The notes below the pieces were generated by a model that saw nothing but the letters and a program-made list of their open reading frames with translations, did not search any database and was not told the origin of the DNA. DNA of 64,000 bases. Source: Gammaproteobacteria bacterium. GTDB taxonomy: Bacteria; Pseudomonadota; Gammaproteobacteria; Xanthomonadales; SZUA-36. How positions within the stretch are numbered: position 1 is the stretch's first letter; every line of letters starts with the position of its first letter. The translations under genes were made by a program, and so were the position numbers. Below are positions 1-64,000 of the stretch, one piece after another. The DNA lies in the NCBI GenBank assembly GCA_021772935.1, contig JAJFLA010000046.1:124001-188000 (forward strand), in the 5' to 3' direction.

Positions 1-1
1 G

Positions 2-769
2 ACTGTGGAAAAGTTGGGCCGGACCACCGCTACAAGTATCGAAGATCTCGGCACAATTGCAAGATCCATCCTCGATGGTGTACGCAGGCCATCATTGATC
101 ATGGTGGGTGAAACCATCAAGCAGGTTTACTTCACCGGTGTACAGGCTATCCCGGTTGTGATGGTCATTACTTTTCTAATCGGTATTGTAACGGCCCACC
201 AGGCGGCTGGGCAGTTGGAGAAGTTTGGTGCGACCGTGCTTGTGGTGGATCTGGTGAGTATCTCAATTACGCGTGAAATGGGTGTGCTACTGGCTGCGAT
301 CATGGTGGCGGGTCGGTCCGGAAGCGCCTTTGCCGCCGCATTGGGTGTCATGAAGCTTAACGAAGAAGTGGATGCTATGCGTGTAATGGGCCTGAACCCC
401 AACCAGGTGCTGGTTATTCCTCGCATACTCGGACTGGTGATCGCGCTTCCCATTCTGACCATATTTGCAGATATTGCCGGTATTGCCGGTGGAGCTTTGA
501 TCGCAATGGGCTCGATGGGCATTAGTGGTCTGCAGTTTGTTGAGCGTGTGGCTTACAGCACCGATCTGGCAGATTTCTACGTTGGTTTGAGCAAGGCTCC
601 TGTTTTTGCCTTGCTGATTGCCATGGTCGCCACCTTGCGTGGCTTGCAAGTTAAATCTTCGGCTGAAGAACTGGGCCTGAAAACCACCATGGCAGTGGTA
701 CAGTCAATTTTTATGATCATTGTTGCTGATGCTTTTTTTGCAACCTTATTCACACGTATGGGTATCTGA
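2..769 (+). CDS. MlaE-family lipid ABC transporter permease (5' end outside window)
   Basis: Inner-membrane permease of an MCE-type ABC transporter that moves phospholipid or another hydrophobic substrate between the membranes. The visible 255 residues are the hydrophobic MlaE/DUF140 domain with several membrane segments and the family's conserved AGRSGSAFAA stretch followed by VDAMRVMGLNP. The frame is open to the window edge. The GTG at base 5 is only the first possible start seen here, and the polar LGRTT stretch before the first membrane helix resembles the linker after an N-terminal STAS domain, so the true start is probably upstream. It is the first visible gene of a four-gene operon; its TGA overlaps the next ATG (TGATG), implying coupled translation. 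The family call is firm; the substrate is inferred. Confidence 0.85.
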   Translation, partial: TVEKLGRTTATSIEDLGTIARSILDGVRRPSLIMVGETIKQVYFTGVQAIPVVMVITFLIGIVTAHQAAGQLEKFGATVLVVDLVSISITREMGVLLAAIMVAGRSGSAFAAALGVMKLNEEVDAMRVMGLNPNQVLVIPRILGLVIALPILTIFADIAGIAGGALIAMGSMGISGLQFVERVAYSTDLADFYVGLSKAPVFALLIAMVATLRGLQVKSSAEELGLKTTMAVVQSIFMIIVADAFFATLFTRMGI

Positions 770-1536
770 TGGATATCATCATTTCAGTTGATAAGCTGGT
801 CAATCGTTTTGGCAGCCAGGTCGTACACGACCAGCTATGCCTGGATGTGCGGCGCGATGAGATCCTCGGTGTCGTAGGTGGTTCTGGTAGTGGAAAGTCG
901 GTGCTGATGCGTAGCATTCTAGGCCTGCAAAGACCAAACAGTGGCACTATTACGGTACTTGGACAGAAAATTAAGTATCACCAACCGGGGCCGAGCCGTT
1001 GTTGGGGTGTATTATTTCAGGGTGGGGCGCTTTTATCCGGTTTGACCGTACAGGAAAATGTCGAATTGCCGATTGCATTGCATTCAAATATGCCGGTAGA
1101 AACGCGACATGAACTGGCCAGCCTGAAACTGTTGATGACCGGTTTGTCCCTGTCAGTTGCAGACAAATACCCGTCTGAACTATCGGGTGGTATGAGAAAG
1201 AGGGTTTCATTGGCAAGAGCACTGGCATTGGAACCCAGGATTCTCTTCCTGGATGAGCCCACTGCAGGCCTTGATCCGATTGCCGCCACTGAATTTGACG
1301 AATTGATCACTTACCTGCACGATAATCTCGACCTGACCATCATGATGATCACCCATGATGTTGACAGTCTGTTTGGTATTTGTGATCGCATAGCGGTACT
1401 TGTGGACAGGAGCGTAGTGGTGGGAAGCGTGGCTGAGATACTGGATTCTGAACATCCATGGATCAAAAGCTATTTTGGCGTGCCACGCGCACAAAGGGCG
1501 CGTCACGCAGTTGGAGGAACTAAGCATCAACAATAA
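769..1536 (+). CDS. MlaF-like ABC transporter ATP-binding protein
   Basis: Cytoplasmic ATPase that powers the MCE lipid transporter. A complete nucleotide-binding domain is visible in 255 residues: Walker A GGSGSGKS at 37-44, Q-loop Gln84, signature LSGGM at 138-142 (followed by RKR, usual in MlaF relatives), Walker B ILFLDEP at 158-164 and switch His196. The start ATG overlaps the permease stop by one base. The 3' end overlaps the start region of the MCE gene, and a GGAGG at 1513-1517 inside this gene is the likely ribosome-binding site for that gene. The family is certain; assignment to Mla rather than another MCE system comes from the neighbours. Confidence 0.9.
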   Translation: MDIIISVDKLVNRFGSQVVHDQLCLDVRRDEILGVVGGSGSGKSVLMRSILGLQRPNSGTITVLGQKIKYHQPGPSRCWGVLFQGGALLSGLTVQENVELPIALHSNMPVETRHELASLKLLMTGLSLSVADKYPSELSGGMRKRVSLARALALEPRILFLDEPTAGLDPIAATEFDELITYLHDNLDLTIMMITHDVDSLFGICDRIAVLVDRSVVVGSVAEILDSEHPWIKSYFGVPRAQRARHAVGGTKHQQ

Positions 1537-2455
1537 AAATTTTGCCGTCGGTTTGTTTGTTGCCCTGGCTCTCACAGCATTTGTGGCTGCAACGTTCTGG
1601 TTGACAGGTAGGCAAGCTTCGGAACCTACGGTCAATTATTCGATGTTCTTTGAGCAGGACGTTGGCGGTCTGATGCTTGGTGGACCGGTATTTTATATGG
1701 GAGTAGAAGTCGGAACGGTCACTGCCATGGATATCATTCCCGGGGAATCCATGCGAGTTCGTGTTGACGCTGAAGTGCTAAAATCCATACCCATCAACGC
1801 AGGTACTTATGCCAGTCTGGCTTTCCAGGGTATTACCGGCGTAGCCGTCATCAAGTTGAACGCCGATCCCGGCTTGCACGCAGCTTTGAAAAAGAATAAA
1901 GACAGTGAATTTCCGGTGATTGCTATCCGTGATACAGGCTTCAGTGCGTTGCTGGCAAAAGCACCTGGTATTGTCGATAAGCTTGATTCAGTATTGTTAC
2001 AAATCAACCAGGTTCTTGATCAGAAAAACCGGGATTTTGTAAGCAATGTGCTTGAAGATATGTCAAGCGTTACCAAGGCCCTGGCTTCACAGGAAAAGGT
2101 CATCAGTGAACTCCCTGCTTTGCTTAAGACGGTAATGGAAGAACTCAATAGTAATCTTGTGCAAATTAAGTCCATGACCGGCAAGCTGACACCCGGACTG
2201 TCAGCGACGGTCGAAAACCTTGAACAGACGACGCATAGTCTGGCACTTATCGGTGCACGACTGGAGGTCTGGACGGCAGCTAACGACACTGACATGAATG
2301 CCTTTATGGAAGACGGACTTGGTCAGGTCCCTGCATTGGTTACCGACGCGCGCGCTGCACTGCGGGAGATTGAGAAATTGGTGAAGGACTTGCGTGAAGA
2401 TCCTTCGAAGTTGATCTACAAACCCAATGAGGCTAGCGTCGATGTGGAACAATAG
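1511..2455 (+). CDS. MCE (MlaD-type) substrate-binding protein, start codon ambiguous
   Basis: Periplasmic, membrane-anchored MCE protein that carries lipid for the ABC transporter encoded just upstream. One N-terminal membrane helix (NFAVGLFVALALTAF and following) leads into a single MCE domain with FFEQDVGGLMLGGPVFYMGV and VGTV, then a helical C-terminal part. No ATG lies near the expected N-terminus. In-frame TTG codons at 1475 and 1511 are possible; I give 1511. The best-placed ribosome site, GGAGG at 1513-1517, instead points to an ATC codon at 1526, which would give the short NNKNF N-terminus seen in many family members. The gene overlaps the end of the ATPase gene. Confidence 0.8.
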   Translation: MEELSINNKNFAVGLFVALALTAFVAATFWLTGRQASEPTVNYSMFFEQDVGGLMLGGPVFYMGVEVGTVTAMDIIPGESMRVRVDAEVLKSIPINAGTYASLAFQGITGVAVIKLNADPGLHAALKKNKDSEFPVIAIRDTGFSALLAKAPGIVDKLDSVLLQINQVLDQKNRDFVSNVLEDMSSVTKALASQEKVISELPALLKTVMEELNSNLVQIKSMTGKLTPGLSATVENLEQTTHSLALIGARLEVWTAANDTDMNAFMEDGLGQVPALVTDARAALREIEKLVKDLREDPSKLIYKPNEASVDVEQ

Positions 2456-3110
2456 ACTTGTTCAGAGGCTCCCTGGTATAAAATATCCAGGGAATTTGAT
2501 GGTGGTTGGCCTGCTGTTGCTGACCATCCTGGTCAGTGCGTGTGCTGGACTCACTCGTAGTGATAAACCTGCGGCCAGGACCTGGTGGTTGAAGCCCTAT
2601 ACCGGGATGTCATATCAGGTCTCTGCGAACCGGGTTTTGGTAGTGGCGATCGAGGTCACCGTTAGTCTCGGCTTGGATACCAATCAAATATTGACGCTTT
2701 CTGATGATGGACAAATCAATCACTACGCCGCGGCGCGCTGGTCGGATAACCTGCCTGAACTGATTTCGTCACTCAGTGCCAGGTCATTGCAGACTTCGGG
2801 CCACTTTGACACTATTTCCGAGCGTATCGGGAACGGTCACGAAGATTGTGATCTACGCCTGGAGTTACAGGAGTTTTTTGCCAACACTGATTCAAGTGGT
2901 AGTACCTCCGGGATCAATATCACCATTGACGGTCAATATCAATGTGAATCAGGGGTTTCAATGCCTGTTCAACTAAGTGCAACGGCACCGGTTCATGAAG
3001 ACAACATGAATGCGATTGTTACTGCTTTTCAACACGGCATGGACAGTGTGATGGAGAAGCTATTGCGTCAATTACTTTTGTACGCTGTAGCGCCAGCGCC
3101 GGCATCGTAA
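2442..3110 (+). CDS. ABC-type transport auxiliary lipoprotein (PqiC-like)
   Basis: Outer-membrane lipoprotein partner of MCE transporters (ABC_trans_aux/DUF330, the family of PqiC/YmbA). The 222-residue product has a basic N-terminus, a hydrophobic stretch and a lipobox LVSAC, followed by a periplasmic domain. The ATG at 2442 is chosen because GAGG lies about nine bases upstream; an in-frame ATG at 2427 is the alternative. Both starts lie inside the end of the MCE gene, so the four genes read as one translationally coupled operon. The family is assigned from lipobox, size and position rather than strong motifs. Two cysteines (in EDCDL and YQCES) could form a disulfide. Confidence 0.75.
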   Translation: MWNNRLVQRLPGIKYPGNLMVVGLLLLTILVSACAGLTRSDKPAARTWWLKPYTGMSYQVSANRVLVVAIEVTVSLGLDTNQILTLSDDGQINHYAAARWSDNLPELISSLSARSLQTSGHFDTISERIGNGHEDCDLRLELQEFFANTDSSGSTSGINITIDGQYQCESGVSMPVQLSATAPVHEDNMNAIVTAFQHGMDSVMEKLLRQLLLYAVAPAPAS

Positions 3111-3156
3111 CTGGCACTGTGTGCTGGTAAGCCTATGAAATCACAAATAACTGGGC

Positions 3157-3927
3157 TCAGTCATTTGAGTCATCCTTGATTCGATGCCCAAGCCAGAAAC
3201 CTGTAATGGTTGCCAGAATCGCCATGCTCCAGACGGCTACCGCGCCGGTTGGCAAATCAAACAACGCCGATAGTACGATACCAAGCACAAATGCTACCGC
3301 ACCCAAAAGGTAACCGATCATTAAGCGTCGTGTCCCGTGCAGTCGACGGGTGGCCAGTGCAGGTATGATCAGGCTGGCAAAAACCAGATAAACACCCACA
3401 AGTTGTACAGAAGCTGTGACCACAAAGGCAAAGATGATATAAAAACCCTGGCGCCCGATACGATCTTGCCACTTGAACCAGATTGCGAGAAGTAGTGCAT
3501 ACAACAGCGCGATGGGTGCCAGCATTTTCCATGTTGACCAGAGAATCTGACCGACCAGCAGGTCTTTAAGGTGTTCCGCGCCGTGCGGGTTCTCAGCGAC
3601 CAACAATATGCTGCCGGTAGCGGCGAGCACAAACAGAATACCAATCAGGGGCTCCTGTGATCGTGGCCAGCGTTTTTCTGTCCAGTTCAAACCTGTAGAG
3701 GCCAGCAACGCTGCACTTACGGCACAGACCTGCACGAGCCACATGTTGTCTTCCCAACCCATCACACCTGCAGCCAGAACACCCAGGCCAGCGATCTGTG
3801 CGATCGCCAAGTCAATGAAAATGATACCGTGCTTGAGGACCTCCTGACCCAGGGGCACATGGGTACTCAATACCAACAAGCCTGCAATGATTGCGGGCCC
3901 CAGTATTGACCAATCCAGTAATTCCAT
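3157..3927 (-). CDS. Metal ABC transporter permease (ABC-3/ZnuB family)
   Basis: Inner-membrane subunit of a zinc- or manganese-type ABC importer. The 256-residue product is almost entirely hydrophobic with about seven to eight predicted helices and carries the ABC-3 signature region (HGIIFIDLAIAQIAGLGVLA). It lies 15 bases after the ZnuA-like binding-protein gene, so the two are co-transcribed. It ends convergent with the MCE operon. No ATP-binding subunit gene occurs in the cluster or elsewhere nearby, which is unusual for this family. Metal specificity cannot be read from the sequence. Confidence 0.85.
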   Translation of the reverse strand: MELLDWSILGPAIIAGLLVLSTHVPLGQEVLKHGIIFIDLAIAQIAGLGVLAAGVMGWEDNMWLVQVCAVSAALLASTGLNWTEKRWPRSQEPLIGILFVLAATGSILLVAENPHGAEHLKDLLVGQILWSTWKMLAPIALLYALLLAIWFKWQDRIGRQGFYIIFAFVVTASVQLVGVYLVFASLIIPALATRRLHGTRRLMIGYLLGAVAFVLGIVLSALFDLPTGAVAVWSMAILATITGFWLGHRIKDDSND

Positions 3928-3942
3928 GTTGCAGGTTCTCTC

Positions 3943-4845
3943 TTATTGCTGTTCGGCGGATAGTAAACGATCAAGGATGTCATCAAACAGGCTAAAAAGG
4001 TCGCTTGCCTTATCGCTGCCACCAACCGTCAAAGGTAACATGACCGCGGGTATGCCCGTACGTTCGGAAAGCCACATTGATGGTTTTTTACTTTGAAATG
4101 GCGCACGAATGATGTAATCCACAACACCATTATGAGCATAGTTTTGTATCAAATTTCCGAGGTGGCCAGCAGAAGGGGGCACACCAGGTACAGGTTCCAG
4201 TGTCGCGACTTCTTCAAGACCCAGCCAGGCTTCCAGGTAAATCCATGATTTGTGGTGGGCAATCACTTTTCGGCCACGTAAAACCGAAGCACGTTCTTGC
4301 CAGTTTATGATCGCTGCGGACCAACGCTTACGAAAACTATCGAAGCCTTGCTGGTATGTAGCCGCGTTATCTGCATCCAGTTGAATCATACGTTCAGTCA
4401 TGATGCCGGCAACCAGCAATATATTATGTGGGTTGGTTTGAATATGTGGATTGCCCTGGGGATGTACATCACCCTGGGAGCGGTCGGTATTGCTCGCGAT
4501 ATCAAGTCGGTTCACAAGTAGGGCTGTCTCCAGAAAGCCTGGGCGCCCGGGCATAACCTTCGGATTATTGGCTTTGCTCAGTAGCATGGGTAACCAGCCG
4601 ATCTCAAGTTGTGCGCCGCTACAAATGACCAGGTCGGCACGCCTGACTTTTGCAATCAGGCTGGGTCTGGCCTGAATATAGTGTGGATCTTGCAAAGCGT
4701 TGGTGGCACTACTGGTTTTGACCCGGTCTGTGCCAAGCTCATCGGCCAGGGCTGCCCATTCTGGCTCGCAGGCAAACACTCTGAGGTCTGCCTTTGATAG
4801 CAAGGGAAAAAACAATAGCGCTGTGACTAATATGATATTTTTCAT
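3943..4845 (-). CDS. ZnuA-like metal-binding periplasmic protein
   Basis: Periplasmic solute-binding protein (cluster 9, zinc/manganese type) that delivers metal to the permease encoded downstream. The 300-residue product has a signal peptide ending near SKA (residues 17-19). Candidate metal ligands are His55 (DPHYIQ), His134 and His140 (NPHIQTNPH) and His198 (IAHHKSW); the family uses three such histidines plus an acidic residue or a His-rich loop. The central segment DVHPQGNPHIQTNPH is a short His-containing loop compared with the long His-rich loop of E. coli ZnuA. It sits between the barrel gene (27-base gap) and the permease gene. Zinc is the likeliest substrate, but this is inference. 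Confidence 0.83.
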   Translation of the reverse strand: MKNIILVTALLFFPLLSKADLRVFACEPEWAALADELGTDRVKTSSATNALQDPHYIQARPSLIAKVRRADLVICSGAQLEIGWLPMLLSKANNPKVMPGRPGFLETALLVNRLDIASNTDRSQGDVHPQGNPHIQTNPHNILLVAGIMTERMIQLDADNAATYQQGFDSFRKRWSAAIINWQERASVLRGRKVIAHHKSWIYLEAWLGLEEVATLEPVPGVPPSAGHLGNLIQNYAHNGVVDYIIRAPFQSKKPSMWLSERTGIPAVMLPLTVGGSDKASDLFSLFDDILDRLLSAEQQ

Positions 4846-4872
4846 CAGTTTATTTCTTAATTTGAGTGTTGC

Positions 4873-6234
4873 TTAAAATGAGTGTGCGCCATGTGCACCG
4901 ATGCTAAAGATGTATTGCAGACCCCATTGCTTGTCATCTTCCTGGCCTGCCTGGTCGTTTGTATATTGCAACCTGAGCCGACTAAATTCGCTATTGGACC
5001 AGTCCGCCATCAAGCTGTACCGCCATGGGTCGTTGGCGGCGGGCGACAGGCTGGTATCTCGAAAAGCGTCACCTGGCTCATCCGAAGATAAGCGGTCATA
5101 ACGAAGCCCCAAACGCCATCGTGGAATGGGTTGAAAAACGGCCTGCACATACCAACCCTGTTGATCGCTGTCATAGGGTAGTTGGCGACCATCGGGTAAG
5201 CGATATGTTCCGACTTCATTACGCCATAGATATTCAGCCTGTAGTTTGAGATTACGTTGTTTGTTGTTACCGTTTGGTGCCCATTTCCATACCAATTCGG
5301 CTATCATCAATTCGGATTGCCCGGTGAATAACAAGGCTTCATCTTCACCACCGGATACACGTTCAATGGCGTCTGATTGCAAATACGAAAGACCTGCCTG
5401 CCAACTGTGACTGAAGCCGATATCGCCGCCAGACCGAGCATGCAAGGTATAACTGCCATATCCGGAACTACCCGCTCCAGCTGACGGGTAACGGTCACCG
5501 CGATTGATTTCCCCACCTAATTCCAGGTACATGTCGGTTGGCGCCAGCCATCTTAGCTGTGCACCATCATCAATATACTGATTACCCAGAAAAGCCTGGT
5601 AAGACAGGGGTTGATCAACAAAATCCCAAGCGTGTGAGTGTTTATCATTCAGGTAACCGATATTGGAGAAATAGCGACCCACGCGCAGGGATAGACCTGC
5701 TGGAAGGGCCAAGGTTTCAATCCATGCCTCCTCGACTTCTACAACTGTTTCACCATCTTCAATCACGATAGGAACGGTCAGCCAGGCAGTAAATTTATCG
5801 TCAACATTGGCAGAGATGTCAATTTCGATCTCACCTAATGAAAGGCCTTCAGGCAAAGGACCCGCTTCACCACCAAGTGGAAAGCCCGGAATGACGTAAT
5901 GGTCAGGATCATTGTCATAATTCCATGCCTGACCCTGGAAAATAACACCGATATCCGGGTTAAATGACGGCTTGTTACCAGTGCCTGGTCGGCCGCTATC
6001 GCCAGCCGCTTGCCAAGGATCAGTTTCTGCGGCCGGCGGAGCTGTTTGTTTTGCCGCAACTGATTTGTTTTCAAAGGTTTTCAGGCGTTTTTCAAGTTGG
6101 GTGATACGTGCTTCGTATTCAGCTCTCATTTGGGTCAGCTCAGCTCGCAACAAGTCTAGTTCGGACTGCGCCAGCGCTGGTGTGATCATGCAGAACAGGC
6201 AAGCCCATAAGATGCCTGTGGATAAGATACGCAT
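4873..6234 (-). CDS. Outer-membrane beta-barrel protein with N-terminal coiled coil, metal-uptake cluster
   Basis: Probable outer-membrane channel for the metal importer it is clustered with. The 453-residue product has a signal peptide ending at ALAQ, a heptad-rich coiled coil at about residues 24-56, a Pro/Ala linker, and then alternating aromatic and polar strands ending in a C-terminal Phe, the usual sorting signal of barrels. The coiled coil resembles the trimerisation segment of some porins. No TonB plug domain is seen, so I would not call it a TonB receptor. The last residues (GAHGAHSF) contain two histidines. The exact family is not recognised; the role is inferred from position directly upstream of the binding protein. 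Confidence 0.7.
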   Translation of the reverse strand: MRILSTGILWACLFCMITPALAQSELDLLRAELTQMRAEYEARITQLEKRLKTFENKSVAAKQTAPPAAETDPWQAAGDSGRPGTGNKPSFNPDIGVIFQGQAWNYDNDPDHYVIPGFPLGGEAGPLPEGLSLGEIEIDISANVDDKFTAWLTVPIVIEDGETVVEVEEAWIETLALPAGLSLRVGRYFSNIGYLNDKHSHAWDFVDQPLSYQAFLGNQYIDDGAQLRWLAPTDMYLELGGEINRGDRYPSAGAGSSGYGSYTLHARSGGDIGFSHSWQAGLSYLQSDAIERVSGGEDEALLFTGQSELMIAELVWKWAPNGNNKQRNLKLQAEYLWRNEVGTYRLPDGRQLPYDSDQQGWYVQAVFQPIPRWRLGLRYDRLSSDEPGDAFRDTSLSPAANDPWRYSLMADWSNSEFSRLRLQYTNDQAGQEDDKQWGLQYIFSIGAHGAHSF

Positions 6235-6306
6235 AATTTTTCTCCAGAAAATTCGTTTTGTAACGGTCTGCGAAAGAACAGATGGCAGAAATGCTAAAAC
6301 TAATAA

Positions 6307-6588
6307 TCAGGTGATAACGGGAGGTGCCCGGCTTTGTTGATCGTGTGAAAGAACGTCAAGGAAGGAGCAGGGTGTAGGTAACTGGCTGAAGGTGTGTGTG
6401 ATTGGTATGACTGAATTTTCACTGGATTCGGCAACCGCAGCGTTGTCGTCCCCACCGGGGTGTACACAAAAAGAGCACCATCCTGAATCTGTCGATTTGT
6501 GGCTGGAAATATGGTCATTGAAAACCATGTTACTGCCGATCAGTAGCAGTACCAGTAACAGGCTCAGAAATCGATGATGTTTTTGCAT
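6307..6588 (-). CDS. Small exported or membrane-anchored protein with CxxC and His residues (DUF2946-like)
   Basis: The 93-residue product starts with one hydrophobic helix (FLSLLLVLLLIGSNMVF), then HISSHKS and WCSFCVHPGG, a Cys-x-x-Cys followed by His, then a polar tail. This layout resembles DUF2946-type proteins often found beside metal-uptake genes. The open frame extends 37 codons upstream, but the ATG at 6588 gives a clean signal-type N-terminus and is preferred; no strong ribosome site is visible. It is the first gene of the minus-strand metal cluster and lies 72 bases from the barrel gene. A metal-sensing or metal-handling role is inference. Confidence 0.55.
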   Translation of the reverse strand: MQKHHRFLSLLLVLLLIGSNMVFNDHISSHKSTDSGWCSFCVHPGGDDNAAVAESSENSVIPITHTFSQLPTPCSFLDVLSHDQQSRAPPVIT

Positions 6589-6671
6589 GATTTTAGGTGT
6601 TTTTGTTAAGGAACCACAGATGTGTTTATAAGTGAATGCCTTGAAACCATTATACCCTGAATAACGCCATG

Positions 6672-7679
6672 TTATACGACTGTCAGACCATGAATACAAA
6701 CCCGCGCATCGCTGCTGTGAAAATAATAATCGATCAGTTGCCCGCTATTTTTGTCGATACACACAATGGTGGCAGGGGAAAACCCCGCGAACATCAAGTC
6801 ACCATATAATGCCAGTCCGCGCAGATACAATGGTCTGGCGGTGGCTTTGCGTCGGGAGCCAAAAAAAGAAATACCCATTTCCTGCAAGGCTCGAACGGCA
6901 CTTTTTAATACCAGAGATTTGATACCAGGCATTTTTTTTATGTCGATGGCGCGGGTTTGTTTCCCGCTCGCAAGGTCATACACGCGTACTACGGCGCGAT
7001 GTGTATCGTTGATATACACCACGCCTGGCTCTTCCATGATCAGGTTGTGTGCATGTTTTAACCTCTTGTCGGTGATAACAATGGTGCCACGGGAAAGGTT
7101 GGCGACAACGCATTTAGAGTGAAACAAGGCATAGATTTCTCCACGAAACTCGCAGACTGCGTTTAAGTGCAGATGAGACGGTCCCCGAAAGGAAGTGTTA
7201 TCAAGGAATTTCGCGCGGTTATCGATGTTCTTGTCGATAGCTAACGGTTTTAGATTGAGTGCTTGCTGAAATTCGGGCATCTCACGGGGCCAGTACTCAG
7301 CTTCTTTCATGCCGTTAGCAAGGTTATATTTTACCACTGCATCAAGCGTGGTTGATGCCACCCACACCGATGTGTCCGTGCTATCGATTTCGTGCAAGCC
7401 AACCATCAGGTCATGTGAAAACTTATGTTTAAGGTTCAGTTCGCGGTCGAAAAAATTCAATGTGTGGTAATCGGCGACAATCACTTCATCATTGATTACT
7501 CTGATGCCCCGGCAACCACGCACATTGCCACGCGCGTTCGGGTCATGGTCCAGTGCGGGCTCAACTGGCACGATGGGAACCTCCCGGACGATGGATTTAC
7601 TTTCCCAGTCCAGTTTGAACAAACTGCCGCCCTCGCTGACAGGCGCAGCCCTGACAATGGTTCCAAAATATATGTCCAC
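6672..7679 (-). CDS. Predicted beta-propeller-like protein of unknown function
   Basis: A 335-residue product without signal peptide or membrane helix. It is built from repeated strand-rich units such as IRVINDEVIVADYHTLNFFD, GLHEIDSTDTSVWVASTTLD, HAHNLIMEEPGVVYINDTHR and LYGDLMFAGFSPATIVCI, a pattern typical of beta-propellers. Conserved-looking Asn and His residues (LHLNAV, KHAHNL, CIHGL) could line a pocket. The gene is divergent from upp and upstream of the metal cluster on the same strand (83-base gap), so it may share a transcript with it. No specific family is recognised. Confidence 0.6.
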   Translation of the reverse strand: MDIYFGTIVRAAPVSEGGSLFKLDWESKSIVREVPIVPVEPALDHDPNARGNVRGCRGIRVINDEVIVADYHTLNFFDRELNLKHKFSHDLMVGLHEIDSTDTSVWVASTTLDAVVKYNLANGMKEAEYWPREMPEFQQALNLKPLAIDKNIDNRAKFLDNTSFRGPSHLHLNAVCEFRGEIYALFHSKCVVANLSRGTIVITDKRLKHAHNLIMEEPGVVYINDTHRAVVRVYDLASGKQTRAIDIKKMPGIKSLVLKSAVRALQEMGISFFGSRRKATARPLYLRGLALYGDLMFAGFSPATIVCIDKNSGQLIDYYFHSSDARVCIHGLTVV

Positions 7680-7807
7680 ACTAGTGTCCCTTCAACGTGA
7701 TAACTGCGAGTTTAGCTGAAGTTGGTATCGTGAGAGCGGTGCCTGGCATGTTAGAATCGCCTGTCATTTTACCATTATTTAAGTAGACTCGATCAGGTCT
7801 TATCGTC

Positions 7808-8467
7808 ATGACAATAAAAATCCATAATCTTAGTCAGCAAGACTCCATCTTAAGCCAGTTCATGGCGGAAATCAGGGCCGTGGATGTTCAGGCAGACAGT
7901 ATGCGGTTCCGACGTAACCTTGAGCGTGTGGGTGAGCTCATGGCCTATGAAATCAGCAAGGTCCTGGCGTATAAAAAACGATCAGTCACAACACCGCTTG
8001 GTGCATCAGATTGTAAGGTTCTTGTGCAACAGCCAGTGTTGGCAACCATATTGCGCGCCGGTTTGCCACTACACCAGGGGTTTTTGAATTATTTTGACCA
8101 GGCCGAAAATACATTTATATCTGCCTACCGTATACATCATGGTGACGACGATGCATTCGATGTTGAGGTGGAGTATCTGGCCAGCCCGGACCTGGAAGGC
8201 AAAACGGTCATCCTGTGTGACCCGATGCTGGCCACCGGTTCCTCCATGGTGCTGGCATACCAGGCTTTGCTTGAGAGGGGTACACCCCGACATCTACATG
8301 TCGCAACGGTCATTGCCACTGACCAGGGTATTCGTTTTGTGCAGGAACAAATACCTGCAGAAATGACTATATGGGCAGCTGCCGTGGATCACGAAATGAC
8401 CTCGAAGTCCTATATTGTTCCCGGTCTTGGAGACGCAGGTGACCTGGCCTATGGGAGCAAGGAATAA
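7808..8467 (+). CDS. upp: Uracil phosphoribosyltransferase
   Basis: Cytoplasmic pyrimidine-salvage enzyme converting uracil and PRPP to UMP. The 219-residue product has the type I phosphoribosyltransferase PRPP-binding loop VILCDPMLATGSSM at about 134-147, the ILRAGLPL segment near residue 81, and the C-terminal uracil-binding region YIVPGLGDAGDLAYG. The length fits the family (about 208-220). It is divergent from the propeller-like gene and followed 100 bases later by a TonB receptor on the same strand. No uracil permease gene lies beside it. Confidence 0.95.
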   Translation: MTIKIHNLSQQDSILSQFMAEIRAVDVQADSMRFRRNLERVGELMAYEISKVLAYKKRSVTTPLGASDCKVLVQQPVLATILRAGLPLHQGFLNYFDQAENTFISAYRIHHGDDDAFDVEVEYLASPDLEGKTVILCDPMLATGSSMVLAYQALLERGTPRHLHVATVIATDQGIRFVQEQIPAEMTIWAAAVDHEMTSKSYIVPGLGDAGDLAYGSKE

Positions 8468-8568
8468 AATGTTTCCGGGAAGCATGGGGTCATATGCTGC
8501 CCAGGATGTCTAAGGCAGTCACCTTATTAAACCAGTCAGTTCGCATTAATATTTATTCGGAGAATCTC

Positions 8569-10938
8569 ATGCGACCAGCTCTAATTTCTTTGTTCACCAT
8601 TGTCATGATGACTTTTGCAGCGGCTGGAATTGAAGCATCAGAGTCGGCCGAACCAGTTTTGAATGAACGTGAAGCTGCTTTGCAGGCGCAGATTAGCCAA
8701 CTCGAAACACAGATTAAAGATGCCAACAGGATCATTTCAGGTCTGAGAGCTGAACTGGAAGAGACCAGAAATGAAATTACCGGGACACAACAGGCATCTA
8801 CTCTGGACGTGAAAGGTTCAACCCCAGTGCATGCTGCAGACAAACCTGCAAATGTCATGACGACAAGCAGTCGATCACAACCCAGCTTAGCAGCCGCGAT
8901 AACCCGTTTGGATACGAAGGAACTATTCTACGGTGGCGTTGACGACCTGTCGCGGCTCGAGTTCCTGGTGCCCGGTTTGCGATACGGGCAAAGCGGCCAC
9001 GATGCGCGGTTTTCAATGCGTGGTGCCAGAACCAATAGCATCGGGCCGGAGGCCAATTCAGTCGTGGGTGTTTATGAGGATGGAGTGTATATCCCAACCT
9101 CAACTGCCAGACTGGATTCCCTGCTGGATGTAGAGCGAATAGAGGTGCTGCGTGGACCCCAAATAACAAGTTTTGGGCAACACGCATACGCCGGGGCCAT
9201 CAGTGTTGTAACGAATAAGCCCAACTTTGATGGATTTCATGGCTACGCTGAAGCTGGAAATGGCCTTCCAGATAGAACAAGTTGGAACCTCGCCCTCAAT
9301 ATCCCAATCAGTAATACCCTGGCAATCCGTATGGCTGGCCTTTCTGAAGGTCGTTCAGGTTATATCAACAACCATGTTATTGAACCCGATTCAGATGACC
9401 TTAATGACCGCAAAGAACAAACGCTGCGTACCAGTCTGTTGTGGCAGCCCAATGATAAACTCAGCATTCTCTTGTGGAGAAAATATCAGGATGAAAACGG
9501 TACAGGCACAGCTCCCTGGGGTTATCAACAGATCGGCGCTTATGTCGATGGCGAGCTAAAACCTGGACACCAGTTTGCGCCGGAGGGATTCATAGCCGAT
9601 ACCGGACCATGGGATGTGTATCGGAATTTCATTTCTGCGACCCAATACGAACATGGGATCAATGCTATTGACGTCAACTGGGATATGGGTTTCGCCAGTT
9701 TGCAATGGTTGAGTAGTCAAATGGTCTTTGAGGGTAGCCAAGTTTATGATAGCGATTTCAGCAGTGCAGGAGAATTCACCACCAGTGAATTTGCGGGTTG
9801 GAGCACCGATGAAACCGGTTGGTCCAGCGAATTGCGCTTATCATCTAAAGGTAGCAGCGACCTTAGTTGGCTAGTAGGCCTCTATTGGTCCGATCGGGAA
9901 GCGGATTGGGGCTGGCTTCAGGTATACCAGGGGATACTTTATCAACCGGATTGGGATGTGAAAGGGGATTTCTTAGCAGATTCCAAGGCTGTTTTCGGTC
10001 AGGCCAGTTATGAACTAGGTGATCGATTGACGTTGACCGGTGGTTTACGCTGGAATGAGGATAGCAAGACACTCAGGACAGGCGAACAAGGCAGTTGGGA
10101 CGATGTTTTGTGGAAGGCGGCCCTACAATACGACATTAGCGAGCACATGATGAGCTATGTCTCAGCTTCAACTGGCTACCTTGCCGGTGGTATCAACTCG
10201 GCACCTGGAGTCAACCCGACCTGGGAACCTGAAAAACTGACGGCATTTGAGTTCGGTCTGAAAAGTGTGCTTGCAAATAGTAATGTACAACTGAACCTGT
10301 CAGCCTGGTACAACGATTTCCAGGATGTCCAGTCACAGTCTTTCCTGGTATTGCCATTTCCGGGTTCACCGGAAGCCACAGAATATACGGGTAATGGTGG
10401 GGCTCTGGATGCTATGGGCCTTGAGGTAGAACTCCAGTGGTCACCGTTGCGGAATTGGCAGCTTGCCACCAATATTGCCTACACGGATGCTAGTTTTGGA
10501 GATTACGTCACGGCAAACTTGGCGGGTTTTGGCGATATACCGGGTCACACGGATGGGGACTCGCTTTCTTTTGATGGCTGGCAGCCAGCTTTATCACCAA
10601 AATGGGTGGCTGGTCTGCAAACCTCCTACACCTACAGCATGAAAAACTGGGGTGCTCTGGAGTTGTACCTGCAAAGCACCTATGCCAGTTCTTATTATGC
10701 ATCCGACATCAATTTGTCTGGTGTAAGGCAAGGCTCGCACAGCAGGACCGATTTCCGCTTGACTTGGCAGGCGCCTGGCAGTTTCCAAATCCAGCTTTAT
10801 TATCTCAACACCGAGGATACGGCGAGTTTGAATTGGGCCAGGGTATACAGCCCGGCAGCAAGGCCGGATATCACTACGTTGCAAGCTAATTGGAATAACC
10901 CGGCGACTAACGGAATTATTTTCAAATATACGTTCTGA
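8569..10938 (+). CDS. TonB-dependent receptor with coiled-coil N-terminal extension
   Basis: Outer-membrane receptor for TonB-driven uptake of an unidentified ligand. The product from ATG 8569 (preceded by CGGAGA) is 789 residues. Order: signal peptide (about 1-23), a strongly heptad-like segment (ALQAQISQLETQIKDAN onward to about residue 70) where a TonB box would be expected, a plug domain with RFSMRGARTN, VGVYEDGVYI and VERIEVLRGPQ, then the barrel ending in IIFKYTF. The coiled coil is unusual for this family and no clear TonB box was found. A further in-frame ATG at 8494 would destroy the signal peptide. A FadL homologue follows 113 bases later, so a hydrophobic ligand is possible but unproven. 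Confidence 0.88.
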   Translation: MRPALISLFTIVMMTFAAAGIEASESAEPVLNEREAALQAQISQLETQIKDANRIISGLRAELEETRNEITGTQQASTLDVKGSTPVHAADKPANVMTTSSRSQPSLAAAITRLDTKELFYGGVDDLSRLEFLVPGLRYGQSGHDARFSMRGARTNSIGPEANSVVGVYEDGVYIPTSTARLDSLLDVERIEVLRGPQITSFGQHAYAGAISVVTNKPNFDGFHGYAEAGNGLPDRTSWNLALNIPISNTLAIRMAGLSEGRSGYINNHVIEPDSDDLNDRKEQTLRTSLLWQPNDKLSILLWRKYQDENGTGTAPWGYQQIGAYVDGELKPGHQFAPEGFIADTGPWDVYRNFISATQYEHGINAIDVNWDMGFASLQWLSSQMVFEGSQVYDSDFSSAGEFTTSEFAGWSTDETGWSSELRLSSKGSSDLSWLVGLYWSDREADWGWLQVYQGILYQPDWDVKGDFLADSKAVFGQASYELGDRLTLTGGLRWNEDSKTLRTGEQGSWDDVLWKAALQYDISEHMMSYVSASTGYLAGGINSAPGVNPTWEPEKLTAFEFGLKSVLANSNVQLNLSAWYNDFQDVQSQSFLVLPFPGSPEATEYTGNGGALDAMGLEVELQWSPLRNWQLATNIAYTDASFGDYVTANLAGFGDIPGHTDGDSLSFDGWQPALSPKWVAGLQTSYTYSMKNWGALELYLQSTYASSYYASDINLSGVRQGSHSRTDFRLTWQAPGSFQIQLYYLNTEDTASLNWARVYSPAARPDITTLQANWNNPATNGIIFKYTF

Positions 10939-11051
10939 ACAATGTTTGCTGGTTTTTTTATGACCAATAGGTGGCTCTTTCCTACAGAATTATCGTTATA
11001 ATTCAAGTATATTGTGAGATAATACTGCACTCCTTGAGTGAGGGAAGCATC

Positions 11052-12428
11052 GTGAATCGTCCTTATAATGTGTCGGTTGTTGTCTTGGTGGTTTCAGGAT
11101 TACTATGCTGTGACTTTGTGCTCGCGAGCAATGGTTATTTCCCGCACGGTGTGGGTGTTCGCAACAAAGCAATGGCCGGTGCCGGTATGGCAATGCCGGA
11201 AGAGGCAATTTCAATTGTAAATAACCCTGCGGTGGCTGCTTTCCTGGAAAACAGGACGGATGTTGGTGTTTCTGTATTTATGCCGAATAGAAATTACTCA
11301 ACTTTCTTTGGTGGGAACCAAGGTGATCTCGGATCGTTCAGCTTTGGAACAGTGAACATTGATAGTGACGAAGATGTTTTTATCATTCCGGAGATTGCAC
11401 GTAGCCGACAAATGGGAAATGGCTCAGCTTTTGCCTGGGCGATTTATACACGCAGTGGAATTGGCGCCACTTACAAGGGTGGTGAAGCAACGTTTGACCC
11501 CGATGCGACCGGTCCCTTGGGAGTATCGACGTTTCAAGGTACTTATGGTGACGGCACTGCGGGTCTGGAGATATCACAGGCCCTTGTGGATATCACCTGG
11601 GCAAAGAAACTGGGTGAAGAAACATCGTATGGTATTTCCGCAGTATTGGCTGCACAAAGCCTGGAGGCTCAAGGCTTGGGTGGCTTGTCCAAATATAGCG
11701 AAACATTTGCTGCCAGCAATGGTAGCCATCTACCAGATAATCTGAGTGGCAATGGCCGTGATGTTAATTACGGTGTGGGACTGAAAGTGGGCTTGCATCG
11801 CTTATTGGGTGAGAATTTCGCTCTGGGTGTGATGTATCAATCGAAAATCAACATCGGTTCATCTGCTGATTATGCTGATTTGCTGGCCGGTGGTGGAGAC
11901 CTGGATATCCCCGCATGGTTCAGGTTGGGCTTGACCTGGCAACCGAAAGGGCGATTTTCATACAATATAGATATACAACATATCCTGTATTCGAAAATTG
12001 ATGCACTCGGTAATTCGTTCACCAATATTTATGATTGCCCGACGGCGGGTTTTGCCGGAACTGATTTGAGCCGTTGCCTGGGTGGTAAAAACGGACCGGG
12101 GTTTGACTGGAAGGACGTGCCGGTAGTCAGTTTTGGCGGCAGTTGGAATATAAACGAGAGATGGACGGTTCGTGCGGGGGTGAGTCTTAGCGACCAGCCG
12201 GTAAAAGCGAGTGAAAACACCTTTAATACGTTACTGGTCAACTTAACAGAGGTTCATTACACCGCGGGTTTCAGCCGTAAGCTAAGCAATGGCCATGACT
12301 TGAGTTTTGCCTTAATGTATTCAGAAGAAGAGTCTATTGAGGCTCAGAATCAGCTGGATGAGTCACAGATTCTACTGTTAACCAGCGATCAATGGGATTT
12401 TCAAATGAGTTATAGCTGGGGGGACTAG
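11052..12428 (+). CDS. OmpP1/FadL-family outer-membrane transporter
   Basis: Outer-membrane barrel for uptake of long-chain fatty acids or other hydrophobic compounds. The 458-residue product from GTG 11052 (AGGGA upstream) has a signal peptide ending near VLASNG, the family's N-terminal hatch region with NKAMAGAGMAMPEEAISIVNNPA, and a C-terminal barrel. FadL proteins normally end in an aromatic residue; here the chain reads SYSW then Gly-Asp-stop, and the TAG stop lies in the terminal repeat of an inverted-repeat element (12426-12715). The last two residues may therefore have been added, or the native end slightly changed, by that insertion. Two acyl-CoA dehydrogenase genes about 3 kb away would suit fatty-acid use. 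Confidence 0.9.
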   Translation: MNRPYNVSVVVLVVSGLLCCDFVLASNGYFPHGVGVRNKAMAGAGMAMPEEAISIVNNPAVAAFLENRTDVGVSVFMPNRNYSTFFGGNQGDLGSFSFGTVNIDSDEDVFIIPEIARSRQMGNGSAFAWAIYTRSGIGATYKGGEATFDPDATGPLGVSTFQGTYGDGTAGLEISQALVDITWAKKLGEETSYGISAVLAAQSLEAQGLGGLSKYSETFAASNGSHLPDNLSGNGRDVNYGVGLKVGLHRLLGENFALGVMYQSKINIGSSADYADLLAGGGDLDIPAWFRLGLTWQPKGRFSYNIDIQHILYSKIDALGNSFTNIYDCPTAGFAGTDLSRCLGGKNGPGFDWKDVPVVSFGGSWNINERWTVRAGVSLSDQPVKASENTFNTLLVNLTEVHYTAGFSRKLSNGHDLSFALMYSEEESIEAQNQLDESQILLLTSDQWDFQMSYSWGD

Positions 12429-12715
12429 TGTCATGTCAAGCCTGTAGTGTAGGGTTCAGAGCTACCCAGATGGTCCAAGACAAGACGCAGTCCGCAGGAA
12501 ATGGCATGTCCTTTTCAAGGGCTGCAACGCCGTATTGGGGCATCTGGGTAGCTCCCTTCGGGCGAGCCGTGAAGCGGTCGTTCGCGGTGTTATGCCTCTG
12601 GGCAAGGACCAGGCCATTGCCGGCGAGACGTGCCTCGCCTCAAGCGCCTACTCTTGGTGCGCCCAACCACTTCACAGCTCGCTGAACCCCACACTACAGA
12701 CTTGAAATGACACTA
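12426..12715. repeat. Inverted-repeat (MITE-like) element, 290 bp
   Basis: Its ends form an imperfect terminal inverted repeat of about 34 bp: TAGTGTCATGTCAAG at 12426-12440 against CTTGAAATGACACTA at 12701-12715, continuing inward with three mismatches in total. A second, perfect 14-bp inverted repeat lies inside (GAGCTACCCAGATG at 12459-12472 and its complement at 12541-12554). The core is more GC-rich than the flanks. No transposase is encoded, and the small open frame inside looks accidental. No clear target duplication is seen. A short hairpin (CGCCAG-N5-CTGGCG, 12717-12733) follows and may be the former FadL terminator. The element type is not recognised. Confidence 0.75.
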
Positions 12716-12849
12716 ACGCCAGGCATTCTGGCGACAACTAATCCTGTTTTAAAGGGGAACAAAGCGTTGGTTTGATGCGCGTTCGGTGTATGAACGGGCT
12801 ATGCAGGTGTTAAGGTCAACCGATAAACAATTACCGTCAGGGAATAAAC

Positions 12850-15153
12850 ATGTTAAAAATTATGCTAACTATGGCCAGCACAATTCTATTGTCAGCCTGC
12901 GTATCGATACCGAAACCCAGTTCAACACCGGCAAGCTTCGAGACACAAATCCGTTGGACCAGTTATGGTATTCCGCATGTCAAGGCAGATGACTGGGCCG
13001 GAATGGGTTATGGCTTCGCCTATGCAACAGCAACCGATGGTGTATGTGTAATTGCCAATGATGTAATGACGGTAAATGGTGATCTTTCCCGCTTTCTTGG
13101 CCCCGACAACGGTAATCTGCAAAGTGACGTTTTTCACCGCGGAATGTTGACCGCTGACCGCTTGTTTGCATTTTCTGCTAAACAAAGTGACAACGAGCAC
13201 GAGTTTTCAAGCGGTTATACTGCTGGTTACAACCGCTATTTAAGGGATCACGCAGATCATCTGCCACTAGCCTGTGCAGGAAAGCCCTGGATTCGACCGA
13301 TTACCGAGCACGACTTGGTACGTTTAACCATGGGTGTGGGTATCCGTTATGGTCTGGGTTGGTTTCAGAACGATATTGCAAACGCAGTACCACCGGGTTT
13401 GTCGTTGACAATGCCAACTCCAACAACACCTTTCTTTGCTGACAATCGTTATGATTTTGAAATGGGTATCGGCAGTAATGCTATAGCGCTTGGTAGTGAT
13501 GTCACAGAATCAGGTCGTGGTGTGTTGTTCGGTAACCCACATTACCCCTGGCGGGGCTCTTCCCGTTTTCACATGATACATACGACTATTCCCGGTCAGC
13601 TGGACGTTATGGGTGTGAGCCTGCTCACCACCAACCGGGTGGCGATTGGTTTTAACAAGGATATTGCCTGGTCGCATACCGTATCCACGGCTTTGCGTTT
13701 TACCCTGTACGAGTTACGCCTCAACCCGGAGAATCCGATGGAGTACAAATATGGGGACGAATACCGGCCAATTGTGGCAAGCAGTGTGGATGTTGAGGTG
13801 CTTGATGGTGATGGCAATACCCAAACAAGGCAACAAACTATTTACCTGACTCATTACGGTCCGGTGGTGATGAGTGAGGCCCTGGCATGGAACACCGAAG
13901 TGGCTTATGCGATTCGGGATGTCAATGTCAATAATACACAAAATATAGCGACTTACGATGCGCTCAACGTGGCGGAATCGATTGACGATATTGAGGCTGC
14001 CATTAGTATGCAGGGTGTGCCATGGACCAACACCATCGCCGCGGACCGAAACGGCACAGCTTTTTATGCAGATATTTCGGTGACCCCGAATGTGGATGCG
14101 CAGTTACTGGACCGTTGCCGTGTCAAGGTCAATCAGCTGCCCGCACACATTGTTGTTTTGAACGGTGCTGAGCCAGAGTGTGAATGGAAAATTGACTCAC
14201 GCTCTGCAGTTGCGGGTGCCTTGCCTGCTGAGGAAATGCCAAGGTTGCGGCGCAAGGATTATGTCACTAATTCCAATGACAGCTATTGGTTGGCAAACCC
14301 AGATGCACCTCTGGAAGGGTATTCACCGATCATCGGCCCGGAGCGTACAGCGCGAACATTGCGTACGCGCGCTGGACTAAATTTTGTGCAGCAGAAACTT
14401 GCAGAAAAAGACAGGCTGGGGCCAGGGGACCTGCAAGCAATTATTTATAGCCAAAGGAATTATGCTGCTGAGATTCTGCTCGATGATGTATTAGAGCTAT
14501 GTGACAATAATAGCGAACTGGTTGCGTTTGAAGATAACAGTATAGACATCACACCCGTATGTGCCGCTCTTGCCGCATGGGACCGTCACCAGGGCAATGA
14601 AAGCCGAGGTGCCCAGGTGTGGACAGAGTTTTGGCGCAAAGCGCGCAAAATACCAAATGTCTATGCGCTACCATTCGATGTGACTGACCCAGTCCACACG
14701 CCCACCGGAATAGCAATAGATAATGCAGAAGTTGCCGCTGGGGTACGAATGGCTCTGGCCAGAGCGCAAGTTACGCTGGAACTGGCCGGTATTGCCCTTG
14801 ATGCGCGCTGGGGTGATGTGCAATTTGCAGAGCGCAATGGTGAACGGATTGCCATACCTGGCGGACAGGGCTGGGCCGGCATGTTCGGTATGATCGTAGC
14901 TGATTTGCAGAAAGGTAAAGGCTATACTCCAATCAAACACGGCAACAGCTTTATTCAGGTGATTTCCTGGGATCAGGATGGCACTCTGGACCCGCGGGGC
15001 ATCTTGACCTATTCACAGTCACAAGATCCTGCTTCAGATCATTATGATGATTTGACCCGACTTTATTCAGACGGCCAATGGATACACTTTCCATTCAGTG
15101 AAGCAGATATTCAGGCCGATCCTGAACTCAGCGTTCTTGAATTAACAGAGTAA
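12850..15153 (+). CDS. Penicillin-acylase-family Ntn hydrolase, lipoprotein
   Basis: A secreted acylase precursor of the penicillin G acylase / AHL acylase / cephalosporin acylase superfamily, which cleaves amide bonds and matures by self-cleavage before an N-terminal nucleophile. The 767-residue product has a lipobox LLSAC (Cys17), so it is probably outer-membrane anchored. The autocleavage site is GIG-SNA with nucleophile Ser209. The following segment GVLFGNPHYPW and the Asn-rich NTQN and SNDSYWLAN motifs match the beta-subunit. A good ribosome site (AGGGA) precedes the ATG. Natural substrates could be acyl-homoserine lactones, bile-acid conjugates or other amides; sequence alone does not decide. 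It is convergent with the acyl-CoA dehydrogenase pair. Confidence 0.85.
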   Translation: MLKIMLTMASTILLSACVSIPKPSSTPASFETQIRWTSYGIPHVKADDWAGMGYGFAYATATDGVCVIANDVMTVNGDLSRFLGPDNGNLQSDVFHRGMLTADRLFAFSAKQSDNEHEFSSGYTAGYNRYLRDHADHLPLACAGKPWIRPITEHDLVRLTMGVGIRYGLGWFQNDIANAVPPGLSLTMPTPTTPFFADNRYDFEMGIGSNAIALGSDVTESGRGVLFGNPHYPWRGSSRFHMIHTTIPGQLDVMGVSLLTTNRVAIGFNKDIAWSHTVSTALRFTLYELRLNPENPMEYKYGDEYRPIVASSVDVEVLDGDGNTQTRQQTIYLTHYGPVVMSEALAWNTEVAYAIRDVNVNNTQNIATYDALNVAESIDDIEAAISMQGVPWTNTIAADRNGTAFYADISVTPNVDAQLLDRCRVKVNQLPAHIVVLNGAEPECEWKIDSRSAVAGALPAEEMPRLRRKDYVTNSNDSYWLANPDAPLEGYSPIIGPERTARTLRTRAGLNFVQQKLAEKDRLGPGDLQAIIYSQRNYAAEILLDDVLELCDNNSELVAFEDNSIDITPVCAALAAWDRHQGNESRGAQVWTEFWRKARKIPNVYALPFDVTDPVHTPTGIAIDNAEVAAGVRMALARAQVTLELAGIALDARWGDVQFAERNGERIAIPGGQGWAGMFGMIVADLQKGKGYTPIKHGNSFIQVISWDQDGTLDPRGILTYSQSQDPASDHYDDLTRLYSDGQWIHFPFSEADIQADPELSVLELTE

Positions 15154-15205
15154 ACAAAGCTGGCCAGTTAAAAAGCCGGTGAGTATATTCACCGGCCCTG
15201 ACGAC

Positions 15206-16345
15206 TCAGTAAGCCCTGAGCCTTGCAAATCGTTCCAGGTGAAAACGGCTATCGCCCAATTGCTGGTTCAGTGCGCGCCAATGCTTGATGAAAAAGCCAA
15301 TATCGAATTCATCGGTCATACCGATACCACCATGCATTTGAATACCCTCGGCGGTTGCCAGCTTGGCGGTCTGGCCACATTTAGCCTTGGCAAGACTGGC
15401 CAGAAGCGCAATATCGTCGCTGTTCTCGTCGACCGCCTGTAAGGCTTTGAGTACAACGGACTTACACAGCTCGATTTCACCAAATAAAGTGGCTGCACGG
15501 TGTTGCAAGGCCTGAAAGGAACCGATCGGTACACCAAATTGCTTTCGTTCCTTCAGGTATTGAAGGGTTCGGTCAAAGGATTCCTGTGCCACACCCAGCA
15601 TTTCAGCAGCAATACCAATACGACCACGATCCAGTGTTTTTTTCAATATGGGGTAACCGTCATGCAGAGGCCCCATCAACTGGTCAGAGCTGACGAAGAC
15701 GCCATCAAGTCGCACCGTTGAACTGCGATGATTATCCAGCAGTTGTGTGGTTTCAATTTTAACCCCATCAGCGTTTGCGGGTAGTAAAAATAATGAAACA
15801 CCTTCGCATGGATCATCACTCAAACGGGTTCTGGCAGTGACAATAAATGCGTCTGCGCTATTACCATTCATCACCCCAAGCTTGGTGCCACTCAAGCGAT
15901 AACCGTCACCTTCAGACACAGCCTGGGTGGTAACACTTGCTGGTCGGTGTTGTGCAGACTCTTCAAAAGCCAACGAGAGTAATTTTTCACCTGTTGCAAT
16001 TTGTGAAAGCCATTGTTCGCATAGACCGTCATTGCCAGATAGTATCAAGGCACTGGAAGAGAGCAAGGCGGTAGATATCAAGGGGCTGGGTGTTAGCGTA
16101 CGACCGCTTTCTTCAAGTACCAAGCCCAAGCCGGTATAACCGTAATCCAGCCCGCCATAAGTCTCTGGGATGATGATGGCCGCCCAGCCCATTTCGGCCA
16201 TTTCTGTCCACAACTCACGTGAAAATCCTTGGGTTTCCTCGTCATCTCGCAGCTGACGCAGATGTAAAACAGGTGCGCGACTGCCAAGAAAGTCTTTTGC
16301 CGCATCACGCAACATGGTTTGTTCTTCAGTTAATACCAATGCCAT
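15206..16345 (-). CDS. Acyl-CoA dehydrogenase family protein (second of a pair)
   Basis: Flavin-dependent acyl-CoA dehydrogenase, 379 residues, full-length domain: N-terminal helical part with WTEMAEMGWAAIIIPETYGG, central beta domain, C-terminal helical part ending MHGGIGMTDEFDIGFFIKH. It lies 10 bases after another, distantly related acyl-CoA dehydrogenase gene on the same strand. Such adjacent unlike pairs are known to form heteromeric dehydrogenases in sterol and related side-chain degradation (ChsE-type alpha2beta2 enzymes), which is the likely arrangement here by inference. The acyl substrate is unknown. Confidence 0.88.
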   Translation of the reverse strand: MALVLTEEQTMLRDAAKDFLGSRAPVLHLRQLRDDEETQGFSRELWTEMAEMGWAAIIIPETYGGLDYGYTGLGLVLEESGRTLTPSPLISTALLSSSALILSGNDGLCEQWLSQIATGEKLLSLAFEESAQHRPASVTTQAVSEGDGYRLSGTKLGVMNGNSADAFIVTARTRLSDDPCEGVSLFLLPANADGVKIETTQLLDNHRSSTVRLDGVFVSSDQLMGPLHDGYPILKKTLDRGRIGIAAEMLGVAQESFDRTLQYLKERKQFGVPIGSFQALQHRAATLFGEIELCKSVVLKALQAVDENSDDIALLASLAKAKCGQTAKLATAEGIQMHGGIGMTDEFDIGFFIKHWRALNQQLGDSRFHLERFARLRAY

Positions 16346-16355
16346 TATCTAGTCC

Positions 16356-17540
16356 TCAGCCCGGTAGGCCCAATATGTGTTTGGCGACAATATTTAATTG
16401 GATTTCCGAGGTTCCACCCTCAATTGAGTTGCCCTTGGTGCGTAACCAGTCCCTGGCCAGTTTGCCATCGTCGCTGGCTTCACCGGACCAGGCCAGTGCC
16501 TCGCTACCATGGATGTCCATAAGCAGGTTATAGCGTTGCTTGTTCAACTCGGTGCCAAAGAATTTGAACCACGATGATACTGCGCCGAGGCTGACGCCAG
16601 CCTTGACCTCATCACGGGCACGTTCAATGGTAAGTGCAAAAGCCATTTCGTCTACTTCGAAACGCACGATATCGGCACGCAAAATGGCATCATCCAGTTT
16701 ATCACCCGTTTTACCAATGACTTGCGTGGCAGTTTTGCTGACTGAATCAGAGCCTGTCCTGGACAGCCCGGTCCATGAAATCATTTCACGCTCGTGCGTG
16801 AGCAGATACTTGGCGATGCTCCAGCCTTTGTTAAGTTCCCCAACTTGCTGCTCTCGGGGTATCTTGACGTCTTCAAAAAATACCTCGCAAAAGGGCGATC
16901 TGCCGCTGATTAATTTAATCGGTCTTACCGTGATACCGGGTGTCTTCAGGTCGAATAACATAAAACTGATACCCTGATGTTTGGACGCGTCAGGGTCGGT
17001 ACGCACGAGGCAGAACATCCAATCTCCAACGTCACCATAGGATGTCCAGATTTTTGAACCGTTGAGTAGATAATGATCACCTTTATCCACGGCCGGAGCT
17101 TGTAAATTGGCCAGGTCGGAGCCCGCGTTTGGCTCGCTGTAACCTTGGGCCCAGCGAATTTCACCACGGATGATGGCTGGCAAGTAGGTCAGTTTTTGTG
17201 CTTCGTTACCATATTTGAGAAGTGCTGGACCCAACATGGAGATACCAAAGCTGTAAAGGGCAGGGCGGGCGTTGATACGTTTCATTTCCTGGTTCAGGAT
17301 TTTGAGTTGTTCGCGGTTCAATCCACCGCCGCCATATTCTTTTGGCCAATCCGGCGCTGTCCAGCCTTTCTCGCCCATGCGGTGCAACCACAAACGCTGA
17401 GCTTCGCTTTGAAAAATGAAATTGCGTCCTCCCCAGCAGGCGTCTTTTTCAGAACTCATCGGTGAGCGCATTTCTTCAGGGCAATTAGTATCCAGCCACT
17501 CACGCACTTCCAATCGGAACATATTCGGGTCAGTACTCAT
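16356..17540 (-). CDS. Acyl-CoA dehydrogenase family protein (first of a pair)
   Basis: A 394-residue acyl-CoA dehydrogenase. Visible motifs are WTAPDWPKEYGGGGL near the N-terminus, the flavin-contacting WAQGYSEPNAGSDLA and GSKIWTSYG, and the C-terminal IEGGTSEIQLNIVAKHILGL. In the medium-chain enzyme the catalytic Glu lies in IYEGT; aligning IEGGT puts Gly at that exact place, so the base may be elsewhere or contributed differently, as in heteromeric members of the family. The downstream partner begins 10 bases after the stop. Located opposite the acylase gene; no CoA ligase or thiolase is nearby. Confidence 0.9.
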   Translation of the reverse strand: MSTDPNMFRLEVREWLDTNCPEEMRSPMSSEKDACWGGRNFIFQSEAQRLWLHRMGEKGWTAPDWPKEYGGGGLNREQLKILNQEMKRINARPALYSFGISMLGPALLKYGNEAQKLTYLPAIIRGEIRWAQGYSEPNAGSDLANLQAPAVDKGDHYLLNGSKIWTSYGDVGDWMFCLVRTDPDASKHQGISFMLFDLKTPGITVRPIKLISGRSPFCEVFFEDVKIPREQQVGELNKGWSIAKYLLTHEREMISWTGLSRTGSDSVSKTATQVIGKTGDKLDDAILRADIVRFEVDEMAFALTIERARDEVKAGVSLGAVSSWFKFFGTELNKQRYNLLMDIHGSEALAWSGEASDDGKLARDWLRTKGNSIEGGTSEIQLNIVAKHILGLPG

Positions 17541-17693
17541 TGATCAGCCTCTTCGGACCATACGGTCAGGTATTGAAATCGTTGCAGGAATTTATCACAG
17601 ACAGAAAAAAAATGTAGCCCTGATGGGTTTGATAAAAGCTTTTTGAAAGTTTCCTGTTACCGGCATGGTCTATTCAACAATCGTCAAACACAA

Positions 17694-18707
17694 ATGGACC
17701 TACATGTGAATTGGTTGCCAGTAAAGCTTGGTCGTGACAGTTTAACGGCAAGGGTGGTTTACCTGTCATCATTGGTGTTCCTGGTTTATCAGGTCATGTT
17801 CACACCTGATTTACTCTATGCCGCATCCAAGAATGGTTTTGATCTGAGTAACAGTGAAATACCGGCAAAAAAAATCAGGGGTGGTGGTCCGCCACGTGAT
17901 GGAATCCCCGCGATTAGTTCACCTCATTTTATTCCGGCAGATGCGGCCACCTTTATGCTGGAAGACGATCGCGTAATTGGTCTCGAGCATAACGGCAAGG
18001 CACGTGCCTACCCGGTGAAAATACTGAATTACCATGAAATTATTAATGACAAGCTCGGTGATAAGAGTGTTCTGATCAGTTACTGCCCTCTGTGCGGTAC
18101 AGCGATGGCTTTCCTTTCAAACGTGGATGGCCGGGATTTAAGCTTTGGTGTTTCGGGTCTGCTATATAACAGCGATGTGCTGATGTATGACCGACAAACA
18201 GAATCTTTGTGGTCCCAGATTTTGGGTCGTGCCATATCTGGTCCAGCCAGGGGCACTAAACTGCAGTCTGTTCCGGTTATTCACACCAATTGGCGTGGAT
18301 GGTTACAAAGCCATCCACAAAGTAGCGTACTCTCCAGCCAGACCGGCTACACAAGGGATTATTCGAAAGACCCTTATGCTGGTTATGGCGAAAATTCACA
18401 GGTTTGGTTTCCAGTAGCGAATCGGGACAAACGCTATTCCAACAAAGAATGGGTGATTGGATTGGAATTTGATGGTGTGACCCGTGCCTGGCCTTTTAGT
18501 GAGTTGGATCGTGTTTGGCAGCATGATCCAAAAAAAGAATTTGTGGATGACAGCATCAATGGACAATCAGTCAGGGTGTATTACCAACCCCACAATCGCA
18601 GTGCACGCATTACAAGCACGGCAGACCTGGCACTTAATGGTGTTTCAGCATTCTGGTTCGCATGGATTGCTTTTCATCCTGAGACCGAGGTTTATATTGC
18701 TCCTTAG
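17694..18707 (+). CDS. DUF3179 domain-containing exported protein
   Basis: A 337-residue protein with an N-terminal membrane or signal segment (VVYLSSLVFLVYQVMF) and a DUF3179 domain recognisable by LNYHEIINDKL, YCPLCGTAMAF and SGLLYNSDVLMYDR. The family is common in marine bacteria and archaea; its function is unknown. The CPLC cysteines may bind metal or form a disulfide. The start is uncertain: ATG 17694 is used, but GTG 17706 is equally possible and the frame is open to a TTG at 17643; none has a good ribosome site. It is followed by a palindrome and a TonB receptor gene. Confidence 0.8.
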   Translation: MDLHVNWLPVKLGRDSLTARVVYLSSLVFLVYQVMFTPDLLYAASKNGFDLSNSEIPAKKIRGGGPPRDGIPAISSPHFIPADAATFMLEDDRVIGLEHNGKARAYPVKILNYHEIINDKLGDKSVLISYCPLCGTAMAFLSNVDGRDLSFGVSGLLYNSDVLMYDRQTESLWSQILGRAISGPARGTKLQSVPVIHTNWRGWLQSHPQSSVLSSQTGYTRDYSKDPYAGYGENSQVWFPVANRDKRYSNKEWVIGLEFDGVTRAWPFSELDRVWQHDPKKEFVDDSINGQSVRVYYQPHNRSARITSTADLALNGVSAFWFAWIAFHPETEVYIAP

Positions 18708-18729
18708 TCAAAAAGTTCTGGACCTGACG

Positions 18730-18748
18730 ATGTATACGACATATACAT
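18730..18748. promoter_or_regulatory. Palindrome ATGTATA-N5-TATACAT upstream of TonB receptor
   Basis: A perfect 7-bp inverted repeat with a 5-bp spacer, 79 bases before the start of the TonB receptor gene at 18827, in an AT-rich intergenic stretch. Size and symmetry fit a dimeric repressor or activator operator. No regulator gene is adjacent, and the binding protein is unknown. Confidence 0.35.
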
Positions 18749-18826
18749 TTGCATTCGGGTTAAAAAAAAACATACTATAAATTAATTAGACAGATTTTGC
18801 TTTTAAAAACATATGGGATAAAACGC

Positions 18827-21103
18827 ATGAAAAATATAAAGTTATCCGCCTTGGGGCTTTCTATAAGCGGCCTCATGCTTCTAAGTTTGACGACAGCTGC
18901 GATGGCTGACGATGAAGCCGAATCCAGCCGTGGATCATCCGTGCTTTTGGAAGAAGTATTAGTTACCGCCAGAAAGCGTGAGGAATCAGCGCAGAATGTG
19001 CCGATTGCTGTAACTGCCTACGGTTCAGCACAGCTTGAGGCAATGAAGGTACGTGATCTGGGTAATTTGTCTGTCGGCATGCCAAACGTTGCAATGGATG
19101 ACATCGGGACAACTCCAGGTACGGCCAATTTTTCCATACGAGGCCTTGGTATCAATAGCTCCATACCATCGATTGATCCAACCGTGGGTGTATTCGTAGA
19201 TGGCGTTTATATTGGCCAGAATGCGGGTGTTGTTGTCGATATGTTTGATATCCAAAGCATCGAGGTTTTGCGTGGCCCACAAGGAACCTTGTTTGGGCGT
19301 AATGTAACTGGTGGTGCAGTACTCATTAATACCAAGCGACCGGGTGACGAACTGGCGATTTCAGCACGTGTAGCGATTGAAGGTAACCCCAATGGTGACG
19401 GTGGCGTGAATAAATATGCCATGGCCAGCATTTCCGGTCCACTAAGTGAAAACTTCGGTGCCAGACTGAGCGTCTATCAAAACACCGACGATGGCTGGTT
19501 TGTCAATCAGGCCAACGGCGAGAACTTCGGTGAAGCAGACACAACGATCATCCGACCTGTGCTGAGCTGGAAGGTCAGTGACACCGTTGACATGACTCTG
19601 CGCTGGGAACACCTGGAATCCGATGGCGACGGACCGGCTTCACAAAGCCATACCAATGGTTCAGGGGTTGCTTCTTTTTGGACGAACTTTGATCGTGACA
19701 GTTTCGATTTTGCGATCGATAACGAGGGTTTTTTTGATATAGAAAATGATCTGGTCACATGGGAAACCAATATTGATGTAGCGTTCGGTAATGGCACCAT
19801 TACGAACATCTTTGGCTGGCGGGATTATGTTTCGACAGGTAGCAGTGATATCGACTCAACCCCACAGGCTTTTTTCCACGCAGATTTCTGGAGTAATGCG
19901 GAGCAATACAGCAACGAACTGAGGTTTAACGGTGTATTCGGAAAGTCCAATGTTACCGCGGGTGTTTACTGGTTTACCAATGAGGTTAATTATCACGAAC
20001 GCCGTAACCTGCTTGGTATTGCCACCGGGGGTATTGCACCGGCACAGCGACAAGATGGTGGCGGTGACTATTATGTAGATTCTCTTGCCGCATTTTTCTC
20101 CGTGGATCATGATATCAGCGATACCCTGACTTTAAATGCTGGTATTCGCTTCACGCATGAAGAAAAAGAGGCCGATATTACATCGTTGGTTCGCAACATC
20201 AGCGCTTTCCCCAACCTTACGGAGTGCAATGTCACTGAAGGCAGTTGCGCCTTTGACTTTTCGGATAAAGAAACCTGGAATGCCTGGTCGGGCAAACTAG
20301 GTGCCACTTATACTATTTCGGAAGACAAACGCGTTTATGGTCACTGGTCACGGGCCCAACGTTCAGGTGGTTACAATTTGCGCAACACGGCCATCGATAC
20401 AGTTAATTTGGGTCCAGGTCCATTTGATGAAGAAACAGTAGACAATTTTGAACTGGGTTTCAAATCAGAGCTGGCTGGGCGTGGACGCTTTAATGCCGCA
20501 GTGTTCTATAACCAGATCGATGATATGCAGCGTGAAATCAATCTTTCTGACCCTATTTCCGGTGTAGTACAGGTGATTAAAAATACCGCTGACGCTGAGA
20601 TTTTCGGTGTTGAGCTTGATGGCACTTTTGCCCTGACTGACAATCTCGTGCTACTGGCATCGCTGGGCTGGATTGATGCATCATACGATGAGGTCAGGTT
20701 TGATTTGAATGGTGACGGCGCGATTAATAATGCCGACAAAGATCTTGATTTACCTCGTGCAGCGAAATGGACTTATAGTGTTGGTTTGTCACATAGCCTT
20801 GGGTTTTCAAATGGGGGTCAATTGACCAGTCGGATCAATTTTGCTTATCGTGATGATTCATCTTATACCGATAACAACCTGGGTTTTTTACTTTCGCAAG
20901 ACATACTTGATGCGGGTCTGGACTACAGCACAGCAGATGGTCGCTGGATAGTTTCCCTGTATGGTCGCAACCTGCTTGACAGTGTAAATCATGGTGGTGA
21001 TACCCAGTTGCCTTCTTTGCTGGGACCGTTGCCACTGGGTGGCACGTTCTCGCCGCTGTCCAAAGGCCAGGTAGTAGGCCTTGAAGTGACCCTCAACTAC
21101 TGA
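18827..21103 (+). CDS. TonB-dependent receptor
   Basis: Outer-membrane active-transport receptor of 758 residues. Order: signal peptide ending near AAMADD, TonB-box region with VLVTARKREESAQNVPIAV, plug domain with NFSIRGLGI, VGVFVDGVYIG and IEVLRGPQGTLFGRN, and a barrel. The ATG at 18827 gives the short signal peptide; an upstream in-frame start at 18797 is less likely. It belongs to the large FyuA/IroN-like group that takes up siderophores or small organic molecules in marine gammaproteobacteria; the ligand cannot be read here. A palindrome lies upstream and a strong hairpin terminator follows the gene. Confidence 0.92.
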   Translation: MKNIKLSALGLSISGLMLLSLTTAAMADDEAESSRGSSVLLEEVLVTARKREESAQNVPIAVTAYGSAQLEAMKVRDLGNLSVGMPNVAMDDIGTTPGTANFSIRGLGINSSIPSIDPTVGVFVDGVYIGQNAGVVVDMFDIQSIEVLRGPQGTLFGRNVTGGAVLINTKRPGDELAISARVAIEGNPNGDGGVNKYAMASISGPLSENFGARLSVYQNTDDGWFVNQANGENFGEADTTIIRPVLSWKVSDTVDMTLRWEHLESDGDGPASQSHTNGSGVASFWTNFDRDSFDFAIDNEGFFDIENDLVTWETNIDVAFGNGTITNIFGWRDYVSTGSSDIDSTPQAFFHADFWSNAEQYSNELRFNGVFGKSNVTAGVYWFTNEVNYHERRNLLGIATGGIAPAQRQDGGGDYYVDSLAAFFSVDHDISDTLTLNAGIRFTHEEKEADITSLVRNISAFPNLTECNVTEGSCAFDFSDKETWNAWSGKLGATYTISEDKRVYGHWSRAQRSGGYNLRNTAIDTVNLGPGPFDEETVDNFELGFKSELAGRGRFNAAVFYNQIDDMQREINLSDPISGVVQVIKNTADAEIFGVELDGTFALTDNLVLLASLGWIDASYDEVRFDLNGDGAINNADKDLDLPRAAKWTYSVGLSHSLGFSNGGQLTSRINFAYRDDSSYTDNNLGFLLSQDILDAGLDYSTADGRWIVSLYGRNLLDSVNHGGDTQLPSLLGPLPLGGTFSPLSKGQVVGLEVTLNY

Positions 21104-21120
21104 TTTGGGTGCATTCTGGA

Positions 21121-21158
21121 AAAACCCTGTGACCTCACGGTCACAGGGTTTTCTTTTT
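21121..21158 (+). terminator. Rho-independent terminator after the TonB receptor
   Basis: A perfect 14-bp stem (AAAACCCTGTGACC and its complement) around a TCAC loop, followed by a T-rich run (TTCTTTTT). It ends two bases before the next start codon at 21161. Confidence 0.88.
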
Positions 21159-21160
21159 CA

Positions 21161-22897
21161 ATGAAGACAAGACAGTACAAAAATACCTTTCCTCTCGGCC
21201 TGGTGCTATTTGGGCTGGTTCTTGCGATTTACAAGGCCACTTTTCGGGCCGCTGAAATGGGTGCGGACTGGTCTGTTGTTTTTACCTTGGCTGGACTTGA
21301 CGGCTTCTATATCGCCTTGTTTTTAATGATTGGCATTTTGCATGGTGTTGCCAGAGTCAGCGTGCTGCGTGTAATGTTATGGTTGCTACTTGTTTTTATG
21401 GCATTTATTTACCTGGTAGACAGCTTTGTTCTGCTGGCGCTGGATGAACATGCACCCCTGTTTGAAATCGGTCGCTATGCTCCCGAACTGGGTGTTGTTC
21501 TGAGCTTTTTCGATATAAAGGCATACACGGCGATATTGCTTTTTTTGGTCTCGATGTTTGTCGTTCGCAGGCTCACTTCTGGCCTGAAAAAGGCCAGCGT
21601 TGTATTGCTGGTGATTGTGTTCTCTTTTGGAAGTTTAGCGGCAGCTTATGCGCCACAGCCGTTGGTGCGATACGCCATGCTCAGCCCTGTTGGCCTGCTG
21701 GAAGGTATAAAGCCACAAACACCAGTTTCTTCCTACAGCACAGAACAAATAGATTTTTATGTAAGTTTGGAAGTTGAATCAACAATAATCCCTGCGACGA
21801 AGCCCGATATAATTTTGCTGGTTGTTGAATCCCTGTCATCTATCAACTCCAAGAAAATATCAGGTCGTGTTGTCAACTTGCTCACCGGTTTTGATGAGCT
21901 AACAGAGCAGGGTCTGCTGTTTCCCAATTTCTTTGCTAATCATCAGGCCTCGGAGGGCGGTATTATTGCCTTGCTGGGAGGTTACCCACCGATGCATTTT
22001 CCGACCGCCTCTCCCTATATGTTTGATGAATTTGCAATCCAGCCATCGGTGATAGCAGACTATCGGAAGCAAGGTTATTTTACAGAGTTTTTGACTAATT
22101 CTGATCTGACCTTTATCGGTTTGAATCACTACCTCGACGGCCTTGGGTTTGACCGTAGTCGTGGCAGGGATGATGTCGCTATCATGCGGGTCGCACCGAG
22201 AGTCGTGCAGGATGCACCATCGGATGCCTTGCTTTACGACGAAGCACTGGAAACGGTCCGGCAGTTGTCAGCAACTCACCAGCCTTTTTTGCTGGCCATC
22301 GCCACCACCAGTACCCATCTCCCTTATCGGCACCCCGAAGGTGGGCCGGATACGCCGCAAGCGGTGTGGCAATGGAGTCTGCAAGAATTAACCGCGTTTT
22401 ATCAGCAATTATCAGCAGACGGATATTTTGAACACGGTATATTACTGATCACCGGGGACCACCGACAAATGCGACCGCTGAGCGAAAATGAAACTTTAAG
22501 CTTCGGCGGTAGTGCCCGTGCACGTGTGCCATTACTGGTGATTGGTAACGGCTATCCAGCGGGTGTAATCGATGAGCGATTATTTCAGCAATCGGACTTG
22601 TTGCGCATGTTGGGAAGAATTCAACTGCCCGCAACCCGTCTCTCACCGCAGCCAATTTGGGTTGAGCGTTATAACCGTAAATTCGGCCGTATCGAATTGA
22701 TTGACAACCTGAGTGTATTTGATGAGGCCGATCTTGGTCGTCACGAGTATGCTTTAAAGGTCGTGGGTGACCGTATCGAATGGCTGGGCGAAAAACCTGC
22801 ATTCGCTCGTCGCGCAGAAATCCGTATACATACTCAACGAAGCCTGCATCAGAGAATACGCACCAGCACTCGTGAGCAGGTCATTCAAAAACCCTGA
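21161..22897 (+). CDS. Membrane-anchored sulfatase/phosphoethanolamine-transferase-like protein (LtaS/alkaline phosphatase superfamily)
   Basis: A 578-residue protein with about five N-terminal membrane helices (residues 10-165) and a large periplasmic sulfatase-type domain. Visible are the metal-binding PDIILLVVES (Glu223), the presumed nucleophile region NHQASEGG (Ser264, spaced about as in LtaS), the TSTHLPY segment and the C-terminal metal motif LLITGDHR. Members of this group transfer phosphoglycerol or phosphoethanolamine to envelope glycans and lipids; the reaction here is not known. The ATG follows a terminator by two bases and no ribosome site is visible, so transcription must read through or start very close to the gene. 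Confidence 0.8.
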   Translation: MKTRQYKNTFPLGLVLFGLVLAIYKATFRAAEMGADWSVVFTLAGLDGFYIALFLMIGILHGVARVSVLRVMLWLLLVFMAFIYLVDSFVLLALDEHAPLFEIGRYAPELGVVLSFFDIKAYTAILLFLVSMFVVRRLTSGLKKASVVLLVIVFSFGSLAAAYAPQPLVRYAMLSPVGLLEGIKPQTPVSSYSTEQIDFYVSLEVESTIIPATKPDIILLVVESLSSINSKKISGRVVNLLTGFDELTEQGLLFPNFFANHQASEGGIIALLGGYPPMHFPTASPYMFDEFAIQPSVIADYRKQGYFTEFLTNSDLTFIGLNHYLDGLGFDRSRGRDDVAIMRVAPRVVQDAPSDALLYDEALETVRQLSATHQPFLLAIATTSTHLPYRHPEGGPDTPQAVWQWSLQELTAFYQQLSADGYFEHGILLITGDHRQMRPLSENETLSFGGSARARVPLLVIGNGYPAGVIDERLFQQSDLLRMLGRIQLPATRLSPQPIWVERYNRKFGRIELIDNLSVFDEADLGRHEYALKVVGDRIEWLGEKPAFARRAEIRIHTQRSLHQRIRTSTREQVIQKP

Positions 22898-23034
22898 ATT
22901 GAACAAAGCTATTGAAAACACAACATCATCCGATGATGCTGATCCAACATTACAATTTCAACAACGGCTCTGTTTGCAGCAATGACGCAATCAGAAATAT
23001 ACACATGCAGCGGTGTAAACCGTGTTACAGGCGT

Positions 23035-24159
23035 TCAGCTATGGGTGTGTTTGGGGGTATACGGAATTCGAATATGGATGGTCAGGCCGTGGGGTTCTGT
23101 CGGGCTTAACTTGATGGCGTGTTCGGCACCGTAAAGGGTTGCAAGGCGTTCGCGAGTATTTTTCAGGCCTACACCATTGGCGTTCGGAATATGGCCATCG
23201 ATCAGGGTGCAACCCGGTCCGTCGTCACTGACAGAAATCAATAAGTCGCCGGCAAACACCTTGGCTGAAATGCACAGGTGTCCGCCACCTTCTGCACGTG
23301 CAATGCCGTACTTGATCGCGTTTTCGATTAAAGGTTGCAGTAACAGGCTGGGGATCAATGCATCATTTGCGCTTTCTTCAATATTCAGTTGTAGAGAAAG
23401 ACGCTCTTCGAAACGCACTTTTTCAATATCCAGATAAAGCTGTAAGGCCTGCAGTTCCTGTTCCAGCGTTATTTTTTGCATCGGATCATTATCCAGTGAA
23501 TAACGCAAAAAGCTCGATAATTTGGTGACCATGCGATTGGCAAGTTCGGTGTTTTGTTCCAGGACCAGGGTAGAAATCGCATTTAAAGTATTAAACAAAA
23601 AATGTGGATTCAGTTGGTAGCGCAGCATTTTTAATTGCGCTTCATGTGCCATGGCGGCCGATTTCAGTGCGCTTTCACGGACCTCCTGGAATATACGGTA
23701 TGACTTGATCGCAAAATAAAGAGCACTCCAGAGCAATATGGTCGTGATGCTACCGCTGTAGCTTTCAACGAAAGATACCTTTGAGTAAATTTCAGCCGCA
23801 TCGCCTAGTTTTTCATACCACGCATCCATATCCTTGGCGTTTTCAATCCACCCCATATAAATGTAGGTACGGATTTTGATCCATAAATAACCCGCCAGTG
23901 CACTACCGCCGAGAAGCCCGATAGCCTGTACCCAAATCGCACGGTCCCAAAAAAAGCGATACAGGTAACGTAGTGGCATGGAGATAAGCATACCGATGAC
24001 GGTGATGACTGCGACATAGGCGGCATAAGCAGGGGCAACATCCTCCAGCATCGTTGCGGTATAGAGATACTTGCCAACAATTCCCCATAATGCCCAACCA
24101 CCCAAATGAAATGTCCAAAACAGGTTTGGCTGGTCCTTAATGATGTTTCTTAGTTTCAC
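23035..24159 (-). CDS. LytS/YehU-type membrane sensor histidine kinase, no adjacent response regulator
   Basis: A 374-residue kinase with four predicted N-terminal membrane helices (about 14-155) and a His_kinase/HATPase_c module. The phospho-acceptor is in LNPHFLFNTLNAIS (His186), the N-box is PLIENAIKYGI, and the G-boxes are DDGPGC and GVGLKNTRERL. Such kinases normally sit beside a LytTR response regulator. None is found here: the gene ends convergent with the sulfatase gene, and the 120 bases upstream lead to a divergent protease gene. Confidence 0.88.
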   Translation of the reverse strand: MKLRNIIKDQPNLFWTFHLGGWALWGIVGKYLYTATMLEDVAPAYAAYVAVITVIGMLISMPLRYLYRFFWDRAIWVQAIGLLGGSALAGYLWIKIRTYIYMGWIENAKDMDAWYEKLGDAAEIYSKVSFVESYSGSITTILLWSALYFAIKSYRIFQEVRESALKSAAMAHEAQLKMLRYQLNPHFLFNTLNAISTLVLEQNTELANRMVTKLSSFLRYSLDNDPMQKITLEQELQALQLYLDIEKVRFEERLSLQLNIEESANDALIPSLLLQPLIENAIKYGIARAEGGGHLCISAKVFAGDLLISVSDDGPGCTLIDGHIPNANGVGLKNTRERLATLYGAEHAIKLSPTEPHGLTIHIRIPYTPKHTHS

Positions 24160-24279
24160 GAGGCGATTTTACACGTTTGCTTGGTAGCCGTATCCCGACT
24201 TAACCGCCCTGCAATGCGGTTTGTCTCAAAATGGTGATCTGTGCGTTGATTACAGGTGGTTTCACAAGGTTAGTCCGAC

Positions 24280-25347
24280 ATGGATAATTGTTACTGTCTT
24301 TTGACAGCAACGGGAGTGGGGGCTACATTAACGCCGGTTAACACCACTGGTTTTGCCATGCATGACGATTCACAAATGACGAGTCTTACCATCAGGCCAT
24401 TGCTGCTGAGCCTTTTGCTCTATTTTATTGTGTTCACTGCAAGCGGTCAGGTGACTGAGACTGTCCCTGTCAACATTTTTGGTGACGGCAATCCACACAA
24501 CGGTGTTGAAGATAGCCGTGAGCAACTGATGACAGGACAGGGTAGGGGCACCAGTCTGGCTGATCAGCGCTTGAGTGCAGGCACGATCAAATGTGATGGA
24601 AAAGTTCGTGGTACTGCCATGGTTGTTGATACACGTGAGTTTGCGTCTGGTCTCAAGGGGGTCGTGCTCGCCAGTGCCGCACACGTACTTTATGACCTGG
24701 ATAAAAAACGGCGCTTCAGACGTTGTGAGTTCCATTTCCTGGCCTTGGGTGAGCTTGCCCGCTACCGGGCAAAGATAGACCTTAAAAATGTGAAAATGGG
24801 AAACTTTGATCCCTTGAAGGGGACCGGGGGGTTGCAGTTTGGCAAGGGAGACTGGGTTTTTTTATATGTTCCCAAACCCTGGAAAAACTTTAATCCTGAT
24901 GAATCCGTCAATTTACGTATTTTTTCTTCGCTGCGGATGGAATCGTATCAACAAGCCGGCGCTGAATTGAGGCTGATTGCTTTTGACTCATCAGCGGGCG
25001 TTATTAGTGTAAGTAAAAACTGTACGGTAATTGAAAGTAACAGCGATGACCTGGGTGGTGGAGCCTGGAAAGGGCAACTTCTGGATGATTGCGACTCGGC
25101 AGGTGGTGCTTCCGGGGGCGGAATTGTTGCGGTAGTAGAAAAACAGCAGTATTTGATTGGTATACGTAATGGCTCACACTGGAGTGAACAGGTGTATCCT
25201 GGCAGCGAATACCCGCTGGGTCCTCCTGACGGTGCGATTTGGAATCGTTTATCAAATACAAATTTCGGACGCGCCATCGATATGCATTTGATCAATGAGC
25301 TGGATGATTTCATTCAAAGCATCAATAAAAAACTCAATGTATTATAA
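24280..25347 (+). CDS. Exported trypsin-like serine protease
   Basis: A 355-residue protein with a hydrophobic export segment (PLLLSLLLYFIVFTASG) and a divergent chymotrypsin-fold domain. A full triad is suggested: His135 in ASAAHVLYD, Asp191 in GKGDWVFLYV and Ser278 in DSAGGASGGGIV. Paired cysteines (Cys105, Cys149, Cys248, Cys271) suit a periplasmic or extracellular protein. The start is uncertain: ATG 24280 is listed, but ATG 24358 or 24376 would give a shorter, more typical signal peptide. The family level is inferred from the triad; substrate unknown. A MITE begins 26 bases after the stop. Confidence 0.7.
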   Translation: MDNCYCLLTATGVGATLTPVNTTGFAMHDDSQMTSLTIRPLLLSLLLYFIVFTASGQVTETVPVNIFGDGNPHNGVEDSREQLMTGQGRGTSLADQRLSAGTIKCDGKVRGTAMVVDTREFASGLKGVVLASAAHVLYDLDKKRRFRRCEFHFLALGELARYRAKIDLKNVKMGNFDPLKGTGGLQFGKGDWVFLYVPKPWKNFNPDESVNLRIFSSLRMESYQQAGAELRLIAFDSSAGVISVSKNCTVIESNSDDLGGGAWKGQLLDDCDSAGGASGGGIVAVVEKQQYLIGIRNGSHWSEQVYPGSEYPLGPPDGAIWNRLSNTNFGRAIDMHLINELDDFIQSINKKLNVL

Positions 25348-25372
25348 ATTCACATATTTGTTTGGCCACGGT

Positions 25373-25531
25373 CTAGGAGCCTGTCGGGTTTGACAGATCG
25401 TAGCGAGGGCAAGGTGAATTGAGAAGGTGAGACCGCACAGCGGTCGAGAGGCTGGCCTGGGCCATGCAGGAGGTAGAGCAACGCAGGAGCTGTTTGCCGA
25501 GTAGATCATGTTAAATCCGAGAGGCTCCTAG
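25373..25531. mobile_element. MITE copy 1 (CTAGGAGCCTGTCGG family)
   Basis: A 159-bp element bounded by CTAG and a terminal inverted repeat: CTAGGAGCCTGTCGGGTTT at the left, and AAATCCGAGAGGCTCCTAG at the right, matching with two mismatches. The subterminal sequences GACAGATCGTAGCGAGG and GTAGATCATGTTAAATCC recur in the second copy at 37899-38065 (inverted there). No coding capacity for a transposase. CTAG at both ends could be a 4-bp target duplication of the YTAR type made by IS5-group elements; this is inference. Its right end encodes the last residues of the neighbouring SRAP gene. Confidence 0.85.
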
Positions 25532-26269
25532 GCATTCAGGTAGTGCGATTTTCTCATTTCCAGGTATTTTGATACCCATCGGTATGGCTTCAACGCCCAT
25601 GCTTTCTTCCGGAAATGGACGCAGCAATTGTAAGGCTTCGCTTTTTGGTGCTCTAAGCCAGCGCACTGCTTCAGCCTGATTTCTAAGTAAAGCCGGAGAA
25701 CGGTGGTGACCAACAGATTTCAGTATTTTGTTAGGTTCAACCGTTATGATGCTGATGCTCATTTTTTTAATGCCATCAGTTGTAGTGAACCAGCTGGCCA
25801 GTCCACACAACATCCAGAATGATGCATGCAGAGGAAAAACTGCGTAGGGAATCTGGGGCCGTACACGGCTATCGAATTCATAGAACCAGGATACAGGTAT
25901 TAACACCCTGAAATCCTTTGACCAGGCGCCCATGTAAGATGGAGCAAAAGCCTGGTTTGTGTGACGCAGTCGAGCATTAGCAGTGGAAATCAATTTGCCA
26001 TCTTTATTTCGTGGTAATTGTCCTTTGGACCAAAAAGGCAGGAATGGCCAGACGGCTTCAGTCGGGCGGTCGATATCACCATCGGCATAGATGGCGGGTA
26101 GTGATTCCCAGATCATTGAATCTGGTTCAGATTTTCGGCGTAAGCGGGAAGGGGATATGTTGATCCGGTTGGCGGGGTTTTCAGGCAGGGTTTCAGGTGC
26201 CGAGAGGCTGCTGGCCCAGGCATAAATATGCTTCCATTTCAGGTGTGAAATTGCAGCTTTTCCGCACAT
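25511..26269 (-). CDS. SOS-response-associated peptidase (SRAP/YedK/HMCES family)
   Basis: A protein of 252 residues that by family knowledge cross-links through Cys2 to abasic sites in single-stranded DNA and protects them. The N-terminus is MCG (Cys2), with NAR at 98-100, the catalytic Glu131 in VSWFYEF and the His in GHHRSPALL (His188/189), matching the active-site set of the family. The chain is divergent: Lys-Ala follows MCG and several usual residues differ. The final residues (LGASRI) and the TAA stop are encoded inside the MITE at 25373-25531, so the native C-terminus was replaced by insertion. Confidence 0.85.
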   Translation of the reverse strand: MCGKAAISHLKWKHIYAWASSLSAPETLPENPANRINISPSRLRRKSEPDSMIWESLPAIYADGDIDRPTEAVWPFLPFWSKGQLPRNKDGKLISTANARLRHTNQAFAPSYMGAWSKDFRVLIPVSWFYEFDSRVRPQIPYAVFPLHASFWMLCGLASWFTTTDGIKKMSISIITVEPNKILKSVGHHRSPALLRNQAEAVRWLRAPKSEALQLLRPFPEESMGVEAIPMGIKIPGNEKIALPECLGASRI

Positions 26270-26436
26270 GAAAATATCTTACCCTGAGTGCAGGATAAGT
26301 AAGTTTTCTGGCAATCTGGTCATATTCAAAAAATGTCCACTTCCTGGCTGCATCAGACAGGATCAACTACAGATTGAGCAATCTGCCGAATGCTGAAAAG
26401 TCTCAGCTTAGCCCTTATGAAGCGGGCTGCGAGTAC

Positions 26437-26811
26437 TCAGCGCTTAATACTCGAAAGAATCTCTCTGGGTGTTTTGCCATCGAGTTTTTTGTGTAGTTTT
26501 GCTTTGTTATGACCGACGCCCAAATCGTAAGCCAACATGTATTGCATGGCACCATTAAGGTTGTTGTATGCACCATCGCCTGCCTGTTCGCGGATATTCT
26601 TTAGGGTCTTTTCAACTTCTTCAGGTGTTGAAAAATTAACCGGTTGATCCAAAATGGAATCATCCTGACCACCTGTGTTTACGGCGACCTCAGTGCTCGA
26701 AGCTTCCGGCTGTGTGGCAGTATTTGTATTCTTACTGTCCTCGGAACAGGCAGTCATCAGAAACAAAACAAGAATTCCGATCGTTATTGAAACAAAGTGT
26801 GTTTTGCGCAT
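26437..26811 (-). CDS. Small lipoprotein of unknown function
   Basis: A 124-residue protein with a signal peptide and lipobox LMTAC (Cys22), a Ser/Thr/Gln-rich linker, and a C-terminal helical domain with TPEEVEKTLKNIREQAGD and a Lys-rich end (KLHKKLDGKTPREILSSIKR). It resembles short lipoproteins of the DUF6694 type, but only weakly. It stands alone between the SRAP gene and rsmC. Confidence 0.65.
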   Translation of the reverse strand: MRKTHFVSITIGILVLFLMTACSEDSKNTNTATQPEASSTEVAVNTGGQDDSILDQPVNFSTPEEVEKTLKNIREQAGDGAYNNLNGAMQYMLAYDLGVGHNKAKLHKKLDGKTPREILSSIKR

Positions 26812-26893
26812 GTTGTATTCCTTTTTGATACTTTTGATCAGGCTCCGAATTCAGGAGCTTTGACTATGTTACTTCAAGTTAATTCCGTAGCAG

Positions 26894-27940
26894 TTATTTT
26901 GTTGCCATAATTATTTTGTAATCATTGTTTGAGCCACATTGTTCATAATGCCTGAATCTCTGTGTGAGCCAATTCTCATAGGGCAAATGCACATTAGCCA
27001 CTATGATCAGAGAACCACCAGGTTTGATATTCTCAGGCACCGATTCCAACAGACGCATACTCAACCGCGTATCCGTTTTAACCCCCGCATGTATCGGTGG
27101 GTTGCTGACAATAAGATCGAACTGGTCTTCAAGCTCCAATAAGCCATCTGAAGCCAGAACAGAGCCATTTAATTGGTTGGCCTCCAGGGTCTCTTCAGAT
27201 GCCCTGAGCGCCAGCGCACTGGTGTCGAGCAAGGTTACACGGGCTTGTGGCCGATTGCTGGCGATACAGGCTCCTATGACGCCGGCACCACAGGCGAAGT
27301 CCAATACATCACCTTCTATTTCCATTTTCGCCAGCGCATCTAATAGCAGGGCAGTGCCTGCATCGAGTCGGCCATGTGCGAATACGCCTGGATAGGATAT
27401 GACCTCAATCTCTTTGTGTTTGTAATTTAGTGTCCACTCCAGCCGGTAGCTGAGTGGATCGAATACTTGTTGATTCAGGCGCTTACTTGCTTCATACAAG
27501 GTGCAGTGACGGGCGTTATCCAACTTTCTTACTTGGGCAAAATGTAATTTCAGGAGTTTATCCGCCGATTTGATCCCGGCTCTGTTTTCACCCGCTAACC
27601 AAAGTATGCCGTCCTCTGCCAGCAAACCCACAGCACATTCCAGCAGCATGCCAAGCAAGGCCTTTTGGCGTGGTAAATTAACAATGATCCAACTGTATTT
27701 ATCTACGCTCGCTTGCGGAAATGCAGAAAATTCAACCTCTGCGCCAGAACGTTGCAGAAAAGAGAAACAACCATAATCTTGACTGAATAACTTAAGTGAA
27801 ACGCAGTTCGTTGCTGCCTTTATCCAACTGTCATCTTTCTCCGGGTTAATCCATAAGCAGGAACGATGAATCTCACCTGGGTGGAGGTTTTTTTCTATAA
27901 TTTGGCTGACAGCATGCACCTTATGGCAACAAGGTATCAA
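26894..27940 (-). CDS. rsmC: 16S rRNA guanine-N2 methyltransferase (RsmC-like)
   Basis: SAM-dependent methyltransferase with the two-domain layout of RsmC, which methylates G1207 of 16S rRNA in the 30S subunit. The 348-residue product has a degenerate N-terminal half and a catalytic C-terminal half with the SAM loop [12 protein letters not shown] (about 212-223) and the N2-guanine motif SNPPIHAG (279-286). The C-terminal region [14 protein letters not shown] is closer to RsmC than to RlmG. The start overlaps the rimO stop by four bases (ATGA), so the two are translationally coupled. Confidence 0.83.
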
Positions 27941-29259
27941 TGACAGATATAACCGCTAAGGTCATAGGCATCAGCATCAGTTATCTTGGCATTCACCAGA
28001 TCACCCACTTGCAAATGTTGCCCGTCCAGTATGTAGACCTGACCATCGATTTCAGGCGCATCAGCAAAACTGCGCGCGGTTGCGCCATGTTCGTCCACCG
28101 CATCAACCAACACAGTTTGCACGCTACCCACTTTGGCCAGTAAACGATTGCGACTGATATCTGCCTGTAATTGCATAAAGACTTTTTCACGTTCGGCCAT
28201 GACCTCCGCTGGCACATGGTCAGGTAGGTCATTGGCGCGAGCACCGGTCACGGGCGAGTACTGGAAACACCCGACACGGTCGAGTTGTGCTTCGTTGATG
28301 AAGTCCAGTAGTTGCTTAAAATCATCATCGGTCTCACCGGGGAAGCCGACAATAAACGTGCTTCGCAGGGTGATATCGGGACAAATTTCGCGCCATTTTT
28401 TGATCCGGTTAAGTGCGTTCTCTGTCGCAGCCGGACGTTTCATCTGTTTAAGCACGCGCGGACTGCCATGTTGCAGTGGAATATCAAGGTAGGGAAGGAC
28501 CAGACCCTCAGCCATCAGTGGGATGAGCTCATCAACATGTGGGTAAGGATATACGTAATGCAGCCTGACCCACGCGCCAAGGCCGCCTAATTCACGGCAT
28601 AACTCGGTCATGCGGGTTTTTACCGGTTTGCCGCCCCAAAAATCATAACGGTATTTCAGATCAACACCATAAGCGGAGGTGTCCTGAGAGATCACAAGTA
28701 ACTCTTTAACGCCCGCATCTACCAGTCTTTCTGCTTCTGAGAGTACATCTCCAGCGGCTCTGCTTTCCAGTTTGCCACGCATTGACGGTATAATGCAAAA
28801 TGTGCAGTTATGGTTACAACCCTCTGATATCTTTAGGTATGCATAGTGTCTTGGCGTTAATTTTATACCTTGTGGCGGTACCAGATCAACGAAAGGGTCA
28901 TGGTTTTTTTTGAAAGGTGCGTATTGCTGGACCGCACTGACAACCTGCTCATATTGCTGCGGACCACTTACCGACAGAACGGCTGGATGCAATTGACGTA
29001 TCTCTTTCTCATCCACACCCATACAGCCGGTCACAATGACGCGACCGTTTTCATTCAATGCCTCGCCAATCGCATCCAGAGATTCCGCACGTGCACTATC
29101 GATAAACCCACAGGTATTGACCACCACCACATCTGCGCCAGCATAGCTGGGTGCAATGGTATAACCATCGATTCGGAGTTGGGTCAATATACGCTCTGAA
29201 TCTACCAAAGCCTTGGGGCAGCCGAGGCTTACAAAGCCGATATTCGGTGCCTTATTCAT
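27937..29259 (-). CDS. rimO: Ribosomal protein S12 methylthiotransferase
   Basis: Radical-SAM methylthiotransferase that modifies an Asp of ribosomal protein S12. From the ATG at 29259 the product is 440 residues: the N-terminal UPF0004 domain binds one Fe-S cluster through Cys14 (SLGCPK), Cys50 (NTCGF) and Cys79 (TGC); the radical-SAM cluster is CNHNCTFC (Cys148, 152, 155); a C-terminal TRAM domain follows. The open frame runs 27 codons further upstream, but the [11 protein letters not shown] start is standard. It overlaps the CDF transporter gene by 8 bases and rsmC by 4, forming one operon. Confidence 0.95.
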
Positions 29260-30163
29260 CTTTGTTATCGGGTTCGAAAAACAGCCATGATGCCATTGGG
29301 AATGCCTCACGAAAATCGCGTTCAACCCTGTTAATCGCATTGATTAACTCACCCTCTGACCCGGTTGCACGCATTTTGGCTTTGACAGCGACCATTGCAC
29401 CCGGCCCCATTTGCAAGGTCAAAAGGCTGTACAACTGCTCAATTTCATAGCGTTCGAGCAAGAAGGTTTCCATCTGTTCCTGTAAATGCGTCTCCACCCC
29501 TTGACCGATAAGCAGGGCTTTCACCTCGACTGCCAGCACGACTGCAATAACAACCAATAAACCACCGATCATCATGGTGCCAATAGCGTCATAAACAGGG
29601 TTGCCTGTAATGGCGGACGTAAGTACGGCAAGCAAGGCCAGAGCGAGGCCGAGCAGGGCGGCGACATCCTCGCCAAACACAACAAGTAACTCGCTGCTCC
29701 TGCTTTCACGGAACCAAAGCGGTAGTGACCGTTTCCTGCGCTCCTTGTTCACTATCCGCATACATCCCCAAAGCGAAGCGGATTCTGCAATGATCGCGAA
29801 GACCAGCACGCTGATTGCGATCCAGGGCTCACTCAGTTCTTGGGGATTTGTGAATTTGTGCACGCCTTCATAAATGGAAAACATGCCACCCAGGCTAAAC
29901 AGGATGACGGCCACCAGAAATGACCAGAAATAGATACTTTTACCATAACCGAGTTGATGCTCAGCATCAGGTGGTTTTACCGACTGACTCATGCCGAGCA
30001 ATAATAAAAGCTGATTGCAACTGTCGGCCACGGAGTGAATTGCTTCCGCCAGCATTGCGCCTGAGCCTGTCCAGAAGGCCGCCGCTGCTTTTGCGATGGC
30101 GATAGACAGGTTCGCAAATAATGCGTACAGGATGGATTTAATTGAATCAGACTTTGCAGACAT
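29252..30163 (-). CDS. Cation diffusion facilitator family transporter
   Basis: Inner-membrane divalent-metal/proton antiporter of 303 residues. About six helices are visible; helix 2 carries [13 protein letters not shown] with the metal-site His43 and Asp47, and helix 5 carries [12 protein letters not shown]. The [11 protein letters not shown] segment is typical of the ZnT9/YdfM-like branch. A cytoplasmic C-terminal domain follows. It is the first gene of the operon with rimO and rsmC, an association that does not explain its role. Confidence 0.9.
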
Positions 30164-30239
30164 GATTTCTCTTCATACGATGACGCAATTAAGCTCTTCC
30201 ATGATGCTGTTTGCAAAGGGTGAAAAGAGATTATAACGC

Positions 30240-30267
30240 AGGACCTGTGAGCGTGCTCACAGGTCCT
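30240..30267. terminator. Hairpin between the PDZ-protein operon and the CDF gene
   Basis: A perfect 13-bp stem (AGGACCTGTGAGC and its complement) around a two-base GT spacer, 21 bases beyond the end of the minus-strand PDZ gene. The T-run (GGATTTTT) is on the plus side; on the minus strand the hairpin is followed by GCGTTATAAT, so it is a weak intrinsic terminator or a processing/stability hairpin. Confidence 0.55.
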
Positions 30268-30287
30268 GGATTTTTATGTCTGCATGT

Positions 30288-31646
30288 CTAATTGCTGTGG
30301 GTGGTGACCTGGATAGTGTGGGTCTTGCTGTCCTCAGGCGAAAAATACCGGCTCTGACTGTCCGGCATCATGGTTTTCAATACGTGATCTTTACGCTTGC
30401 GTTTAATATCAATCTCGAACTCATCACCAGAATGGAAATCCCTTAGTGCACGCATGAAATCTGCGGGTGAGTTTACGTCTGTGTTACCAACTTGCAGGAT
30501 TACATCACCAGATTCCAGTTGTAGCTCATTGTCTGCTTTAGCCTTTAACACCAATACACCACGATCTGTTTTGAAATACTCACCCAGACCGGTGTCGACC
30601 TCGGCCAGTTTTAAACCCTGCGTCAACGGTAGACCAAACCAGACATCGACATCATGCAATGCAAAGTCACCTATTTCAGACAATTCATGGAACTCATGGA
30701 ACTCAAAATCTAGCTCAGCATCCTCGAAGGCGACAGAATCCGAATCAATAAGCATGCTACGGGCATTTATTTTGATTTGCATTTGTTCAATTTTCTCAGC
30801 CAACGCCACGGTATCTATCTCCGGAACCACAATGCGTTCTATTTTTGTTACTTTTCCCGGTGACAGGGGTGCTGCGGTGCGAAAGCGTGTGACTGACTGC
30901 CAGGTTAATGGTTCGCGAATTTCCGGTACCACCGTCAGGTCGAGGGTGTCTTCACCGCGTTCTACTGAAACGATAACCGCCTCACCTGATTTGATTTCCT
31001 TCAATGCAGTTTCCAGTCCACTTTTTGTGTTGCCATCTTCATCGACTGCTGCGAGTACGCGGCCACCCATGGCGATAATCACATCACCTTGTTTGATTCC
31101 GGCTCGTTCAGACGGGCCATCGGGTGAAACACCAAGCACCTTGACACCAACATCGTCTGATTGACCCAGTATGACGCCGATGACAGGACGATCAGATGTG
31201 CTGAAGACAAAGCCGGACCTTGCACTACCCGCACGCGCTTGCGCTACTTGGCGATTAACACGCGCAATTTCCCGAGAGGTTTCGCGCAGCTGTCTTCGTG
31301 CATGATTCAATTCCGTGTTCATTTCAGCCCTTTTTGCTTCATGAACCGCGCGTGCCACAGCATCTTCCTTGTGAGATTCTTCAATGGCTTGTCGTCTTTC
31401 CTTAGTCATGAGGCGTAGATGAGTGCGAGCCTTTTCGATCGATGTTTCTGCGGCCAGTTGGTGTTTTTTGGAAGTGGACAGGGCTTTTTTATAGTCTGCT
31501 TCAAGCTGGGCCTGCAACGCTGCCTGATCCACCTTGCTTGCCGCCTCATCATCGGTCGTAGCGTTGGTTACAGAACCAAACCCAAGTAGCAGGACTGTTG
31601 TAAGTAACATCAAAGGATTGCGATATTTCATCAATACTTGCCTCAT
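30288..31646 (-). CDS. Exported two-PDZ-domain protein of a sigma-factor operon
   Basis: A 452-residue periplasmic protein with a signal peptide (MLLTTVLLLGFGSVTNA), a long helical, probably coiled-coil region (about 40-145), a first PDZ domain with GVKVLGVSPDGPSERAGIKQ and GDVIIAMGG, a middle region, and a second PDZ domain with ELQLESGDVILQVGN. There is no trypsin-type protease domain, so it is not a DegP homologue. It lies six bases after the anti-sigma gene and ends the operon. By position it could be a periplasmic sensor or effector for the envelope regulon controlled by the ECF factor. Confidence 0.75.
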   Translation of the reverse strand: MRQVLMKYRNPLMLLTTVLLLGFGSVTNATTDDEAASKVDQAALQAQLEADYKKALSTSKKHQLAAETSIEKARTHLRLMTKERRQAIEESHKEDAVARAVHEAKRAEMNTELNHARRQLRETSREIARVNRQVAQARAGSARSGFVFSTSDRPVIGVILGQSDDVGVKVLGVSPDGPSERAGIKQGDVIIAMGGRVLAAVDEDGNTKSGLETALKEIKSGEAVIVSVERGEDTLDLTVVPEIREPLTWQSVTRFRTAAPLSPGKVTKIERIVVPEIDTVALAEKIEQMQIKINARSMLIDSDSVAFEDAELDFEFHEFHELSEIGDFALHDVDVWFGLPLTQGLKLAEVDTGLGEYFKTDRGVLVLKAKADNELQLESGDVILQVGNTDVNSPADFMRALRDFHSGDEFEIDIKRKRKDHVLKTMMPDSQSRYFSPEDSKTHTIQVTTHSN

Positions 31647-31652
31647 AAAAAT

Positions 31653-32207
31653 TTAAAGTGACGCCATGCGTCCATAGTCAATCTGCCATTGCTGCTGGTA
31701 GATTTGGGCTAGGTCCAGCATCAGGTTGACACGCTGTCCCCACAAATCAATAGAATCAGGTGCCAAACTCAACTCGTTGTCCACCTGGGCAATCAGGTCT
31801 TCAAGCTCGGCCACATATATCGCAAATTCTGCAGGCATTGAACTGCTTTTTTGACGTAGCTTCTTAACCTGTTGTTCCATGTTTTGCGACATACCAATCA
31901 GTGCTTTAATGTTGTCTTGTACTGGTACCGACGCAAACTTCGTCACCGACGTCGCAAACTCCGGTGTTGATGGCTTCGTTGATATTTGGTTTTCAGTGTT
32001 GCGCAGGGTGATGCTGATAACCAGGACAAGACTGGCAGCAACCGCCATCCAGCTACCGAGCCGACGCCATCTTTGTTGACCATCATGATGGTTTTGCAGC
32101 GCTGATTCGACCTGGTCCCAGCCATCATATCCCGGTTCTATGGTTCCAAGATCACCTAAGCCTAACGGGTCAGATGTATTTTGTTTCCATTGTTCATGTG
32201 CTGTCAT
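31653..32207 (-). CDS. Putative membrane anti-sigma factor
   Basis: A 184-residue protein with a cytoplasmic N-terminus of about 50 residues, one membrane helix (WMAVAASLVLVISITL), and a periplasmic helical C-terminal part. Position directly after the ECF sigma gene and single-pass topology indicate an anti-sigma factor. The His-x3-Cys-x2-Cys zinc motif of ZAS-type anti-sigma factors is absent. Function is inferred from context only. Confidence 0.65.
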   Translation of the reverse strand: MTAHEQWKQNTSDPLGLGDLGTIEPGYDGWDQVESALQNHHDGQQRWRRLGSWMAVAASLVLVISITLRNTENQISTKPSTPEFATSVTKFASVPVQDNIKALIGMSQNMEQQVKKLRQKSSSMPAEFAIYVAELEDLIAQVDNELSLAPDSIDLWGQRVNLMLDLAQIYQQQWQIDYGRMASL

Positions 32208-32218
32208 GCTGTTCTCTT

Positions 32219-32815
32219 TTATACGGTTGCGCTTAATGTTGTGTCATGAGTCATGTTCTGCAGGGGTTGTTGATCACACTCCGAAATCAGTGCCCTGAGC
32301 TTGCCGCGTGCCCGGTTCAAACGGGTTTTGGAATAGCTCTCTGATTTGCCGACCAGTTTTGCAATTTCCCGGTGTTTATATCCTTCAACGTCGTGCAACC
32401 AAACCACTATGCGATCTTCATCACTTAGTTGTGTCAGCGCCTGTTCCAGGTCCATGCATTGACCCAGACGCTCTTGACCAGCACTGCTGGTGACCATGTA
32501 GTCTTCAAGTTCTATTGCCTCATGACGGGGTAATTTACGTAAAGCACTGATGGCATGATTAACGATTACGCGTCTTAACCAGCCCCAAAAGGGTGACTCA
32601 CCCCGGTATTGGTGCATGCGTCTGAATGCAGTAATAAAGGCTTCTTGTGTCACGTCCTGGGCCAATTCCCGATTTTTGCAAATTCTGCTAGCCAGGGTAA
32701 AAGCCTGACGGTGGAATTTGCGGTAGATTTTTTCACAGGCACGCATATCCCCACGCTTGGCGCCAGCGAGGGTGACCTCATCGAGGTCTATGTCAAAGCC
32801 TGATCCCATCATCAT
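32219..32815 (-). CDS. RNA polymerase sigma-70 factor, ECF subfamily
   Basis: A 198-residue alternative sigma factor. Region 2 is visible as LAQDVTQEAFITAFRRMHQYRG and FWGWLRRVIVNHAISALRK (core and -10 binding); region 4 as LSDEDRIVVWLHDVEGYKHREIAKLVG followed by a helix-turn-helix with SKTRLNRARGKL. The gene opens with three consecutive ATG codons and no clear ribosome site. The anti-sigma gene begins 11 bases downstream and the PDZ-protein gene follows, making a three-gene signalling unit. Confidence 0.92.
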   Translation of the reverse strand: MMMGSGFDIDLDEVTLAGAKRGDMRACEKIYRKFHRQAFTLASRICKNRELAQDVTQEAFITAFRRMHQYRGESPFWGWLRRVIVNHAISALRKLPRHEAIELEDYMVTSSAGQERLGQCMDLEQALTQLSDEDRIVVWLHDVEGYKHREIAKLVGKSESYSKTRLNRARGKLRALISECDQQPLQNMTHDTTLSATV

Positions 32816-32874
32816 TTAGTATGACGTGGCAGAGCATAAAATGGTCGCAAAAATTGCGTTCTATTTTAAATATA

Positions 32875-32905
32875 TAAAAACGGCCGCATACTGCGACCGT
32901 TTTTT
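32875..32905 (-). terminator. Terminator of the M13 peptidase gene
   Basis: Read on the minus strand, a hairpin ACGGTCGCA-GTA-TGCGGCCGT with one mismatch is followed by TTTTATATAT. The flanking A and T runs also make it plausible in the other direction. Confidence 0.75.
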
Positions 32906-32928
32906 CTATACCAGAGGTCAAAAGTCAA

Positions 32929-35004
32929 TTACCAGATTTTGACTCGTTGTTCGGCTGGTAAATACATACCGTCACCCTCTTTTACATCAAACGCCGCATA
33001 GAAGGCTGGTACATTGACTGCAGCGCCATTGGCCCGGAATTTTGGTGGAGAGTGCGGGTCGACCGTCAAACGTCGTTTGGTTTCTTCGTCACGGGCTTTG
33101 GAACGCCAGACTTGTGCCCATCCCAGGAAAAAGCGTTGGTCACCGGTCCAGCCATCAATAACAGGTGCTTCTATACCATTTAAAGACATTTTGTATGCTT
33201 TGTAGGCTATGCTCAAACCACCCAGGTCACCAATATTTTCACCAGAAGTGAACTGGCCGTTAATGGTCAGACCATCGATCACGTCATAACCGTCGTATTG
33301 TGCAGCCAGGGCGTTTTTACGTGTTTCAAATTTTTCGGTGTCCTCTTCAGTCCACCAGTCTCGCAATACACCATCTCCGTCGAAACGGCGTCCGGCATCG
33401 TCAAAACCATGACCAATTTCATGTCCGATAACCGCACCGATGCCACCGTAGTTAACGGCTTCATCTGCATTCACATTGAAAAATGGCGGTTGCAGTATCG
33501 ATGCAGGGAACACGATTTCATTCCAAACCGGATTGTAATAGGCGTTAACGGTTTGTGGTGTCATACCCCATTCGGTTTTGTCGACAGGTTTGTCAAGTTT
33601 GTCGATTTCACGGTTATAGGCAAACGTGGTACTGCTTTTGACATTGGCAATCAGGTTGCCTTCGGTGATATCCAGTTTTGTATAATCAATCCACTTGTCG
33701 GGATAGCCGATTTTAGGGTTGAATTTGTGTAATTTGTCCAGGGCTTGCTGCTTGGTTTCTTCACTCATCCATTCAAGTTCAAGAATTGAAACTTCATAGG
33801 CCTTGATCAGATTCTGAATCATGATATCCATACGTTGCTTGGACTCTACTTTGAAGTGTTTCTCAATGTATAGTTGCCCAAGTAGCTCACCCATACTGCC
33901 ATTAACGGAATTAACCGCACGTTTCCAGCGTGGTTCCTGTTCATCAACACCCGATAAGCCCTTGCGGAAAAAGTTGAAGGATAATTCGGCAAACTGGTCA
34001 CCCAAAACAGGTGAAAACTCACTGATGGTTTGAAATGCGAGGTAGTCTTTCCAGGTTTCCAGAGGTGTTTCGGCAAAAATTTTACTGGACGCTTCAAAAA
34101 AACTGGGTTGTGAGACCAGGAATAAAGAGTCGATTGGAATCTGTGCAGTCTCAAAACCCAGTGCCCAGTTGATTTGGGGAGCCAAATCGTTGAGTTCATC
34201 GATGTTCTTCGGGTTGTATCGCTTGCTCCAATCGCGATTTTCTTCTTTGGTCCACATCGCTTCAGCCAGCCTGGTTTCAAGCGCCAACAAACGATCTGCC
34301 CGGTCTTTACCATGCTCATAAGCAGCGGCTTCAAAAATGTTGGTGACATACTCCAGGTACAGTCGCCTGCCGGTAACGAATTGCTCATCGTCATTCAAAT
34401 AATAGTCCCGGTCGGGAAGTGTCAAACCAGCCTGCACCACGTATATCGCGTTAGCATTTGGGTCTTTCATGTCTGAAAAAATGAAAATTCCGATAGGTGT
34501 TGTGACCCCGTAAATACTTAGGGAGCTGAATGCGCTGAATACCCCGTCCATACTGTTGATCGCCGCAATGGCATCGAGGTCCTGTCGAATAGCCGTCACA
34601 CCTTTTGCGCTGACGGCCTCGGCATCCATGTACGAGTTATAATAATCCCTTATCTTCTGGGTGGGACTACCATTCGTAACGTCCTGGGTAGTGCTGACCT
34701 CATCTACAAGGTTGCGAATGTCCTTTTGTGATTGTTCACCAAGGGCATCAAATGTACCCCAGCGGGCCTTATCGGCTGGCATCTCTGTATTTTCAACCCA
34801 GGTACCACTAACGTAGTCAAAGAAATCATCCTGAGGACGGACTGACTCGTCAAAGCCGGACCGGTCAATGCCGCTTACCAGTTCAGTCGCCGCGGCCACA
34901 GATGCAGTTTCTGCTCCCTCTGCGGCGGCGGTTTGTTCGGTTTCCTGCTGACAACCATACAGACCGATAATAACTGCCAGGGTCATGGTCAATTTGTAGT
35001 TCAT
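32929..35004 (-). CDS. M13-family (neprilysin/PepO-like) zinc metallopeptidase, lipoprotein
   Basis: A 691-residue exported peptidase. The zinc site is HEIGH (528-532) with the third ligand Glu589 in GENIGDLGG; the substrate-binding NAYYNP and the C-terminal CxxW-like region replaced by RVKIW are as in bacterial M13 enzymes. The N-terminus has a lipobox LYGC (Cys18), suggesting a lipid-anchored periplasmic or surface protein. Length is typical (about 680-700). It stands alone, with a terminator downstream and greB divergent upstream. It probably cleaves short peptides for nutrition. Confidence 0.92.
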   Translation of the reverse strand: MNYKLTMTLAVIIGLYGCQQETEQTAAAEGAETASVAAATELVSGIDRSGFDESVRPQDDFFDYVSGTWVENTEMPADKARWGTFDALGEQSQKDIRNLVDEVSTTQDVTNGSPTQKIRDYYNSYMDAEAVSAKGVTAIRQDLDAIAAINSMDGVFSAFSSLSIYGVTTPIGIFIFSDMKDPNANAIYVVQAGLTLPDRDYYLNDDEQFVTGRRLYLEYVTNIFEAAAYEHGKDRADRLLALETRLAEAMWTKEENRDWSKRYNPKNIDELNDLAPQINWALGFETAQIPIDSLFLVSQPSFFEASSKIFAETPLETWKDYLAFQTISEFSPVLGDQFAELSFNFFRKGLSGVDEQEPRWKRAVNSVNGSMGELLGQLYIEKHFKVESKQRMDIMIQNLIKAYEVSILELEWMSEETKQQALDKLHKFNPKIGYPDKWIDYTKLDITEGNLIANVKSSTTFAYNREIDKLDKPVDKTEWGMTPQTVNAYYNPVWNEIVFPASILQPPFFNVNADEAVNYGGIGAVIGHEIGHGFDDAGRRFDGDGVLRDWWTEEDTEKFETRKNALAAQYDGYDVIDGLTINGQFTSGENIGDLGGLSIAYKAYKMSLNGIEAPVIDGWTGDQRFFLGWAQVWRSKARDEETKRRLTVDPHSPPKFRANGAAVNVPAFYAAFDVKEGDGMYLPAEQRVKIW

Positions 35005-35115
35005 GAGGTAAATTCCTTAAAGAGGAAAGGGAAAAGGACGCTACTATATACCTTTGGGATATTTGTTGCAGGTGTCGATAGTTGGGTTTTGAAATGAAAA
35101 AAGGTAAGTTTGAAA

Positions 35116-35610
35116 ATGGGTAGATGGCGGCCACCTGAAAAACCGGGAAGCCCCTATATGACGCCCGAAGGCGCGGAGCGTTTACGTGAAGAATTACAAT
35201 ACCTGTGGCGGAAGTTCCGTCCCGAGGTGGTCAAGGCACTTTCAGCGGCGGCCGCTGAAGGTGACCGGTCAGAAAATGCGGAGTATATTTATCGTAAAAG
35301 ACAATTGGCAGGCATTGATCGCCGGATACGCTATTTGAGCAAACGTGTAGATGTCATGAGAATTGTCGACCGCCCTCCTGCCAATACATCCATCATCCGC
35401 TTTGGTGCATGGGTAACCTTGGACGAATTATCTGAAGGCCATGTGGACTACCGTATCGTCGGTGTGGATGAGACAGATGCGGCTAAAGGTTTCATATCTA
35501 TCGATTCGCCGGTCGCCAAGACGTTACTGGGTAAAACCGTTGGCGACAGTATCGAGATTGATCTGCCGGAATCTCTTGCCCGGTTCAAAGTGATCGCAAT
35601 TCACTACTAG
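35116..35610 (+). CDS. greB: Transcription elongation factor GreB
   Basis: Stimulates transcript cleavage by backtracked RNA polymerase. The 164-residue product has the N-terminal coiled-coil domain with MTPEGAERLREELQYLWR, the conserved GDRSENAEYIYRKRQL region near the acidic tip, and the C-terminal FKBP-like domain with FGAWVTL, YRIVGVDE and ISIDSPVAK. The YLW...RPEV and RRIRYLSKR pattern is of GreB rather than GreA type. The ATG at 35116 is used; the in-frame TTG at 35110 is less likely. Confidence 0.93.
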   Translation: MGRWRPPEKPGSPYMTPEGAERLREELQYLWRKFRPEVVKALSAAAAEGDRSENAEYIYRKRQLAGIDRRIRYLSKRVDVMRIVDRPPANTSIIRFGAWVTLDELSEGHVDYRIVGVDETDAAKGFISIDSPVAKTLLGKTVGDSIEIDLPESLARFKVIAIHY

Positions 35611-35634
35611 CAATAAAGCACTGACGGCCAGGCC

Positions 35635-35663
35635 CTTGAAGCCAACAATCAGCATCCCCATCT
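35635..35663 (+). promoter_or_regulatory. Sigma-32 (RpoH) heat-shock promoter for ibpA
   Basis: A -35 CTTGAA (35635-35640) and a -10 CCCCATCT (35656-35663) separated by 15 bases match the RpoH consensus closely. They lie about 97 bases upstream of the small heat-shock gene, giving a leader of roughly 90 nucleotides. Confidence 0.8.
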
Positions 35664-35697
35664 TTAGCTACGTGGCAGCCTGCGGGGGCCACAGGTG

Positions 35698-35757
35698 ACT
35701 TCTGGCCAAACGGCAGAAGTATTTTTTAGACCGAATTGCTTCTTAAGGAGAATACGG
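35698..35757 (+). promoter_or_regulatory. Probable ROSE-type RNA thermometer in the ibpA leader
   Basis: The ribosome site AGGAG (35746-35750) can pair with TTGCT (35736-35740) across a five-base loop TCTTA, with the G-G mismatch that defines ROSE elements (U-U-G-C-U against the Shine-Dalgarno). CCG (35731-35733) and CGG (35755-35757) extend the stem. A separate upstream hairpin (ACTTCTG at 35698-35704 with CAGAAGT at 35714-35720) fits the multi-hairpin layout of ROSE leaders. ROSE control of Hsp20/ibpA genes is established in proteobacteria; here it is predicted. Confidence 0.65.
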
Positions 35758-35759
35758 AA

Positions 35760-36233
35760 ATGACGACTTTTGATTTTTCACCCCTATACAGAACTTCAGT
35801 TGGTTTTGATCGCCTGGCCTCATTGATGAGTTCAGCAACACGTCAGGACCAGGGTAACAGTTACCCTCCCTACAATATTCGCGTAGTCGGCGAAAACCAC
35901 TATCGAATAACCATGGCAGTTGCTGGTTTTTCTGAGGATGATCTTGATATCACCACAGAGCATAACCGCTTGATTGTCACTGGAAACCGTAATGATGAAC
36001 CGGAACAACAGGGTGAGTTTCTTCACCGTGGGATCGCGACACGCTCTTTTGAACGTCGCTTCAACCTTGCAGATCACGTAAAAGTAGTTGACGCCAGCCT
36101 GGAAAACGGCCTTTTGCACATTGATCTTGATCGTGAATTACCAGAGGCGATGAAGCCACGTACGATTAAAATCGGTAAATCGCATGCGCGGCTGCTAGCT
36201 GATACCGAGAAAGTCAAAGGAAAGGCCGCCTGA
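35760..36233 (+). CDS. ibpA: Small heat-shock protein, Hsp20/IbpA family
   Basis: ATP-independent cytoplasmic holdase chaperone of 157 residues. The alpha-crystallin domain is visible as YPPYNIRVVGENHYRITMAVAGF, DLDITTEHNRLIVTG, the RSFERRFNLADHV segment and GLLHIDLDRELPE. The ATG at 35760 follows AAGGAG at 35745-35750; an upstream in-frame codon at 35736 lies within the predicted thermometer and is rejected. A sigma-32 promoter and a leader hairpin precede it and a strong terminator follows, so it is a monocistronic heat-shock unit. Confidence 0.93.
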   Translation: MTTFDFSPLYRTSVGFDRLASLMSSATRQDQGNSYPPYNIRVVGENHYRITMAVAGFSEDDLDITTEHNRLIVTGNRNDEPEQQGEFLHRGIATRSFERRFNLADHVKVVDASLENGLLHIDLDRELPEAMKPRTIKIGKSHARLLADTEKVKGKAA

Positions 36234-36266
36234 CCGAGCTTTGGGAAAACATCCACTTATTGAAGA

Positions 36267-36298
36267 GGGTGCTGTATCTACAGCACCCTTTTTTTTCA
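36267..36298 (+). terminator. Rho-independent terminator of ibpA
   Basis: A perfect 10-bp stem GGGTGCTGTA-TC-TACAGCACCC followed by eight T residues, 33 bases after the ibpA stop. Confidence 0.93.
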
Positions 36299-36381
36299 TA
36301 AAAGCGGCGATGAATTACAGTGATTGCAACCGGTTTGTGCTGTCGTTAGGCTAGTAACTTTTTAAGGGGATATCATTCCAC

Positions 36382-37125
36382 ATGAAGCGTATTGCTTTCT
36401 GTCTGTATCAAGTTTATGCCTGGCTGGTCTTCATCCCCCTTGGCATTATGCTCACTTTTATTACCGGTTGGTCAGTTGTGTTGGTGGCAATGGTCTGGAG
36501 TTCGAAGGCTGCAAACCGTTATGTTGGAGCCAGTTGGGGGCGTCTGCTTTGTTGGTTGACCCCCGTTCGGGTCACTGTTGAAGGCATTGAAAATGCGGAT
36601 CCATCGAGAACATACGTTGTGGTTTGTAACCACCAAAGTCAATACGATATTCTTCTGGTTTATGGTTGGTTAAAGCTGGATTTAAAGTGGGTTTTAAAAC
36701 AGGAATTGCGTAAAGTGCCTGGCGTTGGCATTGGTAGTGAAAAGGCTGGTCATATATTTGTAGAGCGTGGCAACCCCGAACAGACCAAAAAAGCGGTGAG
36801 TGAAGCACTGGAGGATATTGGGGGAGGTGTAGGCATTTTGTTTTTTGCAGAAGGTACACGTAGTCCTGACGGTAAATTAAGGCCGTTTAAAAAGGGTGCA
36901 TTTCGTGTCGCGACTTCGCAGCAACTTCCGATACTGCCGATCACCATCGTTGGTACGCGTGAGATTCAAAGGCCCAGGTCCATGATGATTTGTCCCGGCA
37001 GAGTACGGATGGTTATTCACCCTGCGATCGAAATGAGCAATGAGAAAGAAACTTGCAGTATTCACGATTTGATGATGCACACCCGAACCACCATTGCCTC
37101 GGCATTGCCCGAAGAGTTACGTTGA
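36382..37125 (+). CDS. 1-acyl-sn-glycerol-3-phosphate acyltransferase family protein (PlsC-like)
   Basis: Membrane acyltransferase of phospholipid synthesis, acylating lysophosphatidate. The 247-residue product has an N-terminal membrane helix (about 15-38), the catalytic NHxxxxD box as NHQSQYD (His84, Asp89), and the second motif FAEGTRSPDG (from 155). Length is typical. The downstream rhomboid gene begins seven bases after its stop. Whether it is the main PlsC or a paralogue cannot be told. Confidence 0.9.
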   Translation: MKRIAFCLYQVYAWLVFIPLGIMLTFITGWSVVLVAMVWSSKAANRYVGASWGRLLCWLTPVRVTVEGIENADPSRTYVVVCNHQSQYDILLVYGWLKLDLKWVLKQELRKVPGVGIGSEKAGHIFVERGNPEQTKKAVSEALEDIGGGVGILFFAEGTRSPDGKLRPFKKGAFRVATSQQLPILPITIVGTREIQRPRSMMICPGRVRMVIHPAIEMSNEKETCSIHDLMMHTRTTIASALPEELR

Positions 37126-37132
37126 CCCCAAT

Positions 37133-37891
37133 ATGCATCTGAATAAGCCGGATCCTCGATTCACATCCTCGCCAAAGGCTCGGCGAAACTTCAAACTGGC
37201 TGTGAAGATGGCCCTGTCACTGGTGGCTTTGTTATGGTTTATCCTGATACTCGATAGTGTCCTGGGACTCGAATTAACGCGCTTTGCACTACGCCCTAAG
37301 CACCTGCAAGGGTTGATCGGTGTTTTCACAGCGCCTTTATTGCATGGTGGTGCAGAGCATTTGTTTTCCAATAGTTTGCCCTTGTTCATTAGTCTGACCA
37401 CACTGCTTTACTTATACCCGAGAGCTGCGCTGCGGGTTATTCCGATCATCTGGATAGGGTCAGGTCTATTGGCCTGGATGATCGGTAGGCCAAGCTTGCA
37501 TTTTGGCGCCAGTGGATTTGTCTATGGCGTTCTGGCGTATGTCTTCATCAGCGGAATTCTGCGTCTGGATATGCGTTCGGTAGCAGTTTCAGTGATGGTT
37601 TGGTTTCTGTACGGCTCCATGATCTGGGGTGTCTTACCGATACGACCAAATATGTCCTGGGAACTCCATCTGAGCGGTGCCATCCTGGGCGTCGCATTGG
37701 CGATCGCATACCGGCGTTGGGATATAGCACCAGTTAAGCGCTATGCTTGGGAAGATGATGAAAGCGTACCGGAGTGGTTTCCTCAGCAGGAGAAGCCTGC
37801 ACACGATTCATCCAGGGAGGTGTCTTCTGTGGAAACACCTACACCAAAAATACCTCGCTCGAACGAGGATAATGACAAGCCATCTGAATAA
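37133..37891 (+). CDS. Rhomboid-family intramembrane serine protease
   Basis: Inner-membrane protease cleaving substrates within or near the bilayer. The 252-residue product has about six helices, the HGGAEHLFSN loop, catalytic GASG (Ser127) and the partner His179 in WELHLSGAILG. The C-terminal 50 residues are polar, Pro/Glu/Ser-rich and cytoplasmic. The frame opens upstream at 37094 but that would overlap plsC; ATG 37133 is preferred. A MITE copy begins eight bases after the stop. Confidence 0.9.
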   Translation: MHLNKPDPRFTSSPKARRNFKLAVKMALSLVALLWFILILDSVLGLELTRFALRPKHLQGLIGVFTAPLLHGGAEHLFSNSLPLFISLTTLLYLYPRAALRVIPIIWIGSGLLAWMIGRPSLHFGASGFVYGVLAYVFISGILRLDMRSVAVSVMVWFLYGSMIWGVLPIRPNMSWELHLSGAILGVALAIAYRRWDIAPVKRYAWEDDESVPEWFPQQEKPAHDSSREVSSVETPTPKIPRSNEDNDKPSE

Positions 37892-37898
37892 GGCATGA

Positions 37899-38065
37899 CT
37901 AGGAGCCTGTCGGATTTAACATGATCTACTGCAGAAAACCCGAGTTTGGCCAGATTCTCCGCTCCTTTGCGTCAAATAGCGGTGCTATTCTCCTTAAAAG
38001 ATCGAAAAATCTGACTCAAATCGGCTTTCCTTCGTTACGATCGGTCAAACCCGACAGGCTCCTAG
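37899..38065. mobile_element. MITE copy 2 (CTAGGAGCCTGTCGG family)
   Basis: A 167-bp element with CTAG at both ends and a near-perfect 19-bp terminal inverted repeat (CTAGGAGCCTGTCGGATTT against AAACCCGACAGGCTCCTAG). It is inverted relative to copy 1 at 25373-25531. The two share about 35 bp at each end (ending GATCGTAACGAAGG in one orientation and AGTAGATCATGTTAAATCC in the other) but their cores differ completely. No credible gene inside. Confidence 0.85.
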
Positions 38066-38099
38066 CACTGCACTGCTGTGACAATATTAGGGGAATATT

Positions 38100-39140
38100 T
38101 TGAAAAAAGTCATCATTATTGTATTACTTCTATTCGCTGTTTTTGTGGTGACCGGTTACTTATTACCGAAACACGTACATGTGGAGCGCGCAATTACCGT
38201 TGATCGTCCGGCGGCCATGATGTTTGAGCTACTTAACAGTTATCAGCACTACCATAAATGGTCCCCTTGGGTTGGGCGTGATCCTAAAGCTGAATTCATT
38301 ATTTCAGGCCCCGATTCGGGTGTAGGTGCTCGTATGAGCTGGATCGGAGACCCAACCCTGGTGGGTAGTGGTTGGCAGGAAATCATTTCCAGCAAGCCAT
38401 ATGAACAAATCAATATCAAGTTGGATTTTGATGCCCAGGGTATAGCCGACACGGGATTCAAGCTGGTTGTACAAGCTGATGCAACCCAGGTTATATGGTT
38501 CTTTGACTCCGATCTGACGCAGGGCGTTAGTTTCCCGAACTCTTTCCTGGCGAGGTATTTCGGTCTGTTGTTCGACCAATGGGTCGGTCAAGACTATGAG
38601 CTGGGACTTGCCAATCTCAAGCAATACGCTGAATCGATACCTGTTACCGATTTCAATCAATTGGAGATTGAACAGTTGCAAGTTACTGCACAAGAAATAT
38701 TATTTGTGCGCTCCAATAACAACCGCGACCCGGCTGACATCACCCGGATAATGGCGGCGGCATATGCAGAGATCAGTGATTTCATGACCCATACCGGCAT
38801 CAATATGAGTGGTCAGCCAATGGTTATCACCCGTGTTTTGGATCGGGGTAGCTACCACCTTGACGCAGCCATACCGGTTGATGTTATACCAGCAGAACTA
38901 TCCGGCCACATTAATGCTGGTCTGTCGCCGTCAGGCCCGGCAGTCAGGGCAGTGCATTACGGACAATATGACCAGATAACGTCAAGCTATGAAAAACTTG
39001 TAGCTTATATGTCCGCTCATGGCCTGAAACGGGGAGAGGTGTCCTGGGAACATTATATTTCTGATCCCGGAAATACGGCACAAGCTGAGAGGGTTACACA
39101 TATCTATATCATGCTCGAGGCGGTGGACAGTTCACTATGA
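38100..39140 (+). CDS. Membrane-anchored SRPBCC plus GyrI-like domain protein
   Basis: A 346-residue protein beginning with TTG (GGGGA about nine bases upstream; no nearby ATG). One N-terminal helix (IIIVLLLFAVFVVTGYLL) is followed by a SRPBCC/polyketide-cyclase-like domain (VERAITVDRPAAMMFELLN, HKWSPWVG, about 28-180) and a GyrI-like effector-binding domain (about 200-345, ending THIYIMLEAV). Proteins with this fusion are common but uncharacterised; both folds bind small hydrophobic ligands. The MITE at 37899-38065 lies just upstream and may have displaced or supplied its promoter. Confidence 0.8.
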   Translation: MKKVIIIVLLLFAVFVVTGYLLPKHVHVERAITVDRPAAMMFELLNSYQHYHKWSPWVGRDPKAEFIISGPDSGVGARMSWIGDPTLVGSGWQEIISSKPYEQINIKLDFDAQGIADTGFKLVVQADATQVIWFFDSDLTQGVSFPNSFLARYFGLLFDQWVGQDYELGLANLKQYAESIPVTDFNQLEIEQLQVTAQEILFVRSNNNRDPADITRIMAAAYAEISDFMTHTGINMSGQPMVITRVLDRGSYHLDAAIPVDVIPAELSGHINAGLSPSGPAVRAVHYGQYDQITSSYEKLVAYMSAHGLKRGEVSWEHYISDPGNTAQAERVTHIYIMLEAVDSSL

Positions 39141-39184
39141 GTTAACGGACTCGGGCAAGTATCAATCGACGCCGATGTTGTGTA

Positions 39185-39883
39185 TTACCAACGTGTCGCA
39201 GAATAAAAATCCCGTCCCCAATGATCAGGTTTTCTTGCCGTCTGTAAATGCTGATGAAATTCATCCCGTGAAATTTCTTTTGCACCCATACTGAGTAGAT
39301 GAGGATTGCTAATCTGGCAATCTAAAAGCACGAATCCCCATCGTTGTAACTGATGGCACAATGCTATCAAGGCAATTTTGCTGGCGCCCTCAAGCTGGCT
39401 GAACATGGATTCCCCAAAGAACACCTGTCCCAGTGCCAAACCATAAATGCCACCACACAACTGATTATTTACCCAGACCTCTACTGAATGCGCAACACCG
39501 AGTTCATGCAGACGGATGTAAGCTGCGCACATGTCAGCTGTGATCCAGGTTCCATATTGGTCCTGTCTTGGTTTGGCACAGCCTTCGATGACCTCGGTAA
39601 ACGCCTGATCAGTGGTCAGTGAAAACTGACCCTGGTTGTAACGGCGTCGTAAGCGCCGGGAGAGATGAACATCTTCCGGGTAAAGCACACAACGGGGCGC
39701 CGGTGACCACCATAAAATGGGTTGATCATCGGAATACCAAGGGAATATGCCATGACGGTAGGCATTGAGTAGGCGGGCAGGACACAGATCACCGCCTGCT
39801 GCGAGCAGGCCCTGGGGATTATCCAGGGCCTGCTCGGCTGGTGGGAATGCTGATTCCGGGTCTGGAGCGAGTATCGGAATCAC
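39185..39883 (-). CDS. aat: Leucyl/phenylalanyl-tRNA-protein transferase
   Basis: N-end-rule enzyme that adds Leu or Phe to proteins with N-terminal Lys or Arg, marking them for ClpAP. The 232-residue product shows the typical start FPPAEQALDNPQGLLAAGGDL, the GIFPWYSDDQPILWWSP motif, and the catalytic-core VEVWVNNQLCGGIYGLALG and FFGESMFS segments. In many gammaproteobacteria it is followed by ate and infA; neither is present here. trxB is next upstream on the same strand. Confidence 0.96.
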   Translation of the reverse strand: MIPILAPDPESAFPPAEQALDNPQGLLAAGGDLCPARLLNAYRHGIFPWYSDDQPILWWSPAPRCVLYPEDVHLSRRLRRRYNQGQFSLTTDQAFTEVIEGCAKPRQDQYGTWITADMCAAYIRLHELGVAHSVEVWVNNQLCGGIYGLALGQVFFGESMFSQLEGASKIALIALCHQLQRWGFVLLDCQISNPHLLSMGAKEISRDEFHQHLQTARKPDHWGRDFYSATRW

Positions 39884-39923
39884 AGCGTTGAACCAAGGCC
39901 AGTCAGTGATTCAGTATGACAGG

Positions 39924-40922
<999 letters not shown>

Positions 40923-41090
40923 TCAAAACGGTAGCGACCTGAAAGATACTAATTCAGACGTTCTTATCTGTTACGAGTTTGAGGCTGGTAATACAGATTC
41001 AAGTGTTACATTTTAGCTGATCAGCGGTATATTCCATATGCCTGTTTACTGGATTGGCGACAGGTTTGGAAACGATTGTGGCATTATGGC

Positions 41091-41118
41091 TTGAATTGTA
41101 TTGGATACGGGGTAATAT
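41091..41118 (+). promoter_or_regulatory. Candidate sigma-70 promoter of ftsK
   Basis: TTGAAT (41091-41096) and TAATAT (41113-41118) with a 16-base spacer, in the 300-base AT-rich gap between trxB and ftsK. The rest of that gap shows no gene. Confidence 0.5.
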
Positions 41119-41190
41119 AGCCTCTTAATTGAATTTTATTTAACTTTAAATATAAGAGCTTAAACAATAAACCTTATAAGGTGGATAACA

Positions 41191-43512
41191 TTGGCGCAAG
41201 CACGAAAAAAAGTCATTAAAGCTGTAACTACACCATCCCGGCTGACACACCATTTGAAAGAAAGTGCATTTCTACTTTCCATTCTGGTTGCTGTTTATCT
41301 GTTTGCTTGCCTTTTTACCTACGATCCGACCGATCAGGGTCCTTTCAGTACCGCTCATTCCGACCATGTTCAGAATGCTGGTCGCATACTGGGTGCCTGG
41401 ATTGCCGATGCATTCCTGGGTCTGACCGGCTACATCGCCTATCTGCTACCGGTTATTACAATCTTTGCGGGCTGGCGGGTATGGAGCAAGAAATCTCAGG
41501 AATCTGAAACAGGTGTGATGGAAGTGGTGGCTGTGCTTACAGGATTGACCTTGTTCCTGCTTTCCTCTACCGGACTCAGTGACATGCATTTGCTACCACC
41601 GGCTGGCAGTATGCCGGCGAATGGAGGTGGTGTAATCGGAGCGGTCGTTGCCTCACCGTTATTGCAGTGGACCGGCATGCTGGGGTCCACGCTTTTTCTG
41701 TTTTCAATGATGCTGGTGGGTGTCACTTTATTTACTGGTTTGTCATGGTTTTATGTCATGGATGTTACTGGACGTATCACACTGAGCATAGTGGAATGGT
41801 TAATGACCAGTATTGCTAACCTGAGAGACTGGTTTGCAGGACGACGCGCCCGGGCCATACGGGATGAGAGTCGTAAAACGGAAGCGGTCCGGCAAAGAGG
41901 AAAAAAACTACCCAAGATTGAACCACAAATCAGCATGCCAGAAGAGCAGGCCAGCAAACGCGTTAGCAAAGAAAGACAATGGCCTTTGTTCAAAAATATG
42001 CCAGCCGATTCGCTTCCGCCGCTGGATATGCTCGATGAGCCACATGATCAGCTTCCTGGTTATAGCGAACAAGCATTGAAGGCTCTTTCCAGGCAGGTTG
42101 AACTGAAACTAGCCGACTTTGGTGTACAGGTGGATGTTGTGGCCGTGCATCCGGGTCCAGTAATCACCCGTTTCGAACTTGAACCGGCAGCCGGGGTTAA
42201 ATCAGCGCAGATCATGAATCTGGCCAAGGACCTTGCCCGTGGACTCAGTATTGTGTCTGTGCGTGTTGTGGAGGTCATACCAGGTAAATCCACCATCGGC
42301 CTCGAGATTCCCAACACCAATCGCCAGATGGTCTTTCTCTCCGAGATCCTGCGCTCTGAAGTCTATGATAAATCCACTTCACCTTTAACATTGTCGCTGG
42401 GTAAAAGCATCTCAGGGCGTCCGATTGTGGCAAACCTTGCCAAGATGCCACATTTGCTGGTTGCAGGTACGACCGGCTCGGGTAAGTCAGTGGCCCTCAA
42501 TGCCATGATACTAAGCCTGCTGTATAAATCCGGACCTGAAGAGGTCAGGTTAGTGATGATTGACCCGAAAATGCTCGAGTTATCAATTTACGCTGACATT
42601 CCGCATCTTTTGACGCCCGTTGTCACCGACATGAAAGAAGCAGCCAATGCATTACGCTGGTGTGTCGCGGAAATGGAACGTCGTTATCGCCTGATGTCAG
42701 AAGAGGGTGTACGAAACCTGGCGGGTTTCAACAAGAAAGTGCGTGAGGCACAGGAAGCCGGTACACCGCTAAAGGATCCGCTGTTCAAACCCGATGAAAT
42801 GAATCCCGATGCGGAAGCACCAGACCTGGAGCATTTGCCATATATCGTGGTCATAATCGATGAACTTGCCGATATGATGATGATTCTTGGCAAGAAAATT
42901 GATGAATTAATCGCCCGCCTGGCACAAAAGGCAAGGGCTTCCGGGATACACTTGATCCTGGCCACACAACGGCCATCGGTGGATGTCATTACTGGCCTGA
43001 TCAAGGCAAATATTCCGACCCGTATCGCTTTTCAGGTGTCTTCCCGGGTTGACTCACGCACTATTCTTGATCAGATGGGCGCTGAACAGTTGCTGGGTCA
43101 TGGAGATATGTTATACATGCCGCCGGGTACCGCCATACCCGAGCGTGTACATGGAGCCTTTGTAGACGATCATGAAGTACATGCGGTGGTTAATTATCTC
43201 AAATCCCTGGCTGAACCGAACTATGTTGAGGAGATACTGGAAGAAACGCAGATGACCACCGATGGCATGACCATCAATGCCAGCGGTATCCCAAAAGAAA
43301 CTCCGGGCGATCAGGATGAACTTTATGACGAAGCAGTTGCCTGGGTCACCACATCCAGAAAAGCGTCGATTTCCAGTGTGCAGCGTCATCTGCGTGTCGG
43401 TTATAACCGTGCAGCCCGCATTATCGAAGAAATGGAGGCCAGTGGCGTGGTTTCTCATCCTGAACATAACGGACAACGTGAAGTATTGGCACCGGCCCCA
43501 CCACGAGATTAA
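41191..43512 (+). CDS. ftsK: DNA translocase FtsK
   Basis: Septum-located motor that pumps DNA and helps resolve chromosome dimers. The 773-residue product begins with TTG (AAGGTGG upstream). Order: four to five N-terminal membrane helices (to about 200), a short polar linker, and the RecA-like motor with Walker A GTTGSGKS (426-433), Walker [15 protein letters not shown] and the ILATQRPS motif, then the gamma winged-helix domain ([20 protein letters not shown] onward) that reads KOPS. The linker is short compared with E. coli FtsK (1329 residues), as in many other gammaproteobacteria. lolA starts three bases after its stop. Confidence 0.96.
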
Positions 43513-43514
43513 TT

Positions 43515-44162
43515 ATGAAGCTTAAAGTTCAACTGGTTCTATTGCTTCTTTTAAACCTGTTCGCGGTCTGTGTGCAAGCCAACAGCTCTGGTCCTGCGCG
43601 TAGTGAGCTTGAACGTTTTACCACGGATTTGAACAGCTTTCAGGCTGAATTTACACAGACGGTCAAATCCCAGGATGGTCGTGTTCAAGATCAAACCTAT
43701 GGCAAAGTTTGGTTGCAAAGCCCAGATAAGCTGCGCTGGGTCTACACAGGTGAGTTTCCGGAAACCATCGTTGCGGATGGCAGCAATATCTGGATATACG
43801 ACGAGTCTTTACAACAAGTAACCATCAAGCCTCAATCAAACCAGGCTGCTAACTCACCACTAATGATGTTGGTTGATGTCAGCCGGCTTGATGAACAGTT
43901 TCAGGCTACCGAGTTAGGTGACGTTGAAGGTATGTTGATGCTGGAATTAAAGAGCCTGGACTCTGAGGCTGAATTTGAACGTATTTTTTTAGGAATGGAC
44001 TCAAGCGGGGTCCGTATGATGGCGATGGAAGATGCTTTTGGGCAACGTACAGAAATTCACTTTGAGAACCTGCTTAAAAACCAAGCCACAGACCCACAAT
44101 TATTTTATTTCACAGCTCCAGAAGGCGCGGATGTGGTCGGAGTTGAAGCACCGTCTGATTGA
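43515..44162 (+). CDS. lolA: Outer-membrane lipoprotein carrier protein LolA
   Basis: Periplasmic chaperone that ferries lipoproteins from LolCDE to LolB. The 215-residue product has a signal peptide (LLLLLNLFAVCVQA), and the LolA pattern FQAEFTQTVKSQDGR, GKVWLQSPDKLRWVYTGEFPETIVADG and WIYDESLQQVT. Length and position between ftsK and serS are standard. Probably co-transcribed with ftsK (two-base gap). Confidence 0.95.
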   Translation: MKLKVQLVLLLLLNLFAVCVQANSSGPARSELERFTTDLNSFQAEFTQTVKSQDGRVQDQTYGKVWLQSPDKLRWVYTGEFPETIVADGSNIWIYDESLQQVTIKPQSNQAANSPLMMLVDVSRLDEQFQATELGDVEGMLMLELKSLDSEAEFERIFLGMDSSGVRMMAMEDAFGQRTEIHFENLLKNQATDPQLFYFTAPEGADVVGVEAPSD

Positions 44163-44203
44163 AGTGTTACAATGCCGCCACCAAAAAAACATAGAATATT
44201 TTA

Positions 44204-45481
44204 ATGCTTGATCCACTCATTCTTAGAAACGACCTTCACGCAACCGCTGACGCACTTCAGTTACGCGGTTACAGCCTGGATGCTGCCGCTTACGAAGCAC
44301 TGGAATCACGTCGTAAAACACTGCAAATGGAGATGGAGGAATTGCAAAGTGAACGCAATTCCAGTGCCAAATCTATTGGTATGGCCAAGTCACAAGGGCA
44401 GGATATTCAGCCGTTGCTGGATGCAGTTGCAAAGCTTGGAGCTGAACTTAAAGCGGTTGAAGTCAGGTTTAAAAAAGTTCGTGACGAGCAGGCTGCCTGG
44501 ATGCTGGATATTCCAAATCTAGCGGCTGCGGATGTTCCAGTGGGTGCGGATGAAAGTGAAAATATCGAGTTACGTAAATGGGGTGTGGTACCCACCTATG
44601 ACTTCAAACCCAGAGATCATGTAGAACTGGGTGAATTGCACCAGATGATGGATGCAGAAGCAGCCGCAAAACTGGCGGGTGCACGCTTTACATTGTTAAA
44701 AGCATCGTTTGCCCAACTGCACCGGGCGCTGGCGCAGTTTATGCTGGATGTACACACGCAGGAACACGGCTATACCGAAGTATATGTGCCCTATCTGGTC
44801 AAAGGCGAGACCATGCAGGGCACCGGTCAATTACCCAAGTTTGCGGAGGATGCGTTTGCGACTACCGATGAACCGCCTCGTTACCTGGTGCCCACGGCTG
44901 AAGTGCCAGTGACCAACCTGGCTGCGGATCAGATATTTACTGCCGCTGAGCTGCCGCTAAAGTACACCGCGCAAACACCTTGTTTTCGGCGCGAAGCAGG
45001 TTCCGCCGGTCAGGACACGCGTGGCATGATCCGTCAGCATCAGTTTGAGAAAGTTGAATTGGTGCATATCGTCAATGCAAAAGAAGCGGAAGCTGCACAC
45101 GAGGAATTAATTGGCAATGCTGAGAAAATATTACAAAAACTGAATTTGGCTTACCGAACGATTGTTTTATGCACGGGTGACATGGGGTTTTCAGCCAGCA
45201 AAACCTACGATATCGAGGTCTGGTTGCCGGGGCAGGGCAGCTATCGCGAGATTTCTTCCTGTAGCAACTGCAGCGATTTTCAGGCGCGTCGCATGAAGGC
45301 GCGAGTGCGTAATGCGGAAAGTGGTAAAACCGAGTTTGTACATACACTCAATGGCTCGGGGCTGGCAGTCGGTCGGACTTTGATTGCGGTATTGGAAAAC
45401 TACCAGCAGCGGGACGGATCGGTGCGTATTCCCGAGGTTTTACAACCTTATATGGGTGGAAAGGAAGTGATTAGCTCTTAG
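44204..45481 (+). CDS. serS: Seryl-tRNA synthetase
   Basis: Class II aminoacyl-tRNA synthetase charging tRNA-Ser. The 425-residue product has the N-terminal coiled-coil arm (about 30-100), motif 2 as [20 protein letters not shown] and motif 3 as [19 protein letters not shown]. Length is normal. In E. coli rarA lies between lolA and serS; here they are adjacent with a 41-base gap. A tRNA-Ser(UGA) gene lies about 1 kb downstream. Confidence 0.97.
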
Positions 45482-45519
45482 CCTGGACATTGCATCACCT
45501 GAGCAATAGATTTTGATAA

Positions 45520-45548
45520 AAAAAAGACCCGCGAAAGCGGGTCTTTTA
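45520..45548. terminator. Bidirectional terminator between serS and yccA-like gene
   Basis: Stem AAAAGACCCGC-GAAA-GCGGGTCTTTT, with an A-run before and T-run after, placed between two convergent genes. Confidence 0.93.
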
Positions 45549-45569
45549 AATTACGAACCAGTCTTCGAT

Positions 45570-46244
45570 TCAATCATCGCCAAAACCAAACCCCAGTATG
45601 TGTAACAAGCTTGTAAACAAATTAAATATAGCGACAAACAGAGTAACCGTTGCCATGATGTAATTGGTTTCACCACCACGAATGATTTGTTGTGTTTGGT
45701 ACAGTATCAGGCCTGCCATCAACAGGATAAACATGCTGGAAACGGCCAGCCCAAGTGCCGGTAAATGGAAAAACAGATTGCCTATTGCGGCAAGGAACGC
45801 AACCAGGATACCAATAGCGAGGAATTTGCCCATAAAAGAAAAATCCCGCTTGCTGGTCAGTGCCAGACCGGACATCGCAAGGAAAATGACGCCAGTGCCG
45901 CCAAGTGCCATCATGACGATCTCGCTGCCGTTGCCAAAGCGGTAAAGATACATATTGATAATGGGTCCGAGTGTAACGCCCATAAAGCCTGTCAACGCAA
46001 ATACGGACAAAATCCCCCAGGCACTGTTACGTAGCTTGGTGGTTAAAAACAACAAGCCAAAATAACCTGCTAAAACGATCATCGGGCCAGGGTATGGCCA
46101 GTTCAAGGCCATTGAAACGCCTGCCATGACGGCGGAGAACAGCAGGGTCATGGAAAGCAGGGCATAGGTATTACGTAATACCTTGTTCATTGCGACAGCC
46201 GAAACAGGCTGCATGGTAGAAGTTCTGTATTGTGTCTGGTTCAT
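45570..46244 (-). CDS. Bax-inhibitor-1/YccA-family membrane protein
   Basis: Inner-membrane protein of 224 residues with seven hydrophobic helices. It matches E. coli YccA, a substrate and modulator of FtsH, in segments such as NKVLRNTYALLSMTLLFSA, GPIINMYLYRFG, ALGGTGVIFLAMSG and IIRGGETNYIMATVTLFVAIFNLF. An upstream in-frame ATG at 46262 is possible; 46244 is used. It is convergent with serS and divergent from tRNA-Ser. Confidence 0.9.
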   Translation of the reverse strand: MNQTQYRTSTMQPVSAVAMNKVLRNTYALLSMTLLFSAVMAGVSMALNWPYPGPMIVLAGYFGLLFLTTKLRNSAWGILSVFALTGFMGVTLGPIINMYLYRFGNGSEIVMMALGGTGVIFLAMSGLALTSKRDFSFMGKFLAIGILVAFLAAIGNLFFHLPALGLAVSSMFILLMAGLILYQTQQIIRGGETNYIMATVTLFVAIFNLFTSLLHILGFGFGDD

Positions 46245-46446
46245 ACTCGGGCAAAGCTCCATTATTGTGTGCGGTCTATTGTACCTAAGATAGGGTATGT
46301 TTCCGTTAGTTCAATGCTTTAAACCTTCGAAGCCGAGTCATACCATACTCAATTCTTGCTTAACTGTCATATGCCTGTGGACAGGGGTGGTACGTTGGAG
46401 TATTTTTCTGTATTCTGCGCGTCTCAATACGCACCACACGATTTTG

Positions 46447-46537
46447 GGAGAGGTGGCAGAGCGGTTGAATGCACTGGTCTTGAAAACCAGCATGGGTTAA
46501 TAGCCCATCGTGGGTTCGAATCCCACCCTCTCCGCCA
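46447..46537 (+). tRNA. tRNA-Ser (anticodon UGA)
   Basis: A 91-nt cloverleaf with encoded CCA: acceptor GGAGAGG pairs with CCTCTCC, anticodon stem CTGGT/ACCAG around loop CTTGAAA (anticodon TGA), a long variable arm typical of tRNA-Ser (CATGGGTTAATAGCCCATCG) and the T-arm GTGGGTTCGAATCCCAC. A terminator follows directly. Confidence 0.97.
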
Positions 46538-46540
46538 AAT

Positions 46541-46571
46541 AAAAACCCCGCCTTATGGCGGGTTTTTTATT
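46541..46571 (+). terminator. Terminator of tRNA-Ser
   Basis: AACCCCGCC-TTAT-GGCGGGTT stem followed by TTTTAT. The same hairpin recurs 163 bases downstream in the second repeat copy. Confidence 0.9.
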
Positions 46572-46823
46572 TGCCTGAAAGACTGAGTTGAGAAGACAAA
46601 TCCCGCAGGGATCAGGTTCAACAAAAATACCGGGAGCGTTTTTGAATGAGCGCAGCGAACCCGAAGGGCAGGCTACAGGATGTTGCCTGTAATCCCACCC
46701 GTTCAAAACCCCGCCTTATGGCGGGTTTTTTATTTGCCTGAAAGGCTGAGTTGAGAAGTCAAATCCCGCAGGGATCAGGTTCAACAGAAATACCGGGAGC
46801 GTTTTTGAATGAGCGTAGCGAAC
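46542..46823. repeat. 119-bp direct repeat downstream of tRNA-Ser
   Basis: Copy A (46542-46660) and copy B (46705-46823) align without gaps and differ at four positions, about 97 percent identity. Each starts with the tRNA terminator hairpin and ends with GAGCGYAGCGAAC. The 44 bases between end with AATCCCACCCGTTC, which resembles the tRNA 3' end (AATCCCACCC) next to copy A, so copy B looks like a duplication of the tRNA tail. No gene is seen here. Confidence 0.85.
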
Positions 46824-47126
46824 ACGGTCGTCGAGTTGGTGATTGAGATCAAAATGGCGGTACAAATTATTTTTTTGGAACGACTTAAAAACAATAGAAA
46901 ACACGTTACCCTAATCCCTTTGACATAAACTAATTGATTTAAAGGTGATCAGATTTTTACTGATGTTATCACCAGTATTGTTGGTCAGACCTGTAGTTTA
47001 GCGTCCTTCTGAAATCGTGTTAAGTATCTATATTTACTGACAAGCTTCAACTCCGAAATGCTCTATTTTCTTCTTCTTCAATGTCGTAGTCTATGCTTAA
47101 CCATTGCCAAACTTAGGTGACAAACA

Positions 47127-47411
47127 GTGAATAAGATCATTCTATATGCATTGTTGTTTATGGGATGCAGCAACACAGTCGCAGACAGTTTCCGCTGTGG
47201 GAGAACGCTGGTAAAAGAGGGCGACTCAAGCAATATGCTAATTAAAAAATGTGGCAAGCCTGTCAGGACATTCAGCAGCAAGGAAAAAGTCACTGATCAT
47301 GGTCGCCAATCACGGGTTTCCGTATCAAACTGGGTTTATGACCGCAAAGGTAAAAGAGATATGGTTGTTTCTGTCCACAGTGGTACGGTTGTCAAAATCG
47401 AAGTAGATTGA
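47127..47411 (+). CDS. DUF2845 small exported protein
   Basis: A 94-residue protein with a short signal peptide (ending near TVADS) and the DUF2845 pattern SFRCGRTLVKEGDSSNMLIKKCGKP followed by a tryptophan/tyrosine strand (SNWVYDRKGKRD) and GTVVKIEVD. Two conserved cysteines may form a disulfide. The family is periplasmic and its function is unknown. It stands alone in the disturbed stretch after tRNA-Ser; the 300 bases before it (46824-47126) hold no gene I can support. Confidence 0.8.
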   Translation: MNKIILYALLFMGCSNTVADSFRCGRTLVKEGDSSNMLIKKCGKPVRTFSSKEKVTDHGRQSRVSVSNWVYDRKGKRDMVVSVHSGTVVKIEVD

Positions 47412-47529
47412 TTTCAACACCCAACTACGCCGCCGTATACAAAGATATTCTTGGCCTGACGATAGGTTTTTAATCCGGACGGAGTGTGTTTGTTGGACAC
47501 GACCCCCAAGGGAAGCACGAAATTTTTAA

Positions 47530-47828
47530 CTAACCGTAAATTTCATCAAGACGCGCAACCAGATACTCACCCGCGAGAATTTCTTCATATCGCGGTGATG
47601 TTCCCTCTGGAATGCAACTATCAAGGGGCTTTATGTTGACATCATAGTTGGTCGCGAAGAAAAACGGCACAGAGTATCGTGTTTGACCGCTGGAGTTGAT
47701 GACGCGGTGTGGGGTCGCCTTAAATCTGCAGGTTGCTCCGCCCACAGATTATCACCGCTGATCCTATCCATCATCAAACCACTGGCGGAACCCTTCGGAA
47801 CCTTGTAGGTAAAATCGTATGAAATGAG
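47530..47828 (-). pseudogene. Remnant of an isopenicillin N synthase-like 2OG/Fe(II) dioxygenase
   Basis: Two pieces of one family are joined out of frame. The 3' piece (47530-47745) reads RFKATPHRVINSSGQTRYSV then PFFFATNYDVNIKPL, the C-terminal core including the distal iron His and the RxS motif. Upstream, in another frame (to about 47828), is YDFTYKVPKGSASGLMMDR and then GDNLWAEQPADLR, matching the family's GPNxWP...FR region from the N-terminal half. The roughly 100-150 residues that should lie between are missing, so an internal deletion with frameshift is evident; a TAG blocks the 5' side. Confidence 0.75.
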
Positions 47829-48201
47829 CTACCGGCAATGACGTTAAGTTCTTACTTAAGCGGCCAGTGTTCTCCTCTCTATGCGTAGCTGGGAAATAAC
47901 ATGCAACTGAACGTGGTATTTCTGCCACGTGAACGTACCCGTTTGCGAAGACTTGCGATTACTTTCACCCGTATGTCTTGCCGCAGGTGGGAAATCCACA
48001 CGGGTTCAATTAGGATACGTCAGGAAATGAGACGAAAGAAAGCGGTGTTGGCAAAGGTCTTTTCAACGACTTTTGAATTTAGTGCACGGGTATCAATGAC
48101 CTATTTGAGTTGTTTTTGGTGACCTCGTTCTCTCATTTGAAAATGGAACCTTACTTTTTTTGAGCGTTCCAATTGATCTCGCTATCCGGGTGGAAAACGT
48201 A
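47829..48201. other. Non-coding stretch without supported gene
   Basis: No credible coding region is seen. A 73-codon open frame at 47901-48122 is Arg-rich without family features. A short inverted repeat (ACGTGG-N8-CCACGT near 47914-47933) is present. The 3' part must carry the promoter for the lipoprotein gene that follows. Confidence 0.5.
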
Positions 48202-50181
48202 TTGAACAAAACTTTTGTTAGGCAGGCAAATCCTGTCAGGTTCTTGGTAATGATGCTGTTACTTATTGTCATCGGGACCATTAATGGTTGTGCTGGAACA
48301 GCAACGGGTAAAAACACTTCTGTCTATTCGAATCTGAAACCTGAAGATGTTTCCACAAAGGAAAACTCTACGGCATCCGCACTGGTCGTGATCCGTTACC
48401 CTGCCATGATCCATGCCAATGCAGAAAACCTGTATGTGAGTTCCTTTGCCATCAATGCCATCGGTGGTGAGGTACCTTATGGGGTACACGGAAACCGGCA
48501 AACCTCAAGAATTGCGCAATCTGTGATTGAAAAATCCAGTTATTTTGCAATGTCTTTGTATCATGAATTAAAAAGTATTCTGCCCGAAGGTACGGTGTTG
48601 TTATCTCCACACATCATTGATTGGGACAAAGAACATAATTTGTATAGCCGACCAATACTGGGTGCAGAGCAAATTCCCAGCGTGCTGACGATTGATTTCA
48701 GTATCTACTCATTTCCGGATGTTGGAAAATTGATGAATACACCACCGGTGACTTTTGGCGACCTTGTGACCCCGTTGATTCTGGTTAAAAGCAGTCGCTG
48801 GGTACAACCTTCTCTGGGTGGTTTGCTGATTTCCAGTCCGCCGCTTGCGAGTTCAGCCTGGCGTCAGGCTCGGGATGAGGCTAAAAGCAGTTTCAAATCA
48901 CGTCTTGATGACAATCCACAAGTCTTAGATTCATCCCTGGGGTTTATTTCTTTCCTTCGTGAACGGGACCAGCCAGATCTTGCCTTGCCACTTAAAGGAA
49001 CGGGTGCTGGAAACCCGTCCATGGTGGCCATTGAACAATACTCGCTGGAGAAGATTCAAATGAATGGGGCAGTGATTGCTTCGTTACCAAATGATTTCTC
49101 AGTCGATCCATTTGTGACAGGCTTTGTCAAAGGCGTCAGCACCAGAATTACAGAAATGCTGAATTCCATTGATCACGACAAGGCAACATTTTTTGCCCTT
49201 CAGGCTGCATTGCAACGATTTGATGCTGAGCTTGCCAAAGTGTTCTTTGTCCAGTCTGATGACGAAAGCGTCAGGGCACGTCTGCAGTTGGCCGAGGCCC
49301 TGATTGGAGCAGAACGGGAATTTCTGGCGGCGCAGTCAGATAGTATTTATGACGGTACCTATGGCGGTAATTACGGTTCAAAAATGCGTAAAATTATTGC
49401 CTCAGAATACCGTATGCTTGAAGAGCGGCGCCACCTGGCCCGCAAGCAGAATATCACCACGGCGGTGGCAGTTGTTGCCTTGGCTGGTTCAGTCTATGGT
49501 GCCGTGGCATCGACCGCAGCGAGTGGTGCGGCAATGACGGTGGCATCCGGGGCGGCACTGGCTGGTTCCGGCTGGGCACTGCATAAATCGCTTGATACCA
49601 AGACTGAATCAAAAGAAGTAAACCGCTATTTTCTGGCCCGTATGGCACCCGCTTTTGATCGACAAATGTCTGTTCAAATGGAATGGCTGGAATCAAAGGA
49701 AGTCATTACCGCTCGTGGCTTCGCAGAATTTAGAAACAAGACGCTAAGTCTATACCAGTCCAGAGTTCGGTCGATGCAAGTCAGTGCCAATCAGCAATGC
49801 AGCTACATGCATCCAGACTTCATGCAGGCTGGACGTTGGTATGGTGTCTGTATCAACGGTGTTGCCTCCGGCAGGGGCTATGGACTGATCATGACCACAG
49901 GTGGAGATACTGTTGAGTTTATCGGCGAAGCGAAACAAGGGCTAGCCTGGGGTTCTGGTGGCATGATTATTCAACGTAAGGGTCAAATCGGTGCCACTTA
50001 TTATGAAGGTGGCTTTAAAAATGGGCTGCCTGACGGTGTTGTTCGCGTTGAAAAAGCCGGGATAGAACCAAAACTGCGACACTATAAAGCCGGCACGGAT
50101 ATCGGCAAGGGAAATTTTGCCAACTTACAAAAACTGAGTTTTGCTACAAACCCGACTGCGTCCAGGCCCCTGACACCATGA
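48202..50181 (+). CDS. Large lipoprotein with C-terminal MORN-like repeats, unknown function
   Basis: About 659 residues from TTG 48202 (GGTGG upstream); the frame also allows TTG 48160. An N-terminal hydrophobic stretch ends in TINGC, a plausible lipobox. The body is a long mixed domain (YPAMIHANAENLYVSSFAIN, LLSPHIIDWDKE), then helices with a hydrophobic Ala/Gly segment (VAVVALAGSVYGAVASTAAS), and near the C-terminus MORN-like units GRWYGVCINGVASGRGYG and ATYYEGGFKNGLPDG. No known enzyme motif is found. The stop overlaps the next start by four bases (ATGA), so the two products probably work together. Confidence 0.6.
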   Translation: MNKTFVRQANPVRFLVMMLLLIVIGTINGCAGTATGKNTSVYSNLKPEDVSTKENSTASALVVIRYPAMIHANAENLYVSSFAINAIGGEVPYGVHGNRQTSRIAQSVIEKSSYFAMSLYHELKSILPEGTVLLSPHIIDWDKEHNLYSRPILGAEQIPSVLTIDFSIYSFPDVGKLMNTPPVTFGDLVTPLILVKSSRWVQPSLGGLLISSPPLASSAWRQARDEAKSSFKSRLDDNPQVLDSSLGFISFLRERDQPDLALPLKGTGAGNPSMVAIEQYSLEKIQMNGAVIASLPNDFSVDPFVTGFVKGVSTRITEMLNSIDHDKATFFALQAALQRFDAELAKVFFVQSDDESVRARLQLAEALIGAEREFLAAQSDSIYDGTYGGNYGSKMRKIIASEYRMLEERRHLARKQNITTAVAVVALAGSVYGAVASTAASGAAMTVASGAALAGSGWALHKSLDTKTESKEVNRYFLARMAPAFDRQMSVQMEWLESKEVITARGFAEFRNKTLSLYQSRVRSMQVSANQQCSYMHPDFMQAGRWYGVCINGVASGRGYGLIMTTGGDTVEFIGEAKQGLAWGSGGMIIQRKGQIGATYYEGGFKNGLPDGVVRVEKAGIEPKLRHYKAGTDIGKGNFANLQKLSFATNPTASRPLTP

Positions 50182-50954
50182 CCCAACGACTGCAGTTTCC
50201 ACTACGGCTTGCCTTTTTATTATTGCTGGTCACAGCGAATATCAACGGCAGTACACAGATAGAAAAACTAAGTGGTCTGCCACCAGGTGAGCAATACCGC
50301 CAACTGAGCCTGATACTTTTAATTTCAGGCGGTGCGGAGCCGGCACTGCTGAAATCAATCATGCCAAGCAATGCCAGTACGCAGGCGATTGCAAGCTTCA
50401 GTCCGGACGACTATAAAACGCCCTTAATTCGTATTGTCGATCAGGAATCCATGTTAACCGGGGCCGCCTTCCTGCTGAGTTACGCGCAAGAATCCCATGA
50501 TGATATCCAGGCCAGACTGGCTGCCATCAATGCCAACAACCCCGTTCTGATCAGTATGGTGGATATAAGATCAATCACGGAGGACGCTATCATCATACGT
50601 AATGCGATTGCGGATGCTATTGCTTATTCAAGTGGGGCTGATGATGTAGCAGCCGCGCATTACTTGCAGCATTACAGAAATCAAACCATACGTATCAGAA
50701 ACGTCATGGAATATGAGGTTTTCAATCAGGAGCTTGAACGCTTAACCGATGAGGCGATTCTCTCCGTTGGCGGCAAACTGGACGCTTATCAGCGCATGTT
50801 TGACGAAGAAGTCGACTCAAAAGAGTTCGACCGGCAATTCGATGCCGCAGCATATATCTATAACCGTACTGAAAAGTTTGATGAAAAAGCGGGTAAGTTG
50901 ACCGAAGATATTATGAAGAGTGTGATCCTTTCACAAAGTATTCCTGACCCCTAG
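50178..50954 (+). CDS. Exported helical protein of unknown function, coupled to the MORN-like lipoprotein
   Basis: A 258-residue protein with signal peptide (LAFLLLLVTANINGS) and a mostly helical body (QEKLSGLP-like start, EYEVFNQELERLTDEAILSV, YIYNRTEKFDEKAGKL). No family is recognised. It is translationally coupled to the preceding gene. It ends SIPDP-TAG, and four bases later a further open stretch encodes an Ig-like fragment in another frame (50959-51198), so the gene may have been longer and lost its C-terminal domain by frameshift. Confidence 0.6.
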   Translation: MTQRLQFPLRLAFLLLLVTANINGSTQIEKLSGLPPGEQYRQLSLILLISGGAEPALLKSIMPSNASTQAIASFSPDDYKTPLIRIVDQESMLTGAAFLLSYAQESHDDIQARLAAINANNPVLISMVDIRSITEDAIIIRNAIADAIAYSSGADDVAAAHYLQHYRNQTIRIRNVMEYEVFNQELERLTDEAILSVGGKLDAYQRMFDEEVDSKEFDRQFDAAAYIYNRTEKFDEKAGKLTEDIMKSVILSQSIPDP

Positions 50955-50958
50955 CTAG

Positions 50959-51198
50959 GGTAAGGGAGGGCGACCGGTTGAGGGTCTTGAGGTCGATGCA
51001 TTCAGCGATATTGTTTTGATCAGCCCGGATTCGGGTTCGGTCATCACCGATCGCTACGGTAAGGCAAAATTCGAGCTTGAAAGCGGCATTGTTAGCGAAA
51101 AAGGTATTATTGAAATCAGTTATGCGACCCGGAATGGCGAGGTTTTGGAGGGTTTTGAAATACAAGTTGCCAAAAGAACCAGGTTGAGTCGTCGCTGA
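50959..51198 (+). pseudogene. Orphan Ig-like domain fragment
   Basis: An 80-codon open stretch without a good start codon reads GKGGRPVEGLEVDAFSD, then DRYGKAKFELESGIVSEKG and GEVLEGFEIQVAKRT. The pattern (G-PV-G-V, then Y/GKAKF, then I-A/Y-NGE) is that of a bacterial Ig-like beta-sandwich domain. It follows the stop of the 50178 gene by four bases in a different frame. Either a broken tail of that gene or a relic of a lost adhesin-type gene. Confidence 0.45.
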
Positions 51199-51279
51199 CT
51201 ATGCTGTTAATAATCTGGGGGCGTTAATAATCTGAGGGAGGTGATTCAAGTCGTTCACAATGATGCGACCTGAATCAGA

Positions 51280-51302
51280 AAGCCTGTCGTCTGGACAGGC
51301 TT
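51280..51302 (-). terminator. Hairpin at the end of the pilin gene
   Basis: A perfect 9-bp stem AAGCCTGTC-N5-GACAGGCTT located 20 bases beyond the pilin stop. The T-run on the minus side is short (TTTCTGATT), so termination is likely but not certain. Upstream are two tandem copies of GTTAATAATCTGRGGG (51208-51240). Confidence 0.55.
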
Positions 51303-51321
51303 GGTTCGTAAGTATTCATGG

Positions 51322-51909
51322 TTACCATCTGGCAAATTTACCACGTAATTTTGCACAGGATACCGGCACTAAGGGCATCATTTCTTTTCTGCTTACCGAA
51401 CACTGAAATTCAACCCCATTATCACTACCAGAGGCCTTTGCCTGCAGGTACATAAAACCTCTCTTGTTGTTCAGCTCTTTCAGACGTTTGGTTCTCATGT
51501 ATAAATCAACGTACTGGTTTTTTCCTTTTCTATTGGATCCAACCAGACCAACGCGATCCCATATAGCATTTTTACTGCCAAAAACGCCTTTATAGGTATT
51601 CCAGCGGCCGAGGGATGGTGTATTTTTGCTGGCCCAGCCAATGTCTTCGATATACCGGGGCATCTTGGAACTTGACAGGTAATGAGTGCTTACTTCACTT
51701 TTTTTGGACCCAAGGATAGACAAACCCTCAGTTATTTTTGCTCGCATCACATAGTTTTTATACGAAGGCATTGCCAATGCAACCAGCAGTGCCATGACGG
51801 CAATAACGACCATTAATTCAATTAAGGTAAAACCGCTACAGCCATTTTTGCGCTGCTTGACACCACTCTCAACGCAGGTTAAATCCCTGATTTCATACGG
51901 TGAATACAT
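51322..51909 (-). CDS. Type IV pilin-like protein
   Basis: A 195-residue prepilin with the PilD cleavage and N-methylation motif CSG/FTLIELMVVIAVMALLVALAMPSY: Gly26 before Phe27 and the invariant Glu five residues into the mature chain. The leader of 26 residues is long for type IVa prepilins, so a later start is possible, but no closer ATG is visible. The globular part carries two cysteines near the C-terminus (FQCSV and VSCAK) that would form the D-region disulfide. No assembly genes are nearby; it lies just outside the kinase/FHA locus on the same strand. Confidence 0.85.
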   Translation of the reverse strand: MYSPYEIRDLTCVESGVKQRKNGCSGFTLIELMVVIAVMALLVALAMPSYKNYVMRAKITEGLSILGSKKSEVSTHYLSSSKMPRYIEDIGWASKNTPSLGRWNTYKGVFGSKNAIWDRVGLVGSNRKGKNQYVDLYMRTKRLKELNNKRGFMYLQAKASGSDNGVEFQCSVSRKEMMPLVPVSCAKLRGKFARW

Positions 51910-52041
51910 GTCTAAACCCTCCCGATTAGATACACGATGTGCTAAGCATACGCCTTTAATTCTGGGTTTTACTCTGTAATAAATAACAGATTTTAACTCT
52001 GACTCACACTATCACCAGTGCTTCGGCGGTTGAGGGCTATA

Positions 52042-53223
52042 TCATGGATCTTCTTCATCGATTGCGGTGGATGGCGATACACTGATCGTTGTGGTATCGA
52101 CACCCTGAGCGTTCAGCAAGTCTTCAATAGAGAGTGTTCCTTCCGACTCATCGTTAATCAAGTATTCCAGTGCGTTCTGGGAAGTGCCCGTAGTGCTATC
52201 TGTTTCGGGCCTATTTTGTGAACTCAGTGAGGGATTGGCAGGTGGCGCGACATAGTCTGATGCAGGGCCCTGCAAAGACGGTAATTCTGGTAATGGATTT
52301 GTTTCACTGCCACTTTCCTTTGTAGTCGAGTGACCATCAGTTGTTTGCCCGGTCTGATTATCACCGTTAATCAAGAACTCCAGTGCATTCTGGGAAGTGC
52401 CCGTAGTGCTATCTGTTTCGAGCTCATTTTGTGGGGCTGGTGAGGGACTGCCAGATGGACCGTCGTTGTTTTCACCACTGGCAAGCTGACTTCCAGTTTT
52501 TTGTAAAAACTCCATTGCATTTTGTGATATGCCAGCCGTGCTTGTGGCATTTGCATCATTTGATGGATTCGCAGAATAACTGCCCGTGTCACCGCTTTGT
52601 TCAGAACTATCTTGCTGACCAGGCTGCTGTCCCTCACCACTTTGACCGTCACTGCCTGATCCCTCGCTGTTATCGGAACCCTCACCTTGCGCACCCGAGG
52701 ACGTCGTTGAGGTCCCGGCTCGCGAAGAACTTGCATATGTTTCAGCCTCTCTCTGATTATAACCATCAACCAGTTCGTCCCAGGCTTCTGCCTCTTGCTT
52801 TTGAAGAGAGGGGTTGGTATTGGCCGCTTCACTGGGAACATAAGGGTAGTCTGTGTCTTCATCACCCGGTTGCCATTGATCCCCTTGAACTATAATTTCA
52901 CGCAATTGGTTTCTTAGATGTTTTTGTGAGTCCTCAGGCAGTTTGTCAAGTTTCTGCATACCCGCCTGGGATTTATAAGCCGTTTCAGGGAAGACGTCTC
53001 TCTGTTGCCGAGCGTCCTTCAACTCCATGAACTGTCGGTAATTGTCTTCGTTGATTTCCACCTCTTGGCCCGCTGGTACATCTTCACTTTCCAGTGTCGC
53101 TTCTTCTGTATCAGTCTTAACCGGTGAGGCCACAGTTGCTATATCGTCCTGAGCCATAGTGGATGTCATATACAGGGATAGCGAGAGTGTTAGCAGGCAG
53201 ATGAATTTCAGGTGATTATTCAT
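52042..53223 (-). CDS. Secreted low-complexity protein with three SQNALEFL repeats
   Basis: A 393-residue protein with a clear signal peptide (ICLLTLSLSLYMTSTMA) and an acidic, Ser/Gly/Gln-rich, probably disordered body. Three copies of a short unit stand out: STAGISQNAMEFLQ, DSTTGTSQNALEFLIN and DSTTGTSQNALEYLIN; the last two are nearly identical over more than 50 bases of DNA, so the duplication is recent. The N-terminal part (NEDNYRQFMELKDARQQRD) is helical. It starts 18 bases after the kinase gene and closes the operon. By context the repeats may be docking peptides for a vWA, FGE or CHAT partner; no family is recognised. Confidence 0.65.
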   Translation of the reverse strand: MNNHLKFICLLTLSLSLYMTSTMAQDDIATVASPVKTDTEEATLESEDVPAGQEVEINEDNYRQFMELKDARQQRDVFPETAYKSQAGMQKLDKLPEDSQKHLRNQLREIIVQGDQWQPGDEDTDYPYVPSEAANTNPSLQKQEAEAWDELVDGYNQREAETYASSSRAGTSTTSSGAQGEGSDNSEGSGSDGQSGEGQQPGQQDSSEQSGDTGSYSANPSNDANATSTAGISQNAMEFLQKTGSQLASGENNDGPSGSPSPAPQNELETDSTTGTSQNALEFLINGDNQTGQTTDGHSTTKESGSETNPLPELPSLQGPASDYVAPPANPSLSSQNRPETDSTTGTSQNALEYLINDESEGTLSIEDLLNAQGVDTTTISVSPSTAIDEEDP

Positions 53224-53241
53224 GATTCAGCTCTCAAGAGA

Positions 53242-55683
53242 TCATTCTTCTATGATCCGCACAACGCGGAAACCAGTGAAATCATTACGATCACCATTTT
53301 TAAGATTGAACCGCGCCGGCAAGCGGATTTCTTTTGTGCCGGTAATCCATGAACCACCACGGGTCATGTGTGAACTGCAGATTCCCTTATTCCAGGCACT
53401 TCCATCTACCGGTGCATCAAGGTATGACAGGTTCATACAATCTGAAGTCCACTCCGCCACGTTGCCAATCGTGTCATACAAGCCGAATGCATTTGCCCTG
53501 AACGAGCCCACGGTGGCAGTTCCCAGAGCCAGTTTATCTTCGCACGGCGAGTGCTGCCAACGAAAGCCGGTTTCAGCTCCGGCGACATTACCAAATTGAC
53601 ACACCATCGCAGGATCACCACCCAACCAGTCACTTTCCTGACCCGCCCTGGCAAAATACTCCCACTCACTTTCACTTGGCAAGCGGTAACGCTGGCCTGT
53701 TTTTTCGCTAATCCAGTGGACGTATTCCTCGGCATCATTCCAGGAAACCATGATGGCTGGCCTGTCCTCTCTTCCCCAGCCATTATCACCAGGTTGGGAG
53801 GTACAGCCTTTGTCGTTAAAACACAAATCCCATTCAGCCATGGTGATTTCATAGGTGCTGACTGCGAACGGCTCGTCGATGGTCACCATCCTGCGGGGTT
53901 TTTCCATGCTTAAGGCAGACGTTGATGTATCGTCAGATCCTTGCCAATAAGCAGCCGGGGGAAGCACAATCATGCTGGGACAATCAACACAATCTTTGAA
54001 TATTTTACCTGGTCGTAAAGTCAGGTCGTCAATATGTTGTAGCGCGGCGGCAACATTTGCACCCTTGGAGAAAGCATCGATGTATGCCTGAAATGCATCT
54101 TTAGTATTCAGCTTAAGCGCCGTCTGGAAGGCATTATCATCATCCAGCTGATCCTTCAGTAGACGACGAATCCGATGGGCTTCTTCAATATGAGCACCGG
54201 CAGGCCAGTCAGTGATGTATTGATCAAATGCAGTGATCGTACGCTTGTTGATGGCAGTCTCCCAGGCCAGATCTTCCAGTCTTTCACGCTCCAGTCTTTC
54301 ACGTTCCTTTTTTGCCTCGGCTTGCTTGATTGTATCAATACGTTGCATGGCTTCAGTCTGATGAATACCGTCGGGAAATATTCCCAGGTAATCCTCATAA
54401 GCTGGCACTGTGTTTTCTGCCGACAGCTCTTGCCAGGTCCTCTCGTCGATGATATCCAGTTGCTGTTCAGCCTGACTGCGGTAGATGGATTCCGGGAAAT
54501 CAGCTATGAAACGCCGGTAGCCAAGTACAGTGTCGGCTTTTAACGCAGCTTGCCAACGCCCAACTTCTTCCGAAGACGGATCTTGAGCACGTACCGCAGC
54601 TTGGGTATCACTCGTCAGATCATCAGGGTTTGCAGTAGAAGGTGTGGGAGCTTGTTGCTCGGATTCATCGGTGAGTAGAAAAATACCGATTGCGGTCATG
54701 CTCAGCAAAAAAACCGCCAGCAAAATCACTGGCAACCATTCTTTCTTCTCCTGTGCGTAGTTTTCTGTACTTCCACCAACCACCACCGAGCGGTGCCAAT
54801 CGAGACTTTTGAAGGATTTTTTCCATGCGCTGACGTTGTTCGGGCGTTCGTGTACCTGTACTTTCAAACCCAGTTCAATAGCGTCGGTTAAACCGCCGTA
54901 TTCTGCGACAGGCGCCAGCTCAGAAAATGTCGTCAGTGGATCTGAATCGCCTCCAGCAAGCAGCTCTTGCCGCTTTATCGCCGATGTTGGGATGCGGCCG
55001 GTAACACAACGATAGAGTGTTGCGGCCAGACCGTAAATATCGGTCCAGGGTCCGATGATTCCATCAGCATTTGCTTGCTCAGGTGCAGCGTAACCTTCGC
55101 TACCGAGTCGATGTTGATCCGTTGCCACATCGCCGTCTGCTGCCGCGATGCCAAAATCCAGCAATATGGGATTGCCACTATCGGTCATGTAGATGTTGGC
55201 TGGCTTGATATCCTGATGAACAACACCTTGTTTGTGAATGTATTCGAGTGCATCCATCAAAGGCAGCATTAATGCCCTGGCAGCCTCACGGTCAAAGGAG
55301 CCCGAGGTTTCAAGCAGATGGTGTAGTGCTTGCCCCTGGTAATAGGGCATCAGAAAATAGGCTGTACCATTGGCTTCGAAATATCGCAAAACCTTGACGA
55401 TATTTGGATGATCCAGCGCCGCAACGATGCGTGCTTCGGTCAAAAATAGTTTAAGTCCAGAATTGAAAACCTCTTCAGACTGGTCATTTTTTGCTTGGAT
55501 GTTACCGTCATCCTGTCGCATTACATGCTTGGAAGGCAGGTATTCTTTAAGCGCAAATCGGGTACCAATGGCCGGGTCAGTGACCAGGTAGGTGATGCCA
55601 AACGCGCCAACACCGAGAATCGCGTTAATTTGCAGGTCCCCAATGTGGGATCCCGGTTGCAGCGCAGCTGACTGGGTTGTCAT
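53242..55683 (-). CDS. Transmembrane Ser/Thr protein kinase with periplasmic FGE/SUMF1-like domain
   Basis: 813 residues. A cytoplasmic Hanks-type kinase has the glycine loop GVGAFGITYLV (24-34), Lys46, catalytic HQDIKPAN (Asp158; Gln replaces the usual Arg) and DFG (176-178), so it looks active. A membrane helix at about 317-337 follows. The periplasmic part has four similar helical units (about 377-552, each with W/A-x-A-L, Y-x-F/Y-I and P-x-x) and then a formylglycine-generating-enzyme-like domain (about 565-810: YEITMAEWDLCF, RLPSESEWEYFAR, GNVAEWTSD, RGGSW). Kinase-FGE fusions are known (Chlamydia Pkn1). The start overlaps the upstream gene by four bases. Confidence 0.88.
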   Translation of the reverse strand: MTTQSAALQPGSHIGDLQINAILGVGAFGITYLVTDPAIGTRFALKEYLPSKHVMRQDDGNIQAKNDQSEEVFNSGLKLFLTEARIVAALDHPNIVKVLRYFEANGTAYFLMPYYQGQALHHLLETSGSFDREAARALMLPLMDALEYIHKQGVVHQDIKPANIYMTDSGNPILLDFGIAAADGDVATDQHRLGSEGYAAPEQANADGIIGPWTDIYGLAATLYRCVTGRIPTSAIKRQELLAGGDSDPLTTFSELAPVAEYGGLTDAIELGLKVQVHERPNNVSAWKKSFKSLDWHRSVVVGGSTENYAQEKKEWLPVILLAVFLLSMTAIGIFLLTDESEQQAPTPSTANPDDLTSDTQAAVRAQDPSSEEVGRWQAALKADTVLGYRRFIADFPESIYRSQAEQQLDIIDERTWQELSAENTVPAYEDYLGIFPDGIHQTEAMQRIDTIKQAEAKKERERLERERLEDLAWETAINKRTITAFDQYITDWPAGAHIEEAHRIRRLLKDQLDDDNAFQTALKLNTKDAFQAYIDAFSKGANVAAALQHIDDLTLRPGKIFKDCVDCPSMIVLPPAAYWQGSDDTSTSALSMEKPRRMVTIDEPFAVSTYEITMAEWDLCFNDKGCTSQPGDNGWGREDRPAIMVSWNDAEEYVHWISEKTGQRYRLPSESEWEYFARAGQESDWLGGDPAMVCQFGNVAGAETGFRWQHSPCEDKLALGTATVGSFRANAFGLYDTIGNVAEWTSDCMNLSYLDAPVDGSAWNKGICSSHMTRGGSWITGTKEIRLPARFNLKNGDRNDFTGFRVVRIIEE

Positions 55684-57248
55684 GAGGTTTCTGTCTCTTT
55701 TCTGATAATACTGATATGGAACTGGACAGTACCCATAAAAATTTCATCCTCGGGTTCAAAAAACATAATTTCTCCCGCCAGGCAGGGCATGCCTCTGATG
55801 AAAGTACCATTACTGGAACCAAGGTCGGACAGGCTCATTGACTCCACATCACATTCAAGTCGGGCGTGAGCACGGCTAATGGCCGGGTGTTCAATATTGA
55901 TGTCTGCTTCGCCCCTGCCAATAACGATACTAATCGGCTCAGTGCTAACAACACACATTCGTTTGAAGCGGGTATCAGCATCAAGTAAGCCTTCGATCAC
56001 AACAGCACAACCAGAGCCATGGGGCAGGGTGTTGGTGTCTAAAACGTCCCTTACGTCCAGTGGCACTGATCTGGGCTTAAAGCGGTTACTATCAGAACCG
56101 GTTTGCAATTGCGCCGTGTCGGGTTCTGCTGCAACGGGATGATCCTCTGATGGCAGGTCCAGCTTGGGCACTTTTTTTGTATCGTTGTTAACGATGCGGT
56201 AAAAAGAGATACCTTTCCAGATCAGTACCGTCAGGATAATGACTCCAAGTGGTGCTAACCACAAAGGAATGCGGCTCCATTGTGAGGGACGGTTAGTGGT
56301 TTTGCTATTCGCTGGCTTGTCTGAATCAAGGGCAGTTGAAGCAGGAGTGACTGCAGATTGTTTCGGAACAGCTTGCGCTTGTGTGTCAACCGTAACCGGG
56401 TTGCTGTCATTGGTTTCCTGTTCTGCCTTTTTCAAGCTGGTGTCTCTAATTATCTTATTATCGTTAGCTTGCGGACCCGCGCTTATTTCCTTCTTCGTTA
56501 CGGAACCCCCACAAACTGCCCGTGGCAGTTTGATCAAGCTTGCATCAAGTGCGCGACCAAATTCATTGTTGAAAAGGGTCGCAGGGTTTTTGTCCAGATC
56601 CAGGCTTTGTGTGCCTTGGGCCAGGCTAATTCCTGCCAGGTAGCCACAATCATCAATGATGGCTCCACTAACATTGGGCAAAGGTGTTTCAAGGGAAATC
56701 GAAACCCGTGCATTCAACTCATCCCAAAAAATACTGACAGGTACCCAAAGAGGCTCAGCGCCTTTGGCAATATATTGGGCTGGTGGAAACGCTGTCAGAT
56801 GTAAGTCGCTTTCAGCGCTGCTGTCATCTGCATCACCAGAGGTTTGTTCTGAGAGTGTGATGCTCGGCCTTTTCAGTCCTTCAACTGACAAAACCGCAAG
56901 CCCACCAGGGCCAGATCGAGTGATAATTTTTGCCGGCCGACCATGACTAAGAATATCGGTACCACCGTCCAGAACAACGATTTCGGTATCGACCGGGTTG
57001 AGAGGTGTTGATATAAAATCAGCGGCAACCAACACCAGGCCGTTATCCGAGACCACGATGCCTGTGGTCGGTTTTACATGTGTTGTTGAAACCAACTTAA
57101 GCACCAGCACCACCGAAGGCGACATCGGTCTTGTCTCCACAGCGTTGGCTACAGGCATCAATAACACGGTTATGAACAGCAGTTGCAGTAACCGATTGAA
57201 CGATTGAACGAAGCTCTGATTGAGCTTGAGCATGGAGCCAACCTGCAT
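55680..57248 (-). CDS. Membrane protein with degenerate trypsin-like domain and cytoplasmic FHA domain
   Basis: 522 residues. A signal or anchor segment (LLQLLFITVLLMPVANA) leads into a periplasmic HtrA/trypsin-like domain at about 45-245 that lacks catalytic residues: the usual AH is AD (Asp77) in LVLVAADFI, and the usual DLAVL is GLAVL (Gly116), while the serine loop reads PNVSGAIID (Ser194). After a Ser/Thr/Ala linker comes a membrane helix (about 327-345) and a C-terminal FHA domain with IVIGRGEADI, SRAHARL and SSNGTF, the phosphothreonine-binding residues. It is coupled to the channel gene (TGATG) and to the kinase gene (ATGA), so it is a likely kinase partner. Confidence 0.83.
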   Translation of the reverse strand: MQVGSMLKLNQSFVQSFNRLLQLLFITVLLMPVANAVETRPMSPSVVLVLKLVSTTHVKPTTGIVVSDNGLVLVAADFISTPLNPVDTEIVVLDGGTDILSHGRPAKIITRSGPGGLAVLSVEGLKRPSITLSEQTSGDADDSSAESDLHLTAFPPAQYIAKGAEPLWVPVSIFWDELNARVSISLETPLPNVSGAIIDDCGYLAGISLAQGTQSLDLDKNPATLFNNEFGRALDASLIKLPRAVCGGSVTKKEISAGPQANDNKIIRDTSLKKAEQETNDSNPVTVDTQAQAVPKQSAVTPASTALDSDKPANSKTTNRPSQWSRIPLWLAPLGVIILTVLIWKGISFYRIVNNDTKKVPKLDLPSEDHPVAAEPDTAQLQTGSDSNRFKPRSVPLDVRDVLDTNTLPHGSGCAVVIEGLLDADTRFKRMCVVSTEPISIVIGRGEADINIEHPAISRAHARLECDVESMSLSDLGSSNGTFIRGMPCLAGEIMFFEPEDEIFMGTVQFHISIIRKETETS

Positions 57249-57994
57249 CAGGGGGCGTAAAGTCGATTGATCAGGTTGTCAAGGCAATACTGTCCTGATC
57301 TATTCAGCGTATTTTCTTCTCTTCCCTGGATCAGGTTTTGCAGAAAAACCAGGATGGCGGCCATAACCAACGCAACCAGCGTGGTGCTGAAGGCGACCCC
57401 GAGCCTTTCTGTCACCTGGTACAACATTTCCGGGCTCTCGACATTTGCACGGTCGCCAGCATAATTCAGTGCAAGCATGATGCCAATGACAGTGCCGATG
57501 AAGCCGAGCGAGGGAATTAACCAGGTAATGTAACGGATCATGTTGTAGCGCAAATCAAGTTCGTGCAAAAACAACTCAAGACTGGAGTTCAACAAGGCAT
57601 TGGTCTGGTCCACAGATTGACCAAGATTGAAGTTGAGTACACACCTTTCTATTAATCGTGGCAGAAAGCAGACATTACGGTATTTACTACTACGCACCTT
57701 CTGATAAATTGGCGTTATATCATCACCGGGCCGAAGTACGGTTTCTTCATCAAGTGGTAGATAGTTCCGCTCAAACTGACTTTCTTCCAGACGACCAGCA
57801 CGCCAGCGAAGTGACAACTCACCCAGGCCGAAAAAGAAGGCAATCCAAAGTATGTTCTGGACGGTAAACGGCCAGGAGGCACGCTTGACATCCAACATGA
57901 TTGCTGCCGCGTCAGGTGGCAAGATTCTCGCCATCAAAGCGATGATCAGCAGGGCCGAAGCCAGGCTGAGTAGTAGCGTTATTTGACGTGTCAT
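57248..57994 (-). CDS. MotA/TolQ/ExbB-family proton-channel protein
   Basis: A 248-residue inner-membrane protein with four predicted helices (about 5-24, 45-63, 155-176, 197-220) and a large cytoplasmic loop between helices 2 and 3, a MotA-like topology. The channel signature is seen in IPSLGFIGTVIGIMLALN and LGVAFSTTLVALVMAAIL. Family members form pentameric stators with two copies of a single-helix partner that carries a conserved Asp. The two vWA proteins encoded upstream have such a helix and are the likely partners. Next to the FHA/pseudoprotease gene with a one-base overlap. Confidence 0.88.
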   Translation of the reverse strand: MTRQITLLLSLASALLIIALMARILPPDAAAIMLDVKRASWPFTVQNILWIAFFFGLGELSLRWRAGRLEESQFERNYLPLDEETVLRPGDDITPIYQKVRSSKYRNVCFLPRLIERCVLNFNLGQSVDQTNALLNSSLELFLHELDLRYNMIRYITWLIPSLGFIGTVIGIMLALNYAGDRANVESPEMLYQVTERLGVAFSTTLVALVMAAILVFLQNLIQGREENTLNRSGQYCLDNLINRLYAP

Positions 57995-58017
57995 TCTGCT
58001 AGTGTTCCTTCAACAAT

Positions 58018-58446
58018 TTAATTGGGTTGATCTTCTTCAATTTTGCCGGTTGCCGGGTTGCGTTTTGGCTTTTGAAGTAAGGCTCCGTGACCTACCTGTT
58101 GTGCCGACGATTTAGCATGATTATTACTATCTCTTAAAGGAAAATGTCTTGCCTCCAACCGGGTATTAGCAAGATTCCCAAAAACACCGGTGAGATGCTC
58201 CAACGTCACCTCGACCTCGCCAAAACGGATACGGTCGCCAACACACAAGGTGACTCTCCTGACACGAATCCAGCTGTCATTCCGGTTTAGAAATGTACCG
58301 TTTCTTGAATCCACATCCAGCACAAAGACAAGCCCATCATCAGCCAGTTGGATGTGGGCGTGGAGTCGGGAGACACTTGGGTGCTCAACCACGAGCGTAC
58401 AGGATGGTTCCCGTCCGACTGTTTTGCTCTTCAGTTCGTTATTCAC
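58018..58446 (-). CDS. Small cytoplasmic FHA-domain protein (5' end uncertain)
   Basis: From GTG 58446 the product is 142 residues: an FHA domain with TVGREPSCTLVV, HPSVSRLHAHIQ, DVDSRNGTFLN and GDRIRFGEVEV, then a polar tail. The phosphothreonine-binding Arg, Ser and Asn positions are present. The first strand of the fold seems to lie upstream of this start: the same frame continues backwards through NEIVDDGWLGP to an in-frame TGA (58480-58482), and beyond it to an ATG at 58503. So the gene is either started at GTG, coupled to a tiny overlapping frame, or interrupted. No signal peptide. Confidence 0.75.
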   Translation of the reverse strand: MNNELKSKTVGREPSCTLVVEHPSVSRLHAHIQLADDGLVFVLDVDSRNGTFLNRNDSWIRVRRVTLCVGDRIRFGEVEVTLEHLTGVFGNLANTRLEARHFPLRDSNNHAKSSAQQVGHGALLQKPKRNPATGKIEEDQPN

Positions 58447-58585
58447 AGGACCAAGCCAGCCATCGTCAACAATTTCATTTCAGCCCGGGTTTTCAAAGGA
58501 CATAAGAAGTTTTGATTAATCAAAGAATCGATTGGCCAGTATAATGTATTCAAAACCCCATAAGGGTTAGCCAGTCGAGACGTTC

Positions 58586-59524
58586 TCATTGCGCCAACGC
58601 CAAAAAACTGCCGGAATTGGCCCGCGCCAGACTCTCCATAAATTCAACTGTTCCCTTGTACTTGAAATAATCTCCAATGGTCACGGCGTGTACTTCTTTG
58701 CCGTCAGGGTTTGACAAGACGATGGCCTGAACCAGTGCTCTTGGTGGCAAACCATCGTTATAGGTCGGGTTGGGAAGGCCATCACTGATCAAAATTATGG
58801 CTTCTGCAGGACTAGCGAAGGCCAGTGTAAAAGCATCCTGCAAGGATGACGAGCCTTCGAATTTGCCAGATAGTTGGCGTACAAAGTGCAACGCCTGTGC
58901 TCTGCTCGTATTATTCATTGCAGTCAGCTCGCCATTTTCGGGCCAACGATGATATCGAGGGCCGGAGTCCAATTGTTGAAAACCAAGGATTCCAAACTCA
59001 TAACCCACCTGCAAAGATTCAAGTGCCCTTGCAACGGTCTTCGCCACCAGTGCCTGGTGCCCAGCAAGGTATTTATTCATATCAATCAATAACAGAATAC
59101 GGGTTTTATCGGTCTTTAATCCCAAGAACCGAAAAGTTACCAGGTTACTACCTTGTTCCTCTTCGGTTTTTACCGGGCTTGGTGGGGGAGGGGGCGGGTG
59201 TTCATTTCGTGCCTGGAGTTGCGCCCGTATGGTCTCCAGTTCACTTGAAACGATGTCCTGCTCTGCCTGCAACTCCAACTGACGGGTCTGTGCCGTGCTC
59301 AACGATGTCTGGATGCTATTGATTCCCTGTTCAGTATCGTTCAAGTGCGCATCTGTCTGGCCGGCCAGTGATTCGATGTACTCCAGATGTCCTTCGAGGC
59401 GAACCTCTTTTTGATAATCTGGCATCAGGATGATGGTGATGATAATAAAAGCACCCATCGCAGAGGCAAACAGATCAATCGCCGATAACGAAAACACACC
59501 CAGGTTTCTGAGCCGTGTTCTCAT
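58586..59524 (-). CDS. TolR/MotB-like anchor fused to a vWA domain with degenerate MIDAS
   Basis: 312 residues. The N-terminus has a single helix preceded by FSLSAIDLFASAMGAFIII with Asp17, like the Asp-bearing helix of ExbD/TolR/MotB stator subunits. Then follow a coiled coil (about 45-105), a Pro-rich linker and a vWA-type domain. The metal-site motif that should read DxSxS is DMNKY (148-152), so metal-dependent binding is probably lost, although ILISDGLPNP is retained. It overlaps the upstream paralogue by four bases (ATGA). Together with that paralogue it probably forms a heteromeric stator for the channel protein. Confidence 0.82.
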   Translation of the reverse strand: MRTRLRNLGVFSLSAIDLFASAMGAFIIITIILMPDYQKEVRLEGHLEYIESLAGQTDAHLNDTEQGINSIQTSLSTAQTRQLELQAEQDIVSSELETIRAQLQARNEHPPPPPPSPVKTEEEQGSNLVTFRFLGLKTDKTRILLLIDMNKYLAGHQALVAKTVARALESLQVGYEFGILGFQQLDSGPRYHRWPENGELTAMNNTSRAQALHFVRQLSGKFEGSSSLQDAFTLAFASPAEAIILISDGLPNPTYNDGLPPRALVQAIVLSNPDGKEVHAVTIGDYFKYKGTVEFMESLARANSGSFLALAQ

Positions 59525-60450
59525 CTTGATACACCCACAAAGTCACCGCCATTGAGACGCGCAAGTGTTTGCATAAAAAGTACCAGGTTGCGGTTATGTG
59601 TGTACTCACCGATGGCCACTGTGTGGATTTCTGTCTGTCTGAACCGGTTAAGTTGAGTAATATTCTCGATGATGAAGCCGGGAGGGCTGTTCGGTTCACC
59701 ATCACTCATCAGGATGACCGCATTTGATGGGTACTCCAGTGCAGCCTGTAACGCAAAGTGAGTCGGTGTTGAACCGACAAACTTGCGTACCAGCGAGTGT
59801 GTGAAAGCTTCCGCAAGCTCAATATTCTCTTTATTGGCAGGTAACAACTTTTTGCCGGTTGGAAAGCTCCACAAAACCGGTTGTGGATTACCATGGTAGC
59901 CGACGATGGCAAACTGGTTGGTTTCATCCAGTGGTTTCAGAATTTCAAGCACAGACCTGATCATTAATTCTTCGTACCGGAGCATGCTGCCAGACATATC
60001 AACCACAATCACAAAGGACTTTACTTGTGAGGCAAGGCCCAGGATTGAAAATTCGACGCCATCGGTCAGGGCCTGAGGTTCTGGTTCAGGTGTGACGATT
60101 TCAGTCGGTTCAGTCACCTCAGTCGGTAGAGCTGCGAGTTGCCTGTTGATATCCATTAACGCTTTTCTAAGACGGGATATCTGCTGCTCCTGTCCCTGGT
60201 TGGATTTGGTCTGCAGGTCGAGTTCACTTTGAAGTTTTTCCTGTAGGGCCTTCAAGTCTTCAAGCTCTCCCGAAGCCAGACGGCGTTTCTCCATGATATC
60301 CTGAGTCTTGGAAAACGAATCGTCCGGGCCGGCGTGGCGATAGTAAGGGAACAACAACATAACCAGTAGAATGAACGCACCCAGTGCTGAGGCGAACAAA
60401 TCAATGGCCGAAGTCGAAAAAACAGCAGTGTCTCTTTCAGGGATTCTCAC
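59521..60450 (-). CDS. TolR/MotB-like anchor fused to an intact vWA domain
   Basis: 309 residues, paralogous to the next gene. The N-terminal helix has FSTSAIDLFASALGAFILL with Asp17. A coiled coil (about 45-108), a Pro/Glu/Thr-rich linker and a periplasmic vWA domain follow, with a complete MIDAS: DMSGS (151-155), the Thr-containing GSTPTHFALQ, and ILMSDGEPN. vWA domains with intact MIDAS bind protein ligands through a divalent metal. First gene of the minus-strand operon, divergent from the CHAT gene across a 212-base gap. Confidence 0.85.
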   Translation of the reverse strand: MRIPERDTAVFSTSAIDLFASALGAFILLVMLLFPYYRHAGPDDSFSKTQDIMEKRRLASGELEDLKALQEKLQSELDLQTKSNQGQEQQISRLRKALMDINRQLAALPTEVTEPTEIVTPEPEPQALTDGVEFSILGLASQVKSFVIVVDMSGSMLRYEELMIRSVLEILKPLDETNQFAIVGYHGNPQPVLWSFPTGKKLLPANKENIELAEAFTHSLVRKFVGSTPTHFALQAALEYPSNAVILMSDGEPNSPPGFIIENITQLNRFRQTEIHTVAIGEYTHNRNLVLFMQTLARLNGGDFVGVSR

Positions 60451-60662
60451 GAATATTCTTACACTAATTTAGTAGCTAGAGTTGACATCAAGGACAACGA
60501 TTATGTTCAATACCTGTTTGCCGATTTTTGGATTCTGGATTCCATCCATCATATGATACCTAGCTTGAGCCTATACGACGTTAAATTGTTGTTTAAAATA
60601 AGCTGCAACTTGACCACCATGACACGCATATAACATGAACTTTCCAGCATGAATTTAAAGCC
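60451..60662. promoter_or_regulatory. Divergent intergenic region of the vWA/FHA/kinase operon and the CHAT gene
   Basis: A 212-base AT-rich gap between two divergent genes, so it must hold promoters for both. Hexamers resembling -35 and -10 elements are present (for example TTGACC and TATAAC near 60609-60633) but their spacing of about 13 is poor; no convincing promoter or operator was identified. Confidence 0.4.
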
Positions 60663-63600
60663 TTGAACTACAGGCAATGCTCTTTGGGCTTTGTTTTTCT
60701 CGCCTTGTTTCTGGCGGGAACCTCTATCCCCAGCATTTTGTTGGCTCAGACTGGTGAGCAAATAATCACACAGGAGTATTTTGTCCAACAGGAGGCTGAT
60801 GAAGCACTATTAATCAAAATCAGTGCCTTTGAAGCTGAGTTTGAGTCAAAACTCTCCGGCCAAAGTGGGGAGTTGTTATTACTCTCTGAAATCCCCGGGA
60901 GTCGATTAGCACCTGTTTATCAATATGTAAATATCCCAAAAAATGCCCGCCAACTGAATATCGAAGTAACTTCAGGTCTTCACACCAGGCGTAGCCAATT
61001 CGGATTGGAATTGACTCGGTTGAAAGTCTGGGATGACAGAAGTGAATCAGTGGCTCGGGCTTACCAGTTACTTTCGTTCGGAATGCAAACCATTCATGGT
61101 GATAGCAAAGCAAACTGGACCGTAAAAATTGACAACCTATTAAACGCTGGAAAGTTATTTCAACAGTTTGGCATGACGGAAATGCGTTTGTGGGCCAATT
61201 ATCTGGCGGCGCACTTGATCCAGTTTCATTTGCATGACCACAGCATCGTTTACAGCATGACACGCGAAATTCTGGCTGACCTCAAAGGTACGCGATTTCA
61301 GACCATCGAATTGGCCGCTTTGCAGCTGCAAAGTACCGCACTGATCGGGCTCAAGAGATCAGGTTCCTTAAACATATCTGAATCCAATCCAGACCCGGTG
61401 CAAACAGTGCTAGCGCGTTCGGTAGCACTCGCACAGTCCTTGGATCTCAAGTTCGAACAGGCACATGCACTCAGCATCAGCGGTGCTGAATACGCATCCG
61501 CGACGGCGTACGCACAAGCCCTTGAGCAGTTTCAACTGGCAGTGGCGATTGCCGATTCAGTCGGTGATGCAGAGCTGGCAACCGGTATCCGGGAGAATAT
61601 CCAGCAGATACACGCAACACAGGGAAATACTGTGGCTTCAGGCGAAGTTCTCCGGGAAATAGAAACACAACTGGCTGAAGATGGTGCAGAAGAGGAATTG
61701 GCACTGAATTTGTTGGCACAGGGGCGTTTGTTGGTTCGCAGCCATCGCTATGACCAGGCCATTGATGTGCTTTACCAGGCCTTGAATTACGAGAATGACA
61801 GTGCGATTCGCAAGCAAATTAATTTTGAGCTTGCAAAAACATTTTTTCAAACGGGCCGTATCGATGAATCGATGGCTTATTTAAAGCTGGCCGAGGTCAA
61901 CCAAGCGTCGGCTCAACTGAAAAGAGTCAATTCAGTGATCGACTTAGCTGATGGTTTGCGGATATTGGCCAATATTCACCGCGCCAAAGCCGAATATAAG
62001 CAAATGCGTGAGGCCAGAATCACTCAGGGCCAATCCCAGCCACTAACTGCCCAATACCTCTATGACCAGGGCTTGGATGAACTCACTCCGGGGGTAGTGG
62101 ACCGACAACGGGCACGATCCCGGTTCAGGCGGAGTTACAGTTTGGCGGTCACAACCGGGCAGGTTGATTTGCAAGACCTTTCGTTGTTGCAGATCTGTGC
62201 GCTGGTCAGTCCTGGAGATAAGAGCCTTATTTTGTGTTCAAAGGTCAGTGTAAAGACTTCCTATGAACGACTGCTTGCCTGTGGAGTTCCAAGATTCTCC
62301 ACCCAGGCGATGCTCTTGTGGACACAGATACTGGTCAATAATGGGCAGCAGTCAGAGGCCTTTGTTGTCATGGATCACCTGCTGGACGAGGTTCATCTCT
62401 ACCGTCATTCACTACCGGGGGTGTTGGGTAATTGGTACCAGGAACATCATCAACACCTGTTCGATACTTATCTGGCGATGTCGCTAAACGATCCTGCAGC
62501 GCAAGCTAAGGGTGACGGATTCGCATCACTACTGGCTTTAAGCAAAATCCGGACTATCCAAAAATATACCAGTTCTGTTTCGGCTTCAAATACGAGTTTT
62601 AACGCGCCTGATCTGTTGCGAGCCCAGTTGGCACAACGTATGAATTTGGCGACCGGGCAAAGCCTGTTGACTATGAATAATGATATCAATCAGAGCCTAG
62701 CCAAAATTCGGTCGGTGTTTAAGGAAAAAGTTGCCTATCTTTCCAGAGCAGGATTACAAAAGTACCTGCGCAGCCTTGCCAGTGACGAAGAAATACTGAC
62801 ATTCCATATCAGTGCGACAAGCGCGCATGTATGGCTTGGGCACAAAGGCAAGGTTCAGCATCGAAGCATTGCAAATCCAGCCTATGTATATTCCGCCCTA
62901 CAACAATCCCGGCAAGGGTTGGCAGACATCGGTAAATCTGCGTTTGAAAGGAAAATGGATGAACTGGGTCGCCGCTTGCTCGCCCCGGTTGCTGATTTGT
63001 TAACGAAAACGATCTATTGGATTCCAGCTGGCCCATTACTGGGGTTTCCTTTGGATGCGACCCGGTTGAATGGACGCTATCTGGTTGAAGGCCACAGCAT
63101 AGTGAATCTGACGTCTTTTCCAGTGAATACAAATCCAAAGGCCAGTTTACAAGTTGGAGCACTGCAACATGTGTTCCTGGCCGGTCACCCTCAGGACTAC
63201 ACCGGAGACTATGCAACCCGCCTCAACACATCAACTGAAATTCGTGCGATTGCTGACATTTTTGTTGGACCGAGACTACGCATTGTCCAGGGTGCAGCGC
63301 TGTTACTGGATGAGTTCGAGAGCGAGGATTTCAAACAGGCTGGTCTGGTGCACCTGTCAATGCCCGGTATCATCGACCTAAAACATCCCGAACAGTCTAG
63401 TTTCGAGCTTTCCGGAAGTGAAAGTGGAATAAAGCGACCAGCATTCAGACCGGAACACATCCAGTCACAACAGTTAGATACCAAGTTGGTTTTTCTGAGT
63501 GCAAGCACCATGCAAGATTCACCACTTTCAAGCTTTAACAATCATCTGGGTCTTGTTTCAGATTTTCTGGATGTGGGTGTACATTCTGTGATCACGTCGT

Positions 63601-63773
63601 TATGGGCAAAGGGTGTAGAGGTTGGCGAAACTTTTATGGCAGATTTCTACCGTAATCTTGAAGATTCAGGCAATACTGCAGCTGCGCTACGTGCTGCCAA
63701 GCTTGAGTTTTTGCACAAACATACTGATAAGGATCTTTATGATTGGGCCAGTTTTCAGCTTTATATAGAGTAA
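60663..63773 (+). CDS. Secreted TPR protein with a catalytically degenerate CHAT domain
   Basis: 1036 residues from TTG 60663 (no ATG nearby, weak ribosome site), with a signal peptide (LGFVFLALFLAGTSIPSILLAQ). The middle (about 120-640) consists of helical TPR-like repeats. The C-terminal third is a CHAT (caspase-like) domain, recognisable by HVFLAGHP, GVHSVITSLWAKGVEVGETFM and FYRNLEDSGNTAAALRAAKL. The catalytic pair is missing: the motif usually reading HFATHG is HLSMPG (Pro901 for the His) and the usual LSACET is LSASTM (Ser948 for the Cys). It is probably a periplasmic scaffold or sensor of the adjacent divergent operon. Confidence 0.85.
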   Translation: MNYRQCSLGFVFLALFLAGTSIPSILLAQTGEQIITQEYFVQQEADEALLIKISAFEAEFESKLSGQSGELLLLSEIPGSRLAPVYQYVNIPKNARQLNIEVTSGLHTRRSQFGLELTRLKVWDDRSESVARAYQLLSFGMQTIHGDSKANWTVKIDNLLNAGKLFQQFGMTEMRLWANYLAAHLIQFHLHDHSIVYSMTREILADLKGTRFQTIELAALQLQSTALIGLKRSGSLNISESNPDPVQTVLARSVALAQSLDLKFEQAHALSISGAEYASATAYAQALEQFQLAVAIADSVGDAELATGIRENIQQIHATQGNTVASGEVLREIETQLAEDGAEEELALNLLAQGRLLVRSHRYDQAIDVLYQALNYENDSAIRKQINFELAKTFFQTGRIDESMAYLKLAEVNQASAQLKRVNSVIDLADGLRILANIHRAKAEYKQMREARITQGQSQPLTAQYLYDQGLDELTPGVVDRQRARSRFRRSYSLAVTTGQVDLQDLSLLQICALVSPGDKSLILCSKVSVKTSYERLLACGVPRFSTQAMLLWTQILVNNGQQSEAFVVMDHLLDEVHLYRHSLPGVLGNWYQEHHQHLFDTYLAMSLNDPAAQAKGDGFASLLALSKIRTIQKYTSSVSASNTSFNAPDLLRAQLAQRMNLATGQSLLTMNNDINQSLAKIRSVFKEKVAYLSRAGLQKYLRSLASDEEILTFHISATSAHVWLGHKGKVQHRSIANPAYVYSALQQSRQGLADIGKSAFERKMDELGRRLLAPVADLLTKTIYWIPAGPLLGFPLDATRLNGRYLVEGHSIVNLTSFPVNTNPKASLQVGALQHVFLAGHPQDYTGDYATRLNTSTEIRAIADIFVGPRLRIVQGAALLLDEFESEDFKQAGLVHLSMPGIIDLKHPEQSSFELSGSESGIKRPAFRPEHIQSQQLDTKLVFLSASTMQDSPLSSFNNHLGLVSDFLDVGVHSVITSLWAKGVEVGETFMADFYRNLEDSGNTAAALRAAKLEFLHKHTDKDLYDWASFQLYIE

Positions 63774-63781
63774 TCAGGATA

Positions 63782-64000
63782 TTACTGAATAACCATCGCC
63801 TCGATCAAACGTGGTCCATGTTCTTTCATCGCCAGGGCAAACTGCTGATGAAATTCTTCGGCCGTGGTCGCTTGTGTAGCGGGAACTCCCATTCCTTGAG
63901 CAATATCGACCCAGTTGATATCTGGTTTTGAAAGATCAAACATCGAAAGTGTTTTTGCGGTCGGCTGACCAGCACCGACACGCATCAGTTCGATATTGAG
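63782..64000 (-). CDS. C-terminal part of a thiamine-diphosphate-dependent enzyme (acetolactate synthase-like), cut by window end
   Basis: Only the last 72 residues are visible: LNIELMRVGAGQP, DLSKPDINWVDIAQGMGVPA, a helical stretch with TTAEEFHQQFALAM and the ending GPRLIEAMVIQ. This matches the C-terminal end of the pyrimidine-binding domain in acetolactate synthase/benzoylformate decarboxylase-type enzymes. The frame is open to base 64000; the rest lies outside. It is convergent with the CHAT gene (8-base gap) and apparently unrelated to it. Confidence 0.78.
   Translation of the reverse strand, partial: LNIELMRVGAGQPTAKTLSMFDLSKPDINWVDIAQGMGVPATQATTAEEFHQQFALAMKEHGPRLIEAMVIQ

Follow-up and report, generated by a model that had tools for sequence, protein, structure and literature searches.

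The 5:2 motors TolQR, ExbBD, MotAB, PomAB and ZorAB carry peptidoglycan-binding-type domains on their axle subunits. To our knowledge, both axle subunits are identical in all 5:2 motors solved so far. Because they are identical, the role of each subunit in the power stroke cannot be asked there.

Two described systems come closer to the locus reported here. In AglRQS, the gliding motor of Myxococcus, one TolQ-like protein is combined with two different TolR-like proteins (PMC3169522), and whether these act as heterodimer or homodimer is stated as unknown in PMC9389320. A paper in Mol Biol Evol 2025 (PMC12204202) describes TPH-vWA/TolQ-like putative force transducers, in which TM-anchored vWA proteins are tightly linked to tolQ homologues in loci without tolR/exbD. 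Their pore helix carries a proton-binding Asp and the vWA proteins occur predominantly in heterologous pairs; rotation in the pentamer is proposed, and AF3 models put the Asp pair in a Thr ring. The main idea, namely that vWA proteins, mostly in heterologous pairs, serve a TolQ-like motor as its pore subunits, is already covered by that paper. A text search of its main text gave no match to MIDAS, metal, kinase or phosph, and the sole FHA match was the name FhaC. Among the titles and abstract starts listed in searches of open-access papers, neither a conserved pair of intact and changed MIDAS nor a kinase/FHA link of such motors was found. Apparently new are the conservation and the age of the intact/changed split, the evidence from the coils, and the setting among kinase and FHA genes.

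The locus lies in a 64,000 nt stretch of DNA, in the following called the window, which is part of contig 41 of a 3.96 Mb draft genome with 56 contigs. As in the TPH-vWA/TolQ family, its cluster has a TolQ-like gene and no tolR/exbD/motB, a TM helix with a conserved Asp followed by a vWA domain, and a heterologous pair of vWA genes; this likeness is judged by the description in PMC12204202. AglRQS is a precedent in that its one TolQ-like protein has two unlike partners (PMC3169522), but AglQ and AglS carry ExbD/TolR domains whereas the partners in the window carry vWA heads. With the 5:2 motors named above the cluster shares the channel fold, the Thr positions and the pore helix with Asp.

The gene cluster and its channel protein

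The cluster is located on the minus strand and starts with vWA-A (59521..60450, 309 aa, GTG start) and vWA-B (58586..59524, 312 aa, ATG start), each consisting of a pore helix with Asp17, a coil and a vWA head. The stop of vWA-A and the start of vWA-B overlap in an ATGA (59521..59524), four bases common to both ORFs, which suggests coupled translation. Downstream follow a small FHA-domain protein, by family a phosphothreonine reader (58018..58446, Pfam FHA 3e-16), and a TolQ/ExbB-type channel of 248 residues (57248..57994, Pfam MotA_ExbB 2.2e-13). The next gene encodes a membrane protein with a C-terminal FHA domain (55680..57248, Pfam; hydrophobic stretches at residues 19-39 and 324-353), whose N-terminal part, with no family assigned, is probably periplasmic. 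A Ser/Thr kinase (53242..55683, Pfam) has one TM stretch (hydrophobic stretch 314-340) and an FGE-sulfatase-like domain, again probably periplasmic. The last cluster gene (52042..53223) encodes a low-complexity protein with a start that appears signal-like by eye; it is conserved in family loci. Divergent from the cluster, on the plus strand, is a TPR-CHAT protein with a hydrophobic N-terminus (60663..63773, Pfam). Where a family locus has enough flank, this gene mostly adjoins the vWA pair (26 of 30 family loci in all); phmmer gave no match to the protein in outside loci.

A Pfam scan of the eight cluster proteins gave no match to ExbD, TolR or MotB. The vWA proteins show neither an ExbD/TolR nor an OmpA-like periplasmic domain, their Pfam matches being vWA and coil only. 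Several known systems were considered and rejected. For the Zorya anti-phage system, ZorA2 scores 14.4 bits with a cut-off of 700, ZorA matches are weak only, and ZorB, ZorC and ZorD were not found among the eight cluster proteins. The T6SS FHA protein TagH (NCBIfam VI_FHA) reaches 41.4 bits with a cut-off of 120.25. As for vWA-MoxR conflict systems, a search of the text of PMC7159879 gave no TolQ, ExbB, ExbD or MotA.

The channel passes Pfam MotA_ExbB with 50.5 bits (cut-off 22.9). A profile built from 35 channel sequences finds TolQ in the PDB (two chains, E 0.007) and aligns the GTVIG segment on GTVWG of TolQ. The structure model (mean pLDDT 91.5) is nearest to TolQ/ExbB; the 50 chains listed are all TolQ, ExbB, MotA, PomA or ZorA entries, and among these matches the best E is 1.8e-3 and none is below 0.001. 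Thr168 and Thr205 are invariant in the 60/60 channel rows reaching these columns.

Over their length vWA-A and vWA-B are 28% identical (BLASTP E 1e-34), and residues 10-27 of the helix show two differences only. In an alignment of 122 helix proteins Asp17 is found in 120 of the 120 rows covering its column, the other two being gapped. The vWA-A head was assigned by Pfam VWA_3 (37.2 bits, cut-off 27), which the vWA-B head does not reach (22.7 bits). In the AlphaFold model, which covers vWA-B only, residues 12-108 form a single helix that leads through a low-confidence linker to a vWA fold; Foldseek places it next to inter-alpha-inhibitor heavy chain 1 (6.8e-9), and also ANTXR2 and integrin I domains. 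An earlier note on this DNA had proposed a near-identical, TolR/ExbD/MotB-like Asp17 helix on both ORFs, vWA heads in place of the peptidoglycan-binding domain and a channel partner for the stator helix. The first holds, with the ORFs at the places given above and Asp17 invariant; the second is borne out by Pfam for vWA-A and by the predicted fold for vWA-B; and the TolQ/ExbB-type gene of the operon, recognised by Pfam, PDB profile match and fold, supplies the third.

A match to the vWA genes is present in 28 of 200 genomes of the order, all of them in the window's family (35 genomes listed). Both vWA genes are adjacent in 26 of the 28. These include G181, with a fragmentary A match at the end of a contig, and G166, with A broken into two pieces; the remaining two, G087 and G171, retain only a portion of B at a contig end. 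The seven family genomes without vWA genes are also without a close channel gene, five of them having only a 30-37% identical one. Scanning the contigs, we found both A and B in 29 of 30 family loci, the exception (L036) being cut by the contig end; the A gene is incomplete in L047, L049 and L056. In 0/30 family loci is one vWA gene clearly present without its mate. Gene order is constant as far as the contigs reach except in two second copies of the cluster (L062, 7036-15118; L063, 549-8619), which are without a channel gene, with one close channel gene elsewhere in the genome. In both copies and in L044, vWA-B and the FHA gene are separated by an extra FHA-like gene of opposite strand (Pfam FHA was applied to the one in L044).

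The two heads and the age of their difference

The MIDAS motif segments read DMSGS, GSTPT and SDG in vWA-A, and DMNKY, GSSSL and SDG in vWA-B. Within the TPT segment, the residue we take to be the MIDAS Thr was chosen by integrin numbering. Among the A rows (n=30) the five positions are occupied by D in 29 (N in L048), S in 30, S in 30, T in 29 and D in 29, row L049 being truncated before the last two. All five residues are intact in 28/30 A rows; S-x-S is present in 30/30, in 29 of these with the leading D. The B rows (n=31) show D in 31, N in 31, Y in 23 or F in 8, S in 29 or A in 1, and the last D in 30, row L064 ending before the last two positions. Thus D-x-N-x-[YF] is found in 31/31 B rows and vWA-B departs from the MIDAS consensus (DxSxS, Thr, Asp), while SDGLPN is kept in every B row reaching it. 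Since the motifs are conserved in 31/31 B and 30/30 A rows, chance is excluded as the source of the split.

The earlier note had spoken of an intact and a broken MIDAS. DMSGS and DMNKY are real, and the pairing it put forward recurs in the homologous family loci (A intact in 28/30 rows, B changed in 31/31). The term broken has to be given up, as both Asp are kept and the changes are Ser,Ser to Asn,Tyr/Phe and Thr to Ser. The B gene is under selection, dN/dS being ~0.04-0.05 for B and ~0.04-0.09 for A where dS was computable; dS was either saturated (above 1.8) or not computable (7/13 comparisons). The same changed residues are found in all B rows; therefore B is not decaying at random.

A conserved but altered site could also mean that the same motor has two active heads, the B site binding something else, either a protein or metal in another way. 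The changed residues are indeed as conserved as the original ones (N 31/31, Y/F 31/31) and the SDGLPN segment persists; against this, two of the five ligand positions are unlike the consensus, one of them bulky. We consider such a second activity possible but somewhat doubtful.

Outside the family, this vWA type was found in 21 loci (L065-L085). A tandem pair with an intact first and a changed second gene is present in L066 (Rhodospirillaceae), L070 (an alphaproteobacterium) and L072 (Binatia); L079 and L081 have two intact vWA genes, L069 has a vWA gene and a helix gene with a different head, and L083 is split. In L069 (7998-10511) a TolQ-like gene is located between the two helix proteins, which are near-identical in helix and coil and differ in their vWA and non-vWA heads; the head difference resembles a natural head swap. 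A single vWA gene with intact motif, presumably forming homodimers, occurs in 14 of the 21 distant loci. With some of these on short contigs and L071 and L073 nearly alike, fourteen is an upper count of independent cases. Single-gene homologous loci, which the earlier note had taken as speaking against its pair, are not clearly found in the family, but they do exist among the distant loci. With 14/21 distant loci single and two doubly intact, the unlike pair is therefore a property of one lineage and not of the whole family.

A further 29 loci (L086-L114) show the same helix on other heads or on other vWA types. Their helix is of SALDLFASA type, and one recurrent head has a pattern like DLHVxDPxGxEFYY. 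These heads are often near TolQ-like, FHA, kinase or FGE-like genes, in several phyla, and the set might represent a large number of uncharacterised motors. With phmmer, a TolQ-like gene was found in the examined stretch of 37 of the 50 outside loci. L066 and L072 show none in their stretches; in both genomes one lies close outside, probably on the contig of the vWA pair.

In a tree of the head domains, B forms a group with the changed second genes from L066, L070 and L072 (99/99), and A is joined by the first genes from L066 and L072 (97/66). After removal of the motif columns, B and the second genes of Alphaproteobacteria and Binatota still group (99/96). Without these columns, a duplication within the window's family is rejected (p-AU 0.029), and so is one private to L066 and L072 (p-AU 0.017); the values are indicative, since the groups to test were picked with the first tree in view. 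The trees comprise 47 rows with and 44 without motif columns, of 122, covering the window and 12/30 family loci, and contain long branches. Both omit L073, L081, L082, L083 and the non-vWA protein of L069, and the motif-free tree also L077, L078 and L085. Most simply, these trees would be explained by a single ancient separation of a lineage with intact MIDAS from one with changed MIDAS, the two having since been retained or transferred jointly.

The same genome holds a second motor locus (L115, 6084-12605 of G000:C41:264001-284000). It encodes a PEGA-FGE protein, a TolQ-like protein (Pfam MotA_ExbB 2.1e-14) and two vWA proteins with a different pore helix of SFLD type (SFLDIMACGFGA and SFLDVISCGFGA). 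A similar layout is found in ten complete pairs from another class of the same phylum (L146-L154, L156). There, DTSGS is present in the second gene in 10/10, although its remaining sites read SNSSPVEG and GDD; the first gene has D-S-S-A-S in the 8/10 in which the pattern search found the motif, and TNL and TDG in 10/10. A milder asymmetry may recur in the sister pairs. The Idiomarina founding sequence of PMC12204202 may belong to this sister family. A profile search over 398 genomes of the phylum gave matches in 32 genomes, including the window's own pair; the others are family f49 (12 stretches examined, all of the sister type) and weak partial matches.

One mixed complex or two

Several observations bear on whether A and B share one channel. 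Two genomes (G588, G589) have two vWA pairs each, but one close channel gene each. At three helix positions the two proteins differ with no overlap: position 13 is T in A and L/M in B, position 23 is L in A and M in B, and position 36 is Y/F in A and D in B. Between Asp17 and the head, the two mates of a pair have spacers that differ by 0-6 residues, although spacer length ranges from 81 to 142 across pairs; the mean difference is 3.1 for mates and 16.8 after shuffling of mates (r 0.98 over 10 pairs; permutation p 1e-4). This test represents the window's family by one pair, plus L062 for the second copies, and omits L069 (second head not vWA) and L081 (near copy of L079). Descent may explain part of the match.

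Beyond the membrane the coil is a helix of ~70 residues, which would be ~10 nm long if straight. Its hydrophobic register over the whole coil is constant in 28/28 loci for A and for B, with a two-residue offset between them; for the third of coil A nearest the membrane, a different register scores best in 16/28 loci. A common heptad frame forced on both proteins gave inconsistent results, with A:A/B:B strongly favoured in one frame and A:B in another. In its place, the best hydrophobic register was taken for A and B individually, together with the offset aligning them. The e/g charge scores at the matching offset are then -1.07 for A:A, -0.86 for B:B and +3.18 for A:B. This preference for A:B in the family has p values of 0.0008, 0.024 and 0.002 in three windows of the coil, which were chosen after the register analysis and are all that were tried; the values overstate independence because the loci are related. 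The test used 28 of the 30 pairs with both genes, L047 and L056 being left out because their A helix is incomplete. The same charge test in nine distant pairs gave four positive, four negative and one zero.

Taken together, the channel count, the gene overlap, the spacers, the helix positions and the coil charges favour a mixed A:B pair in the window's family, as judged from sequence. The earlier note had suggested that the two stator partners of a channel could here be two different proteins; this reading is plausible and has partial support.

Alternatively, each channel would take up two A or two B, giving two motor species in equal amounts, perhaps chosen by the kinase. Single-gene relatives must act as homodimers or with another partner, AglRQ and AglRS are both described as theoretically possible (PMC9389320), and the charge test in the distant pairs is undecided. 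Such an arrangement is opposed by the family coil charges, which suit A:B and are neutral or adverse for A:A and B:B, by the family loci, none of which clearly holds one gene without the other, and by the fixed divergence of the helix positions. We regard separate homodimers as unlikely.

In a further reading both would be ordinary membrane-anchored vWA proteins, the channel having another axle and the Asp being conserved for another reason. The clusters without a channel gene (L062, L063) point in this direction. The invariant Asp17 (120/120 rows), the channel gene in the examined stretch of 37/50 outside loci and the operon's lack of any ExbD/TolR/MotB match argue against it, as do the AF3 models of the published family, which put the helix in the pore (PMC12204202); we hold it for very improbable. 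That vWA-B is a decaying duplicate, as its changed MIDAS and its head below the Pfam cut-off might suggest, is contradicted by the present results, namely its presence, always with the same changes, in each sampled locus of the family, its low dN/dS of ~0.04-0.05 and the old split, and retains next to no probability.

A proposed motor and its meaning

Returning to the mixed pair, we regard it as an even call whether vWA-A and vWA-B are the axle subunits of one proton-driven 5:1:1 motor of TolQ/ExbB type working as follows. An inner-membrane motor of the 5:2 type would be assembled as 5:1:1, with one A and one B. The helices of A and B would pair in the pore, each Asp17 facing the Thr ring of the channel, and proton flow would move the helix pair. 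A parallel A:B coiled coil of ~10 nm could carry the motion into the periplasm. There, the metal site of head A would grip an acidic group on a partner; head B would have given up the grip and serve as structural or regulatory mate, leaving one gripping head per motor. Phosphorylation of threonines at the cytoplasmic face might allow the kinase and the FHA proteins to time the motor. What the sequences document is the gene set with its predicted folds, its conserved Asp and Thr, synteny and coil registers, the old split and the selection on B; stoichiometry, pore placement, proton use, the grip with its ligand, and regulation are inferred. For Mdn1, a MIDAS domain bearing force on its ligands is described (eLife 2022, PMC8837202); in contrast, that motor is unrelated and driven by an AAA ATPase.

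In its strictest form the proposal comprises an obligate heterodimer axle with a metal-dependent gripping head and a conserved grip-less head, an asymmetry which predates the sampled lineages (Gammaproteobacteria, Alphaproteobacteria, Binatota) or was passed on as a unit, and gating by a threonine kinase via FHA. For this combination our confidence falls a little short of even.

Such a pair would represent a natural motor with two distinguishable axle genes, in which each Asp and each head can be changed separately within one complex. It would bear on the question of heterodimer versus two homodimers stated as open for AglRQS (PMC9389320). Moreover, the pair of intact and changed head would give a reason for unlike vWA motor gene pairs, for which section 8 of PMC12204202 gives none. 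The axle of some bacterial motors may thus consist of two different proteins rather than of two copies of one.
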